Positions 1 through 64,000 of a stretch of 64,000 nt of DNA are shown here, piece by piece; within the stretch, counting starts at the first letter, position 1, and each line of letters starts with the position of its first letter. The DNA is taken from positions 4,154,001 through 4,218,000 of the forward strand of contig NZ_CP034550.1 in NCBI RefSeq assembly GCF_009498035.1. The letters run 5' to 3'. The position numbers were made by a program, and so were the translations under genes. Under the pieces are notes generated by a model, which was not told the DNA's origin, searched no databases, and saw only the letters and a program-made list of their open reading frames with translations. The DNA is from Saccharothrix syringae. Its GTDB lineage: Bacteria > Actinomycetota > Actinomycetes > Mycobacteriales > Pseudonocardiaceae.

Positions 1-457
1 AGCGCCGGATGCGGCGGCGGATCTCGGCCCGTTCGCGCTCGACGGCGTAGGCCAGGTCGGCTTCGGCCAGGTTCAGGCGGGTCAGGGCGTGCTGGTTGAA
101 CACCGGTCGGCCGTCCTCGGCCAGGGCGCCGATGCCGAATTCCGGGCGGCTGGGTGCGCCGATCTTGCGGGCGACGGTGACGTCCAGGTCGGCGCCGATG
201 GCGGCGGCCACCTCCGCGGCCACGGGGACGCCGCCGCGCGGCAGGGCGAGCACCAGGGGGCGGTTGGTGCCGGTGGTGTGGAGGGCGGTGGTGCCGGTGG
301 GCCGGGGGGTGCCGGTGGCGGGGTGGAGGCGGTCGACCGGCGGCGGGTGGGCGTCGGTGGTGGTCGGCGGGCGGTTGCCGGTGGAGAGCAGTCGGGCGAC
401 CTCCCCGGCGAGTGCGCGCCCCGCCTCGGCCCGGTCGGCGAACACCGTCCTCCTCAC
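1..457 (-). CDS. Phosphoribosyltransferase-fold protein, 3' part cut by window edge
   Basis: Cytosolic phosphoribosyltransferase-like protein of the type linked to erythromycin-esterase-like domains in Actinobacteria (M. tuberculosis Rv2030c carries both on one chain). The start is GTG 457, preceded by GAGGTC, and reading leaves the window after about 152 residues. Residues 68-100 carry the core LALPRGGVPVA followed by VARKIGAP; later residues read FGIGALAEDG, as in the family. Residues 27-66 are a Pro/Thr-rich stretch longer than the short linker I expect there. It lies 25 bp downstream of the esterase-like gene on the same strand, so one mRNA is likely. The substrate is unknown for these stand-alone proteins. 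Confidence 0.85.
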   Translation of the reverse strand, partial: MRRTVFADRAEAGRALAGEVARLLSTGNRPPTTTDAHPPPVDRLHPATGTPRPTGTTALHTTGTNRPLVLALPRGGVPVAAEVAAAIGADLDVTVARKIGAPSRPEFGIGALAEDGRPVFNQHALTRLNLAEADLAYAVERERAEIRRRIRR

Positions 458-482
458 GGCGACCTCCTCGGCCGGTGCCGGC

Positions 483-2018
483 TCATGTCCCCGTCGGGTA
501 GGTCTCGGGTTCGAGCACGTCCACCCGGCGCGTGTGCAGCGGGTGCAGCGCCCGGCTCTGGTCGACCCAGACGAAGGCGTCGTAGCGATCGCCCGCGGTG
601 GTCGGGACGTAGTTGCCCCACCGCTCCCGCTCCGGGTGGTAGACCACGCCGATGGCGCGGTGGTCGAGCCGGTCGGTGAGCAGGTCCGGGCGGCCGGGCG
701 CGGTGCGGCGGGGGAAGGTCAGCACCGCGCGTTCGGGGGCGGTGCGGTGCAGCACGTCCTCCAGCGAACCCGGTCGGGCCGGCGGGACCGGCAGCTCGCG
801 CGTCGGCGCGCCCCAGGAGCCGGCGGCGACCACGGTGCCGTGGTGGGTGCCGAAACCGACCAGCACGACCTGGTCGTCGCCGTACCGCTCGCGGGCGAGC
901 TGGCCGGTGTTGACCTCGCCCCGGTCGGCCATGGTGGTGGCGCGGGCGTCGCCCACGTGGGTGTTGTGGGCCCAGACCACGGCCTTGGCGCCGGGGCCGT
1001 AGTGGGCCAGCAGCCGGGCGAGGGTGTCGTCCATGTGGCGGTCGCGGACGTTCCACGACTCCCGGCCGCCGGCGACCATCGCCCGGTAGTAGCGCTCGGC
1101 CCCGGCGACGACCTCGGCGTTCTGCCACGCGCCGAAGGCGCTGCCACGGGCGCTGTCGTGGGCGCTGCCACGGGTGCTGCCACGGGCGCTGCCACGGGCG
1201 CTGTCGTGGGCGCTGTCGTGGGCGCTGCCACGGGCGCTGCCACGGGCGCTGTCGTGGGCGCCCCCACGGGTGCTGTCGTGGGCGCTGCCAGGGCCGCTGT
1301 CGCGGACGCCCCGCCCGCCCCCGGGCCACTCGCCCGGGGGCAGCCCACCTCCGGTCGTGCCCTGCCCGCCGCCCCGCTCACCCGAGGCCCACCCGGCGGC
1401 CGCCCGTTCCCGCAGCCGCACCAGCAGGTCGACCACCTGGTCCTCGCAGCTCGTGGGCACGAACCGGGTCGCCTGGGCGTACTCCCGCGCGCTCTCGCCG
1501 TACGGCTCGAAGCACCGGTACGCGGCCAGTGCGGTGGGCACCTCCGCCGGGTCGTGCTCCCGCAGGTGCACCAGGATCTCGCGCAGCGATGCCCACAGCG
1601 AGTACACGTCCAGTCCGTGAAAACCCACTCGTTCGTGGACATCTCGGGCGGCGTTGTGCACGCGCAGCCACCGGCAGAAGTCGACGACCTCCTCGTTGGC
1701 CCACATCCACGTCGGCCAGCGCTCGAACGCCACCAGCGCCGCCCGGGGGTCCTCCGCGTCCGGCGAGCACCGCACCGCGCGGTCCACCCGGTCGCAGTCG
1801 GGCCAGTCGCCCTCCACGGCCACGAACGAGAACCCCAGCTCGGCCACCAGCCGCCGGGTCAGCAGCGCCCGCCACCGGTAGAACTCGTGCGTGCCGTGGC
1901 TGGCCTCGCCCAGCATCACCACCCGAGCGTTCCCCGCGCGGTCGAGCAGTTCGTCGAAGTCGCCCGCGTCGGTCAGCGGCGTGGCCAGCGCGGCGACGTC
2001 GTCCCGGTAGCGCGTCAT
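483..2018 (-). CDS. Erythromycin esterase family protein with a tetrapeptide-repeat insertion
   Basis: Homologue of the erythromycin esterase fold; chromosomal actinobacterial members are usually not resistance enzymes and their substrate is unknown. ATG 2018 is preceded by GGGAGGTGGGG. The N-terminal half has GEASHGTHEF and VAVEGDW, and the C-terminal half has WAHNTHVGDA, which match the conserved His and Glu sites of EreB-type enzymes. Between the halves, nucleotides 1140-1307 encode a low-complexity run of ARGS and AHDS tetrapeptides, with Gly-rich flanks, that family members do not need. The chain is 511 residues. A stress-type promoter lies just upstream (2056-2080), and the phosphoribosyltransferase gene follows after 25 bp. 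Confidence 0.9.
   Translation of the reverse strand: MTRYRDDVAALATPLTDAGDFDELLDRAGNARVVMLGEASHGTHEFYRWRALLTRRLVAELGFSFVAVEGDWPDCDRVDRAVRCSPDAEDPRAALVAFERWPTWMWANEEVVDFCRWLRVHNAARDVHERVGFHGLDVYSLWASLREILVHLREHDPAEVPTALAAYRCFEPYGESAREYAQATRFVPTSCEDQVVDLLVRLRERAAAGWASGERGGGQGTTGGGLPPGEWPGGGRGVRDSGPGSAHDSTRGGAHDSARGSARGSAHDSAHDSARGSARGSTRGSAHDSARGSAFGAWQNAEVVAGAERYYRAMVAGGRESWNVRDRHMDDTLARLLAHYGPGAKAVVWAHNTHVGDARATTMADRGEVNTGQLARERYGDDQVVLVGFGTHHGTVVAAGSWGAPTRELPVPPARPGSLEDVLHRTAPERAVLTFPRRTAPGRPDLLTDRLDHRAIGVVYHPERERWGNYVPTTAGDRYDAFVWVDQSRALHPLHTRRVDVLEPETYPTGT
1140..1307. repeat. 12-bp tandem repeat inside the esterase-like gene, 14 units
   Basis: Fourteen in-phase 12-bp units alternate between GCTGCCACGGGC and GCTGTCGTGGGC forms, with slight decay at the right end. 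On the coding strand they give ARGS or AHDS tetrapeptides, so the reading frame is kept whatever the copy number. Confidence 0.9.
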
Positions 2019-2055
2019 CCCCACCTCCCGACCGGTACCCGGCCCACGACCACGC

Positions 2056-2080
2056 CTACCCCCGCAGGCGCGCCGGAAAC
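2056..2080 (-). promoter_or_regulatory. SigB/SigF-type promoter of the esterase operon
   Basis: On the minus strand GTTT (2080-2077) is followed by a 15-nt spacer and GGGTAG (2061-2056), the form known for SigB of Streptomyces and SigF of mycobacteria. The esterase start codon is 38 nt downstream. Confidence 0.55.
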
Positions 2081-2097
2081 CCGTCGGAGCGGGGGGG

Positions 2098-2286
2098 CTA
2101 GCGGGTGGGGACGTCGGCCTGCCACCGGCAGGCCAGCACCACCAGCGGGACGCCGCACAGGGACAGCGCCACCGCCAGGACCATGCCCGTCGCACCGCCG
2201 TACAGGGGAGCCAGCCCGCCGAGCACGCCGGTCAACGCGGTCGCCACCACGGCCACCAGGAAACGCCTGCTGAAACGGTTCTTCAT
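2098..2286 (-). CDS. Small two-helix membrane protein, unknown function
   Basis: A 62-residue protein starting MKNRFSRRF. After a positively charged start there are two hydrophobic segments, about residues 9-28 and 32-50, and a short charged tail ending ADVPTR. This pattern suggests a small inner-membrane protein with the N-terminus inside. The ATG at 2286 is preferred over in-frame starts further upstream because it begins at the charged residues that precede the first helix. I recognise no family. It lies between the esterase promoter and the iron-protein gene and may have its own promoter. Confidence 0.55.
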   Translation of the reverse strand: MKNRFSRRFLVAVVATALTGVLGGLAPLYGGATGMVLAVALSLCGVPLVVLACRWQADVPTR

Positions 2287-2349
2287 GCGCCCAGGGTCCT
2301 CGCGCGCGGCGGCCGGCGCGACCACCGAAAGGCGGCGCCCCGGCCGACT

Positions 2350-2925
2350 TCAGTCGCGGGGCCGGGCCTCCGGGCTGGGCTTGCGGCCGGGCGTGAACGG
2401 GACGGTCAGGAAGGCCACCTCGACCGGGTGCTCGTAGCGCTTGCCGTTGACCGGGTCGTGGCGCATGAACCCCGGCGGCTCGATGTGGACCTGCACGTCG
2501 TAGTCGCCCGCACCGGGCATCGTGAAGTTGGCCCCGTAGTGGTGCAGGAACGGGTGCCACAGGAACGGCAGGCGGGTGTCCAGCACGTCCTCGCCGTCCC
2601 GGGTGACGGTGACCGTCACGTCCAGCTCCGGCACGAACCGCCCGTCGGCCGCGTCGGCGACGGCGATCTCCAGGTGCCCGTTGGCGTCCTCGGGCGCCTC
2701 CTGCCAGACCAGGCGGCCGTCCCGGCGGGCGTACATGCCCTCGGCGTCCTCCTGCACCAGCGCGACCAGGAACTCGCCCGCCTGCTTCACCACCGCGCCG
2801 GACTCCTCGCGCATCGCCTCCAGGGCGCGGCGGTAGGCGGCCCCCTCGGCGCGGGCCACGTCGAGCTGACCGGGGTCGGCCTCGTTGCTCGCGGCCATCG
2901 GCGGGGTCGTGCCGGGTGTGCTCAT
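2350..2925 (-). CDS. Iron transporter-like (Tp34/P19 family) protein, apparently cytosolic
   Basis: Resembles the Fe2+-binding P19/Tp34 family, which normally supplies iron in the periplasm. ATG 2925 has an AGGAGG site. Residues 1-65 are acidic and helical with no signal peptide or lipobox, and the beta-rich family domain follows at about 65-180. It contains LPFLWHPFLHHYGANF and a later HIEPPGFMRHD, supplying the Met/His ligands typical of the family. Lack of an export signal is odd for this role and suggests an intracellular metal-binding or sensing function (inference). The chain is 191 residues. No permease or lipoprotein partner is adjacent. Confidence 0.6.
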   Translation of the reverse strand: MSTPGTTPPMAASNEADPGQLDVARAEGAAYRRALEAMREESGAVVKQAGEFLVALVQEDAEGMYARRDGRLVWQEAPEDANGHLEIAVADAADGRFVPELDVTVTVTRDGEDVLDTRLPFLWHPFLHHYGANFTMPGAGDYDVQVHIEPPGFMRHDPVNGKRYEHPVEVAFLTVPFTPGRKPSPEARPRD

Positions 2926-2975
2926 CGCGCCCTCCTGAGCGTGCGTCCGAGCAGGTCGGCTACCCGCCCGGCGCC

Positions 2976-3039
2976 GTCCGATGTGCCGGGCCACCCCTTC
3001 GGGGGACGGGCCGGGGCGGGAGAACCGTCCACATCGGAC
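2976..3039. repeat. 10-bp inverted repeat GTCCGATGTG / CACATCGGAC
   Basis: Perfect arms at 2976-2985 and 3030-3039 flank a GC-rich 44-bp centre between two divergent genes. It could be a pair of regulator half-sites or the foot of a hairpin. Confidence 0.5.
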
Positions 3040-3102
3040 CCGAGCGGGCCGGTGGCGGCAACCGGGGGACGGGGCCGCGTTCGTGGTTGACCGCGCCCGC
3101 CG

Positions 3103-4344
3103 GTGCGGGACCATCACCCCGTGCGCGGTGGTTCCCCGCCCGGCGCCCAGGGCCGCCCGGAGGGCGCCGCTCCCGGGCAGCGCGCGCACGCCTCGTCCGC
3201 GAGCACGGTCGTGCAGGCCGGGCGCGACGTCACGTTCACCGTCGAGCAGCACGTCCACCACCCGCCGCCGTCGTGGCCGAGGGGCCTCGGGACCACCGCC
3301 CTGGTCGTGCTCGGGGGCGGGGTGCTGGTCACGGGTGCCCTGGTGCTGCTGCGCGCGGGCGTGCTGACGAGGGCGGTGCCCGCGTGGACCGCGGTCGTCG
3401 CCGTCGCGCTGGGCGCCGCCCCGGCGCTCCTGCTCCGGCGCTCGCGGCGGGGGCGGCGCACCCGGCAGGTCTTCCTGATCACGTCGGCCTTCCGCCAGAA
3501 GTACTGGGTCGCCGACTTCCTGCAGCGCCTGCACGGCGTGCTCGACCGCAGCGGCGTCGACCTGGTGCTGAAAGTGCCCGCCCGGGACTACGACGCGGCG
3601 GCGCAGGCCCACCACCTGCGGCGGGTCCTGGCCTCGGCCGACCGCTACGCGGGCGGGTTCGTGGTGGCGACCGAGGTGCACCGCATGCAAGCGGACCTGG
3701 TGGAGTTCTGCGCCGAGCTGGGGCTGCCGGTGGTGTTCACCGACATCGAGCCGTTCGACGACGTCGACCGCTACCCCGACAACGCGGCCTTCGTCGGCTA
3801 CCTCAGCCACGAGATCGGGGCGCTGGCCGGCCGCTGGCTGGTGTCCCGGTTGCAGCGCTGGGGGGTGGCGCGTCCGCACGTGCTGGTGGTGGCCAGCCGG
3901 GAGCACGCCGACCGGCAGGCGCGGTGCGCGGAGGTCGTGCGGGAGACCTGGCCCGACGCCCGCCTCGTCATCCAGGACGACTGCGCGTTCAGCCGGTCCC
4001 GCGCCTATGACGCCGTGCTGGCCGAGGTGCGCCGGGTCGCCGCGCGGGGCGATCGGCTGGACGCCGTGTTCTGCACGAACGACGAGATGGCGCTGGGCGC
4101 GGTCGACGCGCTGCGGGTGGCGAACTCGCCGGCCACCGGGGAGGCGGTCGTGATCGGCGTGGACGGGGTCCTCGAAGCCCGGGCCCTGATCGACGCCGGG
4201 ACGAGCCCCCTGCGCGCCACCGTGGTGCAGGACTCGCACCGGCTCGCCGAGTCCGCCGCGCACGTCCTGGAGCGGATGTGCAAGGGCCGCGCGGTCGCCA
4301 GGCGGACCGTGCTGGAACCGGAGGTGCACGAGGCCGGGGCTTGA
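3103..4344 (+). CDS. Membrane-anchored periplasmic-binding-protein-like sensor, ligand domain inside the cell
   Basis: A 413-residue protein. Residues 1-55 are hydrophilic and contain VVQAGRDV, a motif that recurs in actinobacterial NTPase and effector-associated proteins. Two transmembrane helices follow (about 62-84 and 88-108), and RRSRRGRRTRQ after the second sets the following domain on the cytosolic side by the positive-inside rule. Residues 122-410 form a type-I sugar-binding fold like the ligand half of LacI or RbsB (FLITSAFRQKYWVADFLQ, AVFCTNDEMALGAVDAL, VVIGVDG). There is no DNA-binding domain. Start GTG 3103 is uncertain; GTG 3121 is an alternative and neither has a strong ribosome site. 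Probably a sensor; partner unknown. Confidence 0.7.
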   Translation: MRDHHPVRGGSPPGAQGRPEGAAPGQRAHASSASTVVQAGRDVTFTVEQHVHHPPPSWPRGLGTTALVVLGGGVLVTGALVLLRAGVLTRAVPAWTAVVAVALGAAPALLLRRSRRGRRTRQVFLITSAFRQKYWVADFLQRLHGVLDRSGVDLVLKVPARDYDAAAQAHHLRRVLASADRYAGGFVVATEVHRMQADLVEFCAELGLPVVFTDIEPFDDVDRYPDNAAFVGYLSHEIGALAGRWLVSRLQRWGVARPHVLVVASREHADRQARCAEVVRETWPDARLVIQDDCAFSRSRAYDAVLAEVRRVAARGDRLDAVFCTNDEMALGAVDALRVANSPATGEAVVIGVDGVLEARALIDAGTSPLRATVVQDSHRLAESAAHVLERMCKGRAVARRTVLEPEVHEAGA

Positions 4345-4520
4345 CTACTCCTCGTGCACCCCTAGAAGTCGGCGGGAATAGTTCACCGGGTTACCCAATA
4401 AAGGTGTAGACCAGAGCCGCGACCTGCTGGGACGTGGTATGTCCCGACATCGCTGGTGATTCAGGCACATGAACCTCGCCGTAAAAGTTTCGGGTTCGAG
4501 TGGGCTGAATCAATTCGCCA

Positions 4521-4549
4521 TTGACTCCGGCGATAAAGGTCTGCATGTT
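4521..4549 (+). promoter_or_regulatory. Housekeeping-type promoter before the LacI gene
   Basis: TTGACT, 17-nt spacer, CATGTT. It ends 38 nt before GTG 4588. The paralogous LacI gene at 18,771-19,649 has TTGACT-N17-CATTCT at almost the same distance, which supports it. Confidence 0.45.
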
Positions 4550-4587
4550 GGTCAGACCCCGTCCCCTCGGTTACAGGAGCACAGCAC

Positions 4588-5457
4588 GTGGTCACCATCG
4601 CGGAGGTCGCCCGGCACGCAGGTCTGGCCGTCAGCACGGTGTCCTACGCGCTCAGCGGCAAGCGGTCGGTCTCGCCCGCCACCAGGCGGCGCGTGGAGGA
4701 GAGCGCGCGGCAGCTCGGCTACCGCTCACGTCGGCCCGACGGCCTGGTGCTGGGCGTGGTGGTGCCGCCCGACCTCGACGCCGCCGGGAGGTGGCTGGAG
4801 GCGTTCGTCGCCGCGGCCGCCGCCCGCGCGCGCCGCGCCGACGCGACCCTGGTGGTCACGTCCCCGGGCGCCGCGACGAGCGGTTGCCACGGCCTGGTCG
4901 TGCTGGCCCCGGCGCCCGTGCCGGTCCTGCTCGACGTGCCCGTGGTCCGGGTCGGCCCGGCCGACGACCCCGACCAGGTGCGGGTGGACGTCGACCGGGC
5001 GGCGGCCGGCGAGCTGTGCGCCGAGCACCTGGCCGACCTCGGCCACCGCGCGGTGGCGTTCGTGCACCGCGACCCGCTGGCGGAGTTCTTCTGCGGCCTG
5101 GCGCGCGGCTGCGACGCGCGGGGCCTGGAGGTCCGGCCGCACCGCTGGCCGGCCCGGGACCTGCTCGGCGACACCGCCCGCCCCACCGCCTACGTGGCCG
5201 CCGACGGCGCCGTGCTCGGCGACGTGCTGGCCACCCTGCGCGCGGGGCACGTGCGGGTGCCCGGGGACGCGTCCGTGGTCGCCCTGTGCCCGGACGAGGT
5301 CGCCGCGCCCGAGGGGGTCACCTCGATCTCGGTGTGGCCCGCGGAACTCGGTGAGGCGGCCGTCGAGGCGGTGCTGGACGACCGGGCCGGGCGGCTCCTG
5401 CGGCCGCACCTGACCGTTCGGGGCGCCGCGCGGCACGACCTCGTCACCCGCCCCTGA
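4588..5457 (+). CDS. LacI family transcriptional regulator (paralogue A)
   Basis: A 289-residue repressor. The N-terminal helix-turn-helix (VTIAEVARHAGLAVSTVSYAL, split by the hinge near residue 50) is nearly identical to that of the gene at 18,771-19,649, so both may read the same operator. The effector domain is about 50 residues shorter than in typical LacI proteins; the usual N-terminal subdomain is reduced but GHRAVAFV and the DASVVALC strand are kept. GTG 4588 has ACAGGAGCACAGC before it. It lies downstream of the membrane sensor without a sugar transport operon beside it, so its target cannot be read from context. Confidence 0.9.
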   Translation: MVTIAEVARHAGLAVSTVSYALSGKRSVSPATRRRVEESARQLGYRSRRPDGLVLGVVVPPDLDAAGRWLEAFVAAAAARARRADATLVVTSPGAATSGCHGLVVLAPAPVPVLLDVPVVRVGPADDPDQVRVDVDRAAAGELCAEHLADLGHRAVAFVHRDPLAEFFCGLARGCDARGLEVRPHRWPARDLLGDTARPTAYVAADGAVLGDVLATLRAGHVRVPGDASVVALCPDEVAAPEGVTSISVWPAELGEAAVEAVLDDRAGRLLRPHLTVRGAARHDLVTRP

Positions 5458-5527
5458 CCCGCACGGGGCCGCGCCTGAGCCGCCCTGAGCAGGGGCTGAG
5501 CCGCCCTGGCCTGCCTCTGAGCCGGGT

Positions 5528-5583
5528 CCTGGTCGGCGCGGCCTGGTCGGCGTGGCCTGGTCGGCGCGGCCTGCTGGCCGCAG
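5528..5583. repeat. 14-bp tandem repeat, four units
   Basis: CCTGGTCGGCGCGG is repeated three times with one change, plus a decayed fourth copy. It sits between the 3' ends of two convergent LacI genes. Confidence 0.8.
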
Positions 5584-5629
5584 CCCGGTGGCCGCGGCCC
5601 GCACCTCCCGCGCCCCCGCTCGAACCACC

Positions 5630-6649
5630 TCAGGTGGAGTCGCGCACCACCAGCTCGGTCGGCAGGATCGCCGCGGCCGGCGGCTGCCCCGAGGTCAGCT
5701 CCAGCAGCAACCGCACCATCTCGCGGGTGATCCGCTCGAACGGCTGCCGCACCGTGGTCAGCGCGGGCCGCGTCGAGCGGGCGGTCACCGAGTCGTCGAA
5801 GCCGCCCACCGCGACGTCCTCCGGCACCCGCCTGCCGGAGTCGCGCAGCACGTCCAGCGCCCCGGCGGCCATCAGGTCCGAGGCCACGAAGACCGCGTCC
5901 AACCCCGGCTCCCGCTCCAGCAGCCGCGCCATGGCGGCCTCGCCGCCCGCCCGGCTGTAGTCGCCGTGCTCGACCAGCGACGCGGTCGCCCCGGCCCCGA
6001 GCACGTCGCGGTACCCGGCCAGCCGCTCGACCCCGCCGGGCGTGTCCGGCGGCCCCGCGATGGTGGCGATCCGCCGCCGGCCGCGCTCCCTCAGGTGCTC
6101 CACCAGCCGGCGCGCGCCCGAGCGGTCGTCGGCCGCGGCGTAGGCGACGCGGCCCTCGTGGCCGATGGGCTTGCCGCAGGCCACCACCGGGATGCCGGTG
6201 TGCCGCAGGTCCTCCAGCAGCGGGTTCCCGGTGTGCGAGGACACCAGCAGCACGCCGCCGACGTGCCCGGCGGCGATGAACCGGCGGGTGCGCTCGCGTT
6301 CCACCTCGTTGCCCGCGGTCATCAGCAGCAGCGGCACGTCGTGCTCGGCCAGCGCCTGGGTGCAGCCCTGGAGCAGGACGCTGAAGTTGGGGTCCTCGAA
6401 CAGCCGCTGCTGCGGCTCGGTGAGCACGAACGCCACCGACAGCGCCCGCTGGGTGACCAGGCTGCGCGCCGCCGAGTTGGCGACGTAGCCGGTCGTGCGC
6501 ACGGCCCGGCGGACCGCCTCCAGCGCGCTCGGGCTGACGTTGTGCCCGCCGTTGAGCGCGCGCGACACCGTGCCCCGCGACACGCCGGCCGCGGCGGCCA
6601 CGTCGTGGATGGTCGCCCGACGCCGTGCCTTGCCGTGGTCGACGGTCAT
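5630..6649 (-). CDS. LacI family repressor of the beta-galactoside import operon
   Basis: A 339-residue, full-length LacI protein. The helix-turn-helix is at residues 12-35 (TIHDVAAAAGVSRGTVSRAL), and the ligand domain contains VFVASDLMAAGALDVLRDSG and VAVGGFDD. It is the last gene of the importer operon, 7 bp after the permease stop. It is therefore very likely the regulator that binds the two palindromes in the 9,739-9,840 intergenic region and controls both its own operon and the divergent beta-galactosidase. ATG 6649 is preceded by GTGAGGAAGGC. Confidence 0.93.
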   Translation of the reverse strand: MTVDHGKARRRATIHDVAAAAGVSRGTVSRALNGGHNVSPSALEAVRRAVRTTGYVANSAARSLVTQRALSVAFVLTEPQQRLFEDPNFSVLLQGCTQALAEHDVPLLLMTAGNEVERERTRRFIAAGHVGGVLLVSSHTGNPLLEDLRHTGIPVVACGKPIGHEGRVAYAAADDRSGARRLVEHLRERGRRRIATIAGPPDTPGGVERLAGYRDVLGAGATASLVEHGDYSRAGGEAAMARLLEREPGLDAVFVASDLMAAGALDVLRDSGRRVPEDVAVGGFDDSVTARSTRPALTTVRQPFERITREMVRLLLELTSGQPPAAAILPTELVVRDST

Positions 6650-6656
6650 GCCTTCC

Positions 6657-7493
6657 TCACGCCTTCACCGAACCCGAGAGCAGGTCGACCCGCCAGTACC
6701 GCTGCAGCAGCAGGAACAACCCGATCAAGGGTAGAACGGACACCAGGGCCCCGGCGACCACCAGGGTGTAGAGGGCGGGTGTGGTGTTGCCCTGGTTGAG
6801 CAGCGTGTAGAGGCCGAGGGTGACCGGGAACTTCCGGTCGTCGCCGAGCATGATGAACGGCAGCAGGAAGTTGTTCCAGATCGACACGAACTGGAACAGG
6901 AACACCGTGACCAGGCCCGGCAGCATCATCGGCAGCGCGATCGAGGTCAGGATGCGGGTCTCGCCCGCCCCGTCGGTGCGGGCCGCCTCGACCACGTCGT
7001 CCGGCACCGACGCCGCCGCGTGGATGCGCGCCAGGTAGATGCCGTACGGGCTGATCACGCTCGGCAGCAGCACCGACAGGTACGAGTCGGTCAGCCCGAC
7101 CTCCGACAGCAGCAGGTACTGCGGGATGGCCAGCACCACCGCGGGCACCAGCACGCCCGCGATGAGCGCGTTGAAGAACAGGTCTCGCCCGCGGAAGGAG
7201 TACTTGGCCAGCGCGTACCCGGTCACGCCGGACACCGCCGCGGACAGCAGGGCGCCCACCCCCGCGTACACCGCGGAGTTGGCCACCCAGGTCCAGAACA
7301 GGCCCTCGCGGTAGCCGAACAGGTCGCCGAGGTTGCCCAGCAGGGACGAGCCCGGCTCGAACGTCGGGGTGGCGAACAGCTCGCCGCTGCCCTTGGTGGC
7401 CGCGACCACCACCCACGCCACCGGGAACAGGCAGTACAGCGCGCCGAGCAGCAGGACCAGCGTCGGCAGCAGGGGGCGGCGGCGGGCGGTCAC
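6657..7493 (-). CDS. Carbohydrate ABC transporter permease, MalG type
   Basis: Inner-membrane subunit of a CUT1-class sugar importer, 278 residues with about six helices. The cytosolic EAA loop that docks the ATPase reads EAARTDGAGETRILTSIALP. Its GTG start overlaps the stop of the preceding permease by 4 bp (7490-7493), so translation is coupled. No ATPase gene lies in this operon; actinomycetes commonly serve such importers with one shared ATPase encoded elsewhere (MsiK in Streptomyces), which is the likely solution here. Confidence 0.95.
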   Translation of the reverse strand: MTARRRPLLPTLVLLLGALYCLFPVAWVVVAATKGSGELFATPTFEPGSSLLGNLGDLFGYREGLFWTWVANSAVYAGVGALLSAAVSGVTGYALAKYSFRGRDLFFNALIAGVLVPAVVLAIPQYLLLSEVGLTDSYLSVLLPSVISPYGIYLARIHAAASVPDDVVEAARTDGAGETRILTSIALPMMLPGLVTVFLFQFVSIWNNFLLPFIMLGDDRKFPVTLGLYTLLNQGNTTPALYTLVVAGALVSVLPLIGLFLLLQRYWRVDLLSGSVKA

Positions 7494-8401
7494 CGCAGGC
7501 CCCCGAACCGCCGCGCGACCCGCAGCAGGCCGAACGAGACCAGGCCCGTGCCCAGGCCGATCAACACCGACGTGGCCGCCGCCGAGTGCACGTCACCCCG
7601 GGCGAAGGCGTCCTGGTAGACCTTCATCAGCGGGGTCCAGGTGCGGGACAGGGAGTTGGTCAGCGGCGCCAGCGTGGTCGGCTCGGCGAACACCTGGAGG
7701 GTCGCGATGACCGAGAACAGCGCGGTCAGCACCAGCGCGGGCGTGAGCAGCGGGAGCTTGACCCGCAGCGCCACCTGCAACGGCGTGCAGCCGTCGATGC
7801 GCGCGGCCTCGTGCAGCTCGCGCGGGATGGCGCGCAGCGCCGTGTGGAGGACGATCGTGTTGTAGCCCACGCCGCCCCACACCGCGATGTTGGCCAGCGC
7901 GAAGTAGATGCCGGTGGGGGACAGGAAGTCGACCTCCGGCAGCTCCAGCGCGCGCAGCGCCTGGTTGAGCGGGCTGGTGGCGGGCAGGTACAGGAAGCCC
8001 CACAGCACGGTGGCGATGACGCCGGGGACCGCGTACGGCAGGAAGATGGCCAGCCGGGCGAACCCGCGGGCCGGTGCCCGCTCCTCGTCCAGCAGGAGCG
8101 CGAACACCAGTGCCAGCCCCAGCATGACCGGCACCAGCAGGCCGCCGTAGAGCAGCACCCGCACCACACCCGCGCCCAGCTCGGCGTCGGTGAGGGCGCG
8201 CAGGTAGTTGCCCGGGCCGGCGAACACCTCGCGGCGGCTGCCCCGGCCCAGGCCGAGCCCGGAGACCTCGACCCGGAACAGGCTCAGGTACAGCGCGTAG
8301 CCGATGGGCAGCAGGAACGTCAGGGCGAACAGCACGACCGCGGGCGCGGCGAAGGCGTACGGCGCCGCGCCGGCGGTCGTGGGCCGGGAACGCGTCCTCA
8401 T
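7490..8401 (-). CDS. Carbohydrate ABC transporter permease, MalF type
   Basis: Second permease subunit, 303 residues, with a first helix at about residues 15-37 followed by a periplasmic loop and five more helices. The EAA loop reads EAARIDGCTPLQVALRVKLP. ATG 8401 overlaps the TGA of the binding-protein gene in an ATGA arrangement, and the 3' end overlaps the MalG-type gene. Together with those neighbours it forms the channel for the sugar released to the GH42 enzyme (inferred from the divergent layout). Confidence 0.95.
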   Translation of the reverse strand: MRTRSRPTTAGAAPYAFAAPAVVLFALTFLLPIGYALYLSLFRVEVSGLGLGRGSRREVFAGPGNYLRALTDAELGAGVVRVLLYGGLLVPVMLGLALVFALLLDEERAPARGFARLAIFLPYAVPGVIATVLWGFLYLPATSPLNQALRALELPEVDFLSPTGIYFALANIAVWGGVGYNTIVLHTALRAIPRELHEAARIDGCTPLQVALRVKLPLLTPALVLTALFSVIATLQVFAEPTTLAPLTNSLSRTWTPLMKVYQDAFARGDVHSAAATSVLIGLGTGLVSFGLLRVARRFGGLR

Positions 8402-9684
8402 CCGACCGAGAACCCGTTCGCCTTCAGGTCCGCCACGGTCGCTTCCTGCACCTTCACGAGTGCGGGCACGAGGTCCGCGCCGGCCGTGATGGCCTCGCCG
8501 AAGGCGTTCTTGTAGGTGGTGTAGGCGACGTTGACGTTGGGGCCCCAGGTGAAGCTCGCCGCGGTGCCCGCGATCTCGGCGGCCAGGGTGTAGAAGTCGG
8601 GCTGGTTGGCGAAGAACGCCGGCGGCCCGCTCAGCGCGCCACCGGTCTGCGCGGCGGTCGCCGCGGGGTAGACGCCGCTCTCGGTCACCAGCGCGGCGAC
8701 GGCACCCGGGTCGGTGTTGAGCCACACCGCGAACTCGGCGGCGACCCGCTGGTGCTTCGAACCCGAGGTCACGGCGGTGGTGGAACCGCCCCAGCTGCCG
8801 GTGCGCGGCGTGGCCGGGTCCCACTGCGGCAGGGGCGCCACGGCCCACTTGCCCTTGGTGGACCCGGCGTTGCCCTGGAGCACGCCCGGCGCCCACACGG
8901 CGCTGAGCCAGCCGACCTGGACGCCGTCGTTGAGCGCCTTGTTCCACTCGGGGGTGTACATCGGGGACTTGTCCACCGCGCCCTCGGCGACCAGGCCGCT
9001 CCAGTACGCGGTGACCTTGCGGGAGGCCGCGTCGTCGACGGCGACCTTCCACTTGTCGCCCTCCACCGACCACCACTGGCCGCCGGCCTGCTGGACCAGG
9101 CCCGCGAACCAGCCCGGGTCGTTCGACGAGAAGGTGCCCAGGTACCTGTCCGGTGCCTTGGCGCGCAGGTCGCGGGCCGTCCGCGCGTAGTCGTCCCAGG
9201 TCTTCGGCACGGTCAGGCCGTACTGCTCGAACAGGTCGGCCCGGTAGTAGAACATCATCGGGCCGGAGTCCTGGGGCACGGCGTAGACACCGCTGCCGCC
9301 GAGGGTGACCTGGTCCCACACACCGGGTGCGAAGGCGTCCTCCGCGCCCCCGGCGGCCGCGGAGATGTCGGCCAGCACGTCGTTGCCCACCAGGGTCGGC
9401 AGCGCCTGGTACTCGACCTGGGCGAGGTCCGGCGGGTTGCCCCCCTTGGCGCTGGTCAGCAGCTTGGTCACCAGGTCGTCGCCCGACGCCTGCCTGCTCA
9501 CCACGACCTTGGCGCCCGGGTGGCCGGCGTTCCACCGCTCGACGACCTTCTCGATGTTGGGCGCCCAGGACCAGAACGACAGCTCGACGGGGCCGTCGGT
9601 CTCCTCCGCGCCGCCGCCGCAGCCGGCGAGCAGGACGAGCCCGAGTGCGGCGGCCAGGGACTTCTGCACCAGGTGGAGTCGCAT
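8398..9684 (-). CDS. Sugar ABC transporter substrate-binding lipoprotein
   Basis: A 428-residue extracellular solute-binding protein of the maltose-binding (family 1) class. Residues 1-21 form a lipoprotein signal ending in the lipobox LLAG with Cys22. Mature landmarks include ELSFWSW, WDDYARTARDL and WGGSTTAVTSGSKHQRVAAEF. It is the first gene of the operon, with an operator and promoter at 9,739-9,780 upstream. The partner glycosidase suggests galactosides or galacto-oligosaccharides as ligand (inference). Confidence 0.94.
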   Translation of the reverse strand: MRLHLVQKSLAAALGLVLLAGCGGGAEETDGPVELSFWSWAPNIEKVVERWNAGHPGAKVVVSRQASGDDLVTKLLTSAKGGNPPDLAQVEYQALPTLVGNDVLADISAAAGGAEDAFAPGVWDQVTLGGSGVYAVPQDSGPMMFYYRADLFEQYGLTVPKTWDDYARTARDLRAKAPDRYLGTFSSNDPGWFAGLVQQAGGQWWSVEGDKWKVAVDDAASRKVTAYWSGLVAEGAVDKSPMYTPEWNKALNDGVQVGWLSAVWAPGVLQGNAGSTKGKWAVAPLPQWDPATPRTGSWGGSTTAVTSGSKHQRVAAEFAVWLNTDPGAVAALVTESGVYPAATAAQTGGALSGPPAFFANQPDFYTLAAEIAGTAASFTWGPNVNVAYTTYKNAFGEAITAGADLVPALVKVQEATVADLKANGFSVG

Positions 9685-9738
9685 GGGGTCTCTCCGGGGT
9701 GTTCGCGTCGCCGACGCCCTTGCCGGCGGGAACCGCGC

Positions 9739-9752
9739 TGTGAACGTGCACA
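9739..9752. promoter_or_regulatory. LacI-type operator, importer side
   Basis: TGTGAACGTGCACA, an imperfect palindrome. It lies just downstream of the minus-strand promoter, where bound repressor would block the importer operon. Its inverted twin is at 9827-9840. Confidence 0.75.
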
Positions 9753-9774
9753 GTAGTTACGCCCACCGGAACCG

Positions 9775-9790
9775 TGTCAACCACTTGACA
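9775..9790. promoter_or_regulatory. Back-to-back -35 boxes of two divergent promoters
   Basis: TGTCAA-CCAC-TTGACA is a perfect inverted repeat giving a consensus TTGACA on each strand. On the plus strand a 17-nt spacer leads to ATTAAT (9808-9813) for the beta-galactosidase. On the minus strand a 17-nt spacer leads to ACTACT just before the operator, for the importer. Confidence 0.65.
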
Positions 9791-9826
9791 CCGGCTTTTT
9801 CCACGGGATTAATCGGCACGCAGGAC

Positions 9827-9840
9827 CGTGCACGTTCACA
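9827..9840. promoter_or_regulatory. LacI-type operator, beta-galactosidase side
   Basis: CGTGCACGTTCACA, the reverse complement of the 9739-9752 site in 13 of 14 positions. It lies between the plus-strand -10 box and the start codon at 9856. Confidence 0.75.
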
Positions 9841-9855
9841 GTCGCAGGAGAGTTC

Positions 9856-11868
9856 ATGACGTTCGGGGTGTTCCGTCCGGGTGCTTCGTCCTGGCCGGTG
9901 GGCGTGGACGGCCTGGTCTACGGCGGCGACTACAACCCGGAGCAGTGGCCCGAGCAGGTGTGGGCGGAGGACGTCGAGCTGATGCGCCGGGCCAGGGTGA
10001 ACCTGGTCAGCGTCGCCATCCACTCCTGGGCGCTGCTGGAACCGCGCCCCGGCGAGTTCGACCTCGGCTGGCTGGACCGCCTGCTCGACCTGCTGCACGG
10101 CGCGGGCGTCGCGGTCAACCTCGCCACCCCCACGGTGGTGCCGCCCGCCTGGCTCTACCGGGCCCACCCGGAGATCCGGCCGGTGACCCGCGACGGCGTG
10201 GTCCTCGACCGCGGCTCCCGCGCGACGTTCTGCCCCAGCTCACCCGCCTACCGCGAGGCGGCCGCGCGCATCACCCGCACCCTGGCCGCCCGCTACTCCG
10301 GCCACCCGGCGCTGGCCCTGTGGCACGTGCACAACGAGTACGGCGCGCCGCTGGGCGCCTGCTACTGCCCGGAGTCGGCCGGGGCGTTCCGCCGCTGGCT
10401 GCGCACCCGGTACGGCAGCCCGGACGCGCTCAACGCCGCCTGGGGCACCACCTTCTGGGGCCAGCGCTACGGCGACTGGGACGAGGTCGAGCCGCCCCGC
10501 GCCACGGCCACCGCCGGCAACCCCGCGCAGGAGCTGGACTTCCTGCGGTTCTGCTCCGACGAGCTGCTGGCCTGCTACCGGGCCGAGCGCGACGTGCTGC
10601 GCGAGCACTCCCACCTGCCGGTGACCACCAACTTCATGACCACCAACTGCCGGTCGATCGACTACTGGCGGTGGGGCGCCGAGGTGGACGTGGTGGCCAA
10701 CGACCACTACCTGACCGCCGAGGCCGAGCGGCCCCACGTGGACCTGGCCATGTCCGCGGACCTCACCCGCGCGGTCGCCGACGGGCAGCCGTGGATGCTG
10801 ATGGAGCACTCCACCAGCGCGGTGAACTGGCAGCCGCGCAACCTCGCCAAGCGGCCGGGCGAGATGCGCCGCAACAGCCTGGCCCACGTGGCCAGGGGCG
10901 CGGACGCGGTGATGTTCTTCCAGTGGCGGGCCTCCCGGTTCGGCGCCGAGAAGTTCCACTCCGCGATGCTCCCGCACGCGGGCACCGGCAGCCGGATCTG
11001 GCGCGAGGTGGTGGACCTGGGCGCGGACCTGGTCGCGCTGCGCGAGGTCCGGGGCAGCCTGGTGCGCGCCAACGTCGCGGTGGTGTGGGACTGGGAGTCG
11101 TGGTGGGCGCTGGAGCTGCCCTGGCGGCCCTCGGTCGACCTGGCCTACCGGGAGCGGGTCGAGGCGTTCTACGAGCAGCTGTGGGACGCGCACCTGACCG
11201 TCGACTTCGTCCCGCCCGAGGGCGACCTGTCGGACTACCGGCTGGTCGTGGTGCCGTCGCTGTACCTGACCACCGCGGCGGCGGCGAAGGTGCTGGCCGA
11301 CTACGTGGCGGGTGGCGGCACGCTGGTGGTCTCGTACTTCTCCGGCATCGTCGACGGCAACGACGCGGTGCACCCCGGCGGCCACCCCGGCGCGCTGCGC
11401 GACGTGCTGGGCCTGACCGTGGAGGAGTTCCTGCCGCTGCGCCGCGACGAGCGGGTGGCGCTGACCGGCGGGCTGGTCGGCGACGTGTGGGCCGAGGACG
11501 TCCGCCCGGCGGGCGCCGAACCGGTCCTGCGCTACGCAGACGGCCCGGCCGCGGGCGGCCCCGCCGTGACCCGCAACCGGTTCGGCGCGGGCAGCGCCTG
11601 GTACGTCTCCACCCGGCTGCGCGGCGAGGCGCTGGCCCACGTGCTGCGGGAGGTGTGCGCCGACGCCGGCGTCGACCCGGTCGACCTGCCCCGCGACGTG
11701 GAGGTCGTGCACCGCCACGGCGTCGACGCCGACTACGCGTTCGTCGTCAACCACACCGCGTCCGCCGCCGAGGTGGCGCTGCGCGGGGTCGACCTGCTCA
11801 CCGGCACGGCGTGGCCCGCCGGGGTGACCGTGCCCGCGGGCGGTGCGGCGGTGCTGCGCCTGGAGTGA
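9856..11868 (+). CDS. Beta-galactosidase, glycoside hydrolase family 42
   Basis: Intracellular retaining beta-galactosidase of 670 residues, normal length for GH42. It lacks a signal peptide and so acts on imported sugar. Residues 20-390 form the catalytic barrel: Glu161 in HVHNEYGAP is the expected acid/base and Glu317 in LMEHSTSAVNW the expected nucleophile. A trimerisation-like domain (about 400-610, VVWDWESWWAL to VVSYFSGI) and a C-terminal beta domain follow. ATG 9856 has CAGGAGAG before it. It is transcribed away from the importer operon under a matching operator. Confidence 0.95.
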   Translation: MTFGVFRPGASSWPVGVDGLVYGGDYNPEQWPEQVWAEDVELMRRARVNLVSVAIHSWALLEPRPGEFDLGWLDRLLDLLHGAGVAVNLATPTVVPPAWLYRAHPEIRPVTRDGVVLDRGSRATFCPSSPAYREAAARITRTLAARYSGHPALALWHVHNEYGAPLGACYCPESAGAFRRWLRTRYGSPDALNAAWGTTFWGQRYGDWDEVEPPRATATAGNPAQELDFLRFCSDELLACYRAERDVLREHSHLPVTTNFMTTNCRSIDYWRWGAEVDVVANDHYLTAEAERPHVDLAMSADLTRAVADGQPWMLMEHSTSAVNWQPRNLAKRPGEMRRNSLAHVARGADAVMFFQWRASRFGAEKFHSAMLPHAGTGSRIWREVVDLGADLVALREVRGSLVRANVAVVWDWESWWALELPWRPSVDLAYRERVEAFYEQLWDAHLTVDFVPPEGDLSDYRLVVVPSLYLTTAAAAKVLADYVAGGGTLVVSYFSGIVDGNDAVHPGGHPGALRDVLGLTVEEFLPLRRDERVALTGGLVGDVWAEDVRPAGAEPVLRYADGPAAGGPAVTRNRFGAGSAWYVSTRLRGEALAHVLREVCADAGVDPVDLPRDVEVVHRHGVDADYAFVVNHTASAAEVALRGVDLLTGTAWPAGVTVPAGGAAVLRLE

Positions 11869-11898
11869 ACCGGGTGGCCCCGGTCACCCGACGGGCGG

Positions 11899-11923
11899 GT
11901 TACACCCCCGAGCAGGTGGGTAG
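11899..11923 (+). promoter_or_regulatory. SigB/SigF-type promoter of the STAS-ATPase gene
   Basis: GTTA (11899-11902), exactly 15 nt, then GGGTAG (11918-11923). Spacing is identical to the other three sites of this form in the window. It lies 46 nt before the ATG at 11970. Confidence 0.5.
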
Positions 11924-11969
11924 TTCTACCGGGTTACCACGATCGGGGCGCTCCGGACGGGGGAAGGCG

Positions 11970-12710
11970 ATGCAGACGGGCAGCGGTGTGCACTGCGACG
12001 TGCGGCCGGTGGACGACTGCCTGGTCGTCCATCCCACGGGGGTGCTGAACCTGGCCAACTACGCCTCGCTGCGGGGCACCCTGCTCAAGTGCGCGGTCGA
12101 GCAGCCGCGGGCCCTGGTGGTCGACCTCGCCGACCTGGAGGTCGAGGGGGAGTGCCTGCTCAGCGTGTTCGCCGCGGTCTGGCTGCGGACCTGCGACTGG
12201 CCGTCGGTGCCGCTGCTGCTGGCCGGGTCGGCGGAGCGGCTGCCCCGGCGCACGGCCCTGCGCCGGTACGTGTCCGTGCACGACACCCTGGAGGAGGCGC
12301 TGGCGCACGTCGACCAGCCCCCGCCGTGCCGCCGCGCGACCCGGGTGCTGCCGGCGGCCCCGGGCAGCCCGCGGCTGGCCCGGGCGTTCGTGCGCCGGGT
12401 CTGCGACGACTGGTCGGTGCCGGAGCAGGCGGTCCACACGGCGGTCCAGGTGGCGTCGGAGCTGGTCACCAACACCGTGTCCCACGCGCGCTCGGAGGCG
12501 CGGCTGCGGTTGGAGCTGCGCTGCGACATGCTCACCGTGGCCGTCTCCGACGACGACCCGACGCCCGTCGTGCTGCGCGACCCCGGCGCCGCGCCGCAGG
12601 AGGGCACCGGGCTGCTCGTGGTGGCGCAGCTCGCCCGCACGTGGGGGTGCGTGCCGGACCGGGGGAAGGGGCGCAAGGTCGTCTGGGCGGTCCTGACCAC
12701 CTCGGAGTGA
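11970..12710 (+). CDS. STAS domain fused to an RsbW-like ATP-binding domain
   Basis: A 246-residue fusion of two partner-switch modules that are normally separate proteins: an anti-sigma antagonist (STAS, residues 1-105) and an anti-sigma-type ATPase (about 120-245). The ATPase keeps the N box ELVTNTVSHARSEA and a glycine motif GTGLLVVAQLA. The STAS half has VVDLADLEVEGECLL where the family has a DSSG phospho-serine site, so it is probably not phosphorylated in the usual way. ATG 11970 follows GGGGGAAGGCG. A truncated homologue with the same layout lies at 63,493-64,000. Likely role: stress sigma control (inference). Confidence 0.85.
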   Translation: MQTGSGVHCDVRPVDDCLVVHPTGVLNLANYASLRGTLLKCAVEQPRALVVDLADLEVEGECLLSVFAAVWLRTCDWPSVPLLLAGSAERLPRRTALRRYVSVHDTLEEALAHVDQPPPCRRATRVLPAAPGSPRLARAFVRRVCDDWSVPEQAVHTAVQVASELVTNTVSHARSEARLRLELRCDMLTVAVSDDDPTPVVLRDPGAAPQEGTGLLVVAQLARTWGCVPDRGKGRKVVWAVLTTSE

Positions 12711-12719
12711 CCCCCGGGG

Positions 12720-14708
12720 TCAGTCCGCCTCCGGGCTGGGGTTCTCCGGGTCGTGGTCCTCGGGGCTGGGGTTCTCCGGGCCCGGGTCCTCCGGGTCGTG
12801 GTCCTCCGGGTCGTGGTCCTCCGGGTCGTGGTCCTCCGGTCGGGCGTCCTCCGGTCGGGCGTCCGACGGCTCCATGACGAGGATGGCACCCACGGACTCG
12901 CCCGCCTGGTTGCGCATCGGGGCCACCACGACCCGGACCGTGGTGTTGCGGCCACGCCGGTTGATGGCGTCGATCAGCAGCACGTCCTCGGTCGTCGAGT
13001 CGGACAGCGCCGCCCAGACCGCCGAGCGCAGCTCGCCCACCGGCAGCCCGATGTCCAGGTTGAGCAGGTGCTCGCCCACGGCCTCGTCACTGCGCAGGCC
13101 CCACAGGTCCTCGGTGCCGCGGTTCCACACCAGCACCCGCAGGTCGCGGTCGACGACCACCACCCCCAGGCGCAGGGAGGTCAGGATCGTCTCCATGAAG
13201 TCGTTGACCTGGTCGAGCTCGGCGCTGCGCTCGCGCAGGGTGTCGTTGATGGCCTGCAGCTCGTCGTTGGTGGACTGGAGCTCCTCGTTCATGGTCTCCA
13301 GCTCCTCGTTGGTGGACTGGAGCTCCTCGTTGGTCGTTTCCAGCTCCTCGACGGTCGACTGGAGCTCCTCGTTGGTGGTCTCCAGCTCCTCGTTGGTGGA
13401 CTGGAGCTCCTCGTAGGCCGACTCCAGCCTGCGGTTGGTGTGCTCCAGCTCCTCCAGGAGCTGGCGCGCCGCGCTCACGTCGTGGAACACGATCGTGATG
13501 CCGAGCAGGCCGTTGTCGGTGTGGACCAGCGGGTTGACGTGGATCTCGAACCACACCGAGTCACCGGGCGCCCGGACCCACTCCACGTCCTTGATGCGCA
13601 GCGGGCGGCGCTCGACCTTGGCCTGCTCGACGTAGGCGCGCAGCTCCACCGGCCGGTAGGACAGCTCCAGGTCGCGCAGCGGGCGGCCGATGTCCCGGGG
13701 CGAGAGCCCGAACAGCGCCTCGGCCTGCTGGTTGATCAGCGCCACGATGTCGTCGCCGGTGATGACGACTTGCGCCACCGGGCCCGCGGAGAACGCGTGC
13801 TCGCGCAGCTCGTCCAGACCCCCCACCTCGCCGGCGCGCTCGGGCACCCGCGGGTAGGTGACGAGGCTGCCCAGGCCGGTCGGGACGCCGGGGATGCGGC
13901 GGAACGTGCGGCGCTTGAGGTCGACCGGGTCGAATATCCGGCTGTGCGACAGCAGCATCTCGGCCTTGCCGAGGAACAGGATGCCGCGCGGCGCCAGCGC
14001 GAAGTGGAAGCGGCCCAGGACCTTGGCCTGGGTCTCGGCGTTGAAGTACATCAGCGTGTTGCGGCACACCAGCAGGTCGATCCGGGAGATCGGGGCGTCC
14101 TGCACCAGGTCGTTGCGGCCGAAGATGACCGAGCGGCGCAGGTCCTTGCGGAAGACGTAGTGGCCGCCCTGCTGGTCGAAGTACTGCTGCAACTGCCCTT
14201 CGGTCAGGTTCTCCACCTCGGCCGTCGTGTAGGAAGCCTGCCGCGCCTGCGTCAGCGCCTCCTCGTCCACGTCGGTGGCGTAGATCTTCACCCGCTGCCG
14301 GAACTGCTCGGGCCCCAGCGCGTCGGCCAGCAGCATGGCCAGGGTGTACGCCTCCTGCCCGGCCGAGCAGCCCGCGCTCCACACGCGCAGCGGCTCGTCG
14401 GGATCGCGCTCGGCCAGCAGTGCGGGGATGACGTCGCGGCGGATGTGCTCCCACGCCTCGGCGTCCCGGAAGAAGTCGGTCACGTTGATAAGGATGGTGT
14501 TGAACAGCGCGTCGAACTCGTCCGGGTCGACCTGGAGCAGGTCCATGTAGTCGCTGAAGTGGTCCACGCCGACCTGGGCCATCCGCCGCCGGACGCGGCG
14601 GGCGAGGCTCGTCCGCTTGTAACCGGTGAAGTCGAACCCGCGTGTCTCCTTCAGGTACGTGAGTACCGCTTCGAACTGGTCGTCCGGCTCGGTGGGGATG
14701 GCGTCCAC
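12720..14708 (-). CDS. CheR-type methyltransferase with PAS domains and a long coiled coil
   Basis: A 662-residue cytosolic signalling protein. A CheR N-terminal domain and SAM-dependent methyltransferase (about 12-275; SAGCSAGQEAYTLAML, then DLLVCRNTLMYF) are followed by a PAS domain (306-412), a coiled coil of repeated NEELQSTNEELET heptads (417-502) and a second PAS (505-625). The coiled coil matches CheB/CheR hybrid sensors; the kinase those proteins often carry is absent. The tail (627-662) is a Pro/Glu/Asp repeat. GTG 14708 has only a weak ribosome site. It follows the CheB-like gene by 47 bp on the same strand. Confidence 0.88.
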   Translation of the reverse strand: MDAIPTEPDDQFEAVLTYLKETRGFDFTGYKRTSLARRVRRRMAQVGVDHFSDYMDLLQVDPDEFDALFNTILINVTDFFRDAEAWEHIRRDVIPALLAERDPDEPLRVWSAGCSAGQEAYTLAMLLADALGPEQFRQRVKIYATDVDEEALTQARQASYTTAEVENLTEGQLQQYFDQQGGHYVFRKDLRRSVIFGRNDLVQDAPISRIDLLVCRNTLMYFNAETQAKVLGRFHFALAPRGILFLGKAEMLLSHSRIFDPVDLKRRTFRRIPGVPTGLGSLVTYPRVPERAGEVGGLDELREHAFSAGPVAQVVITGDDIVALINQQAEALFGLSPRDIGRPLRDLELSYRPVELRAYVEQAKVERRPLRIKDVEWVRAPGDSVWFEIHVNPLVHTDNGLLGITIVFHDVSAARQLLEELEHTNRRLESAYEELQSTNEELETTNEELQSTVEELETTNEELQSTNEELETMNEELQSTNDELQAINDTLRERSAELDQVNDFMETILTSLRLGVVVVDRDLRVLVWNRGTEDLWGLRSDEAVGEHLLNLDIGLPVGELRSAVWAALSDSTTEDVLLIDAINRRGRNTTVRVVVAPMRNQAGESVGAILVMEPSDARPEDARPEDHDPEDHDPEDHDPEDPGPENPSPEDHDPENPSPEAD
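12726..12872. repeat. 15-bp-type tandem repeat coding the acidic tail of the CheR-PAS protein
   Basis: Units of the form GTCCTCCGGGTCGTG occur four times with decayed neighbours. The coding strand gives HDPED, RPEDA and NPSPE motifs. Confidence 0.8.
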
Positions 14709-14755
14709 AGATGTGGACGCTACCGCTATTCGCTCTGCTCGCGCGTATCGGTGGC

Positions 14756-15793
14756 CTATAGGCCGGTCGATTCGACGTCAGAGCTCTCGTCCCGGGACCG
14801 GCTCAGGCTGGACAGCAGGAAGTCGCGCAGCACCGTCGCCGCCCGGGTGGACTCCTCGGCCAGGCCGAGGTAGCGGTCGATCCGGCGCTGGTCGCCCCAG
14901 CCGCGCGCGGTCTCCACCATCCGGTGGGACAGGCTGGCCTTCTCCTCCAGGGTGCGCAGGGCCGTCCACAGCGCCTTCTCGAAGGCGTCGCCCTGCGCCT
15001 GCGCCAGGGCCTCGGCCGACCACGCGTGGCCGATCTGGCAGCGGAAGCGCAGCGAGTCCGGCTCGACCTCGTTGAGCACGCCGTTGCAGTCCGGGCAGCT
15101 GTACTCGCTGGCCTCGCCGATCATGTGCGCGTCGACCTCCAAGACTCCCCGCAGGTCCCGGGCGATCCGGTTCTCCTGGGCCAACCTCGCGGGCACGGGT
15201 GGCGCGGCGGTCACGCCCACCGGGTCCCGCACCAGCCCGGCCAGCAGCGGCCCCAGCTCGGCGGCGGGCCGCACGTGGGTGGTCTCGACGTGCCGCAACG
15301 CATTCTCCGGCATCCCGGCGTACAGGGCGTCGTCCGGGTCCTGGACCACGGCGGTACCGCCGCGGGTGCGGATGGCGACCAGGCCGGCCACGCCGTCGTC
15401 GAGGACGCCGGAGAGGATGACGCCGACGACCCGCGGCCCGCCCGCGATGGCGGCGGACCGGAACAGCACGTCGATCGCCGGCCGGTGCCCGTTCTCGGCC
15501 GGGCCGTGGGACAGGACGAACCGGTCCTCCACCACGAGCAGGTGGTGGTCGGGTGGCGCCACGTGCACCCGGCCGCGGGTCAGCGGCATCCCGGATCGGG
15601 CGGAGACCGCGGGCAGCGGACCGGCGCGGCGGATGATCTGCGGCAGCGCGCTGGTGCCGCCGGCGGGCAGGTGCAGCACCACGGCCACCGCGGCGGGCAG
15701 GTCGGGCGGCAGGCCGGCGACCAGGTCGCGCAGCGCTTCCACCCCGCCCGCCGAGGCACCCACCACGATCAGGTCAGCATGTGCCTGTGGCAT
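14756..15793 (-). CDS. CheB-type methylesterase without receiver domain, with zinc-finger-like tail
   Basis: A 345-residue protein. Residues 5-190 are a CheB methylesterase domain with the triad positions visible: Ser14 in VGASAGGVEAL, His41 in VVLHLPAGG and Asp132/133 in LSGVLDDG. The phospho-receiver domain that regulates chemotaxis CheB is missing. The C-terminal part holds YSCPDCNGVL and FRCQIGHAWS, a likely zinc site, and then a helical region. No chemoreceptors or flagellar genes are nearby, so a non-chemotaxis role with the downstream CheR-PAS protein is likely. Confidence 0.9.
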   Translation of the reverse strand: MPQAHADLIVVGASAGGVEALRDLVAGLPPDLPAAVAVVLHLPAGGTSALPQIIRRAGPLPAVSARSGMPLTRGRVHVAPPDHHLLVVEDRFVLSHGPAENGHRPAIDVLFRSAAIAGGPRVVGVILSGVLDDGVAGLVAIRTRGGTAVVQDPDDALYAGMPENALRHVETTHVRPAAELGPLLAGLVRDPVGVTAAPPVPARLAQENRIARDLRGVLEVDAHMIGEASEYSCPDCNGVLNEVEPDSLRFRCQIGHAWSAEALAQAQGDAFEKALWTALRTLEEKASLSHRMVETARGWGDQRRIDRYLGLAEESTRAATVLRDFLLSSLSRSRDESSDVESTGL

Positions 15794-15916
15794 GGGGGGT
15801 CACGTCTCCGTCCGGTCGCGGGTGTGCTGGTCGGGCCGGACCGCTCAGGGGGTGGGCCGGTCGTGGGGAACCCGGTCACGGGCAACCGTAGTGGTCGGAC
15901 CACGCCACCGCGACCG

Positions 15917-17020
15917 TCACGTGCCCGTCCTCGGCGTTTCCCCCTCGGTGGTCCTCTCCGGCCGCCCGCTCCCCGCGCCGGCCTGCCCCGCACCCGCCGA
16001 CCCGGTCAGCCCGTTCTCGACCGCCTGCCGCGCGGCCGCGGCGGCCTGCCGGTGCTCCTCGGCCTGGCGCAGGTGGTCCGTGCCGTCCGTCCCGCTCCGG
16101 GCCATCTTCTCGTGCAGCAGGGCGGCCCGCTCGTGGGCCTCGGCGGCGGAGAGGTAGGCGGCCATGGTGCGCTGCAGCCGGTCGGCCGCCCGCGCGGCCG
16201 CCTGCTTGGCCCGGCGGTTGGCCTCGCTGACGTGCTCGGGCTTGGAGCCGCGCATCCGCCCCGTCTGCGACGAGAGCTGGTCGTGCAGCTCGCTCGCCCT
16301 GGCCGCGGCGTCCTTGGCCGCCTGGCGGGCCAGCTCGGAGGTGTCCCCGGCGTCGATCCCGGTCTCGGCGATGATCTCGGCCAGGCGCCGCACCTTGATG
16401 TTCAGCTTCTGCGACGCGGTCGACAGCAGTCGGAACGCCTGCTCGGAGGTGGCGTGGTGCCGCTGCATCAGGATGCCGACGGCCCGGCTGATGGCCTCGC
16501 GGCTGGCCACGGCCGTGCGCAGGTCCTCCTCCCGCAGGGCCGTGGCCAGGGCGATCCCCGCGTGCGTCGCGTAGAGCGCCGCCACCGCCCGGCTCCGCTC
16601 GTCGAACGCGCGGGGTGCGCGGGCGTAGAGGTTCAGCGACGAGCGCGCGACGCCCCGGCCGGTCAGGTGGCAGGACAGCACGCTGCCCAGGCCCAGCTCG
16701 ACCGCGCGCGCGGTGAACCGGGGCCACCGCGCGTCACCGGCCAGGTCGTCGACCGCCAGCACCCCGTCGTCGGCCACCGCCCGCAGGCAGGGGCCCTCAC
16801 CGCAGCCGTACTGGGCGTCGTCGGCGGCGGCGGCCAGCTCGTCGGTGGCCGCCGCCGTCACCAGGGTGCCGGAGCGCGCCAGGGAGACCGACGCGGACCC
16901 CACGCCCGGCACCACGGTGACCGCCAGCTCCGCGATCCGGTCGGCCGTCGCGGCGACCGACTCCTGCTCGGCGAAGCGCCGCGCCGCCTCGGTGAGCACC
17001 TCGACCAGTTCCATGCCCAT
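15917..17020 (-). CDS. GAF-ANTAR regulator with a long helical tail
   Basis: A 367-residue protein. A GAF sensor domain (about 8-155; YGCGEGPCLRAVADD) precedes an ANTAR RNA-binding domain (160-220; REAISRAVGILMQRHHATSEQAFRLL), the module that binds paired hexaloop hairpins in mRNA to cause antitermination. The tail (225-367) is Ala/Arg/Glu-rich and probably coiled. ATG 17020 is preceded by GGGGAGGGGGGAGG. It heads the minus-strand set GAF-ANTAR, CheB, CheR, with 123 bp before CheB. Confidence 0.92.
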   Translation of the reverse strand: MGMELVEVLTEAARRFAEQESVAATADRIAELAVTVVPGVGSASVSLARSGTLVTAAATDELAAAADDAQYGCGEGPCLRAVADDGVLAVDDLAGDARWPRFTARAVELGLGSVLSCHLTGRGVARSSLNLYARAPRAFDERSRAVAALYATHAGIALATALREEDLRTAVASREAISRAVGILMQRHHATSEQAFRLLSTASQKLNIKVRRLAEIIAETGIDAGDTSELARQAAKDAAARASELHDQLSSQTGRMRGSKPEHVSEANRRAKQAAARAADRLQRTMAAYLSAAEAHERAALLHEKMARSGTDGTDHLRQAEEHRQAAAAARQAVENGLTGSAGAGQAGAGSGRPERTTEGETPRTGT

Positions 17021-17224
17021 GCCTCCCCCCTCCCCTCTGGACCCGTGTCGGGTCGTCAGGCGGAACGCGCGCCGATTGCACGATCGCTATACCCCCTGGT
17101 GCGGGGTGAGGAGAAGTCGTACACCCGATCGGACGATAACCGGGCCAGTGGGGCGCGAAGCGGGTGTACCCCGTGCGCACCGCGCGTGAAACCGCGGCCC
17201 GAACCGGTCGCGCGCCTCGGCCGC

Positions 17225-17289
17225 GTGGACCGGTCGCGTGGACCGGCTTCGTGGACCGGTCGCGTGGACCGGCCGCGTGGACCGGTCGT
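17225..17289. repeat. 13-bp tandem repeat, five units
   Basis: Five exact-length units of the form GTGGACCGGTCGC, differing only in the last four positions. Confidence 0.9.
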
Positions 17290-17331
17290 GCGCACCGCGA
17301 GTCCACAGCGGACGGTCCGAACCGGCCGGTG

Positions 17332-17356
17332 GTTTCCGCCGGTGGCCCGGGGGTAA
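17332..17356 (+). promoter_or_regulatory. SigB/SigF-type promoter of the carboxylate-amine ligase gene
   Basis: GTTT (17332-17335), 15-nt spacer, GGGTAA (17351-17356). The start codon is 142 nt further on, so the leader would be about 135 nt. Confidence 0.5.
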
Positions 17357-17498
17357 CCGGGTTCCGGGCCGCCCGTCGCGCGGGTGGTCGAGCGACCGGT
17401 CGAACAGCGCGCCGGCGCCACCGGGTGGTGGTCGCCGCACGACCGGCGGACCTCCGCCGCCCCGGTGCCGAGCGCCCCGAGCAGGGACGGTGGAAGCG

Positions 17499-18707
17499 AT
17501 GGGTCAACCACTCTCGTCACCGGGGCACCCGACGGTCGGCGTCGAGGAGGAGTTCCTCCTGGTCGACCCCGCGACCGGTGCCCCGGTGCCCCGGGCGCAC
17601 GAGGTGGTCGCGGCGGCGCGCGGCGCGTTCGGCCTGGAGCTGGACCACGAGCTGATCACCACGCAGGTGGAGGCCAAGACCACGGTGTGCTGGGACCTGC
17701 CGCAGGTCCGGCGGGAGCTGGTGGCCATGCGCGCGGCGGTCGCGCGGGCCGCGGGGGAGGTCGGGTGCCTGGCCCTGGCGGTCGGCGCGCCACCGCTCGG
17801 CGAACCGGCCGGGCCCGTCACCGACGTGTCGCGCTACCGGCGGATCGCCCGCGCCTACGGTGCGCTGGCCGAGGAGCAGTCCATCTGCGGGTGCCACGTG
17901 CACGTGGCCGTGCCCGACCGCGAGGTCGCCGTCCAGGTGTGCAACCACCTGCGGCCCTGGCTGGCCGTGCTGGGCGCGCTCACCGCGAACTCGCCGCTGG
18001 CCCGCGGCCGGGACACCGGCTACGCGAGCTGGCGCTCGCTGGTGTGGGCGCGCTGGCCGGCGGCCGGCCCGCCGCCGTACTTCTCCGACTGGGCGCACTA
18101 CCGGGCGGTGTGCGACGTGCTGGACGAGTCCGGCGCCGCCATGGACCCGGGGATGGTCTACTGGGACGTCCGCCCGTCGTCGCACCTGCCCACCGTGGAG
18201 GTGCGGGTCGCCGACGTCCAGGGCGGCCCCACCGAGGCGCTGCTGCTCACCGCCCTGGTCCGGGCCCTGGTCGGCACCGCCGAGGCCGACGTCGGGCGCG
18301 GGGTGACCGCGCCGCCGGTGCCCACCGAGGCGCTGCGGCTGGCCGGCTGGCGCGCCGCCCGCGACGGCCTGGGCGGCTGGACCCTGGACGTGCTGTCCGA
18401 CCGCCTGGTGCCGGTGCGGCACCTGCTGCGCGCGATGGTGCGCCACGTGCTGCCCGCGCTGTCCGCCAACGGCGACCTGGGGTTCGTCGAGCGGGCGCTG
18501 GCCGCGCTCGACCGGGTCGGTGGCGGTGCCGAGCGGCAGCGCCGGGTGCTGGGGCGCACCGGGGCGCCGACCGACCTGCTGGACCTGCTGGCGGTCGACG
18601 CGCCCGACCCGCTGGTGGAGGCCGTGGTGCCGAGCCCGGGGACCGGCGCGGCCGACGACCTGGTGCCGACGGGCGCCCGGGCCGACGTGCCGGGGCACGT
18701 CTTCTGA
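17499..18707 (+). CDS. YbdK-type carboxylate-amine ligase (glutamate-cysteine ligase family 2)
   Basis: A 402-residue ATP-dependent ligase of the GCS2 family. E. coli YbdK makes gamma-glutamylcysteine only weakly, and the physiological role of most members is unsettled. Visible landmarks are VGVEEEFLLVD (13-23), DHELITTQVEAKTT, the metal/substrate strand CGCHVHVAVPDREVA and WDVRPSSHLPTVEVRVADVQ. ATG 17499 is preceded by GGGACGGTGGAAGC. A stress-type promoter lies upstream, so a role in redox or osmotic stress is plausible. It is convergent with the LacI gene that follows. Confidence 0.92.
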   Translation: MGQPLSSPGHPTVGVEEEFLLVDPATGAPVPRAHEVVAAARGAFGLELDHELITTQVEAKTTVCWDLPQVRRELVAMRAAVARAAGEVGCLALAVGAPPLGEPAGPVTDVSRYRRIARAYGALAEEQSICGCHVHVAVPDREVAVQVCNHLRPWLAVLGALTANSPLARGRDTGYASWRSLVWARWPAAGPPPYFSDWAHYRAVCDVLDESGAAMDPGMVYWDVRPSSHLPTVEVRVADVQGGPTEALLLTALVRALVGTAEADVGRGVTAPPVPTEALRLAGWRAARDGLGGWTLDVLSDRLVPVRHLLRAMVRHVLPALSANGDLGFVERALAALDRVGGGAERQRRVLGRTGAPTDLLDLLAVDAPDPLVEAVVPSPGTGAADDLVPTGARADVPGHVF

Positions 18708-18770
18708 CGCCCTCTGGCACTCGACCGGGGGGCGGACGCGCCGGTCCTGCGGCCTGGCGGGTGCCGTGGC

Positions 18771-19649
18771 TCAGCCGGTCCCGCGCACGGGCGCGGTGCT
18801 GGCCCGCACGGTCAGGCGCGGCGGGAGGAGGCGGGTGGTCGGGCGGGCGTCGAGCGCCACCTCGACCGCGGCCCGCCCCAGCGCCGCCGGCGACACCGAC
18901 ACCGACGTCACCGGCCACCGGCCGTGCCGCGCGGCCCCGTCCGAGCACAGCGCCAGCACCGACACGTCCTCGGGCACCCGGAGCTGCCTGCGCTGGAGGT
19001 CGGCCAGCACCGCGGTCAGCGCCGCGTCGTCCGACGCCACCACGGCGGTCGGCCGGTCCAGCGCGAACACCCGGTCCGCCTCGACCGCCCGGTGCACCCG
19101 CACCGACGCGTTCCGCTCCCGCGCGCCGCGGGCGAAGCCGTGGTGGAAGTCGTCCGGCGGGCCGTCCTGCACGAACGCGACCGCGCGGTGGCCCAGGTCG
19201 GCCAGGTACTCGGCGGCCCGCGCGCCCGCGGCCACCCGGTCCAGGTCCACCCGCGAGTGCCGGGACACCGGGCCGTCGCCGCCCACGAGCACCACCGGCA
19301 CCGAGGTGTCCAGCGGGGGAGAGGCCGGGGCGACCACGACGACGCCCGCCGCGCCGCGGTGGTGCGCCGACGGGCTCACCAGCAGGTCGGCGCCCCTGGC
19401 GTGGGCGCTCGCGGTGGCCGCGCCCAGGAACGAGCCCAGCCACTCCGCGCCGAGCGCGCCGTGCCCGGGCAGCGCCAGGTGCAGCAGCGCGCCGTGGGCC
19501 TGCCTGCGGGGCTGGTAGCCGAGGGCGCGCACGCTCGCCTCGATGCGCCGGCGCGTGCCGACGGAGATGGACCGCTTGCCGCTGAGCGCGTAGGACACCG
19601 TGCTGACGGCCACGCCCGCGTGCCGCGCCACCTCCGCGATGGTCACCAT
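18771..19649 (-). CDS. LacI family transcriptional regulator (paralogue B)
   Basis: A 292-residue repressor whose DNA-binding domain (VTIAEVARHAGVAVSTVSYAL) differs from the gene at 4,588-5,457 at only a few positions, with the same shortened effector domain (GHRAVAFV, ALCSDGA). ATG 19649 is preceded by AGGAGGGTCGGC. Its promoter (TTGACT-N17-CATTCT, 19715-19687) matches that of paralogue A in layout. A GGGAGCGCTCCC palindrome about 300 bp upstream is a candidate operator for this subfamily. No transport genes adjoin it. Confidence 0.92.
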   Translation of the reverse strand: MVTIAEVARHAGVAVSTVSYALSGKRSISVGTRRRIEASVRALGYQPRRQAHGALLHLALPGHGALGAEWLGSFLGAATASAHARGADLLVSPSAHHRGAAGVVVVAPASPPLDTSVPVVLVGGDGPVSRHSRVDLDRVAAGARAAEYLADLGHRAVAFVQDGPPDDFHHGFARGARERNASVRVHRAVEADRVFALDRPTAVVASDDAALTAVLADLQRRQLRVPEDVSVLALCSDGAARHGRWPVTSVSVSPAALGRAAVEVALDARPTTRLLPPRLTVRASTAPVRGTG

Positions 19650-19686
19650 GCCGACCCTCCTGAAGGGACCCGGGAAGCGGGGATTC

Positions 19687-19715
19687 AGAATGCACAGCAA
19701 TGGCGGACGAGTCAA
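19687..19715 (-). promoter_or_regulatory. Promoter of LacI paralogue B
   Basis: Minus strand TTGACT (19715-19710), 17 nt, CATTCT (19692-19687), 37 nt before the ATG. Confidence 0.5.
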
Positions 19716-19908
19716 CGAATGCGGGATAGTTGTTTCACTGAACTAATTCCGGGCTGGTGGAGTTGTGTTCGCTTGCGGGCATTCGGCCGCGTGGTGGCGC
19801 GGTTTTGTTCACGGATGTGGAGAGGGTCGGCGCCCAGGGGTTTCGCCTGGTGCGACGGCTGCGGTTCATTGATGTGAACCCGCGCCGGTTTCACCACCGT
19901 GAATCTCC

Positions 19909-19938
19909 TTGTGGTCCGGGGGAATTGATTGCTAGGCT
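19909..19938 (+). promoter_or_regulatory. Orphan plus-strand promoter
   Basis: TTGTGG, 18-nt spacer, TAGGCT. Transcription would start inside or next to the operator and run into the 3' end of the oppositely oriented SOD-like gene; no plus-strand gene follows. Confidence 0.4.
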
Positions 19939-19942
19939 TCGT

Positions 19943-19954
19943 GGGAGCGCTCCC
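19943..19954. promoter_or_regulatory. GGGAGCGCTCCC palindrome, LacI-type operator
   Basis: A perfect 12-bp palindrome inside TGGGAGCGCTCCCG. It matches 13 of 14 positions of the TGGGAGCGCTCCCA operator known for the CelR/CebR cellulose regulators of actinomycetes. Confidence 0.65.
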
Positions 19955-20029
19955 GGGTTGACGCCAGGACGGGTCCGGAAGTGCTCTCGTTCGCGTTCCC
20001 GCGCATCTCCCGCGGCGGGCACCCGCGTG

Positions 20030-20055
20030 GGGGCCGGTCCGCGCGGACCGGCCCC
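20030..20055. terminator. Terminator of the SOD-like gene
   Basis: A perfect 26-bp palindrome (arms GGGGCCGGTCCGC / GCGGACCGGCCCC) 7 bp past the SOD stop codon. It has no T tract, as is common in actinomycetes. Confidence 0.7.
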
Positions 20056-20062
20056 GCGGGCG

Positions 20063-20647
20063 TCAGAACCGCACCGTCGCGCACGCCAGCCGCGGACCGG
20101 CGGTCCCGGCCCGCCCCGGCTCGGTGGCCGTCCGCTCGGCGTGGATCACCACCGACCCGGCCCGCCGGTCGGCGAACCGCCACGGCACCGCGGTGCCGAC
20201 CACGGCGCGCCCGCGGTCGTCGGTGGTGAAGTCGAGCCAGATCTCGTTCTCCGGGTTGGCGTACGCCGGGTCGACCGACGGCTGCACCGGGTCCACGACG
20301 TGCTGGTGGTGCGCGCCCGCGTCGGTGGGCAGGTCGCCGCACGGGCGCTGGTGCGCGTGCGCGCCGTAGGTCCGGTTCGGCACCAGGCCGTGCACGCTGA
20401 GCAGGACCTTCGTCGACCTGTGCTTCGGCGTGGCGACCACCAGCACGGCGGCTCCGGCCGGGACCAGCGCGGTGTCGTAGGTGTAGGCACTGGTGGCCTG
20501 CCCGGGCGGTGCGAAGCGCGCCGCCGTGACGGCGACGCCCGACGGCGGGGCGGTGACGCCCGGCGGGGCGTCGGCGGTCGCGGTCGGCGCGCCGACCAGG
20601 GCGACGGCGAGGGCGCCGACCGGCAGCAGGGCTGAACGACGTGTCAC
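20063..20647 (-). CDS. Secreted Cu/Zn superoxide dismutase-like protein
   Basis: A 194-residue exported protein that would convert superoxide outside the membrane if active. GTG 20647 is preceded by CAGGAGAA; residues 1-29 (TRRSALLPVGALAVALVG, then TATADA) are a signal peptide. The mature part has the SOD-like metal region YGAHAHQRPCG, then GAHHQHVVDP and the last strand VVIHAERTAT. I did not confirm every Cu and Zn ligand or the active-site Arg. Terminator at 20030-20055. It is divergent from the Hen1 gene. Confidence 0.85.
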   Translation of the reverse strand: MTRRSALLPVGALAVALVGAPTATADAPPGVTAPPSGVAVTAARFAPPGQATSAYTYDTALVPAGAAVLVVATPKHRSTKVLLSVHGLVPNRTYGAHAHQRPCGDLPTDAGAHHQHVVDPVQPSVDPAYANPENEIWLDFTTDDRGRAVVGTAVPWRFADRRAGSVVIHAERTATEPGRAGTAGPRLACATVRF

Positions 20648-20769
20648 TTCTCCTGCCTCTCGTGGTTCGTGGCGGTGGAGGGGCACCACCCGACGCTAGC
20701 GGCGCGCGTGGCCGCACCGATGGCAAAAATCGTGGGTGTCGCGGTGATTGTCCCGTCCACACTGGACCG

Positions 20770-22014
20770 GTGCTGCTCACCCTGACCACCACGCACCGCC
20801 CGGCGACCGACCTGGGCCACCTGCTGCACAAGCACCCGGACCGGGCCCGGTCCTTCCCCACCTCGGCGGGGACGGCGCACGTGTTCTACCCGCGCGCGGA
20901 CGAGCGGGAGTGCACCGTCGCGCTCCTGCTGGAGGTCGACCCGGTCGCCCTGGTGCGCAAACCCGGCAGCACGCTCACCCAGTACGTCAACGACCGCCCG
21001 TACGCGGCCGGTTCGCTGCTCACCGTCGCGCTCGGCTCGGTGTTCCGCACCGCCCTCAACGGCCGCGGCACGAGCCGCGCCGAGCCGGCCGTCACGCCGA
21101 TCCCGCTGACCGTGCGCGTGCCGGTCCTGCCGCACCGGCTGGTGGAGCGCCTGTTCACCCCGCTCGGCTGGACCGCCGAGGTCCGCCCGCTGCCGCTGGG
21201 CGACGGCACGGACTCCCGCTACGCCGACGTCACCCTCACCGGCACGCTGACCGTGTCCGACGCGCTCAAGCACCGGGAGGGCTGGCTCGCCGCGCACCCC
21301 GACCGCGAGCTGATCACCACCCGCTACCTGGCGCGCCGCCACCGGCTGGCGGAGGTGGAGGGGGTGGACCCCGAGGAGCTGGACAACGCCCTGGAGGAGC
21401 CCAGGGTCTCGCCGGCCGTGCGGCGGCGCGAGGCCGTGGTCGCCGAGCTGAAGGCCGCCGGCGCGCGCCGGGTGCTGGACCTGGGCTGCGGCGGCGGGGC
21501 GCTGCTGCGCGCCCTGCTCCGGGAGCCGGAGTTCACCGAGGTCCTGGGCGTGGACGTGTCCGCGCGGGCGCTCGCGGTCGCGGCCCGCGCGCTGCGCCTG
21601 GACGAGCTGCCCGAGCGGCAGCGGGCCCGCGTCGCGCTGCGCCAGTCGTGGCTGACCTACGCCGACCCGGCCCTGGCGGGCTACGACGCGGCGGTGCTCA
21701 TGGAGGTGGTCGAGCACCTCGACCCCGACCGGCTGCCCGCCCTGGAGCACGCGGTGTTCACCGTCGCCCGGCCGCGCGTGGTGCTGGTGACCACGCCGAA
21801 CGTCGAGTACAACGAGCTGTTCGAGGGGCTGCCGGCCGGGCAGCTCCGCCACGCCGACCACCGCTTCGAGTGGACCCGCGCCGAGTTCCGCGACTGGGCC
21901 GCCGGGGTGGCGGACCGGCGCGGCTACGCCGTGCGCCACCTGCCGGTCGGGCCCGAGGACGCCGAGCGCGGCGCGCCCACCCAGCTCGCCGTCTTCACCC
22001 TGGGGGACCGCTGA
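20770..22014 (+). CDS. hen1: Hen1, 3'-terminal RNA ribose 2'-O-methyltransferase
   Basis: A 414-residue bacterial Hen1, which adds a 2'-O-methyl group at the 3' end of a cleaved RNA before Pnkp seals it, protecting the repaired site from another cut by ribotoxins. The N-terminal half (1-225; LHKHPDRARSF, VFYPRADERECTVALLLE) is the bacteria-specific domain. The C-terminal half is the methyltransferase: VLDLGCGGGALL binds SAM, and EVVEHLD with the later HADHRFEW supplies the Glu/Glu/His/His metal site. GTG 20770 has no strong ribosome site. Its TGA overlaps the ATG of pnkp (ATGA), so the two are coupled. Confidence 0.96.
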   Translation: MLLTLTTTHRPATDLGHLLHKHPDRARSFPTSAGTAHVFYPRADERECTVALLLEVDPVALVRKPGSTLTQYVNDRPYAAGSLLTVALGSVFRTALNGRGTSRAEPAVTPIPLTVRVPVLPHRLVERLFTPLGWTAEVRPLPLGDGTDSRYADVTLTGTLTVSDALKHREGWLAAHPDRELITTRYLARRHRLAEVEGVDPEELDNALEEPRVSPAVRRREAVVAELKAAGARRVLDLGCGGGALLRALLREPEFTEVLGVDVSARALAVAARALRLDELPERQRARVALRQSWLTYADPALAGYDAAVLMEVVEHLDPDRLPALEHAVFTVARPRVVLVTTPNVEYNELFEGLPAGQLRHADHRFEWTRAEFRDWAAGVADRRGYAVRHLPVGPEDAERGAPTQLAVFTLGDR

Positions 22015-24500
22015 TGGACCTGAAGATCCCGGACCCGAGCCTGGTCGTGCTCATCGGCGCGTCCGGCTCGGGCAAGTCCACGTTCGCGCGGGCCCACTTC
22101 GCCCCCACGCAGGTGCTGTCCAGCGACTACTTCCGCGGCCTGGTCGCCGACGACGAGAACGACCAGTCCGCCTCCGGCGCGGCGTTCGACGTGCTGCACC
22201 ACGTCGCGGGCAAGCGCCTGGAGGCGGGCCGCACCACGGTGGTCGACGCCACGAACGTGCAGCGCACCGACCGCGCGCACCTGGTCGAGCTGGCCAAGCG
22301 GCACGACGTGCTGCCGGTCGCGATCGTGCTGGACCTGCCCGAGCACGTCTGCGTGGCGCGCAACGCCGAGCGCCCCGACCGGGACTTCGGCGCGCACGTG
22401 GTGCGCCGCCACCGGGCCGCGCTGCGCAAGTCGGTGAACACCCTGGGCCGCGAGGGCTTCCGCCGGGTGCACGTGCTGCGCTCCCAGGCCGAGGTGGACG
22501 AGGCCGTGGTGGTGCGCGAGCCGCTGCTCAACGACCTGCGCCACGAGACCGGCCCGTTCGACGTGATCGGCGACGTGCACGGCTGCCGTGCGGAGCTGGA
22601 GGACCTGCTCACCGACCTCGGGTACGCCCTGGTGCGCGACGAGGCCGGCCGCCCGGTGGACGCGGTGCCCCCGGCGGGCAGGCGGGCGGCGTTCGTCGGC
22701 GACCTCGTCGACCGCGGCCCGGACACGCCGGGCGTGCTGCGCCTGGTCATGGGCATGGTCGAGGCGGGCCGCGCGCTCGTGGTGTGCGGCAACCACGAGC
22801 AGAAGCTGGTGCGCGCCCTGCGCGGCCGCGACGTGCGGGGCGGGCACGGCCTGGCCGAGTCGCTCGCGCAGCTGGCGAACGAGGACGAGGGGTTCCGCCG
22901 CCGCGTCGAGCGGTTCTGCGACGGCCTGGTCGCCCACTACGTGCTCGACGGCGGCGCGCTGGTCATCGCGCACGCCGGCCTGCCCGAGCGCTACCACGGC
23001 CGCGCGTCCTCCCGGGTGCGCGGTTTCGCGCTGTACGGCGACACCACCGGCGAGACCGACGAGTACGGCCTGCCGGTGCGCTACCCGTGGGCCAAGGACT
23101 ACCGGGGCCGGGCGACGGTGCTCTACGGGCACACGCCCACGCCGGAGGTCGAGTGGGTCAACAACACCCTGTGCCTGGACACCGGCGTGGTGTTCGGAGG
23201 CAGGCTGACCGCGCTGCGCTACCCGGAGCGCGAGGTGGTGTCCGTGCCCGCGCGGCAGGTCTGGTACGAGCCGGTGCGCCCGCTCGTGGCGCCCGCCGAA
23301 CCCGCGCGCGAGCCGGACGTGCTGTCCATCGACGACGTCGCCGGCCGGCGCGTGATCGAGACCGCGCGGCACGGCCGGGTCACCGTGCGGCCCGAGCAGG
23401 CCGCCTCGGCGCTGGAGGTGATGAGCCGCTTCGCCGTGGACCCGCGCGTGCTGCTGTACCTGCCGCCGACGATGGCGCCGACCGCCACGTCCCGGCGGCC
23501 GGACGTGCTGGAGCACCCCGAGGACGCCTTCGCCGAGTACCGGGACGCGGGCGTGCGCGAGGTGATCTGCCAGGAGAAGCACATGGGCTCGCGCGCGGTG
23601 CTGCACCTGCGGAGGGACTCCGGCGTGGTGCACACCCGCACCGGCCGCGCGTTCTTCGACCCGCCGCTGGGCGACGAGCTGGTGGCGGCGCTGCGCGAGG
23701 AGGTGACCAGGGCCGGCCTGTGGGAGGAGTTCGACACCGACTGGCTGCTGGTCGACGCCGAGCTGATGCCGTGGAACGCCAAGGCCGCCGGGCTGGTCCG
23801 GGACCAGTACGCCGCGGTCGGCGCGGCCGCCACCGGCGCGCTGGGCGTCGCGGTGGAGGCGCTGGCGGCGGCGGGCGCGCGGGGCGTCGACGTGGCCGAC
23901 CTGCTCGACCGCACCACCCGCAGGCTGGGCAACGCCACCGGCTACCGCGACGCCTACCTGCGGTACTGCCGGCCCACCGACGGCCTGGCGGGCGTCTCGG
24001 TCGCGCCGTTCCAGCTCCTCGCCGCCCGCGGGCGGACCTTCCACGACCGCGACCACCGGTGGCACCTGGACGTGCTCTCGCGCCTGGGCGGCCTGTTCGC
24101 GCCCACCCGGCACCTGGTGGTCGACACGACCGACGAGGCGCAGGTCGCGGCGGGCGTGCGCTGGTGGGAGGAGCTGACCGCGGCCGGTGGCGAGGGCGTG
24201 GTGGTCAAGCCGCTGGCCAACCTCGTGCGCGGTCCGCGCGGCCTGGTGCAGCCGGCCCTGAAGGTGCGCGGGCGCGAGTACCTGCGCATCGTCTACGGCC
24301 CCGACTACACCGAGCCGGCGAACCTGGAGCGCCTGCGCAAGCGCGGGCTGGGTGCCAAGCGGTCGCTCGCGCTGCGGGAGTACGCGCTGGGGCTGGAGGC
24401 CCTGGAGCGCGCCGCCCGCGACGAGCCGCTGTGGCGCGTGCACGAGTGCGTGTTCGCCGTGCTCGCGCTGGAGTCCGAGCCGGTCGACCCGCGGCTCTAG
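22014..24500 (+). CDS. pnkp: Polynucleotide kinase-phosphatase-ligase for RNA repair
   Basis: An 828-residue three-domain RNA end-healing and sealing enzyme. Residues 1-170 are the 5' kinase (GASGSGKST at 15-23). Residues 180-400 are a metallophosphatase that heals 2',3' ends (GDVHG at 186-190, VGDLVDRGPD, GNHEQK, a late GHTP). Residues 430-828 are the adenylyltransferase with Lys522 in EKHMGSR as the AMP acceptor and later VVVKPLAN and ALKVRGREYLRI. In known systems Hen1 stimulates the ligase by binding Pnkp. The stop codon shares CTAG with the convergent membrane-protein gene. Confidence 0.97.
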   Translation: MDLKIPDPSLVVLIGASGSGKSTFARAHFAPTQVLSSDYFRGLVADDENDQSASGAAFDVLHHVAGKRLEAGRTTVVDATNVQRTDRAHLVELAKRHDVLPVAIVLDLPEHVCVARNAERPDRDFGAHVVRRHRAALRKSVNTLGREGFRRVHVLRSQAEVDEAVVVREPLLNDLRHETGPFDVIGDVHGCRAELEDLLTDLGYALVRDEAGRPVDAVPPAGRRAAFVGDLVDRGPDTPGVLRLVMGMVEAGRALVVCGNHEQKLVRALRGRDVRGGHGLAESLAQLANEDEGFRRRVERFCDGLVAHYVLDGGALVIAHAGLPERYHGRASSRVRGFALYGDTTGETDEYGLPVRYPWAKDYRGRATVLYGHTPTPEVEWVNNTLCLDTGVVFGGRLTALRYPEREVVSVPARQVWYEPVRPLVAPAEPAREPDVLSIDDVAGRRVIETARHGRVTVRPEQAASALEVMSRFAVDPRVLLYLPPTMAPTATSRRPDVLEHPEDAFAEYRDAGVREVICQEKHMGSRAVLHLRRDSGVVHTRTGRAFFDPPLGDELVAALREEVTRAGLWEEFDTDWLLVDAELMPWNAKAAGLVRDQYAAVGAAATGALGVAVEALAAAGARGVDVADLLDRTTRRLGNATGYRDAYLRYCRPTDGLAGVSVAPFQLLAARGRTFHDRDHRWHLDVLSRLGGLFAPTRHLVVDTTDEAQVAAGVRWWEELTAAGGEGVVVKPLANLVRGPRGLVQPALKVRGREYLRIVYGPDYTEPANLERLRKRGLGAKRSLALREYALGLEALERAARDEPLWRVHECVFAVLALESEPVDPRL

Positions 24501-25111
24501 GTCCTGACCGGTACCGCGCCGCGCGCCCGCGAGCGCGCGGCGCGGACCACCGGGTGCACGACCACCACCAGCAGCGACAGCACCGGCGTCGACCGGCCCA
24601 GCACCAGTTCGCCCAGCGCGTAGTCCAGCGCGGGCACGGCCAGGCACCCGGCGAACGCCCACCCCGGCGCCGTGCCCGGTTTGCGGCGGCCCGCCCACGG
24701 CGTCCGGCCGAACGGCTTGGCCACCGACAGCCACACCTGGCAGGCCAGCGCCGAGAACATCAGCAGCGACCCCGCGCGCATCAGCAGCGGCGAACCGCCC
24801 GGGTGCAGGTTCGGGCTCAGCACGAAGATCCCCGCGTACAGCTGGGTGAGGGTGATCCCGAACTTCGCCAGCACCCACCAGTGCCGGAAGTAGCCCCACG
24901 GGGTGAGCCCCGACAGCACCAACCCGCTGAACGCGCTCGTGGTGGCCATGAACTGCAGCACGTCCACGTCGACCAGCAGCGCCGCCTCGAACGCCGCCTC
25001 GCGGCCCGGCGCCGACAGCGCGTAGTTCACGATCACGAACAGCGCCAGCGCCATGGACATCCACCCGGTCGACGTGACCACGTGCAACCACAGCAGCAGC
25101 TTCCGGCTCAT
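24497..25111 (-). CDS. Integral membrane protein, DUF2269-like
   Basis: A 204-residue protein with five or so hydrophobic helices; it starts LLLWLHVVTSTGWMSM, the His/Gly/Trp pattern seen in DUF2269-type proteins. No catalytic motif is visible and the function is unknown. ATG 25111 is followed upstream by a short, unusually AT-rich region with an inverted repeat (25123-25156), suggesting specific regulation. The gene ends on the same CTAG as pnkp (24497-24500), so the two genes converge with overlapping stop codons. Confidence 0.75.
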   Translation of the reverse strand: MSRKLLLWLHVVTSTGWMSMALALFVIVNYALSAPGREAAFEAALLVDVDVLQFMATTSAFSGLVLSGLTPWGYFRHWWVLAKFGITLTQLYAGIFVLSPNLHPGGSPLLMRAGSLLMFSALACQVWLSVAKPFGRTPWAGRRKPGTAPGWAFAGCLAVPALDYALGELVLGRSTPVLSLLVVVVHPVVRAARSRARGAVPVRT

Positions 25112-25122
25112 CCGCACCCCCG

Positions 25123-25156
25123 GTAGTAGGCCGCCTATATGTAGACAGACTACTAC
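25123..25156. promoter_or_regulatory. Inverted repeat GTAGTAG-N20-CTACTAC before the DUF2269-like gene
   Basis: Perfect 7-bp arms at 25123-25129 and 25150-25156 around an AT-rich centre that includes TATAG on the minus strand. Probably promoter plus operator. Confidence 0.45.
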
Positions 25157-25343
25157 TAGCCAGGACTGGCCCGCGCCCTCGCCGGCAACCCGCCGTGCAC
25201 CGGGAATTCGCTTGGCGGGCACCACTTATTCCACTCCGCAAGGCTCGCTTGACAAGCGCGTGCGGCATCGCGAATCCTCCGCACGTCCACCGGGCCGGCG
25301 ACCTGACGCGAACCCGGGTTCACCCGAGGAAGGGACACCCACC

Positions 25344-26474
25344 GTGACCCCCACCCGAGTCCTGCGGCTGCTCGGCGCCGGCGCCACCGCGCTGGCGCTC
25401 GTCACGGCCTGCGGCGCGCCGCCGACCCAGGACGGCGCCGCGTCCGACGCACCCGCGTCCGGTGCCAGGTCGGCCGCCGACCTGGGCGGCTTCGACAAGC
25501 TCGTCGAGGCCGCGAAGAAGGAGGGCAGGCTGAACGTCATCGCGCTGCCCCCGGACTGGGCCAACTACGGCGCGATGATCGAGACCTTCGAGGCGAAGTA
25601 CGGCATCGAGGTCGACTCCGCGCAGCCCGACGCCTCCAGCCAGGACGAGGTCAACGCCGCCAAGCAGCTCAAGGGCGGCGACCGCGCCCCCGACGTGTTC
25701 GACCTCGGCCTCAACGTCGCCCTGGCCAACACCGACCTGTTCGCGCCCTACCAGGTCCTGACCTGGGACGACATCCCCGCGGAGCTGAAGGAGCCGTCCG
25801 GGCTCCACTACGGCGACTACGGCGGCTTCATGTCCATCGGCTACGACGCCGCCAAGGTGCCCGCGCCCACCTCGGTCCGGGACCTGCTCAAGCCCGAGTA
25901 CCAGGGCAAGGTCGCGCTCAACGGCGACCCGACGCAGGCGGGGGCCGCGTTCTCCGGCGTGGTCATGGCCTCCCTGGGCAACGGCGGCTCCGCCGACGAC
26001 GTCGCGCCCGGCGTCGAGTTCTTCAAGCAGCTCAAGGCCGCGGGCAACTTCCTGCCGGTCGACCCGTCGCCGGCGACCATCGAGTCCGGTCAGACGCCGG
26101 TCGTCATCGACTGGGACTACACCAACGCGGCGCAGACCGCGAAGCTCGCGGGCAAGGTCGACTGGAAGGTCGTCGTCCCGTCGGACGCCCAGGTCGGCGC
26201 CTACTACAACCAGGCGATCAACAAGGACGCCCCGCACCCGGCCGCGGCGCGGCTGTGGCAGGAGTTCCTGTACTCCGACGAGGGCCAGAACACCTACCTC
26301 AAGGGCCTGTCGCGCCCGGTGCGCATGGAGGCGATGACCAAGGCCGGCACGGTCGACGCCGACGCCGCGGCCAAGCTGCCCCGGACCTCGGGCGAGCAGG
26401 TGTTCCTGACCCAGCAGCAGGCCGACAAGGCCAAGCAGGTGCTGTCCACGAGCTGGGCCCAGGCGGTGGGCTGA
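25344..26474 (+). CDS. ABC transporter substrate-binding lipoprotein, Fe3+/polyamine/phosphonate class
   Basis: A 376-residue solute-binding protein. Residues 1-22 form a lipoprotein signal with lipobox LVTA and Cys23. The mature protein resembles the PotD/AfuA/PhnS branch: DKLVEAAKKEGRLNVIALPPDWANY, TFEAKYGIEVD, DVFDLGLN and VVIDWDYTNAAQ. The ligand cannot be read from sequence; ferric ion, polyamine and 2-aminoethylphosphonate are all possible. GTG 25344 follows GAGGAAGGGAC. It is the first gene of a four-gene plus-strand operon with both permeases and the ATPase. Confidence 0.92.
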   Translation: MTPTRVLRLLGAGATALALVTACGAPPTQDGAASDAPASGARSAADLGGFDKLVEAAKKEGRLNVIALPPDWANYGAMIETFEAKYGIEVDSAQPDASSQDEVNAAKQLKGGDRAPDVFDLGLNVALANTDLFAPYQVLTWDDIPAELKEPSGLHYGDYGGFMSIGYDAAKVPAPTSVRDLLKPEYQGKVALNGDPTQAGAAFSGVVMASLGNGGSADDVAPGVEFFKQLKAAGNFLPVDPSPATIESGQTPVVIDWDYTNAAQTAKLAGKVDWKVVVPSDAQVGAYYNQAINKDAPHPAAARLWQEFLYSDEGQNTYLKGLSRPVRMEAMTKAGTVDADAAAKLPRTSGEQVFLTQQQADKAKQVLSTSWAQAVG

Positions 26475-26477
26475 CCG

Positions 26478-27392
26478 GTGGTCGCCCCCGTCGCACCCGT
26501 CCCGACCGCGGCCGGGGACCGGCCCGCCCCCGGTCGCGGCCCCGCGCGCCGGGCCTGGCTGGAGTGGCTGGTCGTGGTCCCGTTCCTGGCCTACGTCGGC
26601 ACGTTCCTGCTCTACCCGACGGCGCTGGTGCTCGCCGGGGCGTTCCAGGACGCCCGGGGCGGGTTCACCCTGGACAACCTCGTCGAGCTGACCCGCGGCG
26701 CCTACCTCCAGGCGTTCCTGCGCAGCGTCGAGCTGTCCGCGCTGACCGCCCTGCTGGGCGCGGTGCTCGGCGCGCTGCTGTCGTGGGCGGTGGCCGCGGG
26801 CAGGCCGGGCGGTGCGCTGCGCCGCGTGGTGGTGGCCGGCTCGGGCGTGCTGGCGCAGTTCGGCGGTGTGCCGCTGGCGTTCGCGTTCCTGGCCACGATC
26901 GGCTTCCAGGGCCTGGTCACCCGCTTCCTGCGCGAGCACCTCGGCGTCGACCTGTTCGCCGGCGGCGCCTGGCTGTTCGAGCTGCCCGGCCTGACCCTGG
27001 TCTACACCTTCTTCCAGATCCCGCTGATGGTGATCGTGTTCCTGCCCGCGCTCGACGGCCTGCGCCCGCAGTGGCGCGAGGCGGTGGAGGGCCTGGGCGG
27101 CTCGTCGTGGACCTACTGGCGCCACGTCGGCGGCCCGGTCCTGCTGCCCGCGTTCCTCGGCGCGCTGCTGCTGCTGTTCGCCAACGCGTTCTCCGCCTAC
27201 GCCACGGCCGCGGCCCTGGTGTCGCAGGGCAGCCCGATCGTGCCGCTCCAGATCCGCGGCTTCCTGACCGGCGAGGTGCTGCTGGGCCGGGAGAACCTGG
27301 GCAAGGCCCTGGGGCTGGGCATGGTGGTCGTGGTCGCGGTGGCCATGGGCCTGTACGCGGTGGTGCAGCGGAGGTTCGCCCGATGGCGCTGA
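26478..27392 (+). CDS. ABC transporter permease, Fe3+/polyamine/phosphonate class, first subunit
   Basis: A 304-residue inner-membrane permease with about six helices, the first at residues 31-52. The ATPase-docking loop reads WREAVEGLGGSSWTYWRHVGGP. GTG 26478 is 3 bp after the binding-protein stop and the 3' end overlaps the next permease by 10 bp, so the operon is translated as a unit. Confidence 0.93.
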   Translation: MVAPVAPVPTAAGDRPAPGRGPARRAWLEWLVVVPFLAYVGTFLLYPTALVLAGAFQDARGGFTLDNLVELTRGAYLQAFLRSVELSALTALLGAVLGALLSWAVAAGRPGGALRRVVVAGSGVLAQFGGVPLAFAFLATIGFQGLVTRFLREHLGVDLFAGGAWLFELPGLTLVYTFFQIPLMVIVFLPALDGLRPQWREAVEGLGGSSWTYWRHVGGPVLLPAFLGALLLLFANAFSAYATAAALVSQGSPIVPLQIRGFLTGEVLLGRENLGKALGLGMVVVVAVAMGLYAVVQRRFARWR

Positions 27393-28162
27393 CCAGGCGC
27401 GGCGTGCTGCGCACGGTGGTCCTGCTGGTGCTGGGCGCCTACTTCCTGGTGCCGCTGCTGGCGATGCTGGAGTTCTCCACGCGCGGCGCGAACGGCACGC
27501 GCGACCTGGCCGCCTGGTCGGGCATCGTCGACGACCCCGACCTGGTCGAGGCGATCCTGGTGTCGGTGCAGCTGGCCGCCACCAGCTCGCTGCTGGTGCT
27601 GGTGCTGCTGGTGCCGACCATGACCTGGGTCCGGCTGCGGCTGCCGCGGCTGCGGCGGCTGGTGGAGTTCCTGTGCCTGCTGCCGGTGGCGATCCCGGCC
27701 ATCGTGCTCGTGGTCGGCATGGCCCCGCTGTACGCGTGGGTGGACTACTTCCTCGGCGACTCGCCGCTCACGCTCACCTTCGCCTACGCGGTGCTGGTGC
27801 TGCCGTTCGCCTACCGGGCCATCGACTCGGGCCTGGCCGCGATCGACCTCGCGACGCTCGCGGAGGCCGCCCGCGGGCTCGGCGCGTCCTGGGGCGCGGT
27901 GCTGCTGCGGGTCGTCGTGCCCAACATCCGCACCGCGCTGCTCGGGGCCGCCCTGCTGTCGGTGGCGCTCGTGCTGGGGGAGTTCACCATCGCCTCGCTG
28001 CTCAACTTCGACACCTTGCAGGTGCGGGTCAACCTGATCGGCAAGCGCGACGCGGGCGTGTCCATCGCGGTGTCGCTGCTGAGCCTGCTGTTCGCGTTCG
28101 CCCTGCTGTTCCTGCTCTCGTTCGCCGGCGGGCGCCGGGGCGCCGCCGACGGGGAAGGCTGA
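27383..28162 (+). CDS. ABC transporter permease, Fe3+/polyamine/phosphonate class, second subunit
   Basis: A 259-residue permease with six predicted helices. The docking loop reads LAEAARGLGASWGAVLLRVVVP. ATG 27383 lies inside the end of the preceding gene. It forms the channel with the first permease and is followed 1 bp later by the ATPase gene. Confidence 0.93.
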   Translation: MALTRRGVLRTVVLLVLGAYFLVPLLAMLEFSTRGANGTRDLAAWSGIVDDPDLVEAILVSVQLAATSSLLVLVLLVPTMTWVRLRLPRLRRLVEFLCLLPVAIPAIVLVVGMAPLYAWVDYFLGDSPLTLTFAYAVLVLPFAYRAIDSGLAAIDLATLAEAARGLGASWGAVLLRVVVPNIRTALLGAALLSVALVLGEFTIASLLNFDTLQVRVNLIGKRDAGVSIAVSLLSLLFAFALLFLLSFAGGRRGAADGEG

Positions 28163-28163
28163 C

Positions 28164-29240
28164 ATGACCCACCAGCAACCGCCCGAGCCCGGTTCGCGGC
28201 CGTCCGGTCTGCAGCTGTCCGGGGTGCGCAAGTCGTTCGGCGGGCACGTGGCGCTCGCCGGGCTCGACCTCGACCTGGCACCGGGTGAGCTGGTCAGCCT
28301 GCTGGGCCCCAGCGGCTGCGGCAAGACCACGGCGCTGCGCGTGGTCGCCGGGTTCGAGACCGCCGACGCGGGCTCGGTGCGGGTCGACGGCCGGGACCTG
28401 ACCGGCGTGCCCGCCAACAAGCGCGACATGGGCATGGTGTTCCAGTCCTACAGCCTGTTCCCCAACCTGACCGCGGCGCAGAACGTCGCGTTCGGCCTGC
28501 GGCTGCGCAAGGCGCCCGACCGGGCCGGGCGGGTCGCCGAGCTGCTGGAGCTGGTCGGGCTCGCGCACCTGGGCGGGCGCTACCCGCACCAGCTCTCCGG
28601 CGGCCAGCAGCAGCGCGTGGCGCTGGCCCGGGCGCTGGCCATCCGGCCGCGCGTGCTGCTGCTGGACGAGCCGCTGTCCGCGCTGGACGCGAAGGTGCGG
28701 GTGAACCTGCGCGACGAGATCCGGCGCATCCAGACCGAGCTGGGCACCACCACCCTGTTCGTCACGCACGACCAGGAGGAGGCGCTGGCCGTGTCCGACC
28801 GGGTGGGCGTGATGTCGCAGGGCAGGCTGGAGCAGCTGGGCACGCCCGCCGAGGTCTACCGGGAGCCGGCCACCGCGTTCGTCGCCCGCTTCGTCGGCGT
28901 CAGCAACGCGGTGCGCGCCACCGCCGGGCCCGACGGCGTGCGGGTGGGCGCCCACCGGCTGCCCACCGCGGCGGCCGGGGAGCTGACCGGCGACGTCGAG
29001 GTGATCGTGCGGCCGGAGGACATCGGCATCTCGCCGCGCGGCGGCCGGGACGACGGCGCGCTGGTGGGCAGCGTGGTCACGCAGAGCTTCCTCGGGCCGG
29101 TGACCAGGCTGTCGGTGCGGCTCGACGACGGGCAGGTCCTGCGGGTGGACCAGCCGTCCGGGCGGGCGGCGGAGTTCCCGCCGGGTGCCGCGGTCGCGCT
29201 GGACCTCGCCGCCGCCCGGCTGATGGTCGTGAAAGCGTGA
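28164..29240 (+). CDS. ABC transporter ATPase, PotA/FbpC type
   Basis: A 358-residue cytosolic ATPase that powers the importer. Walker A is GPSGCGKTT (about 49-57), the Q loop MVFQSYSLFP, signature LSGGQQQRVALARAL, Walker B VLLLDEPLSALD, and the H loop VTHDQEEAL, all canonical. Residues 245-358 form the C-terminal regulatory OB-fold (TOBE; IVRPEDIGISP). ATG 28164 directly follows the permease stop. Because this operon has its own ATPase it does not need the shared subunit that the 6,657-9,684 importer must use. Confidence 0.95.
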   Translation: MTHQQPPEPGSRPSGLQLSGVRKSFGGHVALAGLDLDLAPGELVSLLGPSGCGKTTALRVVAGFETADAGSVRVDGRDLTGVPANKRDMGMVFQSYSLFPNLTAAQNVAFGLRLRKAPDRAGRVAELLELVGLAHLGGRYPHQLSGGQQQRVALARALAIRPRVLLLDEPLSALDAKVRVNLRDEIRRIQTELGTTTLFVTHDQEEALAVSDRVGVMSQGRLEQLGTPAEVYREPATAFVARFVGVSNAVRATAGPDGVRVGAHRLPTAAAGELTGDVEVIVRPEDIGISPRGGRDDGALVGSVVTQSFLGPVTRLSVRLDDGQVLRVDQPSGRAAEFPPGAAVALDLAAARLMVVKA

Positions 29241-29288
29241 CGTGGCGGTCCCGGAGTTCGGTCCGGTGGTCCCGGACGTGACCCGGTT

Positions 29289-29897
29289 TCAGGGGCGGCG
29301 CAGTTTCGTCAGTTTGCTCCGCTCGTCGTCGGACAACGCGGAATCGGTCAGCACGCGCAAACCGTGCACGCCGATCGGCTGGCCGTTCACGGAAGTCACC
29401 CAGCGGGTCGGCACGTCGGTGAACAGGGTGACTTCCGGCGGACCGGCGAAATGGCCGTACCCCAGTACCGTCGACCGGCCCACTCCGGGTCCGTTGAGCA
29501 CCACGTAGTCCTCGGTGGCCGCGGTCGGGTCGGTCGCCCACGGCACCTCCTCGCCCGGCGCCCAGCCGCCGACGCCGCAGTAGCGCAGCCGGAACGTGCG
29601 GGCGTGGTGGATGGTGACCACGTAGTTGTGGTCGGCGTCCGAGGCCGGTGGCGTGCGGGCGAAGTTCAGGCCGTAGGACACGCCGGTCTCGCGCAGCTCG
29701 CGGGACAGCGCCGCCAGGTCGCCGCCGCGGGCGGTGATCGCCCGGGACAGCGCGCACCACGCCCCGGTGGCCGCCTGGTTGGGCAGGCGGGCGCCCGGCC
29801 ACGGGTCCAGAATCGTCATACCACCCCAGATGAGGCGCACGGCCGGGATCGGCCAGGCATTGTTGCGCTCACCCCGATAAAGGATCATGTCGGGCAC
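29289..29897 (-). CDS. Conserved-looking hypothetical protein, 202 residues
   Basis: I do not recognise this protein. GTG 29897 is favoured because CGAGGAGT lies 7 nt upstream; an ATG three codons later (29888) is also possible. The sequence is soluble, without signal peptide or membrane helix. Notable stretches are VRLIWGGMTILDPWPGARL, DHNYVVTIHHARTFRLRYC and LFTDVPTRWVTSVNGQPIG, with a mixed alpha/beta look and a basic C-terminus. It lies alone between the importer operon and the LVIVD gene, and a few ApT-rich codons (ATA, AAT) near its start differ from its neighbours. Confidence 0.75.
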   Translation of the reverse strand: MPDMILYRGERNNAWPIPAVRLIWGGMTILDPWPGARLPNQAATGAWCALSRAITARGGDLAALSRELRETGVSYGLNFARTPPASDADHNYVVTIHHARTFRLRYCGVGGWAPGEEVPWATDPTAATEDYVVLNGPGVGRSTVLGYGHFAGPPEVTLFTDVPTRWVTSVNGQPIGVHGLRVLTDSALSDDERSKLTKLRRP

Positions 29898-30067
29898 CGG
29901 AATACTCCTCGGGAGGAATTCGGGAGCCGGTCGGCGGGGTAATGGTACGCGGCGCTGGTCAGCGCGCCGGCGAATTCACCGCGAAGGAGTAGGAACCGCT
30001 GGAATGCGGTTTCAGGAGGGGGTGGGTTCAGGCGGTGGAAGGGGGAGCGGGGCTTGCCGCGAACAGC

Positions 30068-30095
30068 GGAAGGGCCCGCCGGGGCGGGCCCTTCC
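30068..30095. terminator. Terminator downstream of the LVIVD gene
   Basis: Perfect 13-bp stem GGAAGGGCCCGCC / GGCGGGCCCTTCC with a 2-nt loop, 42 bp past the stop codon of the minus-strand gene at 30138. Confidence 0.85.
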
Positions 30096-30137
30096 TGGTG
30101 TGCTCGGTGCTCGGGTCGGGTTGACCCGCGGGTCAGG

Positions 30138-31643
<1,506 letters not shown>

Positions 31644-31795
31644 TTCAGGTTCCCCTTCCAACCCAGTGCAGGGATCCGCAAATATTGCCTGTTCGCATGG
31701 CTAAGTACCAGACCCGATCGTCGGGAATCTGATACTTCTCGTCCCGCGGGACGGGCGGGTACGTTGGGGCGACCGGGTGGCTAGGGGGTTTGCGG

Positions 31796-32419
31796 ATGCG
31801 GGTCGTGTTGATCGCGGTGCTGGCGGCCGTGCTGGTGGGCTGCACGTCGCAGGCGTCGGACGAAGCGCCGGTCATCGTGCCGCAGGGGCCGGGCGAGCCG
31901 GCCCGGACGCTCTCGCCCGAGGACGTCGGGACCGACCGGTGGGTCGCGCCCAGCGAGGCCGATGTGACGTATGTCGCGAAGATGATCGTGCACCACCGGC
32001 AGGCGCTGGAGATGTCGGCGCTGGCCCCGGAACGCGCCCAGGACGCGACGGTGAAGGGCCTGGCCTCGCGCATCAACGACACCCAGGGGCCGGAGATCGG
32101 CGCCATGGAGCAGTGGCAGCGCGAGTACGCCCAGCAGGCGCCGGCCCACGGGCACAGCGGTTCGCAGCCCGAGTTCGACCACGCCGCCATGCCGGGCATG
32201 GCCTCGGCGGCGGACCTGGCGGCGTTGGCCGCGGCGCGCGGGGCGGATTTCGACCGGCTTTACGTGCGGTTGATGACCGCGCACCACGAGGGTGCCCTGA
32301 AGATGGCGGTCGAGGTGCTGTCCAACGGGTCCGACGTGCGGGTCGAGGAGATGGCCAACGACGTGATTGTCACCCAGACGGATGAAATCGAGCGGATGAA
32401 GGCGATCGCCCTGCCTTGA
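31796..32419 (+). CDS. DUF305 lipoprotein
   Basis: A 207-residue protein with a lipoprotein signal (lipobox LLVG-like AVLVG with Cys16), anchored outside the membrane. It has the two four-helix ferritin-like halves of DUF305: YVAKMIVHHRQALEMSALA and VRLMTAHHEGALKMAVEVL, each with paired His, and a Met/His-rich linker (HGHSGSQPEFDHAAMPGM). DUF305 proteins are often linked to copper handling, which suits the His/Met content; the metal is not proven here. ATG 31796 follows AGGGGGTTTGCGG. A tandem repeat begins directly after its stop codon. Confidence 0.92.
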   Translation: MRVVLIAVLAAVLVGCTSQASDEAPVIVPQGPGEPARTLSPEDVGTDRWVAPSEADVTYVAKMIVHHRQALEMSALAPERAQDATVKGLASRINDTQGPEIGAMEQWQREYAQQAPAHGHSGSQPEFDHAAMPGMASAADLAALAAARGADFDRLYVRLMTAHHEGALKMAVEVLSNGSDVRVEEMANDVIVTQTDEIERMKAIALP

Positions 32420-32530
32420 TGGCGGGTCGTGCTCGGTGGCGGGTCGTGCTCGGTGGCGGGTCGTGCTCGGTGGCGGGTTGGTCGGTGGCGGGTTGGTCGG
32501 TGGCGGGTTGGTCGGTGGCGGGTTGGTCGG
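32420..32530. repeat. Composite tandem repeat, 17-bp x3 then 15-bp x4
   Basis: Three units of TGGCGGGTCGTGCTCGG start at the base after the DUF305 stop codon and pass into four units of TGGCGGGTTGGTCGG; decayed relatives continue to about 32597. Confidence 0.9.
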
Positions 32531-32606
32531 CCGGTGGTCGGTTGGTCGGCCGTGGGCTGTTTCGGCCGTCGGTTGGTCGGCCGTGCGGTTGGTCGGTGGA
32601 TGAGGG

Positions 32607-32921
32607 CTACCTCGTGATCACGAGGTCTTCCGAGGGGTGGAAGGTTTCCACGGCGTTGCCCGTGACGTGGCGGGCGATGCCGGCGTTGCGCCGGTGCGCC
32701 TCCTTGAAGGAGGCCGAGGCGACCCACGCCCGGAAGTCCTCCTCGCTGTCGAACTCGTTGACCGCCACGTAGGGCTGGTCCGGTCGGGTCGGGCGCAGCA
32801 GGGTGCTGCGCCGCAGGCCCGGGACGTTCGGCAGGTACTCGCGCATGTTCGCGCGGAAGCGCGCCTCGAACTCCTCGGCGCGGTCGGCGGGTACGAACAG
32901 GCGGTTGGTCGCGACGAACAC
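32607..32921 (-). CDS. IsdG-like heme-degrading monooxygenase (ABM fold)
   Basis: A 104-residue antibiotic-biosynthesis-monooxygenase-fold protein. Asn6 (VATNRL), Trp66 (FRAWVAS) and His76 (KEAHRRNA) fall at the positions of the catalytic Asn, Trp and His of IsdG/IsdI/MhuD heme oxygenases, so heme cleavage with iron release is the best guess. GTG 32921 has GGAGGTGCCGC before it. Promoter TTGCGT-N17-AATAGT lies at 32985-32957. It is divergent from a TetR gene that may control it. Confidence 0.82.
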   Translation of the reverse strand: MFVATNRLFVPADRAEEFEARFRANMREYLPNVPGLRRSTLLRPTRPDQPYVAVNEFDSEEDFRAWVASASFKEAHRRNAGIARHVTGNAVETFHPSEDLVITR

Positions 32922-32956
32922 GCGGCACCTCCGGGGTTCCCGACGGGGTGTAGGCA

Positions 32957-32985
32957 ACTATTCCAACGGTGCGTGGGGAACGCAA
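32957..32985 (-). promoter_or_regulatory. Promoter of the IsdG-like gene
   Basis: Minus strand TTGCGT (32985-32980), 17 nt, AATAGT (32962-32957). It overlaps the region where the divergent TetR would act. Confidence 0.5.
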
Positions 32986-33001
32986 GGGCTACCATCGGCG
33001 C

Positions 33002-33580
33002 GTGCCCAGGATCAGCGCCGACACGCTCGCGGAGCACCGCGCGAACCGGCTGCGGGACCTGCTGGACGCCGGGCGCGACATCGTCGCGACGGAGGGTGCG
33101 GACGCGCTCACCCTGGCGGCCCTCGCCCGCCGCGTCGGGCTCTCGCGGCCCAGCCTGTACGAGTACTTCCGGTCCCGGGAGGAGCTGGTGGCCGCCATCG
33201 TGACCGACGAGCTGCCCGGGTGGGTGCGGAAGTTGGCCGAGGCGGTGCGCGCGGCCGACGGGGTGAGTGCGAAGGTGGAAGCCTACGTGCGCGCTGAGCT
33301 GGAGATCATCGCCGACGGCAGCCACGGGGCGGTGGTCGCGCTGTCCGCGCACGCGCTGCCCGAGGCGGCTCGCAGTCGCATCCGGGCGGAGCACGACAAG
33401 CTGTTGGCGCCGCTGGTGGACGTGCTGGTGGAGGCCGGGGTGCCCGGTCCCGGGCTGCGGGCCCAGCTGATCCACGGTGCGGTCGAGGCCGCCGCGCGGG
33501 TGCTCCGGCCCGGGGACGGGGGGCACAACGCGACCGTGGTCGCCGCCCTGGTCGACCAGGTCCTCCACGGCCTGCCCTGA
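33002..33580 (+). CDS. TetR family regulator
   Basis: A 192-residue repressor with the helix-turn-helix at about 30-52 (LTLAALARRVGLSRPSLYEYF) and an all-helical effector domain. GTG 33002 gives a typical TetR N-terminus; a GTG at 32969 would add eleven atypical residues. Neither has a good ribosome site, so leaderless translation is possible. It is divergent from the IsdG-like gene and may regulate it. A three-unit 22-bp array starts 6 bp past its stop codon. Confidence 0.9.
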   Translation: MPRISADTLAEHRANRLRDLLDAGRDIVATEGADALTLAALARRVGLSRPSLYEYFRSREELVAAIVTDELPGWVRKLAEAVRAADGVSAKVEAYVRAELEIIADGSHGAVVALSAHALPEAARSRIRAEHDKLLAPLVDVLVEAGVPGPGLRAQLIHGAVEAAARVLRPGDGGHNATVVAALVDQVLHGLP

Positions 33581-33586
33581 CCGCGC

Positions 33587-33652
33587 GAGTCGAACCCCCG
33601 GAGCCCTCGTGTCGAACCTTCCGGGCCCTTGAGTTCTACATTCGGGGGTGGT
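33587..33652. repeat. 22-bp periodic array, three units (short relative of the 35,991 array)
   Basis: Three 22-bp units start GAGTCGAAC, GTGTCGAAC and GAGTTCTAC. The same three starts occur in the same order as units 5-7 of the array at 35,991-36,210, and both are preceded by CCGCGC. Confidence 0.9.
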
Positions 33653-33776
33653 GGGTTCGGTTGGTGGGGTGAGGTGGGCTGGTGGTTCGGTTGGTGGGGT
33701 GAGCTGGGGTGGTGGGCTGAGCTGGGGTGGTGGGTTCGGCTGCTGGGCTGAGCTGGGGTGGTGGGTTGTGGGGTTG
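33653..33776. repeat. G/T-rich imperfect repeats between convergent genes
   Basis: Recurring GAGCTGGGGTGGTGGG and GTTCGGTTGGTGGGGTGAG motifs on the plus strand; G-quadruplex formation is possible. It ends at the stop codon of the MEDS gene. Confidence 0.75.
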
Positions 33777-33778
33777 CG

Positions 33779-34711
33779 TCAGACCGGTTGGCCCGGAGGG
33801 CCAACCCAGACCCGGATCGTGGTGCCGTTGTCCTGGGTATGAACGCGGACCAGGTCGCAGAGGAGGTTCACCAGCATCACGCCGTAGCCGCCGTTCGCGC
33901 TCGCGCCGGGGTTGCGCCTGCCCACCATCGGGTTGGCCAGCCGGCCCGAGTCGCGCACCTCGCACACCACGATGCCCGACTCGCGCCAGATCAGCAGCGT
34001 GCCCACGCCGCCGCCGTGCACGACGCTGTTGGTGGTCAGCTCGTTGACGGCCAGCACCAGGTCCTCGACCTGGTCGGGGGTCAGGCCCGTGTCGGTGCCG
34101 AACTCGGCCACCAGGCGTCGGACGGAGGACAGCTCGTCCAGGTCGAACCGGCGGGTGATCGCGTCCTCGGGGGGTGGTGGCAGGGGGCGGTTGAACTCCT
34201 CCGAGGTCAGGAGCGGTTCGCGGTAGCCGGTGCTGGAGCGGCGGCGGTCGTCCTCGACCACGACGGGGTGGGTGGCCTCCGCGTCGCGGAGGACGTCCGG
34301 GGTGAGGGTTCCGGAGTCGTAGGCGCACAGGACCCAGGTGCCGCGCCCCTCGAAGGCGACGTTGACCAGTGCCTCGTGCTGCACGCAGGCGGGGTACTCC
34401 AGGGCCGTCCGGCCTGGCCAGATCGGTTCGTCGAGGATGCGGACGCGGGAGGCGGAGGAGGTGTCCGCGAACGCGGTCAGCACGCCGGGGATGATCCGGC
34501 CCGGGTTGCGGCCCACGCGCCGCATGTCCAGGAACTCGACGCGGTCGGCGGCCGGGCCCAGGGCGGAGCGCAGCAGGTCGATGCGCTCCTGGGGCACGGC
34601 GACGAGCACCGGCTCGCCGGCGGCCAGACCTTCGCACACGAACGGCACCGTGCTCGCGAGGTACTGCTCGTCATCGCGGTAGAGGAGTGCCTCGTGCACG
34701 AAATCGACCAC
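33779..34711 (-). CDS. MEDS sensory domain fused to an RsbW-like ATPase
   Basis: A 310-residue regulator. Residues 1-165 are a MEDS (DcmR-type sensory) domain (FVHEALLYRDDEQYLASTVPFVCEGL, RVEFLDMRRVGRNPGR). Residues 205-310 are an HATPase_c_2 anti-sigma-type domain with N box LAVNELTTNSVVHGGG, DSGRLANP and ANGGYGVMLVNLLCD. This fusion is common in actinomycetes and is thought to act on sigma factor or STAS partners. GTG 34711 is chosen because GGAGG lies 8 nt upstream. Confidence 0.9.
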   Translation of the reverse strand: MVDFVHEALLYRDDEQYLASTVPFVCEGLAAGEPVLVAVPQERIDLLRSALGPAADRVEFLDMRRVGRNPGRIIPGVLTAFADTSSASRVRILDEPIWPGRTALEYPACVQHEALVNVAFEGRGTWVLCAYDSGTLTPDVLRDAEATHPVVVEDDRRRSSTGYREPLLTSEEFNRPLPPPPEDAITRRFDLDELSSVRRLVAEFGTDTGLTPDQVEDLVLAVNELTTNSVVHGGGVGTLLIWRESGIVVCEVRDSGRLANPMVGRRNPGASANGGYGVMLVNLLCDLVRVHTQDNGTTIRVWVGPPGQPV

Positions 34712-34816
34712 CTGGGGAACCTCCGAACGGTTGCTGGCGGGGTCCGCACCGCCAGTATCCCGCAGTATCCCGCGCAAACGCGGCGGTGGGACGGGCGGGC
34801 TGGTCGGCCCTACCGG

Positions 34817-35314
34817 TCAGGCCCGTTCGCTGACCGGTCGGTGCAGGCAGATGCGGTCCTCGGGGCGCAGGCCGCGTTCGGCCTCGGCCGCCAGGACGGC
34901 TTGCAGGCCGGGGGACGGGTGCGCTGGTTCTGTGAAACCCAGTCGGCGGTAGTACGGCTCGTTCCACGGTATGCGGCGGAAGGTGGTGAGGGTGAGGGCT
35001 GTGAGGTCGTGCTCTGCCGCCCACGCCTGCACGTGGTCCAGGAGCTGCGCGCCGATGCCTTGGCGGGCGTGGGCGGGGTGGACGCTGAGCTGGGCTATGT
35101 GGGCTGCGTTGTCCAGGACCTCCACGCCCACCCAGGCGATGGGGGTGTCGTCCTTGTCGGCCACCCAGAGGTGGAGGCGTTGCAGTTCGGTCAGGAGGAG
35201 GGGCTCGTCGTCGGCTATCTCGGGCATGCCGTGGGCTCGGAAGGGTTCGCCGGAGGCGCGTTCCACCTCGCGGAGGAGGGGGAGTTCGTGGGGGCGGGCT
35301 GGGCGGAGTTCCAC
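34817..35314 (-). CDS. GNAT family N-acetyltransferase
   Basis: A 165-residue acetyl-CoA-dependent transferase of unknown substrate. The CoA-binding strand-loop is LSVHPAHARQGIGAQLLDHV, followed by WNEPYYRRLGF, typical of motif B. GTG 35314 lies 10 bp after the stop of the SRPBCC gene on the same strand; a nearby ATG is out of frame. The two probably share one transcript. Confidence 0.92.
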   Translation of the reverse strand: MELRPARPHELPLLREVERASGEPFRAHGMPEIADDEPLLLTELQRLHLWVADKDDTPIAWVGVEVLDNAAHIAQLSVHPAHARQGIGAQLLDHVQAWAAEHDLTALTLTTFRRIPWNEPYYRRLGFTEPAHPSPGLQAVLAAEAERGLRPEDRICLHRPVSERA

Positions 35315-35324
35315 CCCGGCATGG

Positions 35325-35696
35325 TCAGCCGGCGGTCAGGTTCTGTTCAACCTCGTTTGCCAGGGCTTCCAGGAGGCGGGCCGGCAGTTGGTCGTCCGGG
35401 CAGTCGTCGACCTGGAGTTCGACGACGCTGGCCGCTACGCCGGAGAGGGAGACTTGGAGGTGGCCTCGGCAGCCGTGGTCGGCCAGGGGTTCCCAGGTCA
35501 GGAGGAGGCGGTCGTAGTCGGCGGCCAGGTTCAGCTGACGTGGTTCGCCGTTCTCGTGGAGGATCAGGGTGTCGTTGTTGCGGCCCACTACCTCGTAGGG
35601 GGCGGGCAGCCACGCGGCCAGGCGTGAGGGGTCGGCGGCGGCGTTGAACACCAGGTCGGGGAGGGCGGGGACGTCGCGTCGCGCGTGGATGCTCAC
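35325..35696 (-). CDS. SRPBCC (START-like) family protein
   Basis: A 123-residue hydrophobic-ligand-binding fold, beginning MSIHARRDVPALPDLVFNAA and containing RLAAWLPAPYEVVGRNNDTLIL. The C-terminal helix is ARLLEALANEVEQNL. Ligand and role unknown. GTG 35696 lies 9 nt after a GGGTAA box, so the message may be leaderless. It is followed by the GNAT gene. Confidence 0.82.
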   Translation of the reverse strand: MSIHARRDVPALPDLVFNAAADPSRLAAWLPAPYEVVGRNNDTLILHENGEPRQLNLAADYDRLLLTWEPLADHGCRGHLQVSLSGVAASVVELQVDDCPDDQLPARLLEALANEVEQNLTAG

Positions 35697-35705
35697 GGGG
35701 GGCGG

Positions 35706-35730
35706 TTACCCCGTTGGGCGGACCGCACAC
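35706..35730 (-). promoter_or_regulatory. Possible SigB/SigF-like promoter of the SRPBCC gene
   Basis: Minus strand GTGT (35730-35727), 15 nt, GGGTAA (35711-35706). The -35 element is off by one base. Confidence 0.3.
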
Positions 35731-35826
35731 CGGTGGGGCCGGCCTGGCTGGGCCGACAGTTTTATTGATCCCGCCTGCTGGTGGGTCGGGTTGTCGCCGG
35801 TCAACCCCCTGGATTGCGTGGGGCCT

Positions 35827-35952
35827 CGATTTGACATGGGGCCCTTACGAGCACCGGAGGCTGGCCGCAGCCGGCAGGCACGGCGGGGAAAAGCGTCCCG
35901 CCGAGCCTGCCGGCTCCGACCAGCCTATGGCACTCGAACCCATGTCAAATCG
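35827..35952. repeat. 126-bp nested inverted repeat (hairpin element)
   Basis: Outer perfect arms CGATTTGACATGGG (35827-35840) and CCCATGTCAAATCG (35939-35952) enclose a second stem: AGCCGGCAGGC (35869-35879) pairs with GCCTGCCGGCT (35904-35914), and GGCGGG (35882-35887) with CCCGCC (35897-35902). The outer arms are much richer in A+T than the surroundings. It could be a non-autonomous mobile element or a structured RNA. Confidence 0.8.
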
Positions 35953-35990
35953 GGGCCCGCCGGCCCCACCGGACCCAGCGTCCTCCCGGC

Positions 35991-36210
35991 GTGTCATGCG
36001 TTCAGTCCGGGCGTGTCATGCGTTGGGCACCGGCGTGTCATGCGTTGGAGGTGGGTGTGTCATGCGTTCAAGCCGCGCGAGTCGAACGTTCAGGCCCGTC
36101 GTGTCGAACGGTCCGGGCCCCCGAGTTCTACGTTCAGGACCGGCGTGTCCTCCACTGGGACACCGCGTGTCGTCCGCTCGGACACCGCGTGCCCTCCAGT
36201 AAGGGGGCTC
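35991..36210. repeat. Ten-unit array with an exact 22-bp period
   Basis: Units begin at 35991, 36013, 36035, 36057, 36079, 36101, 36123, 36145, 36167 and 36189. Each starts GTG or GAG. Units 1-4 start GTGTCATGC; 5 GAGTCGAAC; 6 GTGTCGAAC; 7 GAGTTCTAC; 8 GTGTCCTCC; 9 GTGTCGTCC; 10 GTGCCCTCC. The second half of each unit is more variable and GC-rich. It ends 7 bp before the stop codon of the opposing SDR gene. Confidence 0.92.
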
Positions 36211-36217
36211 CTACCTG

Positions 36218-37027
36218 CTAAGACTTGCCGCTGCCCGGCTCGGTCATGGTGCGCATCGCCTTTGCCTTCACCGGGTCGGGCAGGGCTCGTCCGGCTGCTG
36301 CCTGCGCCTTGTTCCGCAGGGACCCGGCCACCACGTGGTCCTTGCCCGCCATCAGGGCCTCGTAGCCTTCCCGGGCCACCTCGGCCGGGTCGTCCCTGGG
36401 GCCGGTGGCGACCTTGGTGTCCTCCATGCCTGCTCGGCGGAAGAAGTCGGTGTCGGTGGGGCCCGGCATGAGTGCTGTGACGGTTACGCCGCTGTCCCGC
36501 AGCTCTTCGCGCAGCGACTGGGAGAAGGAGGCCAGGAAGGCTTTTGATGCGGCGTACACGGAGTGGAACGGGCCCGGGCCGGTTGCCGCCACCGACGAGG
36601 TGAAGAGGACGCGGCCTTCGCCTCGTTCCACCATTCGGGGGATCAGGCGCTTGGCCAGGTGCACTGCCGAGCCGATGTTGAGGTCCACTACCTGGAGGTG
36701 GGTGCGGAGGTCGCTGTCGTCCACGAAGTCACCGCCCACGCCTACGCCCGCGTTGATCGCCAGGGCCGCTACCGGCCTGTTCAGGTGCTCGATGACCGCT
36801 ACCAGGTCTTCGTTGCCCGAGTACGTGGACAGGTCTGCTCGGACCGGGGTTACCTGGGCGTTGTCGGTGGTGAGGTCTTGTGCCGCCTGTTCGATGGTGG
36901 GGTTCTCCGCCGCGATGACCAGGTCGAATCCCTGTTCGACGAAGACCCTGGCCAGTTCCAGGCCGATGCCGCTGGAGGCGCCGGTCACGACTGCCAGTGG
37001 TCGGGGTGCGTTCTCCGATGCGTTCAT
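36218..37027 (-). CDS. Short-chain dehydrogenase/reductase
   Basis: A 269-residue classical SDR using NAD(P)H on an unknown substrate. The Rossmann motif is VVTGASSGIGLELA, the strand-4 motif NAG, and the active site SSVAATGPGPFHSVYAASKAF with Ser, Tyr and Lys in place. ATG 37027 is preferred over a TTG 9 nt upstream; neither has a strong ribosome site. The 22-bp array lies directly beyond its 3' end. Confidence 0.93.
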   Translation of the reverse strand: MNASENAPRPLAVVTGASSGIGLELARVFVEQGFDLVIAAENPTIEQAAQDLTTDNAQVTPVRADLSTYSGNEDLVAVIEHLNRPVAALAINAGVGVGGDFVDDSDLRTHLQVVDLNIGSAVHLAKRLIPRMVERGEGRVLFTSSVAATGPGPFHSVYAASKAFLASFSQSLREELRDSGVTVTALMPGPTDTDFFRRAGMEDTKVATGPRDDPAEVAREGYEALMAGKDHVVAGSLRNKAQAAAGRALPDPVKAKAMRTMTEPGSGKS

Positions 37028-37135
37028 GGGGGTCAACTACCCCGAGTCATATCACCCAATCCGGTTTCACTCGATGTACTACTGGGAACACACCGGTACC
37101 TGGGGGTGCCACTGAGTGATGGTTGGCGGTGACGG

Positions 37136-38110
37136 ATGTCCGGAAGACGAGGTCAGGTCGGGGTGCTTGACGTCGGCTGCTTCAGTGCCCACCTGCTCGT
37201 GGTCGAGGGGTCGCCCCTCAACCCCGTGCTCTCGCACAAGACCAGGCTCCGCCTGGACCGGGCCCTCGACCGGCACAACCGGCTGCGTGCCGAGGGCGTC
37301 GACCAGATCGTGAACGCCGTCCGCGTCGCGCGGCGCACCGCCGAGCGCGCCGGGGTGGTGGACTTCGTCCCCTTCGCGACCTCTTCCGTGCGGGACGCGG
37401 TCAACGCCGACGAGGTCATCGCCGAGGTCGCCCGGCGCACCGGCACGCGGTTGCGGGTGCTGCCCGGTCACGAGGAGGCCCGGCTGTCCTACCTGGCGGC
37501 TCGCCGCTGGTTCGGCTGGCAGGCCGGGCCGCTGCTCGTGCTGGACGTGGGCGGGGGCACCGTCGAGCTCGCCGCCGGGGACGGGGCCACGCCCTCGTTG
37601 GCCCGATCACTGCCGTTCGGTGCTCGTACCCTGACCCGGCGGATGGCGCTCAAGGCGGTCCACGACCGCCGGTCGCGTCACCAGCGGCGTGGTGGTGACG
37701 AGCACCCCGAGCTGGTGCGGGTGCGTGACGCCGTGCGCGACGCGCTGGCCGACGTGCCCGCTCCGGGTTACCGCGCCGTCGGGTGTTCGAAGGTGTTCCA
37801 GCAGCTCGCGCGGCTCACCGGGGCACGGCCCCAGCAGGACGGCCCGTTCGTGGCGCGGTCGCTGCGGTTGGCCGACCTGCGGGAGTGGATACCCCGGCTG
37901 GCCGCCATGCCCGCGCCGAAGCGGGCTCGGCTGCCGGGGATCTCGCGGCACCGCGCCGAGCAGTCGCCGGCCGGTGCGCTGGTGGTGGAGGCGCTGATGG
38001 TCGCCTCCGGGCACGACCAGGTGGAGATCTGCCCCTGGTCCACCCGGGAGGGGCTGCTGCTCACCCTCGGTGGGCTGGGTGACGACGACGAGTACAGCCA
38101 GGTGGCGTGA
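37136..38110 (+). CDS. Ppx/GppA family phosphatase
   Basis: A 324-residue member of the exopolyphosphatase / guanosine pentaphosphate phosphatase family, which hydrolyses polyphosphate or pppGpp in the cytosol. It keeps the actin-fold phosphate loops VGVLDVGCFSAHLLVVEG and LLVLDVGGGTVELAAGD, and VPFATSSVRDA. The usual DIGSNS of loop 1 is DVGCFS here, as in the shorter actinobacterial Ppx2-like proteins. ATG 37136 has a weak ribosome site. Its stop overlaps a possible GTG start of the following STAS gene. Confidence 0.92.
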   Translation: MSGRRGQVGVLDVGCFSAHLLVVEGSPLNPVLSHKTRLRLDRALDRHNRLRAEGVDQIVNAVRVARRTAERAGVVDFVPFATSSVRDAVNADEVIAEVARRTGTRLRVLPGHEEARLSYLAARRWFGWQAGPLLVLDVGGGTVELAAGDGATPSLARSLPFGARTLTRRMALKAVHDRRSRHQRRGGDEHPELVRVRDAVRDALADVPAPGYRAVGCSKVFQQLARLTGARPQQDGPFVARSLRLADLREWIPRLAAMPAPKRARLPGISRHRAEQSPAGALVVEALMVASGHDQVEICPWSTREGLLLTLGGLGDDDEYSQVA

Positions 38111-38124
38111 AGGGATCAACGGGG

Positions 38125-38520
38125 ATGCTCGCGCTGTCGGTCGAGTCCCACCGGACCGGGTGCGCGGTGGTGGTGGCGACCGGTGAGTTGGACCTGGCGG
38201 GGGCTCGCCGGGTGCTCGACAAGATGGACCGCCTGATCAGCGAGGGGCGGGACCGGATCGTGCTGGACATGGCCGGGGTCGCCTTCTGCGGCGCGCAGGC
38301 GATGAGCGCGCTGGTCCGCACCCGGGCCAGGGCGCAGCGCGCCGGCGGGTGGCTGCGGTTGGCCGCCGTGCCGCCGCACGTGCGCAGGGTGTTCGAGCGC
38401 ACCGACCTCGACCGGTTGTTCCCGCGTTACCCGGACGTGGGATCAGCGGCCACCGGTCGTGTCGTTTCGGGTCCCGATCACCGGGTAGTCGAGCGGAAAC
38501 CACCCTCCCAAGCGAGGTGA
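38125..38520 (+). CDS. STAS domain protein (anti-sigma antagonist-like)
   Basis: A 131-residue single STAS domain. ATG 38125 is preferred because AGGGA lies 9 nt upstream; GTG 38107, overlapping the ppx stop, is the alternative. It reads GELDLAGARRVLDKMD and then IVLDMAGVAFCGAQAMSAL, where CGAQA stands in place of the DSSG phosphorylation site, so the usual switch kinase could not act on it. A GTTT-N15-GGGTAG promoter for the next gene is embedded in its 3' end. Confidence 0.87.
   Translation: MLALSVESHRTGCAVVVATGELDLAGARRVLDKMDRLISEGRDRIVLDMAGVAFCGAQAMSALVRTRARAQRAGGWLRLAAVPPHVRRVFERTDLDRLFPRYPDVGSAATGRVVSGPDHRVVERKPPSQAR
38464..38488 (+). promoter_or_regulatory. SigB/SigF-type promoter of the DUF4383 gene
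   Basis: GTTT (38464-38467), 15-nt spacer, GGGTAG (38483-38488), inside the 3' end of the STAS gene and 38 nt before ATG 38527. Confidence 0.55.
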
Positions 38521-38526
38521 TCCGCA

Positions 38527-38973
38527 ATGAGCACCACCACCACGACGCGCGTGCCGCACCCGGTGCGCGCGGCGGCGATGGCGGTCGGGGTCGTGTTCCT
38601 GCTGGTCGGCGTGCTGGGGTTCGTGCCGGGCATCACCGCGCACCTGGACCGGATCTCCTTCGCGGGGCCCGGCTCGGGCGCGCACCTGCTCGGCGTGTTC
38701 CACGTGTCCGTGCTGCACAACCTGGTGCACCTGCTGTTCGGCGTCGCCGGCCTGGCCCTGGCGCGCTCGGTGCCCGCCGCCCGGGGGTACCTGATCGGGG
38801 GAGGCGCCCTCTACGTGGTGCTGTGGCTGTACGGGCTGCTGGTCGACGAGGGGAGCGCGGCGGACTTCGTGCCGCTCAACGCCGCCGACGACTGGCTGCA
38901 CCTGGGACTGGGCGCCGGCATGGTCGCGTTGGGGCTGGCCCTCCAGGGCAACCCCAACGCCCGCAGTGCCTGA
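38527..38973 (+). CDS. DUF4383 membrane protein
   Basis: A 148-residue protein with four hydrophobic helices and the DUF4383 pattern GVFHVSVLHNLVHLLFGVAGLALAR split over helices 2 and 3. Function unknown; in other actinomycetes such genes are often induced by stress, which fits the promoter at 38,464. ATG 38527 has GCGAGGTGATCCGC before it. It overlaps the next gene by 8 bp. Confidence 0.9.
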   Translation: MSTTTTTRVPHPVRAAAMAVGVVFLLVGVLGFVPGITAHLDRISFAGPGSGAHLLGVFHVSVLHNLVHLLFGVAGLALARSVPAARGYLIGGGALYVVLWLYGLLVDEGSAADFVPLNAADDWLHLGLGAGMVALGLALQGNPNARSA

Positions 38974-39592
38974 GCTGGTGGCGTCCGCGTTCCGCGCGCT
39001 GGCAGGCGTGCGCGGTGCCCGGGCGTTCCACCCGCGCGGTCGGTGGTTCACCGGCGCGGTGACCACCACGTTCGACGCCGCCCTCCCGCTGCCGACGGGC
39101 CGCACCGAGGTCGTCGGCCGGCTGTCCAAGGGCGCGGGCACCCCCGACGGCGTGCCCGACGTGCTCGGCCTGGCCTTCCGCCTGCCCGGCCCCTGGGACG
39201 TGCTGCTGTCCACCTCGTTCGCCCGCGTGCTGCCCCGACCGGTGCGGACCTGGTCGAGCGCCCGCTACGGCAGCATCGCCCCGTTCCGGTGGCGGGGCCG
39301 CCTGGTGTGGCTGGCCGCGGTGCCCGACCCGGGGCAGACCGGGTCGGCGGCGCTGGAGGACCTGCCCGACGAGCTGCGCTTCACCCTGGAGGTGAGCGGG
39401 CCGTGGCGGCCCGTCGGGCGCCTGGTGGCCCGCCCGCTGCCCGTCGACGACGAACGGCCGCCGCTCGACCCGGTCGTGCACCGGCCGCCCGGCCTGGAGC
39501 TGGCGCCGGCCCTGCTGACCAGGTTCCGGGAGCGCGCCTACCGCGGCAGCAGACGCGGTCGCCCGGCCGGACAGGACCCGGAGGTTACGTAG
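38966..39592 (+). CDS. Hypothetical protein with catalase-like fold signature
   Basis: A 208-residue soluble protein. GVRGARAFHPRGRWFTGAV, then GRTEVVGRLSKGAGTPDG and DVLGLAFRLP, recall the N-terminal heme-pocket strands of catalases and related small proteins (HPKG, VRFS, DVRGxAVRF), but at half the size and without a clear Tyr heme ligand. I make no enzymatic claim. GTG 38966 lies inside the end of the DUF4383 gene, implying coupled translation. The stop codon lies in a palindrome (39586-39601). Confidence 0.75.
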   Translation: MPELVASAFRALAGVRGARAFHPRGRWFTGAVTTTFDAALPLPTGRTEVVGRLSKGAGTPDGVPDVLGLAFRLPGPWDVLLSTSFARVLPRPVRTWSSARYGSIAPFRWRGRLVWLAAVPDPGQTGSAALEDLPDELRFTLEVSGPWRPVGRLVARPLPVDDERPPLDPVVHRPPGLELAPALLTRFRERAYRGSRRGRPAGQDPEVT

Positions 39593-39601
39593 CCCTACGT
39601 A
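39586..39601. promoter_or_regulatory. TACGTAG-CC-CTACGTA palindrome
   Basis: A perfect 7-bp inverted repeat with 2-bp centre, overlapping the stop codon of the catalase-like gene and 110 bp before the protease gene. Possible operator. Confidence 0.5.
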
Positions 39602-39710
39602 CCACCACCCGGATTGTTCGCGCCACCACATCCCCCGAAGGTGGGTGCCACGTGGCCGCCGGACTTCACCTTCTCCCTGCCAGGCGGCCGAGTGGAACGG
39701 AGAACCACGC

Positions 39711-41285
39711 ATGCGACACCACCGCTCGACCCGGCTGCGGGTCGCCACCGCCCTCCCGGTCGCCGCAGCGCTGCTCCTCGCCGGGGTGGGCTACGGCTAC
39801 GGCGCCGGGCAGCCCGGGGGACAGGTGCTCGGCGCGGGCGCGCCGGGCGCGGTGCCGAACAGCTACATCGCGGTGCTGCGCGACGACACCGTGAGCGCGC
39901 AGCAGACCGAGTCCCTGGCGGCCGACCTCGCCCACCGGTACGGCGGCCGGGTCGAGCACACCTACACCGCCACCGTGCGCGGCTTCTCGGCCACCATGGA
40001 CGAGGCCGGTGCGCGCCGGCTCGCCGCGGACCCGGCCGTGGCCTACGTCGAGCAGGACGCCGTCGCGCGCGCCACCGGCACCCAGGACAAGCCCACCTGG
40101 GGCCTGGACCGCGTGGACCAGAAGGACCTGCCGCTGGACTCCAAGTACAACTACGGCAACACCGCCGCCAACGTCACCGCCTACGTCATCGACACCGGCA
40201 TCCACAAGGAGCACCCCGACTTCGGCGGCCGCGCCGCGGACGGCCGGGACTTCATCGACAACGACTCGGTGGCGCAGGACTGCAACGGCCACGGCACGCA
40301 CGTCGCGGGCACCATCGGCTCGACCACCTACGGCGTGGCCAAGGACGTGAAGCTGGTCGCCGTCCGGGTGCTCAACTGCCAGGGCTCGGGCCAGTGGTCG
40401 CAGGTCATCGCCGGGATCGACTGGGTGGCCGGTAACGCGGTGCAGCCCGCGGTGGCCAACATGAGCCTCGGCGGCTCGGCCTCCACCAGCGTGGACGACG
40501 CGGTCAAGCGGCTCGTCGCCGCGGGCGTCACCACCGCGCTGGCCGCCGGCAACGACAACCGCGACGCGTGCAACACCTCGCCCGCCCGCACCCCCGAGGC
40601 GATCACGGTCAACGCGACCGACAGCTCGGACAACCGCTCGTCGTTCTCCAACTACGGCACCTGCACCGACATCTTCGCGCCCGGCACCGGCATCACCTCC
40701 ACCTGGCACACCGGCAGCACCAACTCCATCAGCGGCACGTCGATGGCCTCGCCGCACGTGGCGGGCGCGGCCGCGCTGTACCTGGGCTCGGTCAAGGCGA
40801 CCGCCACGCCCGCGGAGGTGGCCAAGGCGCTGACCGACAACGCCACCGCAGGCGTGGTGAAGAACGCCGGTGCCGGTTCGCCCGACAAGCTGCTGTTCAC
40901 CGGGTTCATCGGCGGCGGTGACCCGAACCCGCCCACCTGCACGGGCGGGTCCAACACCGACGACGTGGCCATCCCGGACGCGGGTGCCGCCGTGACCTCG
41001 TCCATCACGGTGACCGGCTGCGCGGGTACCGGTGCCGCGGCCACCAAGGTGAAGGTGGACATCGCGCACACCTACGACGCCGACCTCGTAGTCGACCTGC
41101 TCGGGCCGAGCGGCACGGCGTACCCGCTGCACAAGTCCGGCGGGATCGGCACGTCGGCAGGCATCCACGAGACCTTCTCGGTGGACACGTCGGCCGAGAC
41201 CAGGAACGGGACGTGGAAGTTGCAGGTCAAGGACGTCTACACGCACGACACCGGGACGCTGGAGGGCTGGACCCTCACGTTCTGA
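39711..41285 (+). CDS. Secreted subtilisin-like serine protease (S8) with P domain
   Basis: A 524-residue preproprotein. Residues 1-33 form a signal peptide. Residues 45-120 are the I9 inhibitor/chaperone propeptide (NSYIAVLRDDTVS, GFSATMDEAGARRLAADPAV). The peptidase follows, with Asp161 (YVIDTGIHKEH), His194 (NGHGTHVAGT) and Ser344 (SGTSMASPHVAGAAAL), close to the proteinase K/aqualysin group. Residues 425-524 are a proprotein-convertase P domain (IPDAGAAVTSSITVTGC, LVVDLLGPSGTAYPLH). ATG 39711 has AACGGAGAACC upstream. Terminator at 41301-41337. Confidence 0.96.
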   Translation: MRHHRSTRLRVATALPVAAALLLAGVGYGYGAGQPGGQVLGAGAPGAVPNSYIAVLRDDTVSAQQTESLAADLAHRYGGRVEHTYTATVRGFSATMDEAGARRLAADPAVAYVEQDAVARATGTQDKPTWGLDRVDQKDLPLDSKYNYGNTAANVTAYVIDTGIHKEHPDFGGRAADGRDFIDNDSVAQDCNGHGTHVAGTIGSTTYGVAKDVKLVAVRVLNCQGSGQWSQVIAGIDWVAGNAVQPAVANMSLGGSASTSVDDAVKRLVAAGVTTALAAGNDNRDACNTSPARTPEAITVNATDSSDNRSSFSNYGTCTDIFAPGTGITSTWHTGSTNSISGTSMASPHVAGAAALYLGSVKATATPAEVAKALTDNATAGVVKNAGAGSPDKLLFTGFIGGGDPNPPTCTGGSNTDDVAIPDAGAAVTSSITVTGCAGTGAAATKVKVDIAHTYDADLVVDLLGPSGTAYPLHKSGGIGTSAGIHETFSVDTSAETRNGTWKLQVKDVYTHDTGTLEGWTLTF

Positions 41286-41300
41286 CCCCACCCCGATCAG

Positions 41301-41337
41301 CACCCGCGGCGCGCGAGATGCCCACGCGCCGCGGGTG
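41301..41337. terminator. Terminator of the protease gene
   Basis: Perfect 13-bp stem CACCCGCGGCGCG / CGCGCCGCGGGTG with an 11-nt loop, 15 bp past the stop codon. Confidence 0.85.
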
Positions 41338-41465
41338 CGACCACGTTCGGGGTGGGCGGGGACGGCGTGACCGGGAACGTCCGGGGGCGCCACTGCGCAC
41401 CGCCGAAGTCCCGAGCCGTCGCGGGCCCGGTCGGCGGTACGGGCCGGCCCCGGTCGGGGGAGAGC

Positions 41466-42254
41466 ATGGTCGCCATGGGCTCCCTGCGCCGAATTCCCGG
41501 CCTCCTGCCGGCCGCGGTCCTGCTGATCGGTCTCGTGGCGGTACCCGCGGCGGCCGCCACGCCGTTCAAGGTCCTCCAGATGAACCTGTGCAACAGCGGC
41601 GTCGCGGGCTGCTTCGAGGGCGGCCTGGCCGTGGACGAGGCGGTGGCGATGATCGGCCGCCGCGTGCCCGACGTCGTCTCGGTCAACGAGGTGTGCACCT
41701 CCGACCTGCCCCGGCTCACCGCCGCGACCGGCGCGAACGCCGCGTACCGGTTCGCGTTCGCGCGCAACCGGTCGACCGGCTCCGACTACCAGTGCACGGC
41801 CGGGCGGGGCGCGTACGGCAGCGCGATCATCGTCAAGGAGGGCGTCGCGGCGGGCGGGAACGGCCTCTACGCCAACCAGGACGGCGGCAACGAGGTGCGG
41901 GCCTGGGCGTGCGTTCGCGGCGCCGTCCGCGGGTTCGTCGCGTGCACCACGCACCTGTCCACCACGGGCTCGGTCGCGCTGGCGCAGTGCAAGGAGCTGG
42001 TGCCCGCCACCGCGCTGTCGTTCGACCCGACCGGGTCGGCCACGACCAGGCACGTCGTGGTCGGCGACCTGAACCTCAAGTACAGCCCCGGTTCGTCGGT
42101 CAACGCGCAGAACTGCGTGCCGTCCGGCTGGTTCCGCAAGGGCGACGGCGACGTGCAGCACGTGATCGCGCGGACGCTGACCTTCGTGTCCACCGAGGAG
42201 TACGGCATGTCCCGGACGGACCACCCGGCGTTCGTCGTCAACTACACCTTCTGA
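41466..42254 (+). CDS. Secreted endonuclease/exonuclease/phosphatase (EEP) family protein
   Basis: A 262-residue exported protein with a signal peptide (residues 1-30, PGLLPAAVLLIGLVAVPAAAA). EEP active-site elements are in order: LQMNLCNS, VVSVNEVC (metal Glu), CTTHLS, VVGDLNLKYS (Asp/Asn) and RTDHPAFVVNY (catalytic His). Such secreted members are nucleases or phosphodiesterases; the substrate is unknown. Six Cys in the mature part suggest disulfides. ATG 41466 follows GGGGGAGAGC; a second ATG lies three codons on. Confidence 0.9.
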   Translation: MVAMGSLRRIPGLLPAAVLLIGLVAVPAAAATPFKVLQMNLCNSGVAGCFEGGLAVDEAVAMIGRRVPDVVSVNEVCTSDLPRLTAATGANAAYRFAFARNRSTGSDYQCTAGRGAYGSAIIVKEGVAAGGNGLYANQDGGNEVRAWACVRGAVRGFVACTTHLSTTGSVALAQCKELVPATALSFDPTGSATTRHVVVGDLNLKYSPGSSVNAQNCVPSGWFRKGDGDVQHVIARTLTFVSTEEYGMSRTDHPAFVVNYTF

Positions 42255-42277
42255 CCGGGCGCGGTAGGTTGCCCGCC

Positions 42278-42874
42278 ATGCCCTCCGCCATGCAGGCCCT
42301 GGAACTCGGCACCCGGGAGGTCCACGCCCGCGTGGAGGCGCGGTTGCGGCCGCACCTGGAGCACGTCGCCGCGACCGCGGCGCACACCCGCGTGCTCGCC
42401 GTCCTGCTCGGCGTGCACGAACCGCTCGACGCCCGGCTGCGCCCCTGGTCGGCGACCGTGCCCGACTGGGCGCCGCCGGACCGGCCGGCGCTGCTGCGCG
42501 CGGACCTCGCGGCCGCGGGGTGGTCGGCCGAGCGGATCGGCGCGGTGCCGCGCTGCGCGCCGGCGGGCCTGCCGGACGTCCGGAGCCTGCCCGAGGCGCT
42601 GGGCGCGTCCTACGTCGTGGAGGGCTCCGCCCTCGGCGGCCTGCTGGTCAGCCGCTGGCTGCGCGACAACCTGGGGCTGCGCCCCGACCAGCTCCGCTTC
42701 TACCTGGGCGACGGCGAGCCGGCCCGCCGCCGGTTCCGCGCGTTCGGCGGGTGCGTGGAGCGCGTGGTCGACGGGCCGGGGGCGGTGGCGGCCGCCGTGG
42801 ACGCCGCCCGCCGGACCTTCGACGCCTTCGAGCGGTGGTTCGCGCGGCACGTGCCGCCGGTGTCGGTCGGCTGA
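42278..42874 (+). CDS. Heme oxygenase-like protein (biliverdin-producing type)
   Basis: A 198-residue all-helical protein like bacterial heme oxygenases of the BphO group, which open heme to biliverdin, CO and iron. His16 in GTREVHARVEARL is the expected proximal heme ligand, and the glycine-rich distal helix reads VVEGSALGGLLVSRWL. BphO genes usually neighbour a phytochrome; none is here, so iron recovery or redox defence is as likely. It starts 23 bp after the EEP gene. The opposing repeat-protein gene ends 1 bp away. Confidence 0.85.
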   Translation: MPSAMQALELGTREVHARVEARLRPHLEHVAATAAHTRVLAVLLGVHEPLDARLRPWSATVPDWAPPDRPALLRADLAAAGWSAERIGAVPRCAPAGLPDVRSLPEALGASYVVEGSALGGLLVSRWLRDNLGLRPDQLRFYLGDGEPARRRFRAFGGCVERVVDGPGAVAAAVDAARRTFDAFERWFARHVPPVSVG

Positions 42875-42875
42875 G

Positions 42876-44162
42876 TCAGTCGGCCGGGTCGGTCGGCCGG
42901 GTCCGGCGGGTCGGGTCCGGTGGGTCGACCGCCCGGCGCCGGCCGAACGCGGCGCGCAACTGCTCGCGCACCCGGCGACCGGCCAGCCGCACCGGGTCGA
43001 GCACCGCGGTCCGCACCCAGCGGACCGGGGCGACCACCGCCGCCCGCCACGCGTGCCGGACCGCCCGACCGACGGGTGCCAGCACCGCCCTGCGGACGAA
43101 CCGGGCCGGGACGACGACCACGGCCACCAGCAGGCGCCACAGCGGCAGCAGGACCCGGTCGCGCAGCCAGGTGGCGCAGCGGCGGACCAGCCGGCCCAGC
43201 GCCGCGAAGAACCGGGCGACGCGGTGGGCCGCCCACTCCAGGGCGGAGCCGAAGACCCGCAGCACCGCCCACACCGCCCGGCCGATCCACCGCAGCACGG
43301 CCCAGATCCCGCCGCCGACCCAGCGCAGCACGGCCCAGACCTTGCCGCCGATCCACCGCAGCACGGCCCCCACCGCGTCACCGACCCGCCGCAGCACGCC
43401 GCCGACCCACCGCGCACCGCGCACGACCACGGCCACGACCACGGCCCGCCACAACCACCGCAGCGGCCTGACCACCACGTGCTCCAGCACCCGGCCCACG
43501 AACCGCGCGGCCCGCCGCAGGTACCCGCCGACGGGGACGCGGGCCAGCCGCCGCAGCAGCGCGCCCAGCGGTGCCCACACCCGTCCCGCACCACGCCCGA
43601 GAACCCGCAAACCCCACCTGACCGGTGCGAGCACCACCCGCGCACCCCGACCGACGGCCCGCAGCAAGAAGCGCGCACCGCGGCCGACCGCCGAGAGCCC
43701 GCGGCGCAAGCCCGCCCCGACGACCAAGAGCGCCCGACCGGTACCGCGCCCCACCGCCACGACCACGTCCCAGCCGGCCCGCAGCACCACGCGGACACCC
43801 CGCCCGAGAGCCCGCAGCCCCCGCCCGACCGGCGCGAGCACCGACCGCACCCAGCGCCCGACGGCGTCCCACAGCCACCGCACCCCGCGCCCCAACGGCC
43901 GCAGCACGCGTTGCACCACCACGTCGACCAGCGCCGCCACCCAGCGCCCCACCAGCCGGGCCGCGCCGCGCACCGGCCTGCCGACCCACCGCAGCCCCAG
44001 CCACAACGGGTGCAGCACCAGCCGGCGCACACCCCGCCCGACGACCCGGAGCCACTGCCGCACCAGCGCCACCGGCACCACGACCACCACGGCGACGACC
44101 CGCGCCACCCACACCGCCCACCGAGGTGGTTGCGGCTCGTCCCCCGTCCCTCCCGCTGTCAT
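42876..44162 (-). CDS. Arg/Trp/Val-rich amphipathic 11-mer repeat protein, unknown function
   Basis: A 428-residue protein of extreme composition. After ATG 44162 and a short polar start there is one hydrophobic segment ([19 protein letters not shown], about residues 16-34). The rest is helix-forming sequence with a Gly-Arg pair every 11 residues or so: [55 protein letters not shown]. Eleven-residue periodicity is the hallmark of amphipathic helices that lie on lipid surfaces (apolipoproteins, synuclein, perilipins). The strong positive charge would favour anionic membranes or nucleic acid. The tail is Pro/Asp/Arg-rich. Other frames in this region are also open, so coding is likely but not certain. 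Confidence 0.6.
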
Positions 44163-44355
44163 GGGGACTCGGACGCGCCGCACCGCGTTCCGGTTGCGCG
44201 TCCTCGTCCGCCCTGCCGGGAGACCTGCACCTCATTGCTCCACAAGGGGAAGCGCGCCGTCGCCGGCGGTCGGCGCACAGGGGTGCGCGGCGACCGAACG
44301 CGCCGCGCCTGTCACCCGCCGGTGTGCGGGTACCGCCGTGTACCGTGAGCCCGAC

Positions 44356-44392
44356 GACAGGCGCCCGTTCAACCCACGAGCGGGCGCCTGTC
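44356..44392 (+). promoter_or_regulatory. Leader hairpin before the poly-HAMP kinase gene
   Basis: A perfect 12-bp stem GACAGGCGCCCG / CGGGCGCCTGTC with a 13-nt loop, ending 36 nt before ATG 44429. Because the upstream gene is divergent, it is a leader structure rather than an ordinary terminator; attenuation is possible. Confidence 0.6.
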
Positions 44393-44428
44393 TCTGCTCT
44401 GCGACGAGTCGCGAGGAACGAGGGTGGC

Positions 44429-49006
<4,578 letters not shown>

Positions 49007-49046
49007 GTGCCCACCACCCACCGCCCGCGGAACGAGGAGCACGCGC

Positions 49047-51413
49047 TTGTCGAAGCCTGACGCCACAGACGGACCGCTCTCCGCGGTCCCACCACGCACC
49101 GCGGTTGTCGGCACGGGCCTGACCCGGCTGGCCGCCACGGTCGAGCGCCTGTCCCGCGAGGTCCGGGAGGCGCACGCGGTGGCCGACGGCCGCGCGCTGA
49201 TCGAGCTGGCCAAGGGCGTGCTGGTGGAGCGCCTGGGGTGCGGCCCGGCGGAGGCCGCGCGCCAGCTCGCGCTGCTCGCCGAGCAGGCCGGCCTCGGGCA
49301 GCTGGAGCTGGCCGCGGACGTGATCAACCAGGCGGCCCGCGACCAGCTCACCGAGGTGGCGGGCGAGCTGCTGGGCCAGCCGGGCGAGGGCGCGGGGCGG
49401 TCCGCGGTGGTCCGGCTGCGCACCGCGGAGAGCGGCGCGCTGGCCGCCGGCGACACCCAGGCCGTGGCCGAGTCGCTGCTGGAGCACGCCCTGGCGCCGC
49501 TGGGCGCCACCGCGGTCGCCATCTGGTCGGCGGCGATGGACGCGTCGCTGACCCTGCGCGGCTCCGCCGGGTTCGTCGCCGAGGAGGCCAGGCGGTGGCG
49601 CTACGTGCCGCCCGGCATCGCCACCCCGGCCCGGCGGGCGCTCACCGAGCGCGCGGACGTGTGGATCCCCGACCTGGCCGGGTCCGGCCTGCCCTCGATC
49701 GGGCGCCACGAGCTGCACGGCACCCGGGTGACCGCGCCCGCGGAGTCCGGCGGTCGCGTGGTGGGCGTGCTGGAGATCTGCTGGCCCGACGAGCTCCCGC
49801 CGCAGCCGCCGCAGATCCGGCGGCAGGTCGAGGCGCTGGCCGAGCTGTGCGCGCACACCCTGGAGAGCACCCCGGCGGTCGAGGGCGACCCCGACGGCCC
49901 GGTGGCCGACGAGCTGGTCGACCTCGCCGAGGTGCTGCTCGACCCGGCGCTGGTGCTGCGGCCGCACCTGTCGCCGACCGGCGAGCTGCTGGACTTCCGC
50001 ATCCACCACGTCAACAACAGGTTCGTCGACCTCGCGGGCAGGCCGCGCGCCACCGTGACCGGGATGCTGCTGCTGGAGGCGTACCCGCTGGCCGCCGGAG
50101 AGGGCGACCTGTTCGACAAGGTCGAGCACGTGCACGCCACCGGCGAGCCGTTCCGCAGCGAGCGCATGGCGCTCACCGCGCTGGTGGACCAGGTGCCGCT
50201 CAGCGTCACCGCGGGCGTGGGCATCAGCAGGCACGGCGACAGCGTCCTGGTCGTGTGGCGCGTGGAGGACGAGACCGCCCGGCTGGCGAACCTGCTGCAC
50301 CACGCCCAGCGCCTCGGCCGCATCGGCGGCTTCGAGGAGGACGTGGTCGGCGGGCGGATCACCTGGAACAGCCAGCTGTTCACCCTCTACGGCCTGGAGC
50401 CGACCGAGGACCCGGTGCCGCTGGCCGCGCTGGCCAAGCACTGCCACCCCGACGACACCGCCACCATCACCCGGTTCCTGCGCACGGTGCTGCACCACCG
50501 CCGGGCGGGCTCGACCGCGTTCCGGTTCCAGCGCCAGGACGGCATCGTCCGGCACATCCGGGTGGTCGCCGAACCCGTGCTCGACCCCGACGACCACCTC
50601 CTCGCCGTGCGCGGCGCGTACCAGGACGTGTCGGCGCAGCACTGGACCGAGGTGGCGCTGTCGGCCACCCGCGACCAGCTCGCGCACACCGAGCAGCAGG
50701 CGGCCGAGCAGAGCAGGTTGGCGCTGCAGCTGCAGCGGGCCATCATGCCGCTCACCCAGCCCTCGATCGAGGCGTTCGAGCTGCAGGTCGCGGTGCGCTA
50801 CCGGCCGGCCGAGCAGGAGCACCTGGTCGGCGGCGACTGGTACGACGCGGTCGTGCTGCCGTCCAAGCAGATCCTGCTGTCGGTGGGCGACATCACCGGG
50901 CACGGGATCAAGGGCGCCACCGGCATGGTCGTGCTGCGCAACGCCCTGCGCGGCCTGGCCGCCACCGGTGCCGGCCCGGGGCAGCTGCTGTGCTGGCTCA
51001 ACCTCGTGGCGCACCACCTGACCGACAACATCTTCGCCACCGCGGTGTGCGCGCTGTACGACCCGGAGACCCGCGTGCTCCGCTGGGCGAGGGCGGGCCA
51101 CCCGCCGCCGGTGCTGGTGCGCCGGGGGACGGCCACGGCGCTGACCGGCCCGCGCGGGGTGATGCTCGGCGCGATCTCCGAGGCCGGGTACGACGAGGAC
51201 GAGCTGGTGCTGGCCCCGGAGGACACGCTGCTGCTCTACACCGACGGGTTGATCGAGCGGCGGGACAGCGACCTGGACGAGTGCCTGAACTGGCTGCTCA
51301 CCGCCTCGGCCGGGTACGACGGGCCGTTGGAGCGGCGGTTGGACCACCTGCTGGACCGCAGCCCGGCCGACACCGACGACGACACGTGCATCGTCGGGGT
51401 CCGGCTGATCTGA
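49047..51413 (+). CDS. ANTAR-like/GAF/PAS sensor with SpoIIE-type PP2C phosphatase
   Basis: A 788-residue protein. TTG 49047 is the start: GAGGAG lies 7 nt before it and no ATG or GTG fits. Residues 30-95 are ANTAR-like (ALIELAKGVLVERLGCGPAEAARQLALLA), 115-280 GAF, 290-530 two PAS domains (GRIGGFEEDVVGGRITWNSQ) and 560-788 a SpoIIE/RsbU phosphatase with metal Asp in GGDWYD, VGDITGHG and LLLYTDGLIE. These enzymes dephosphorylate STAS antagonists to free sigma factors. It is 40 bp after the poly-HAMP kinase gene, so the two probably work in one pathway. Confidence 0.94.
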   Translation: MSKPDATDGPLSAVPPRTAVVGTGLTRLAATVERLSREVREAHAVADGRALIELAKGVLVERLGCGPAEAARQLALLAEQAGLGQLELAADVINQAARDQLTEVAGELLGQPGEGAGRSAVVRLRTAESGALAAGDTQAVAESLLEHALAPLGATAVAIWSAAMDASLTLRGSAGFVAEEARRWRYVPPGIATPARRALTERADVWIPDLAGSGLPSIGRHELHGTRVTAPAESGGRVVGVLEICWPDELPPQPPQIRRQVEALAELCAHTLESTPAVEGDPDGPVADELVDLAEVLLDPALVLRPHLSPTGELLDFRIHHVNNRFVDLAGRPRATVTGMLLLEAYPLAAGEGDLFDKVEHVHATGEPFRSERMALTALVDQVPLSVTAGVGISRHGDSVLVVWRVEDETARLANLLHHAQRLGRIGGFEEDVVGGRITWNSQLFTLYGLEPTEDPVPLAALAKHCHPDDTATITRFLRTVLHHRRAGSTAFRFQRQDGIVRHIRVVAEPVLDPDDHLLAVRGAYQDVSAQHWTEVALSATRDQLAHTEQQAAEQSRLALQLQRAIMPLTQPSIEAFELQVAVRYRPAEQEHLVGGDWYDAVVLPSKQILLSVGDITGHGIKGATGMVVLRNALRGLAATGAGPGQLLCWLNLVAHHLTDNIFATAVCALYDPETRVLRWARAGHPPPVLVRRGTATALTGPRGVMLGAISEAGYDEDELVLAPEDTLLLYTDGLIERRDSDLDECLNWLLTASAGYDGPLERRLDHLLDRSPADTDDDTCIVGVRLI

Positions 51414-51452
51414 CCCGGGTCGGTGCCGCGCGGCGTCGGCGGTCGGTGCGGC

Positions 51453-51704
51453 TCACCGCAGGCAGCGGTCGCAGGCGCGGGCGCCGGGGTAGCGCTGCTC
51501 CAGCTCCCGCCGGGTGCCGCAGATCTTCACCCGGTCGCCGATCCAGGTGCCGGTCGGCGGTACGCCGCTGACCTCCCGGCAGGTGGCGCGGTGCAGGACC
51601 AGGGTGCCCGGGGCGAGGGTGTGCTCGGCGTCGATGACGAACTGCTCGGGATGAGCGGTCGTCCACCACTCATAGGCGCCGTTGTCCTCGTTGAATTCGA
51701 GCAT
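51453..51704 (-). CDS. Small Cys-containing hypothetical protein
   Basis: An 83-residue protein, MLEFNEDNGAYEWWT onward, with YLVLHR-like TLVLHRATCREV, VKICGTRRELEQ and a C-terminal ACDRC. Three of four Cys (CxxC plus KIC) could bind zinc. I cannot assign a function. ATG 51704 has no ribosome site; a GTG at 51719 is an alternative. It is the last gene of the minus-strand run that starts with the Tat protein, 50 bp after the WD40 gene. Confidence 0.6.
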   Translation of the reverse strand: MLEFNEDNGAYEWWTTAHPEQFVIDAEHTLAPGTLVLHRATCREVSGVPPTGTWIGDRVKICGTRRELEQRYPGARACDRCLR

Positions 51705-51754
51705 GCACCCATGATCCACCGCGGCATCGGCCCCGGGTACCCCGTCGGGGCGGA

Positions 51755-54700
51755 TCAGCCCGGGCACGGGGGCGTGAAGTCCAGGTCCGGGAAGTGCTCC
51801 CGCCACTCGGCGGCGGTGAGCCGAGGGTGGGCCACCGCGCACACCTCGCCGGCGACGCGCTCCGCGTCGAGGTCCCACAGCCGGACCGCGGCGTCGCGGC
51901 CGCCGGTGACGACGGTCTGCCCGTCCCGGGTGAACGCGACCGAGTTCACCCGGTCGGTGTGGCCGGTCAGCAGGACCGGCGGTCCGGGGGAGCGGCGGTC
52001 CGCGACGGGCCAGATCCGCGCCGTGCGGTCGAACCCGGCGGTGGCCAGGGTGCGCCCGTCCGGGCTGAACGCGACCGAGTTGACCCCGTCGGCGTGGCCC
52101 ACCAGCACCGCCAGGGCGGCGGGGCGGCCGGGGAGGGCGACGTCCCACAGCCGCGCGGTGCGGTCGAATCCCGCCGTGGCCAGCGTGCGCCCGTCCGGGC
52201 TGAACTGCACGTCCGCGACCGCGTTGCCGTGCCCGGTCAGGGTGGTCGGGGCGCCGGGGTGCCGGGGGTCGCTGACGTCCCACAGCCGCGCGGTGCGGTC
52301 GGCGGCGGCGCTGGCCAGGGTGCGCCCGTCGGGGCTGAACACCACGGACAGGACGCGGTCGGTGTGGCCGCCGAGCACGACCGGTTGGCCGGGGTGCGCC
52401 GGGTCGGTGACGTCCCACAGCCGGATCGCGCTGTCGGCCTCGCCGGTGGCGACCCACCGCCCGTCGGGGCTGACCGCGACGGTGAACAGGTTCTCCGCAG
52501 GGGTGGTCAGCACGCCGACGCGGCGCGGCCGGGTGGGGTCGGCGACGTCCCACAGCCGGACGGTCCGGTCCAGGCCCGCGGTGGCCAGGAGCCGGCCGTC
52601 CCGGCTGAACGACGCCCTGAGCACCCCGTCGGTGTGCTCGGTGAGCGCGGCCGCCAGGACGGGCCGGCGGCGGTCGCGCACGTCCCACAGCCACGAGGTC
52701 CGGTAGCTGTTGGCGACCACCAGCCGGCCGTCCGGGCTGGGTGTGACCGAGTTGACCGGGCCGGTGTGGCCGCCGAGCACCGGGCCGCGCACGTCCCACA
52801 GCCGGGTGGTGGTGTCCCGGCCGGCGGTGGCCAGGGTCTCCCCGTCGGAGCTGAAGGCCACCGAGTAGACGACCTCGGCGTGCCCGCTCAGCACGACCGG
52901 CTGGCCCCCGAACGCCGGGTCGGTGACGTCCCACAGCCGGACCGTGGCGTCGTAGCTGCCGGTGGCCACGGTGCGGTCGTCGCCGAACGCGATCGCGACG
53001 ATCCCGTTCTCGTGGCCGGTCAGCGCGGCGAGCGGGTGGGCGCGGGCCGGGTCGGCGACGTCCCACAGCCGCAGCGCGTTGTCGAAGCCGCCGGTGGCCA
53101 GCACGCGCCCGTCGGGGCTGAAGGCGGCCGCCAGCACCCGGTCGGTGTGCCCGTCGAGCACCGCCAGTTGGACCGGCGCGCGGGGGTCGGTGATGTCCCA
53201 CAGGCGCACCGTGGTGTCCGAGCTCGCCGTGGCCAGCGTGCGCCCGTCCGGGCTCGGCACGGCCGCGACCACGGCGTCGGCGTGCCCGGTGAGCACGGCC
53301 AGCGGGACCGGGGCGCCCGGGTCGGTGACGTCCCACAGCCGGGCGGTGCGGTCGAAGCCCGCGGTGGCCAGCAGGCGGCCGTCGCGGCTGAACGCCACCC
53401 GGCGGACGTCCCCGGTGTGCCCGCCGAGCTCGGTGAGCGCTCGCGGCGCGGCCCGGTCGGTGACGTCCCACAGCCGCACCGAACCGCCGCCGCCGGACGC
53501 GGCCAGGGTGCGCCCGTCCGGGCTGAACGCCGCCGAGAGCACCGGGTCGGTGGTCCCGGGCGCGGTGGCCAGCGGGACCGGTCGGTGCCGGTCGGTGACG
53601 TCCCACAGCCGGACGGCGTGGTCAACGCCAGCGGTGACCAGGGTCCGCCGGTCAGGGCTGAACTCGGCGGTGTAGACGGCGCCGGTGTGGCCCTCGACGC
53701 GGGTGGAGTAGCGGGTCGCGAACGTGCTGAGCAGGCTGCCGCGCGCCTCGGGGGTCGGCGCCAGCCGGTACGCGGCCAGGCCGAGCTGCGCCGCGAGCGC
53801 CGGGTTCGTGCCGCGCAGCGCGGTGGCCTTGCCCGACAGCGCCGCGTTGCGCTGGTCGCGGGTGGCCTCCAGGCTCCCCACCGCGGTCGCCGTGGCCACG
53901 GCGGCGAGCAGCAGCATCGCCGCCAGCCCCGCGGTCAGTCGCCGCAGCCTGCGGGTGCGCCGGCGGGCCGCGGCCTGGTCGGCCTGCTCCTGCCGGACGG
54001 AGGCGTCGAGGAACTCCCGCGACAGCGGGGTCAGCAGGCGGCGGAACGCGGCGCTGCCCGCCCACTCCCGGGCCGCGGCGAGCCGGGTGCCCCGGTACAG
54101 GGCGGCGGGGTCGCGCTCCGCGCGGTGCCAGCCCGCCGCGGCCTCGCGGAGCTCGCGGCCGAGCACCAGGCCCGCGCGGTCGTGGTCCAGCCAGGACCGC
54201 ATCCGCGGCCACGCGGTCAGCAGCGCCTCGTGGCTCAGCTGCACGCCGTGGGCGTCGACGGTGACCAGCCGCTGCGCCACGAACCGGTCGAGCACGTCCT
54301 CGAGTTCGGCGGCCTGCTCGTCGGACAGGCCCGCGAACAGGTCCGCGACGGCGACCCGGCGGCGGGTATCGGCGGTGTCGGAGCCGACGTGGACCAGGTC
54401 GAGGAACAGCCGGCGGGCCCGTTCCCGCTGGGGTTCGGTCAGGCCCTCGTAGACCTCGGTGGCGGTGGCGGCGACCGCGCCCGAGATGCCGCCCGCCTCC
54501 CGGTAGCCGTCGATCGTCAGCCGTCGGCCCTGGCTGCGCTGCCACGTGGTGTACAGGGCGTGGGACAGCAGCGGCAGCACGGCGACGTCCCGGGGGGTGA
54601 CCTCGCGCAGCAGCAGCTCCACCAGCCCGTCCTCGACGTCGAGGCGGGCTTTGCGGGCCGGGCCGGTGATCACCCGGCGCAGCTCGTCCCCGGTCATCGG

Positions 54701-55573
54701 CCCCACGGTCACCTGGCCGGTCCGCACGGCGTCGACCAGGTGCGGGTACCGCAGCGCGTGGCCGAAGAAGTCGGCCCGCAGCCCCAGCACGACCAGGGCG
54801 CCGCGCGGACCGGCGGCGACCGCGCACAGCGCGGCGGTGAAGCACCGGCGGTCGTCCTCGTCGGCGCACGCGGTGAACACCTCCTCGAACTGGTCGACGA
54901 CCAGCACCGGCCGCGGGCCGTCGGGCAGGGCGCACCCGTCGGGGGCCGCCCGCAGCGCCTCGGCCACCTCGTCCGGCGGGCGGTCGACGAGCGGGGCGAG
55001 CCGCCCCGCGAGCGCGTCGACCGGCGTGGCACCGGGGCTGAACAGGGCCACCGGCCACGCCTGCGAGCCCGGCAGCGCGCCCGCCCGCAGCGCGGGGACC
55101 AGGCCCGCGCGCAGCAGCGAGGACTTGCCGGAGCCGGACGCGCCGACCACGACCCGCACCCCGCCGCCGGTGGCGTGCAGGTCGGCCAGGTGGGCGAGCA
55201 GCCGGGCGGTCGGCTCCTCCCGGCCGAAGAACCACTCCGCGTCCTCGGGGCCGAACCCCGCCAGTCCCCGGTACGGCTCCGGGCCGCCGGCACGCCTGCC
55301 GGGCACCCGCCGCACCCGCAGCCACGCGCGCAGCCACTGGTCCACCTCGTCCGGGTCCCGGACCCCGCAGACCGCCAGCACCCGGACCAGCAGGTCGCGC
55401 GAGCCCGGCGACGGCAGGCCCCGGCCGGCGAACCAGTCGCCGACGGTGCTGTGGGCGCCGTGGACGCCGACCTCGGCCGCCACCTGCCGCACGGTCAGGC
55501 CGGCCCGCTCGCGCAGGAGCGTCAGCTCCCGGGCGAAGTCGTCCCGGTCCTCGACCCGCTCGGGCACGGCCAC
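51755..55573 (-). CDS. HTH-STAND NTPase with transmembrane helix and 14 WD40 repeats
   Basis: A 1,272-residue protein. Residues 5-70 form an XRE-like helix-turn-helix (LTVRQVAAEVGVHG), 90-480 a STAND NTPase (P-loop VVGASGSGKSSLLRAG; Walker B PVLVVDQFEEVF), ~550-572 one membrane helix (LTAGLAAMLLLAAVATATAV), then 14 WD40 repeats, each ending RLWDV or close, enough for two seven-bladed propellers. STAND/WD40 proteins sense a trigger with the repeats and switch by nucleotide-driven assembly; many are immunity or conflict sensors. Start GTG 55573 (or 55567) lies inside the end of the cyclase-NACHT gene: a 52-bp overlap, so the two are co-translated. Confidence 0.92.
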   Translation of the reverse strand: MAVPERVEDRDDFARELTLLRERAGLTVRQVAAEVGVHGAHSTVGDWFAGRGLPSPGSRDLLVRVLAVCGVRDPDEVDQWLRAWLRVRRVPGRRAGGPEPYRGLAGFGPEDAEWFFGREEPTARLLAHLADLHATGGGVRVVVGASGSGKSSLLRAGLVPALRAGALPGSQAWPVALFSPGATPVDALAGRLAPLVDRPPDEVAEALRAAPDGCALPDGPRPVLVVDQFEEVFTACADEDDRRCFTAALCAVAAGPRGALVVLGLRADFFGHALRYPHLVDAVRTGQVTVGPMTGDELRRVITGPARKARLDVEDGLVELLLREVTPRDVAVLPLLSHALYTTWQRSQGRRLTIDGYREAGGISGAVAATATEVYEGLTEPQRERARRLFLDLVHVGSDTADTRRRVAVADLFAGLSDEQAAELEDVLDRFVAQRLVTVDAHGVQLSHEALLTAWPRMRSWLDHDRAGLVLGRELREAAAGWHRAERDPAALYRGTRLAAAREWAGSAAFRRLLTPLSREFLDASVRQEQADQAAARRRTRRLRRLTAGLAAMLLLAAVATATAVGSLEATRDQRNAALSGKATALRGTNPALAAQLGLAAYRLAPTPEARGSLLSTFATRYSTRVEGHTGAVYTAEFSPDRRTLVTAGVDHAVRLWDVTDRHRPVPLATAPGTTDPVLSAAFSPDGRTLAASGGGGSVRLWDVTDRAAPRALTELGGHTGDVRRVAFSRDGRLLATAGFDRTARLWDVTDPGAPVPLAVLTGHADAVVAAVPSPDGRTLATASSDTTVRLWDITDPRAPVQLAVLDGHTDRVLAAAFSPDGRVLATGGFDNALRLWDVADPARAHPLAALTGHENGIVAIAFGDDRTVATGSYDATVRLWDVTDPAFGGQPVVLSGHAEVVYSVAFSSDGETLATAGRDTTTRLWDVRGPVLGGHTGPVNSVTPSPDGRLVVANSYRTSWLWDVRDRRRPVLAAALTEHTDGVLRASFSRDGRLLATAGLDRTVRLWDVADPTRPRRVGVLTTPAENLFTVAVSPDGRWVATGEADSAIRLWDVTDPAHPGQPVVLGGHTDRVLSVVFSPDGRTLASAAADRTARLWDVSDPRHPGAPTTLTGHGNAVADVQFSPDGRTLATAGFDRTARLWDVALPGRPAALAVLVGHADGVNSVAFSPDGRTLATAGFDRTARIWPVADRRSPGPPVLLTGHTDRVNSVAFTRDGQTVVTGGRDAAVRLWDLDAERVAGEVCAVAHPRLTAAEWREHFPDLDFTPPCPG

Positions 55574-58164
55574 CGGCGGAAGCGTAGAGGTCGGCGGCCC
55601 GACGGGGTAAGCACTTCCGCGGACAGCGGGCGGACCCCGTCGCCCGCCGGTTCGCGGGGCCCCGGTCCGCCCGGGGGTGGCCCGGCCAGGTGTTCCTGCA
55701 ACCGGGCGTGCCGGAACTGGTAGACCGACCCGACCTGCCGCAGCACCCCGCGGTCCCGCGCGTCGGCGAGGAACCGCATCAGGTGCGGTGGCAGCCTGCC
55801 GCTGAGCCCCAACCACCCGCGCGTGATGGCGAAGAGCCCCCACGCCGTGTCCATGCCGCCCAGGAAGAACGCCCCGGCGAAGGCGACCGCGCCGGCCACC
55901 AGCCCGGCCCCGGCGCCGTACGAGCACCCGACCAGGGGGCCGACGCCCACCGCGATCACGGCGCCCTGGGTGGGGCCGCGCACCGCGGACATCGCCCGGT
56001 CGCTGCGCAGGACCGCCGCGGGGCTGGGTGCGCGCAGCTCGTCCGCGGGCGCCTTGAGCCAGTCCGCGACGCCCGCGGACAGCAAGGCGCACAGCCCGCT
56101 GCCCGCCCCGAGCACCGCACCGCCGCCGAACCCGACCAGCGGGGCGGTCACCAGCGCGATCACCGCGCCCATCAGCGACCCGAACGCCAGCCGGTCCCGG
56201 AAGGCGCCCAGGAGCCGCCCGAACCGCCCGCGCACCCGGGCGTCGGCCAGGCCCGGGGTGTCCTGGGTGCGCCAGGCGCGTGCGGTGACCAGCCCCGACA
56301 CGACCCCGGGCAGCAGGCAGGCGAGGAACCCGACCCGCAGCGCGGCCGACGGCGTCGGGAGCAGTCCCGCCGCGAGCCCGCCGAGCCCGATGCCGGCACC
56401 GGTCACCAGCCCCACCACGAACCCGTACACCGAGTTGGTCACCGCCCGCGGCACCTCGCGGTGCAGCTCCCACCAGGCCAGGTCGCGGGTGCCGCGGCGG
56501 TCGAGGTGGGCGGCGAGGAACCCGAGCCACCTGCGGGCGTCCGCCGGGTCGTGGCGCGCCGCCGGTCCGCCCGCCCGGTCGGACGGCGCGGGCGGGTGGT
56601 GCTCGTACACGGCGGGGACGAGCGCCTCCAGCAGGTGCTCCTCGACGGCGGCGCGGTCGGGGAACCGCCGCGCGTCGAGCAGCTCGACCGGGTCCGCGCC
56701 GGGCCCGGCGCAGGCGGTCCGGGCGAGCCAGACCATCAGCGGGGTCGACAGCGCCGCGGCCAGCGGGTGGTCGGGCCGGTCGCGCAGGTGGTCGTGGACC
56801 CGGTGCCACCGGTCGTCGCCCGGTCGCGCCTCGGCCAGGTGGGCGACGGCCTCCGCCAGCCCGACCGGTTCGAGCTCGACGACCGCGGCCGACGACAGCA
56901 CCCGGCCGCCGGAGGCCACCGCGTCCTCGTACTCGGCGCCGCGGCAGGTGACGACGAACGGCCGCCCGCCCGCGGCGGCCCGGTCCAGGGCCGCGATCGC
57001 GGCCGGCCGCAGCGCCGGGGACAGCTCGTCGACGCCGTCGAGCACGGGCAGCACCGCGCCGTCCGCGACCAGGCGCTCCACCAGCCGCCGCCCGGCGCAG
57101 TCCACCCGGGACAGCGCCGGGTACTCCTCGACCAGCCGGCGGGCGAGCCACGCGTCCACGTTCTCCCGGTGCGGGTGCCACGACGCCGCCGACAGCAGCA
57201 CCGGCACCGGGCCGCCGTGGACCCGCCGGTGCTCCAGCAGGCCCAGGGTGAGCAGGATCGCCAGCGCCGTCTTGCCCGCGCCGGGCTCGCCGAGGACCAC
57301 CAGCTGCCGGTGCGGCAGGCTGACGAAGGCGTCCACGACCCGGTCCAGCCGGCCGCGGAACCGCAGCCGCAGCGGTCGGCCGCCGACCGCGCCGCCCAGC
57401 ACGGCCGCCGGGCGACCGGCGACCGGGCGCGCGGTGGTGGCCCACCGCAGCCGCAGCGGCTCCGGTTCGTGCAGCATCCGGGCCGCGGCCTCGTCGGTCC
57501 ACTGCCGGCGGATCGCCTCGGCCAGCCCCCGCGCCACGCAGTCCTCGTCGACCGCGGTCGGCGGCGGCCCCACGTGGTCCGGGACGCGCGGCTGGTCGGG
57601 CAGGGCGATCCAGGCGACGGCCTGCGTCTCCTTGACCCGCACGGCGACCCGCCGGTAGCCGCCCGGCCCGGCGGCCGGGCAGTGGCGCACGACCTCGTCG
57701 AAGAACCAGGACGACGTGATGAGCGCCAGCACGCCGGGCGACCAGGCCAGCGCGGCCTTGAGCTGCGGCGCGTCGAGCAGCCGGAACGCCAGGTTCACCG
57801 ACGCCGCGGTCGCGCCGTGGTCGTCGTAGTGGACCTCGCCCGCGTGCAGCGCCACCCGCAGCCGGATGCGCTCCTCGGCGGGGTGCGCCCGGTTGTGCTC
57901 GTGCAGCGCCCCGACCAGCAGGCCGGGCAGCGCCTCGACGAACAGGCTCTTGACCACCCCCGGCGCCACCAGGACGAACACGCCGTCGCCGCGGTCCTCG
58001 TGCTGCCAGTCGGTCCGCGGCACGCCGGCCCGCGCGAGGGCCGACCCCAGCACCCGGTACAGGCCCGCCCGCACCGCGACCTGGTGCGCGTTGGTCCGGC
58101 GGTGGTCCCCGAACGCCTCGACGTCGAGCACGAGGATCGTCCGGTGCACCGCCGGGTGGGCCAC
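55522..58164 (-). CDS. Class III nucleotide cyclase-like domain fused to NACHT NTPase and multi-pass membrane domain
   Basis: An 880-residue fusion. Residues 5-180 look like a class III cyclase: TILVLDVEAFGD and EDRGDGVFVLV give the two metal Asp, LRVALHAGEVH the middle strand, and ASVNLAFRLLDA the transition-state Asn and Arg, so activity is possible. Residues 265-460 are a NACHT NTPase (VVLGEPGAGKTALAIL; Walker B VLPVLDGVDEL). Residues ~580-800 hold about six to eight hydrophobic helices, and the end is Pro/Arg-rich. GTG 58164 starts 4 bp after the Tat gene stop; ATG 58194 would overlap it. Plausible role: cyclic-nucleotide-linked defence or stress signalling at the membrane (inference). 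Confidence 0.85.
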   Translation of the reverse strand: MAHPAVHRTILVLDVEAFGDHRRTNAHQVAVRAGLYRVLGSALARAGVPRTDWQHEDRGDGVFVLVAPGVVKSLFVEALPGLLVGALHEHNRAHPAEERIRLRVALHAGEVHYDDHGATAASVNLAFRLLDAPQLKAALAWSPGVLALITSSWFFDEVVRHCPAAGPGGYRRVAVRVKETQAVAWIALPDQPRVPDHVGPPPTAVDEDCVARGLAEAIRRQWTDEAAARMLHEPEPLRLRWATTARPVAGRPAAVLGGAVGGRPLRLRFRGRLDRVVDAFVSLPHRQLVVLGEPGAGKTALAILLTLGLLEHRRVHGGPVPVLLSAASWHPHRENVDAWLARRLVEEYPALSRVDCAGRRLVERLVADGAVLPVLDGVDELSPALRPAAIAALDRAAAGGRPFVVTCRGAEYEDAVASGGRVLSSAAVVELEPVGLAEAVAHLAEARPGDDRWHRVHDHLRDRPDHPLAAALSTPLMVWLARTACAGPGADPVELLDARRFPDRAAVEEHLLEALVPAVYEHHPPAPSDRAGGPAARHDPADARRWLGFLAAHLDRRGTRDLAWWELHREVPRAVTNSVYGFVVGLVTGAGIGLGGLAAGLLPTPSAALRVGFLACLLPGVVSGLVTARAWRTQDTPGLADARVRGRFGRLLGAFRDRLAFGSLMGAVIALVTAPLVGFGGGAVLGAGSGLCALLSAGVADWLKAPADELRAPSPAAVLRSDRAMSAVRGPTQGAVIAVGVGPLVGCSYGAGAGLVAGAVAFAGAFFLGGMDTAWGLFAITRGWLGLSGRLPPHLMRFLADARDRGVLRQVGSVYQFRHARLQEHLAGPPPGGPGPREPAGDGVRPLSAEVLTPSGRRPLRFRRWPCPSGSRTGTTSPGS

Positions 58165-58168
58165 CGGC

Positions 58169-58783
58169 TCAGAAGCGGACCAGGTACTCCTCATGCCGCC
58201 AAACCCCGTCGAACCTGGACGCCGCCACGTGGTACGGGAAGCCGCTCGGGCGCGACACCGGGCACCGCGTGCTCCCGATGCCGTTGTCGATGAAGAAGAG
58301 GGCCGCGCAGTCGATGCAGCGCCGCCACCCGGCCTGCTTGGGGAACGGCGACAGCGGTGAGAACCACGCCGGCTCCACCTTGTGGGCGGGCGCGGTCGAG
58401 GTGTGGCCCGCGGAGTTGTTGGGGCAGACCGTGGACTGCTGGTGGAAGTAGACGGCCTTGCAGGTCGCGCACCACTTGAGCCACAACTGGCCGAACACGT
58501 CCACCACGCCGTTGACGACGGTGGGCCCATCGGTCGACCAGTAGGCGCCGCTGCCGTCCTGGTAGTGCGAGTGGTCCCACCAGTGGTGGACGGGGCAGTG
58601 GCCGTTGTCGCCGGCGCCGGCGCGCCACATCGACTGGCACCGCGAGCACCACCGGAAGCCCGCCTCCACGGCGGCGCCCGCGGTACCCGGGACCGCGGCG
58701 GCGCCCGCGCCGGCCAGCAGCGCGGCGCCGCCCGCCAGCCCGGCAGCCCGCAGCAGCCGCCTGCGGCTGAGGTCGTCGGTCAT
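58169..58783 (-). CDS. Tat-exported protein with three Cys/His zinc-ribbon-like repeats
   Basis: A 204-residue protein. ATG 58783 follows GAGGGAGGGAC. Residues 5-37 are a Tat signal (LSRRRLLRAAGLAGGAALL, then TAGA). The mature part has three repeats of WCxxC...CP..H: FRWCSRCQSMW/HCPVHHWWDHSHY, LKWCATCKAVYF/VCPNNSAGH and WRRCIDCAALFF/RCPVSRPSG. Tat export of a folded, probably metal-bound protein fits. The function is unknown. It is the first gene of the run leading to the cyclase-NACHT gene, which starts 4 bp after its stop. Confidence 0.85.
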   Translation of the reverse strand: MTDDLSRRRLLRAAGLAGGAALLAGAGAAAVPGTAGAAVEAGFRWCSRCQSMWRAGAGDNGHCPVHHWWDHSHYQDGSGAYWSTDGPTVVNGVVDVFGQLWLKWCATCKAVYFHQQSTVCPNNSAGHTSTAPAHKVEPAWFSPLSPFPKQAGWRRCIDCAALFFIDNGIGSTRCPVSRPSGFPYHVAASRFDGVWRHEEYLVRF

Positions 58784-59088
58784 GTCGTGTCCCTCCCTCG
58801 GCGTGGCGGGCACCCGTCCCGAACCGGTGCGGGTGGCCGCCGTCCGGTCCGACGATCGACCGGTGCCCGCCCCGGCGGAAGGCCGCGGGCTTCATCCGTA
58901 CAAAGCCGTACAGGCGCCCGACCTCGCGTTCCCGCCGCGTCCGGACCGGCCCGCCGCGGGCCACGCCCCGGTGTCGCCCGTCCCGCTTGGCGGAACCGCG
59001 GGTGGTGAGGCGGGGCGGGGTCGTTCTCGGCGGCTCGTCGCGGCGCCCGACGAGCCGCGTCGAAACACGACCCGGGCCCGTCAGCCCG
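58784..59088. other. 305-bp intergenic region
   Basis: Upstream region of the Tat gene and 3' flank of the TetR gene. It contains a CCGTACA direct repeat near 58897-58913 that could belong to the promoter or an operator. I see no gene, clear promoter or strong hairpin. Confidence 0.5.
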
Positions 59089-59772
59089 CTACCGGCACAC
59101 CTCGGTGTCGGCGTGCTCGCCGACCGCCCGCCCCGCGCCGGAGCGCTCCGCACCCGCCTCACCCCGCCCGAGCTCGCCCGGCACCCCCGCCAACCCGACC
59201 AGCATCGGCAGGTACACCTCGTCCACCAGCTCGGCGATCACCCGCTCGTCCGGCGGCGTGCCGCACGTGACGGCCTCGTTGCGGATCAGGTCCAGCGGGA
59301 CCCGGGCGGCGCGCCGGGGCAGTTCGAACGGCCTCAGCTCGCCCCGCTCCACCGCCCGCCGCACGACCGCGTCCACCGCGTGGAACAGCGGCGAGTCGGT
59401 GAGGTACCTGCGCATCAGCTCGGCGATCTCGGGGTGCCGGAACGCCTCGCCCATCACGCCGGCGATCATCTCGTTCATCATCGCGTCCATGCGGCGGGAG
59501 ACCCTGCCGAACAGCGCCAGCAGGTCGGTGCGCAGCGAGCCGGTGTCGGGCGAACCGCGGTCGACGGGTACCCGGCCCTGCCAGGCGGCCAGGGCCAGCT
59601 CGGCGCGGTTGGCCCAGCGCCGGTAGATCACCGGTTTGCTGGTGCCCGCCCGCGCGGCGACCGCCTCGACGGTGAACCGGGCGTAGCCGACCTCGCTCAA
59701 CTCCGCCCAGGCCGCGTCCAGGATGGCCCGCTCCAGCTCCGCACCGCGGCGGCGCGACTTGCGCTCCGGCAC
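59089..59772 (-). CDS. TetR family regulator of the adjacent ABC exporter
   Basis: A 227-residue repressor. The helix-turn-helix is at about 32-64 (FTVEAVAARAGTSKPVIYRRW), followed by a helical effector domain and an Ala/Gly/Glu-rich tail. GTG 59772 is 74 bp from the divergent exporter gene, and the palindrome AGATACG-N3-CGTTTCT lies between them over the exporter -35 box. It therefore very likely represses the exporter and itself until a drug-like ligand binds. Confidence 0.93.
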   Translation of the reverse strand: MPERKSRRRGAELERAILDAAWAELSEVGYARFTVEAVAARAGTSKPVIYRRWANRAELALAAWQGRVPVDRGSPDTGSLRTDLLALFGRVSRRMDAMMNEMIAGVMGEAFRHPEIAELMRRYLTDSPLFHAVDAVVRRAVERGELRPFELPRRAARVPLDLIRNEAVTCGTPPDERVIAELVDEVYLPMLVGLAGVPGELGRGEAGAERSGAGRAVGEHADTEVCR

Positions 59773-59782
59773 CCTACCCCTT

Positions 59783-59799
59783 AGATACGTTGCGTTTCT
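59783..59799. promoter_or_regulatory. TetR operator
   Basis: AGATACG-TTG-CGTTTCT, a 17-bp palindrome with one mismatch per arm. It covers the -35 box of the exporter promoter. Confidence 0.65.
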
Positions 59800-59818
59800 T
59801 AAAATTTCGGTCTACCTT
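59790..59818 (+). promoter_or_regulatory. Promoter of the ABC exporter operon
   Basis: TTGCGT (59790-59795), 17-nt spacer, TACCTT (59813-59818), leaving a leader of about 20 nt before ATG 59847. Confidence 0.6.
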
Positions 59819-59846
59819 GCCCAGGGTAAGACACGAGCAGTTTCTT

Positions 59847-61595
59847 ATGGGGGAATCGTCCTTGTTGACCCGATTGCTGCGCGGCTACCTGCCGCCGTAC
59901 CGCCGTGAGCTGGGCGCGGTGCTCGTGCTCCAGCTCATCGGCACCATCGCCTCGCTGTACCTGCCCAGCCTCAACGCCGACATCATCGACTCCGGCGTCG
60001 CCACCGGTGACACCGGCTACATCCTGAGCACCGGGTGGTGGATGCTGGGGGTCTCGCTGGTGCAGATCGCCTGCTCCGTCGGTGCCGTCTACTACGGCGC
60101 CCGCACCGCCATGAGCTTCGGGCGCGACGTCCGGTCCGCGGTCTTCCACCGCGTCGGCGAGTTCTCCGCCCGCGAGGTGTCCGCGTTCGGGCCCTCCTCG
60201 CTGATCACCCGCTCCACCAACGACGTGCAGCAGGTCCAGATGCTGGTGGTGATGGGGTGCACCATGCTGGTGTCCGCGCCCATCACCTGTGTGGCGGGCA
60301 TCGTCATGGCCCTCCAGGAGGACGTGGGGCTGTCCTGGCTGCTGCTGGTCTGCGTGCCGGCGCTGGCACTGGCCATCGGGCTGATCGTGGTGCGGATGGT
60401 GCCGCAGTTCCGCCGCATGCAGGAGCGCATCGACGCGGTCAACCGGGTGCTGCGGGAGCAGCTGTCGGGCATCCGGGTGGTCCGCGCCTTCGTCCGCGAG
60501 GAGGCCGAGACCCGCCGGTTCGGCGAGGCCAACGCCGCGCTGACCGACACCGCGCTGCGCGTGGGCAGGCTCCAGGCCCTGATCTTCCCCACGGTCATGC
60601 TCCTGCTCAACGCGTCCAGCGTCGCCGTGCTGTGGTTCGGCGCGCACCGGGTCGACGCGGGGCAGATGCAGGTCGGCTCGCTGACCGCGTTCGTGAGCTA
60701 CCTGATGCAGATCCTGGTCTCGGTGATGATGGCGACGTTCATCTCGATGATGATCCCGCGCGCCGCGGTCTGCGCCGAGCGGATCAACGAGGTGCTCGAC
60801 ACCGAGTCGTCCGTGGTGCCGCCCACCGCCGCCGTCACCGTCCTGCCCACGGGGCCCTCGGTGGAGTTCCGCGGCGCCGGGTTCCGCTACCCCGGCGCGG
60901 CCGACCCCGTGCTGCGCGGGGTCTCCTTCCGCGCCGAGGCGGGGCAGACCACCGCCGTCATCGGCAGCACCGGCGCGGGCAAGACCACGCTGCTGTCCCT
61001 GGTGCCGCGGCTGGTCGACGTCACCGACGGCACCGTGCTGGTCAGCGGCGCGGACGTGCGGGAGGTCGACCCGGACACCCTGTGCGGCCGCATCGGCCTG
61101 GTGCCGCAGCGGCCCTACCTGTTCAGCGGGACGGTGGCCAGCAACCTGCGCTACGGCAGGCCCGACGCCACCGACGAGGAGCTGTGGGAGGCGCTGGAGG
61201 TCGCGCAGGCCCGCGACTTCGTCGAGCAGATGCCCGGCGGCCTGGACGCGCCGATCTCGCAGGGCGGCACCAACGTCTCGGGCGGCCAGCGGCAGCGGCT
61301 GTCCATCGCGCGGGCGCTGGTCCGCAGGCCCGACGTCTACCTGTTCGACGACGCGTTCTCCGCGCTCGACCTGGCCACCGACGCCCGGCTGCGCGCCGCC
61401 CTGCGCCCGCACACCCGGCGGGCGGTCGTGCTCGTGGTGGCGCAGCGGGTCTCCACCGTCGTCGACGCCGACCGGATCGTGGTGCTCGACGACGGGTCGG
61501 TCGTCGGCGTCGGCACCCACCACGAGCTGCTGGAGACCTGCCCGACCTACGTCGAGATCGTCCGTTCCCAGCTGACCCCGGAGCAGGCCGCATGA
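59847..61595 (+). CDS. ABC exporter half-transporter with degenerate ATP site
   Basis: A 582-residue half-transporter: six membrane helices (15-310) and an ATPase domain. Lys379 lies in Walker A (GSTGAGKTT) and the signature is [10 protein letters not shown], but Walker B reads [10 protein letters not shown] (Asp for catalytic Glu) and the H loop VAQRVST (Gln for His). This matches the degenerate-site partner of heterodimeric exporters such as TM287/288. ATG 59847 has a weak ribosome site; TTG 59862 with GGGGGAA before it is a real alternative. The gene overlaps its partner by ATGA. It likely exports drugs or lipids. Confidence 0.93.
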
Positions 61596-63448
61596 GCACC
61601 AACACCGAGACCCGGTCGCAGCCCACGCGGATGGGCGGTGGCGGCTTCCCGGGCATGGGCATGCCCATGGGCAAGGCGAAGGACTTCAAGCCCTCGGCCC
61701 GCAGGCTGGCCGCCCGCCTGCACCCGGAGCGCCGCGCGTTCGGGGCCGTGGTCGCGCTGGGCGTGGTCAGCGTGGCGCTCGCCGTGGTGGGGCCGAAGAT
61801 CCTCGGCCACGCCACCGACATCATCTTCGACGGCGTGCTGGCGCGGATGCGCGGCGTGCCCGGCGCGGGCATCGACTTCCCCGCGCTGGGCTGGGTGCTC
61901 GCCTGGGTGATGGCCCTGTACCTGGCGTCCTCGCTGTTCGGGTGGGCGCAGGGCAGGCTGCTCAACGGCGTGGTGCAGCGGGTGGTGTTCCAGCTGCGGG
62001 CCGACGTCGAGGTGAAGCTGCACCGGCTGCCCCTGCGCTACTTCGACGACAAGCCGCGCGGCGAGCTGCTCTCGCGCGTCACCAACGACATCGACAACGT
62101 CGCCATGACCCTCCAGCAGACGCTGAGCCAGCTGCTGACGTCCCTGCTGACCGTGGTCGGCGTGCTGGCGATGATGGTGTCGATCTCACCGCTGCTGGCG
62201 GTGATCGCGCTGCTGCTGATCCCCGTGTCGATGGTGGTGACCGGCCGGATCGGCAAGCGCTCGCAGCAGCTGTTCGTGGCGCAGTGGAAGCACACCGGCG
62301 CGCTCAACGCGCACATCGAGGAGGCGTTCACCGGGCACCAGCTGGTCAAGGTGTTCGGGCGGCAGCGCGAGTCGGAGGCCGAGTTCCGCCGCCGCAACGA
62401 CGAGCTGCTGGGCTCGGCGCTGGGCGCCCAGTTCATCTCCGGGCTGATCATGCCGGTGATGATGTTCCTGTCCAACATCAGCTACGTGGTGATCGCGGTG
62501 GTCGGCGCGCTGCGGATCACCTCGGGCGCGATGACCCTGGGCGAGGTGCAGGCGTTCATCCAGTACTCGCGCCAGTTCACCCAGCCGCTGACCCAGGTCG
62601 CCTCGATGGCCACCCTGATGCAGTCCGGCGTCGCCTCGGCCGAGCGCGTGTTCGAGCTGCTCGACGCCGAGGAGCAGCTGCCCGACCCGGCGGACGCCCC
62701 GCTGCCCGAGCGGCGCCGCGGCCGGGTCGAGTTCACCGGCGTCGACTTCTCCTACCGGCCCGAGCAGCCGCTCATCGAGGACCTGTCGCTGGTCGCCGAA
62801 CCCGGCCAGACGGTGGCCATCGTGGGACCGACCGGCGCGGGCAAGACCACGCTGGTCAACCTGGTGATGCGGTTCTACGAGCTGGACGGCGGCCGGATCA
62901 CCCTCGACGGGGTGGACATCACCCGGCTGCGCCGCGAGGACCTGCGCTCGCAGGTCGGCATGGTGCTGCAGGACACCTGGCTGTTCGGCGGCACGATCCG
63001 TGACAACATCGCCTACGGCAGGCCCGGTGCCACGGAGGAGGAGGTCCTGGCCGCCGCGCGGGCCGCGCACGTCGACCACTTCGTCCGCACCCTGACCGAC
63101 GGCTACGACACCGTGATCGACGAGGAGGGCACGAACATCAGCGCGGGTGAGAAGCAGTTGCTGACCATCGCCCGCGCGTTCCTGGCCGACCCGCCGCTGC
63201 TGATCCTGGACGAGGCGACCAGCTCGGTGGACACGCGGACCGAGGCGCTGGTGCAGCGGGCGATGGCGGCGCTGCGCACGTCGCGCACGAGCTTCGTCAT
63301 CGCGCACCGGCTGTCCACCATCCGCGACGCCGACCTGATCCTGGTGATGGAGTCGGGGCGGATCGTGGAGCAGGGCACGCACGACGAGCTGATCGCGGCC
63401 GGGGGCGCCTACCACCGGCTCTACTCGGCCCAGTTCTCGGCGGCCTGA
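61592..63448 (+). CDS. ABC exporter half-transporter with consensus ATP site
   Basis: A 618-residue partner subunit. Residues 1-35 are a Gly/Met-rich cytosolic lead ([18 protein letters not shown]), then six membrane helices and the ATPase with GPTGAGKTT, Walker [13 protein letters not shown] and H loop IAHRLST, all catalytic. Its own signature is NISAGEKQ instead of LSGGQ; since each ATP site pairs one subunit's Walker motifs with the other's signature, this weak signature belongs to the degenerate site. ATG 61592 overlaps the upstream stop. A 32-bp palindromic terminator follows. Confidence 0.95.
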
Positions 63449-63460
63449 CCGGGGGAGGGA

Positions 63461-63492
63461 GGTGACCCGCCGGCACGTGCCGGCGGGTCACC
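63461..63492. terminator. Bidirectional terminator
   Basis: A perfect 32-bp palindrome (arms GGTGACCCGCCGGCAC / GTGCCGGCGGGTCACC) 12 bp after the exporter operon and directly abutting the stop codon of the convergent gene. Confidence 0.85.
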
Positions 63493-64000
63493 TCAGGTCG
63501 ACGCCACCGGGTCCAGCGCGATCGCGGCCCACAGCACGCGGCCCTCGTCCAGGGTGGGCGTGTTGCCGCAGGCGGTGCTGAGGCGGTGGATGCGGGTGAG
63601 GTCGAGGCGGCGGGCGGCGCCCCGCGGCGACGGGCCGGTGTGCCGGACCGCGACGGTCAGCTGGTCGGGGAACCGCTCGATCCGCAGCACCAGGGTCGCG
63701 CTGGTGTGGGCCTGCGTGATGTCGACCAGCTCACCGGCCAGCAGCACCGCGCGGGGGCACACCTCGCGCAGCCCCCACCGGGTGCACGTGCGCCGGGCGA
63801 AGTCGCGGGCCAGGTGCGGCGCGTCGGTGTCCGCGGGCACCTGCATCTCGTTGCGCTGCCGCCACGTCGGCGAGGTCGTCGCCTCCAGGGCGGCGTCCAG
63901 CCGGTCGTGGCACGGCACGAACCGGCTCAGGCCGGTGCGCGCGAGCATCGCGCGGTGGCGCGCGGTGGTGGCCACCAGCAGCAGCGGCACGCAGGGCCAG
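63493..64000 (-). CDS. STAS-ATPase fusion with degenerate ATPase, 5' end beyond the window
   Basis: Reading stays open to the right edge, and the residues just before the first possible start (WPCVPLLLVATTARHRAML) align with WPSVPLLLAGSAERLPRR of the STAS-ATPase fusion at 11,970. The gene therefore begins outside the window and GTG 63990 is not its start. The STAS end (TGLSRFVPCHDRLDAALEA) leads into an ATPase-like domain whose N box is ELVDITQAHTSA (no Asn) and whose glycine loops are absent. It probably no longer binds ATP. Shared layout with 11,970 suggests duplication and decay. Confidence 0.8.
   Translation of the reverse strand, partial: WPCVPLLLVATTARHRAMLARTGLSRFVPCHDRLDAALEATTSPTWRQRNEMQVPADTDAPHLARDFARRTCTRWGLREVCPRAVLLAGELVDITQAHTSATLVLRIERFPDQLTVAVRHTGPSPRGAARRLDLTRIHRLSTACGNTPTLDEGRVLWAAIALDPVAST

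Follow-up and report, generated by a model that had tools for sequence, protein, structure and literature searches.

An indel-free 22-bp repeat array of Saccharothrix syringae belongs to a family of intergenic repeats dispersed in Pseudonocardiaceae genomes

The array and its neighbourhood

The DNA analysed here (the window) is a stretch of 64,000 nucleotides, 4.154-4.218 Mb of the one-contig, 10.93-Mb genome of S. syringae (G000 below), in which dnaA lies at the contig start. Inspection of the sequence bears out the original prediction of ten 22-bp units free of insertions and deletions at positions 35991-36210, and three Tandem Repeats Finder rows with period 22 jointly cover nearly all of this array. 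Read 5' to 3', the unit series is GTGTCATGC (four times), GAGTCGAAC, GTGTCGAAC, GAGTTCTAC, GTGTCCTCC, GTGTCGTCC and GTGCCCTCC. The features of the locus are as follows.

35325..35696, minus strand: gene on the other side of the array, starting at 35696 and reading away from it
35825..35954, no strand: near-palindromic hairpin element of 130 bp that adjoins the array and also constitutes a separate repeat family within the genus
35955..35990, plus strand: link joining the hairpin to the array, common to the composite copies in two forms
35991..36078, plus strand: units 1-4, GTGTCATGC type, the array head; a common type in the genome (sequence; many arrays of the genome)
36079..36100, plus strand: unit 5, GAGTCGAAC type, at its usual place in the order (sequence, order comparison, composite copies)
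36101..36122, plus strand: unit 6, GTGTCGAAC type, at its usual place in the order (sequence, order comparison, composite copies)
36123..36144, plus strand: unit 7, GAGTT- type (GAGTTCTAC), which ends the GWGTC series in most arms (order comparison, composite copies)
36145..36210, plus strand: units 8-10, GTGTCCTCC-like (sequence, order comparison, composite copies)
36218..37036, minus strand: SDR-family oxidoreductase gene, start position uncertain

Since the gene at 35325..35696 reads away from it, the array lies between co-directional genes, and the stop codon of the SDR-family gene falls 8 bp past the array's end. The closest named relatives of the SDR-family protein come from Saccharothrix and Actinosynnema. 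Units 8 and 9 hold the internal inverted repeat GTGTC...GACAC, and unit 10 is degenerate. An Rfam search of window positions 35000-37200 gave no match at the gathering score; several microRNA models matched the 130-bp hairpin below threshold, and none matched the array. Elsewhere in the window, seven tandem 276-bp (92-codon) repeats at 44618-46554 lie inside a large open reading frame (44429-49006), and tandem repeats of 135 bp (45 codons), which probably correspond to repeated protein domains, occur in blocks at 51950-53663.

Copy number and distribution

A type-neutral pattern spanning two units, GWGTNNNNCGTTN10GWGTNNNNCGTT, was matched 171 times in the genome and its reversed control not once, so the window array is not a chance occurrence. 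The window array with its flank gave 71 similarity matches in the same genome. The 49 stretches fetched around the listed similarity and pattern matches (pattern matches being listed to 8.76 Mb) contain 47 clusters of at least three matched units; with five more loci found by similarity only and the window's own locus, which stands outside the 47, we count at least 53 arrays. Clusters with at least two units number 54.

In the family, the pattern occurs in 34 of 199 other sampled genomes, at 1 to 315 matches per genome; where a genome has one or two matches, these may be due to chance. Fifteen of the 46 sampled genera carry it, the array's own genus included and a few having one or two matches, and the named hosts are at least Saccharothrix, Amycolatopsis, Actinophytocola, Pseudonocardia, Labedaea, Kibdelosporangium and Lentzea; the analyses of named species below use 80 loci (L049-L128) of 120 stretches. 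The other 165 family genomes have no match, and the arrays are therefore dispensable there. No match was found in 295 other genomes of a phylum sample or in 393 others of a class sample (two of which belong to the family, giving 0 of 391 outside it); these samples overlap, and the pattern is strict enough for drifted arrays to escape it. The pattern had no match in IMG/VR, nor had the window array, queried without the other dialects described below, among 72,556 plasmid and 50,697 phage records. A plasmid, phage or viral origin was set aside on these searches.

A local duplication without wider meaning, which the original prediction would have accepted had relatives lacked comparable 22-bp arrays, can be given a negligible probability: such arrays do occur in relatives, including other genera, their unit types are ordered, and the pattern count stands at 171 against none in the control. 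A literature search that covered few subscription journals returned no description of these 22-bp repeats, and six spellings of the 13-base core, searched as text, returned no paper. Judged by sequence comparison, the window array represents a large family of intergenic repeats that is dispersed in Pseudonocardiaceae genomes and is without description in the literature searched.

Period, core and order of the units

The unit consensus is a bipartite 13-bp core, GWGTC-NNN-CGTTC, followed by a 9-bp spacer. Among successive same-strand cores 14-32 bp apart, the spacing was exactly 22 bp in 539 of 546 cases (173 of 173 in G000; 136 of 136 in the genus genomes G007 and G522, whose loci are partly orthologous; and 230 of 237 in named species, the other seven being 21 bp), a count in which period 22 is favoured since most loci were found with 22-bp patterns, other spacings inside the loci being free to appear. 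When G000 units were picked by the right half of the core, G1, G3 and T4 carried 1.8, 1.7 and 1.4 bits and the spacer 0.1-0.9. When they were picked by the left half, C9 carried 1.8 bits, positions 10-13 carried 0.6-1.2 and the spacer 0.3-1.2, positions 10-11 (0.6-0.7 bits) not rising above the spacer. The right half of the core is weaker probably in part because GTGTCCTCC-type units have another right half. Near arrays, cores are rarely solitary: the 502,548 bases fetched there contain 128 arrayed cores and four isolated ones.

The usual order of types in the genome is (GWGTCATGC)n, GAGTCGAAC, GTGTCGAAC, GAGTTCNRC and (GTGTCCTCC)n, the GTGTCCTCC units coming after or before the others. A fixed order of unit types, raised as a question in the original prediction, is thus found at most loci, with exceptions: some arrays lack types, and a few are out of order or made up of two blocks (for example L188, L199, L215, L217). 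Other species also have a terminal GAGTT unit, spelled with different triplets, as in GAGTCCTCC, GAGTCGACC and GAGTTGCAC in Amycolatopsis suaedae. At seven loci of A. suaedae (L050, L052, L077, L083, L097, L108, L119) the array lies inside a longer conserved dispersed element, which in most copies has reversed GAGTTC units on its left and which has a conserved right tail, GGTCCCACTG...CCAGATCGCG.

Triplet dialects

As far as sequence comparison goes, the NNN triplet of the core is more alike within than between genomes, a property that we term a dialect. The dominant spellings (four letters from position 5), which for some species rest on few arrays, are CATG and CGAA in G000, CCTA in SaccB16348, CCAA in SaccALI, CGTA in Actinophytocola gossypii, CGCC in Pseudonocardia nigra, CCCC in Amycolatopsis taiwanensis and CCAC in Kibdelosporangium philippinense. 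Over 220 arms in 22 genome groups, in which related species are not independent, triplet identity within groups was 0.648, compared with 0.421 in 300 label shuffles (sd 0.011, maximum 0.455); spacer identity within groups was 0.607, compared with 0.549 (sd 0.007). Taken by rank, triplets agreed at 0.55-1.00 within a genome and 0.18-0.78 between genomes, and spacers at 0.40-0.67 and 0.32-0.64, respectively. A resemblance of some units to DnaA-box or LexA-box motifs was dropped because the triplet varies between genomes.

The contrast between triplet and spacer is uneven. It is strong at ranks 0 to -2 of SaccB16348, in SaccALI and in the head units of G000. At the two units ahead of the terminal one in SaccB16348, a single triplet was common to all unique units (12 of 12 and 11 of 11), spacer identities being 0.44 and 0.52; at ranks -3 to -5 of G000, triplet identity was 0.83-0.87 against 0.57-0.66 for the spacer. 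It is absent at G000 ranks -1 and -2 (triplet 0.55-0.59, spacer 0.53-0.59) and at G522 rank -1 (0.60 and 0.61), and reversed at SaccB16348 rank -3 (0.60 and 0.67, five units). For the terminal triplet, identity between G000 and G522 (0.64) was as high as within G000 (0.61). A caveat to the dialect comparison is that some of the G000 loci had been located through their similarity to the window array.

One orthologous convergent gene pair, encoding a FAD-binding protein and a BTAD regulator, carries an array in nine of the 13 genus genomes compared (out of 25, those with both genes in one fetched piece). The dominant triplet differs at this one place, being CATG in G000, CCAA in G020, CGAA in G013, CCTA in G003 and CGTA in both G007 and G522. 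Three genomes have a gap of 38-63 bp and no array, and one has a gap of 258 bp in which inspection by eye shows none.

Gene context, mirror-image arms and the RNA question

With gene orientation taken from our own gene caller, the 47 clusters occupy 23 convergent gaps, 23 co-directional gaps and one divergent gap; in the same stretches, 93 array-free control gaps of at least 150 bp were convergent in nine cases, co-directional in 50 and divergent in 34. Fisher p values are 7e-7 for the convergent enrichment and 2e-6 for the divergent depletion. Single arms in co-directional gaps are randomly oriented (nine one way and ten the other), and a gene-polarity (3'-UTR) model was rejected for this reason; the bias of 51 antisense to 13 sense gene-array neighbours comes mainly from mirror pairs in convergent gaps. 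Nor did the arrays show a shared neighbouring gene or transposase: the flanking genes are diverse, Pfam matching 160 families in 92 flanking proteins, the commonest of the 25 families listed in three proteins and none shared by all, and no reader protein or transposase was identified.

The origin-proximal half of the chromosome holds 43 of 48 G000 clusters, a list that beyond 8.76 Mb rests on similarity alone, and 36 of 47 G522 clusters among those listed (dnaA at 6.72 Mb). The simplest reason for this concentration would be that conserved genes are located there. Of the single arms in G000, 22 run along replication and ten against it, a weak bias.

Many loci consist of two arms in mirror image. 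Among pairs at most 60 bp apart there are 55, of which 30 face outward and 25 inward. Mirror arms as recent copies of each other are not supported by spacer matching, identity in G000 being 5.0 of 9 letters within a locus (26 pairs) and 5.12 of 9 between loci (418 pairs). At the centre of seven mirror arrays of G000 (L186, L193, L194, L199, L201, L202, L208) lies a palindrome near TGRRAGCGCTYYCA, which we take to resemble operators of the LacI family; similar CTGGGAGCGCTCCCAG sites lie off the array centres in L192 and L199. A second architecture is seen in the inward-facing arrays L291, L294, L302 and L305 of G007 and G522, some with a GTTCTTACTCGCGAGTGAAGAAC-like centre and with GAGTCGTAA-like units beside stop codons.

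These observations bear on an element acting at the RNA level, in which mirror arrays would be bidirectional terminators or 3'-end stem-loops of convergent genes. The enrichment between convergent genes fits such an element, as does the frequent start of arrays within about 30 bases of a stop codon, which some units themselves supply, and one mirror-image array that we folded forms a single long hairpin (z -19.9). Against it, the single-arm window array folds no better than shuffled sequence (RNA z -0.50, DNA z +1.34), and where a gene end is followed by an array at 40-200 bp, the interval from stop codon to array already contains a terminator-like stem of 8-17 perfect pairs in nine of 25 cases. 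Pairing is not tuned, given that arm spacers match no better within than between G000 loci; co-variation of pairing arms, as expected of bidirectional terminators, was not seen in G000, and single-arm loci exist. We regard an RNA-level element as improbable for the family. For the window array an RNA role is unlikely, and the processed RNA that had been proposed for it gains no support from the folding.

Composite copies and turnover

The hairpin, link and array form a composite that occurs at 12 places in the genome, the window included, with mostly unrelated outer flanks. Among the 12 composites, 101 of 8514 compared hairpin positions differ. At ranks -2, -1 and 0, differences fall on 47 of 2574 core positions and 247 of 1782 spacer positions, and the 13-bp core of the GAGTT- unit (unit 7 in the window) is invariant. 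Rank -3 shows less contrast (cores 42 of 858, spacers 46 of 594), and at ranks -4 and +1 to +3, where the unit is missing in some copies, divergence is 17-27% in cores and 17-51% in spacers. Within the genus the hairpin is also found in places that lack an array, and it may be conserved or homogenised independently of the arrays, so it is not a neutral clock. Its near-palindromic sequence is CTCGATTTGACATGGGG...CCCATGTCAAATCGGG (35825-35954 in the window; L010-L018). The nine hairpin copies listed from other genomes are 90-96% identical to that of the window, mostly without arrays, and in several genomes the hairpin lies in what appears, from gene identity judged by eye, to be the hemD-hemB intergenic region. 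Like MITEs and other composite non-autonomous repeats, hairpin and array share their sequence across places whose outer flanks mostly do not; unlike MITEs, the array itself has no identified terminal inverted repeats, target duplication or transposase, and the composite boundaries, inspected by eye, show no clear target-site duplication.

Turnover was followed between G007 and G522, which are about 97-98% identical at the locus compared. For 17 of the 20 G007 array loci fetched (out of about 32 listed), the 40 regions fetched from G522 include an orthologue. In these 17 aligned pairs, cores differ at 41 of 807 positions (5.1%), spacers at 90 of 575 (15.7%), other intergenic DNA at 340 of 7387 (4.6%) and coding DNA at 981 of 54,804; gain or loss of units can misalign paralogous units and inflate the spacer divergence. 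Spacers thus change faster than ordinary intergenic DNA and cores no slower, so that some of the contrast may come from exchange of units or from their misalignment. The aligned arrays contain 15 indels, four of exactly 22 bp and 11 of other lengths, some of which pair to 22 (9 + 13). Indels of one base number one in 1382 array positions and 27 in 7387 other intergenic positions. At two G522 loci (L333 at 7.12 Mb and L316 at 4.77 Mb), runs of seven to eight units have nearly all spacers identical; the runs are shorter in the near relative G007, pointing to recent local amplification or loss of units. At greater distance most loci differ: both flanks are shared with a known G000 array by six of 44 G522 clusters and four of 41 clusters of named Saccharothrix, one flank by a further one and four, respectively. 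From the six of 44 it follows that loci come and go.

Two earlier suggestions are modified by these data. The array had been set apart from slippage repeats; unit gain and loss does occur, as the 22-bp indels and identical-unit runs indicate, and it is not wholly unlike them. Its reading as a recombination substrate is partly supported, in that unit number and content turn over and the composite is present at 12 places.

Discussion

Several known systems offer comparisons. REPs and BIMEs, in the parts of PMC2817692 and PMC3733652 consulted, are short extragenic repeats, often more than 100 per genome, that are clustered and regularly spaced, have sequence types, form head-head and tail-tail pairs and are reiterated in tandem. 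The same excerpts describe REPs as palindromes of 20-40 bp (PMC3733652), BIMEs as alternating in orientation (PMC2817692) and both as reported to bind gyrase, IHF and DNA polymerase I (PMC2817692); the main text of PMC3733652 contains none of the words Actinobacteria, Saccharo-, Amycolatopsis, Actinosynnema or Streptomyces. The 22-bp arrays are likewise extragenic, clustered and present in tens to hundreds of copies. They differ in that most units are non-palindromic, an evident internal inverted repeat being confined in the window array to the GTGTCCTCC type, and in that each arm runs head-to-tail at 22 bp as an ordered series of types instead of alternating. By analogy, the arrays may work somewhat like BIMEs. 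Both REPs and uptake sequences have a known cognate protein (RAYT and ComP, respectively). A search for Y1_Tnp (PF01797, RAYT) in 25 genus genomes found it in five (G013, G015, G019, G020, G023) and not in the array-bearing G000, G003, G007, G018, G022 and G522; of the seven genomes in the genus that give 16 or more pattern matches, it was found in G020 alone. Membership in the RAYT/REP system was rejected because the G000 search did not find it.

A signal for DNA transfer with species dialects, in the manner of uptake sequences or of the TRS/clt sites of TraB conjugation, would account for part of the picture. DNA uptake sequences of the Neisseriaceae, in the sections of PMC3630211 available, have a short core spelled per species and form inverted pairs in intergenic DNA; they also occur in thousands of copies, commonly inside genes too, and are concentrated in permissive gaps of core genomes (PMC3630211). 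The core of the 22-bp unit is similarly kept within and spelled differently between species, more weakly at some G000 and G522 ranks, and the arrays share the preference for permissive gaps and lie in the origin-proximal half. TRS at clt loci are 8-bp repeats read by the sequence-specific protein TraB on Streptomyces plasmids and at clt-like chromosomal sites, according to the extract of PMC4170104 used. They resemble the arrays as repeated short sites in actinomycetes that are also chromosomal, the reader of the arrays being putative; the array core is 13 bp in a 22-bp frame, unlike the 8-bp TRS. Transfer signals are nevertheless a very remote prospect: the cores observed are arrayed in phase and not single, 171 two-unit matches in 10.9 Mb fall short of thousands, and the plasmid, phage and IMG/VR searches described above gave no match.

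The main rival to a functional reading holds that the arrays are selfish or neutral repeats without a reader, which grow and shrink by slippage and unequal crossing over, are copied as passengers (for instance with the 130-bp hairpin) and come to resemble one another within a genome through recombination between arrays (concerted evolution). It accounts well for the 22-bp indels between orthologues, the identical-unit runs in G522, the composite at 12 places, the patchy presence in the family and the small share of G522 clusters with both flanks in common with G000; promoter avoidance suffices for the gene context, and at some ranks the triplet is as loose as the spacer. What it explains less readily is that copying or conversion should take the spacers along, and between units of the same type only some half to three fifths of the spacer letters agree. 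Recent composite copies, too, differ more in spacers than in cores, and the 22-bp phase hardly drifts, with the one-base indels rarer in arrays than in other intergenic DNA. Fast unit exchange could blur the argument from spacers and cores. We consider a neutral origin quite possible.

The reading that we prefer, tentatively, is that the arrays are phased binding sites for a putative sequence-specific factor and have spread as non-autonomous intergenic repeats. Such a factor is proposed because the period hardly varies and is close to two helical turns, the core is retained while the spacer is looser, and the triplet is biased by genome. It would probably be a DNA-binding protein or a related set of them, occupying one unit after the next from the same side of the helix and reading the NNN triplet. 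Its specificity would shift between species, and the arrays would follow through unit turnover and selection. The arrays would not move themselves; their spread would occur in trans or through recombination, and they would persist at sites where they disrupt no promoter. The random orientation relative to co-directional genes and the mirror pairs facing both ways count against binding sites. The ordered protein-binding platform of the original prediction thus emerges as the best of the readings tested by phase, by core against spacer and by triplet, its binding component remaining conjectural.

A more far-reaching version, which we think doubtful, is that the arrays make up a chromosome-wide addressing system of one actinobacterial family, with helically phased, ordered arrays and one or more reader proteins whose three-base specificity evolves between species. 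Were this so, each genome would have its own dialect, and the system, concentrated in the origin half and between convergent genes, would correspond, in bacteria, to a fast-evolving satellite together with the protein that binds it.

The repeats point to a putative reader, and, if it exists, the many dialects would show how its specificity and its sites change together. If there is no reader, tandem units would be changing in concert at tens of scattered loci in a bacterium, and that would be worth explaining too.
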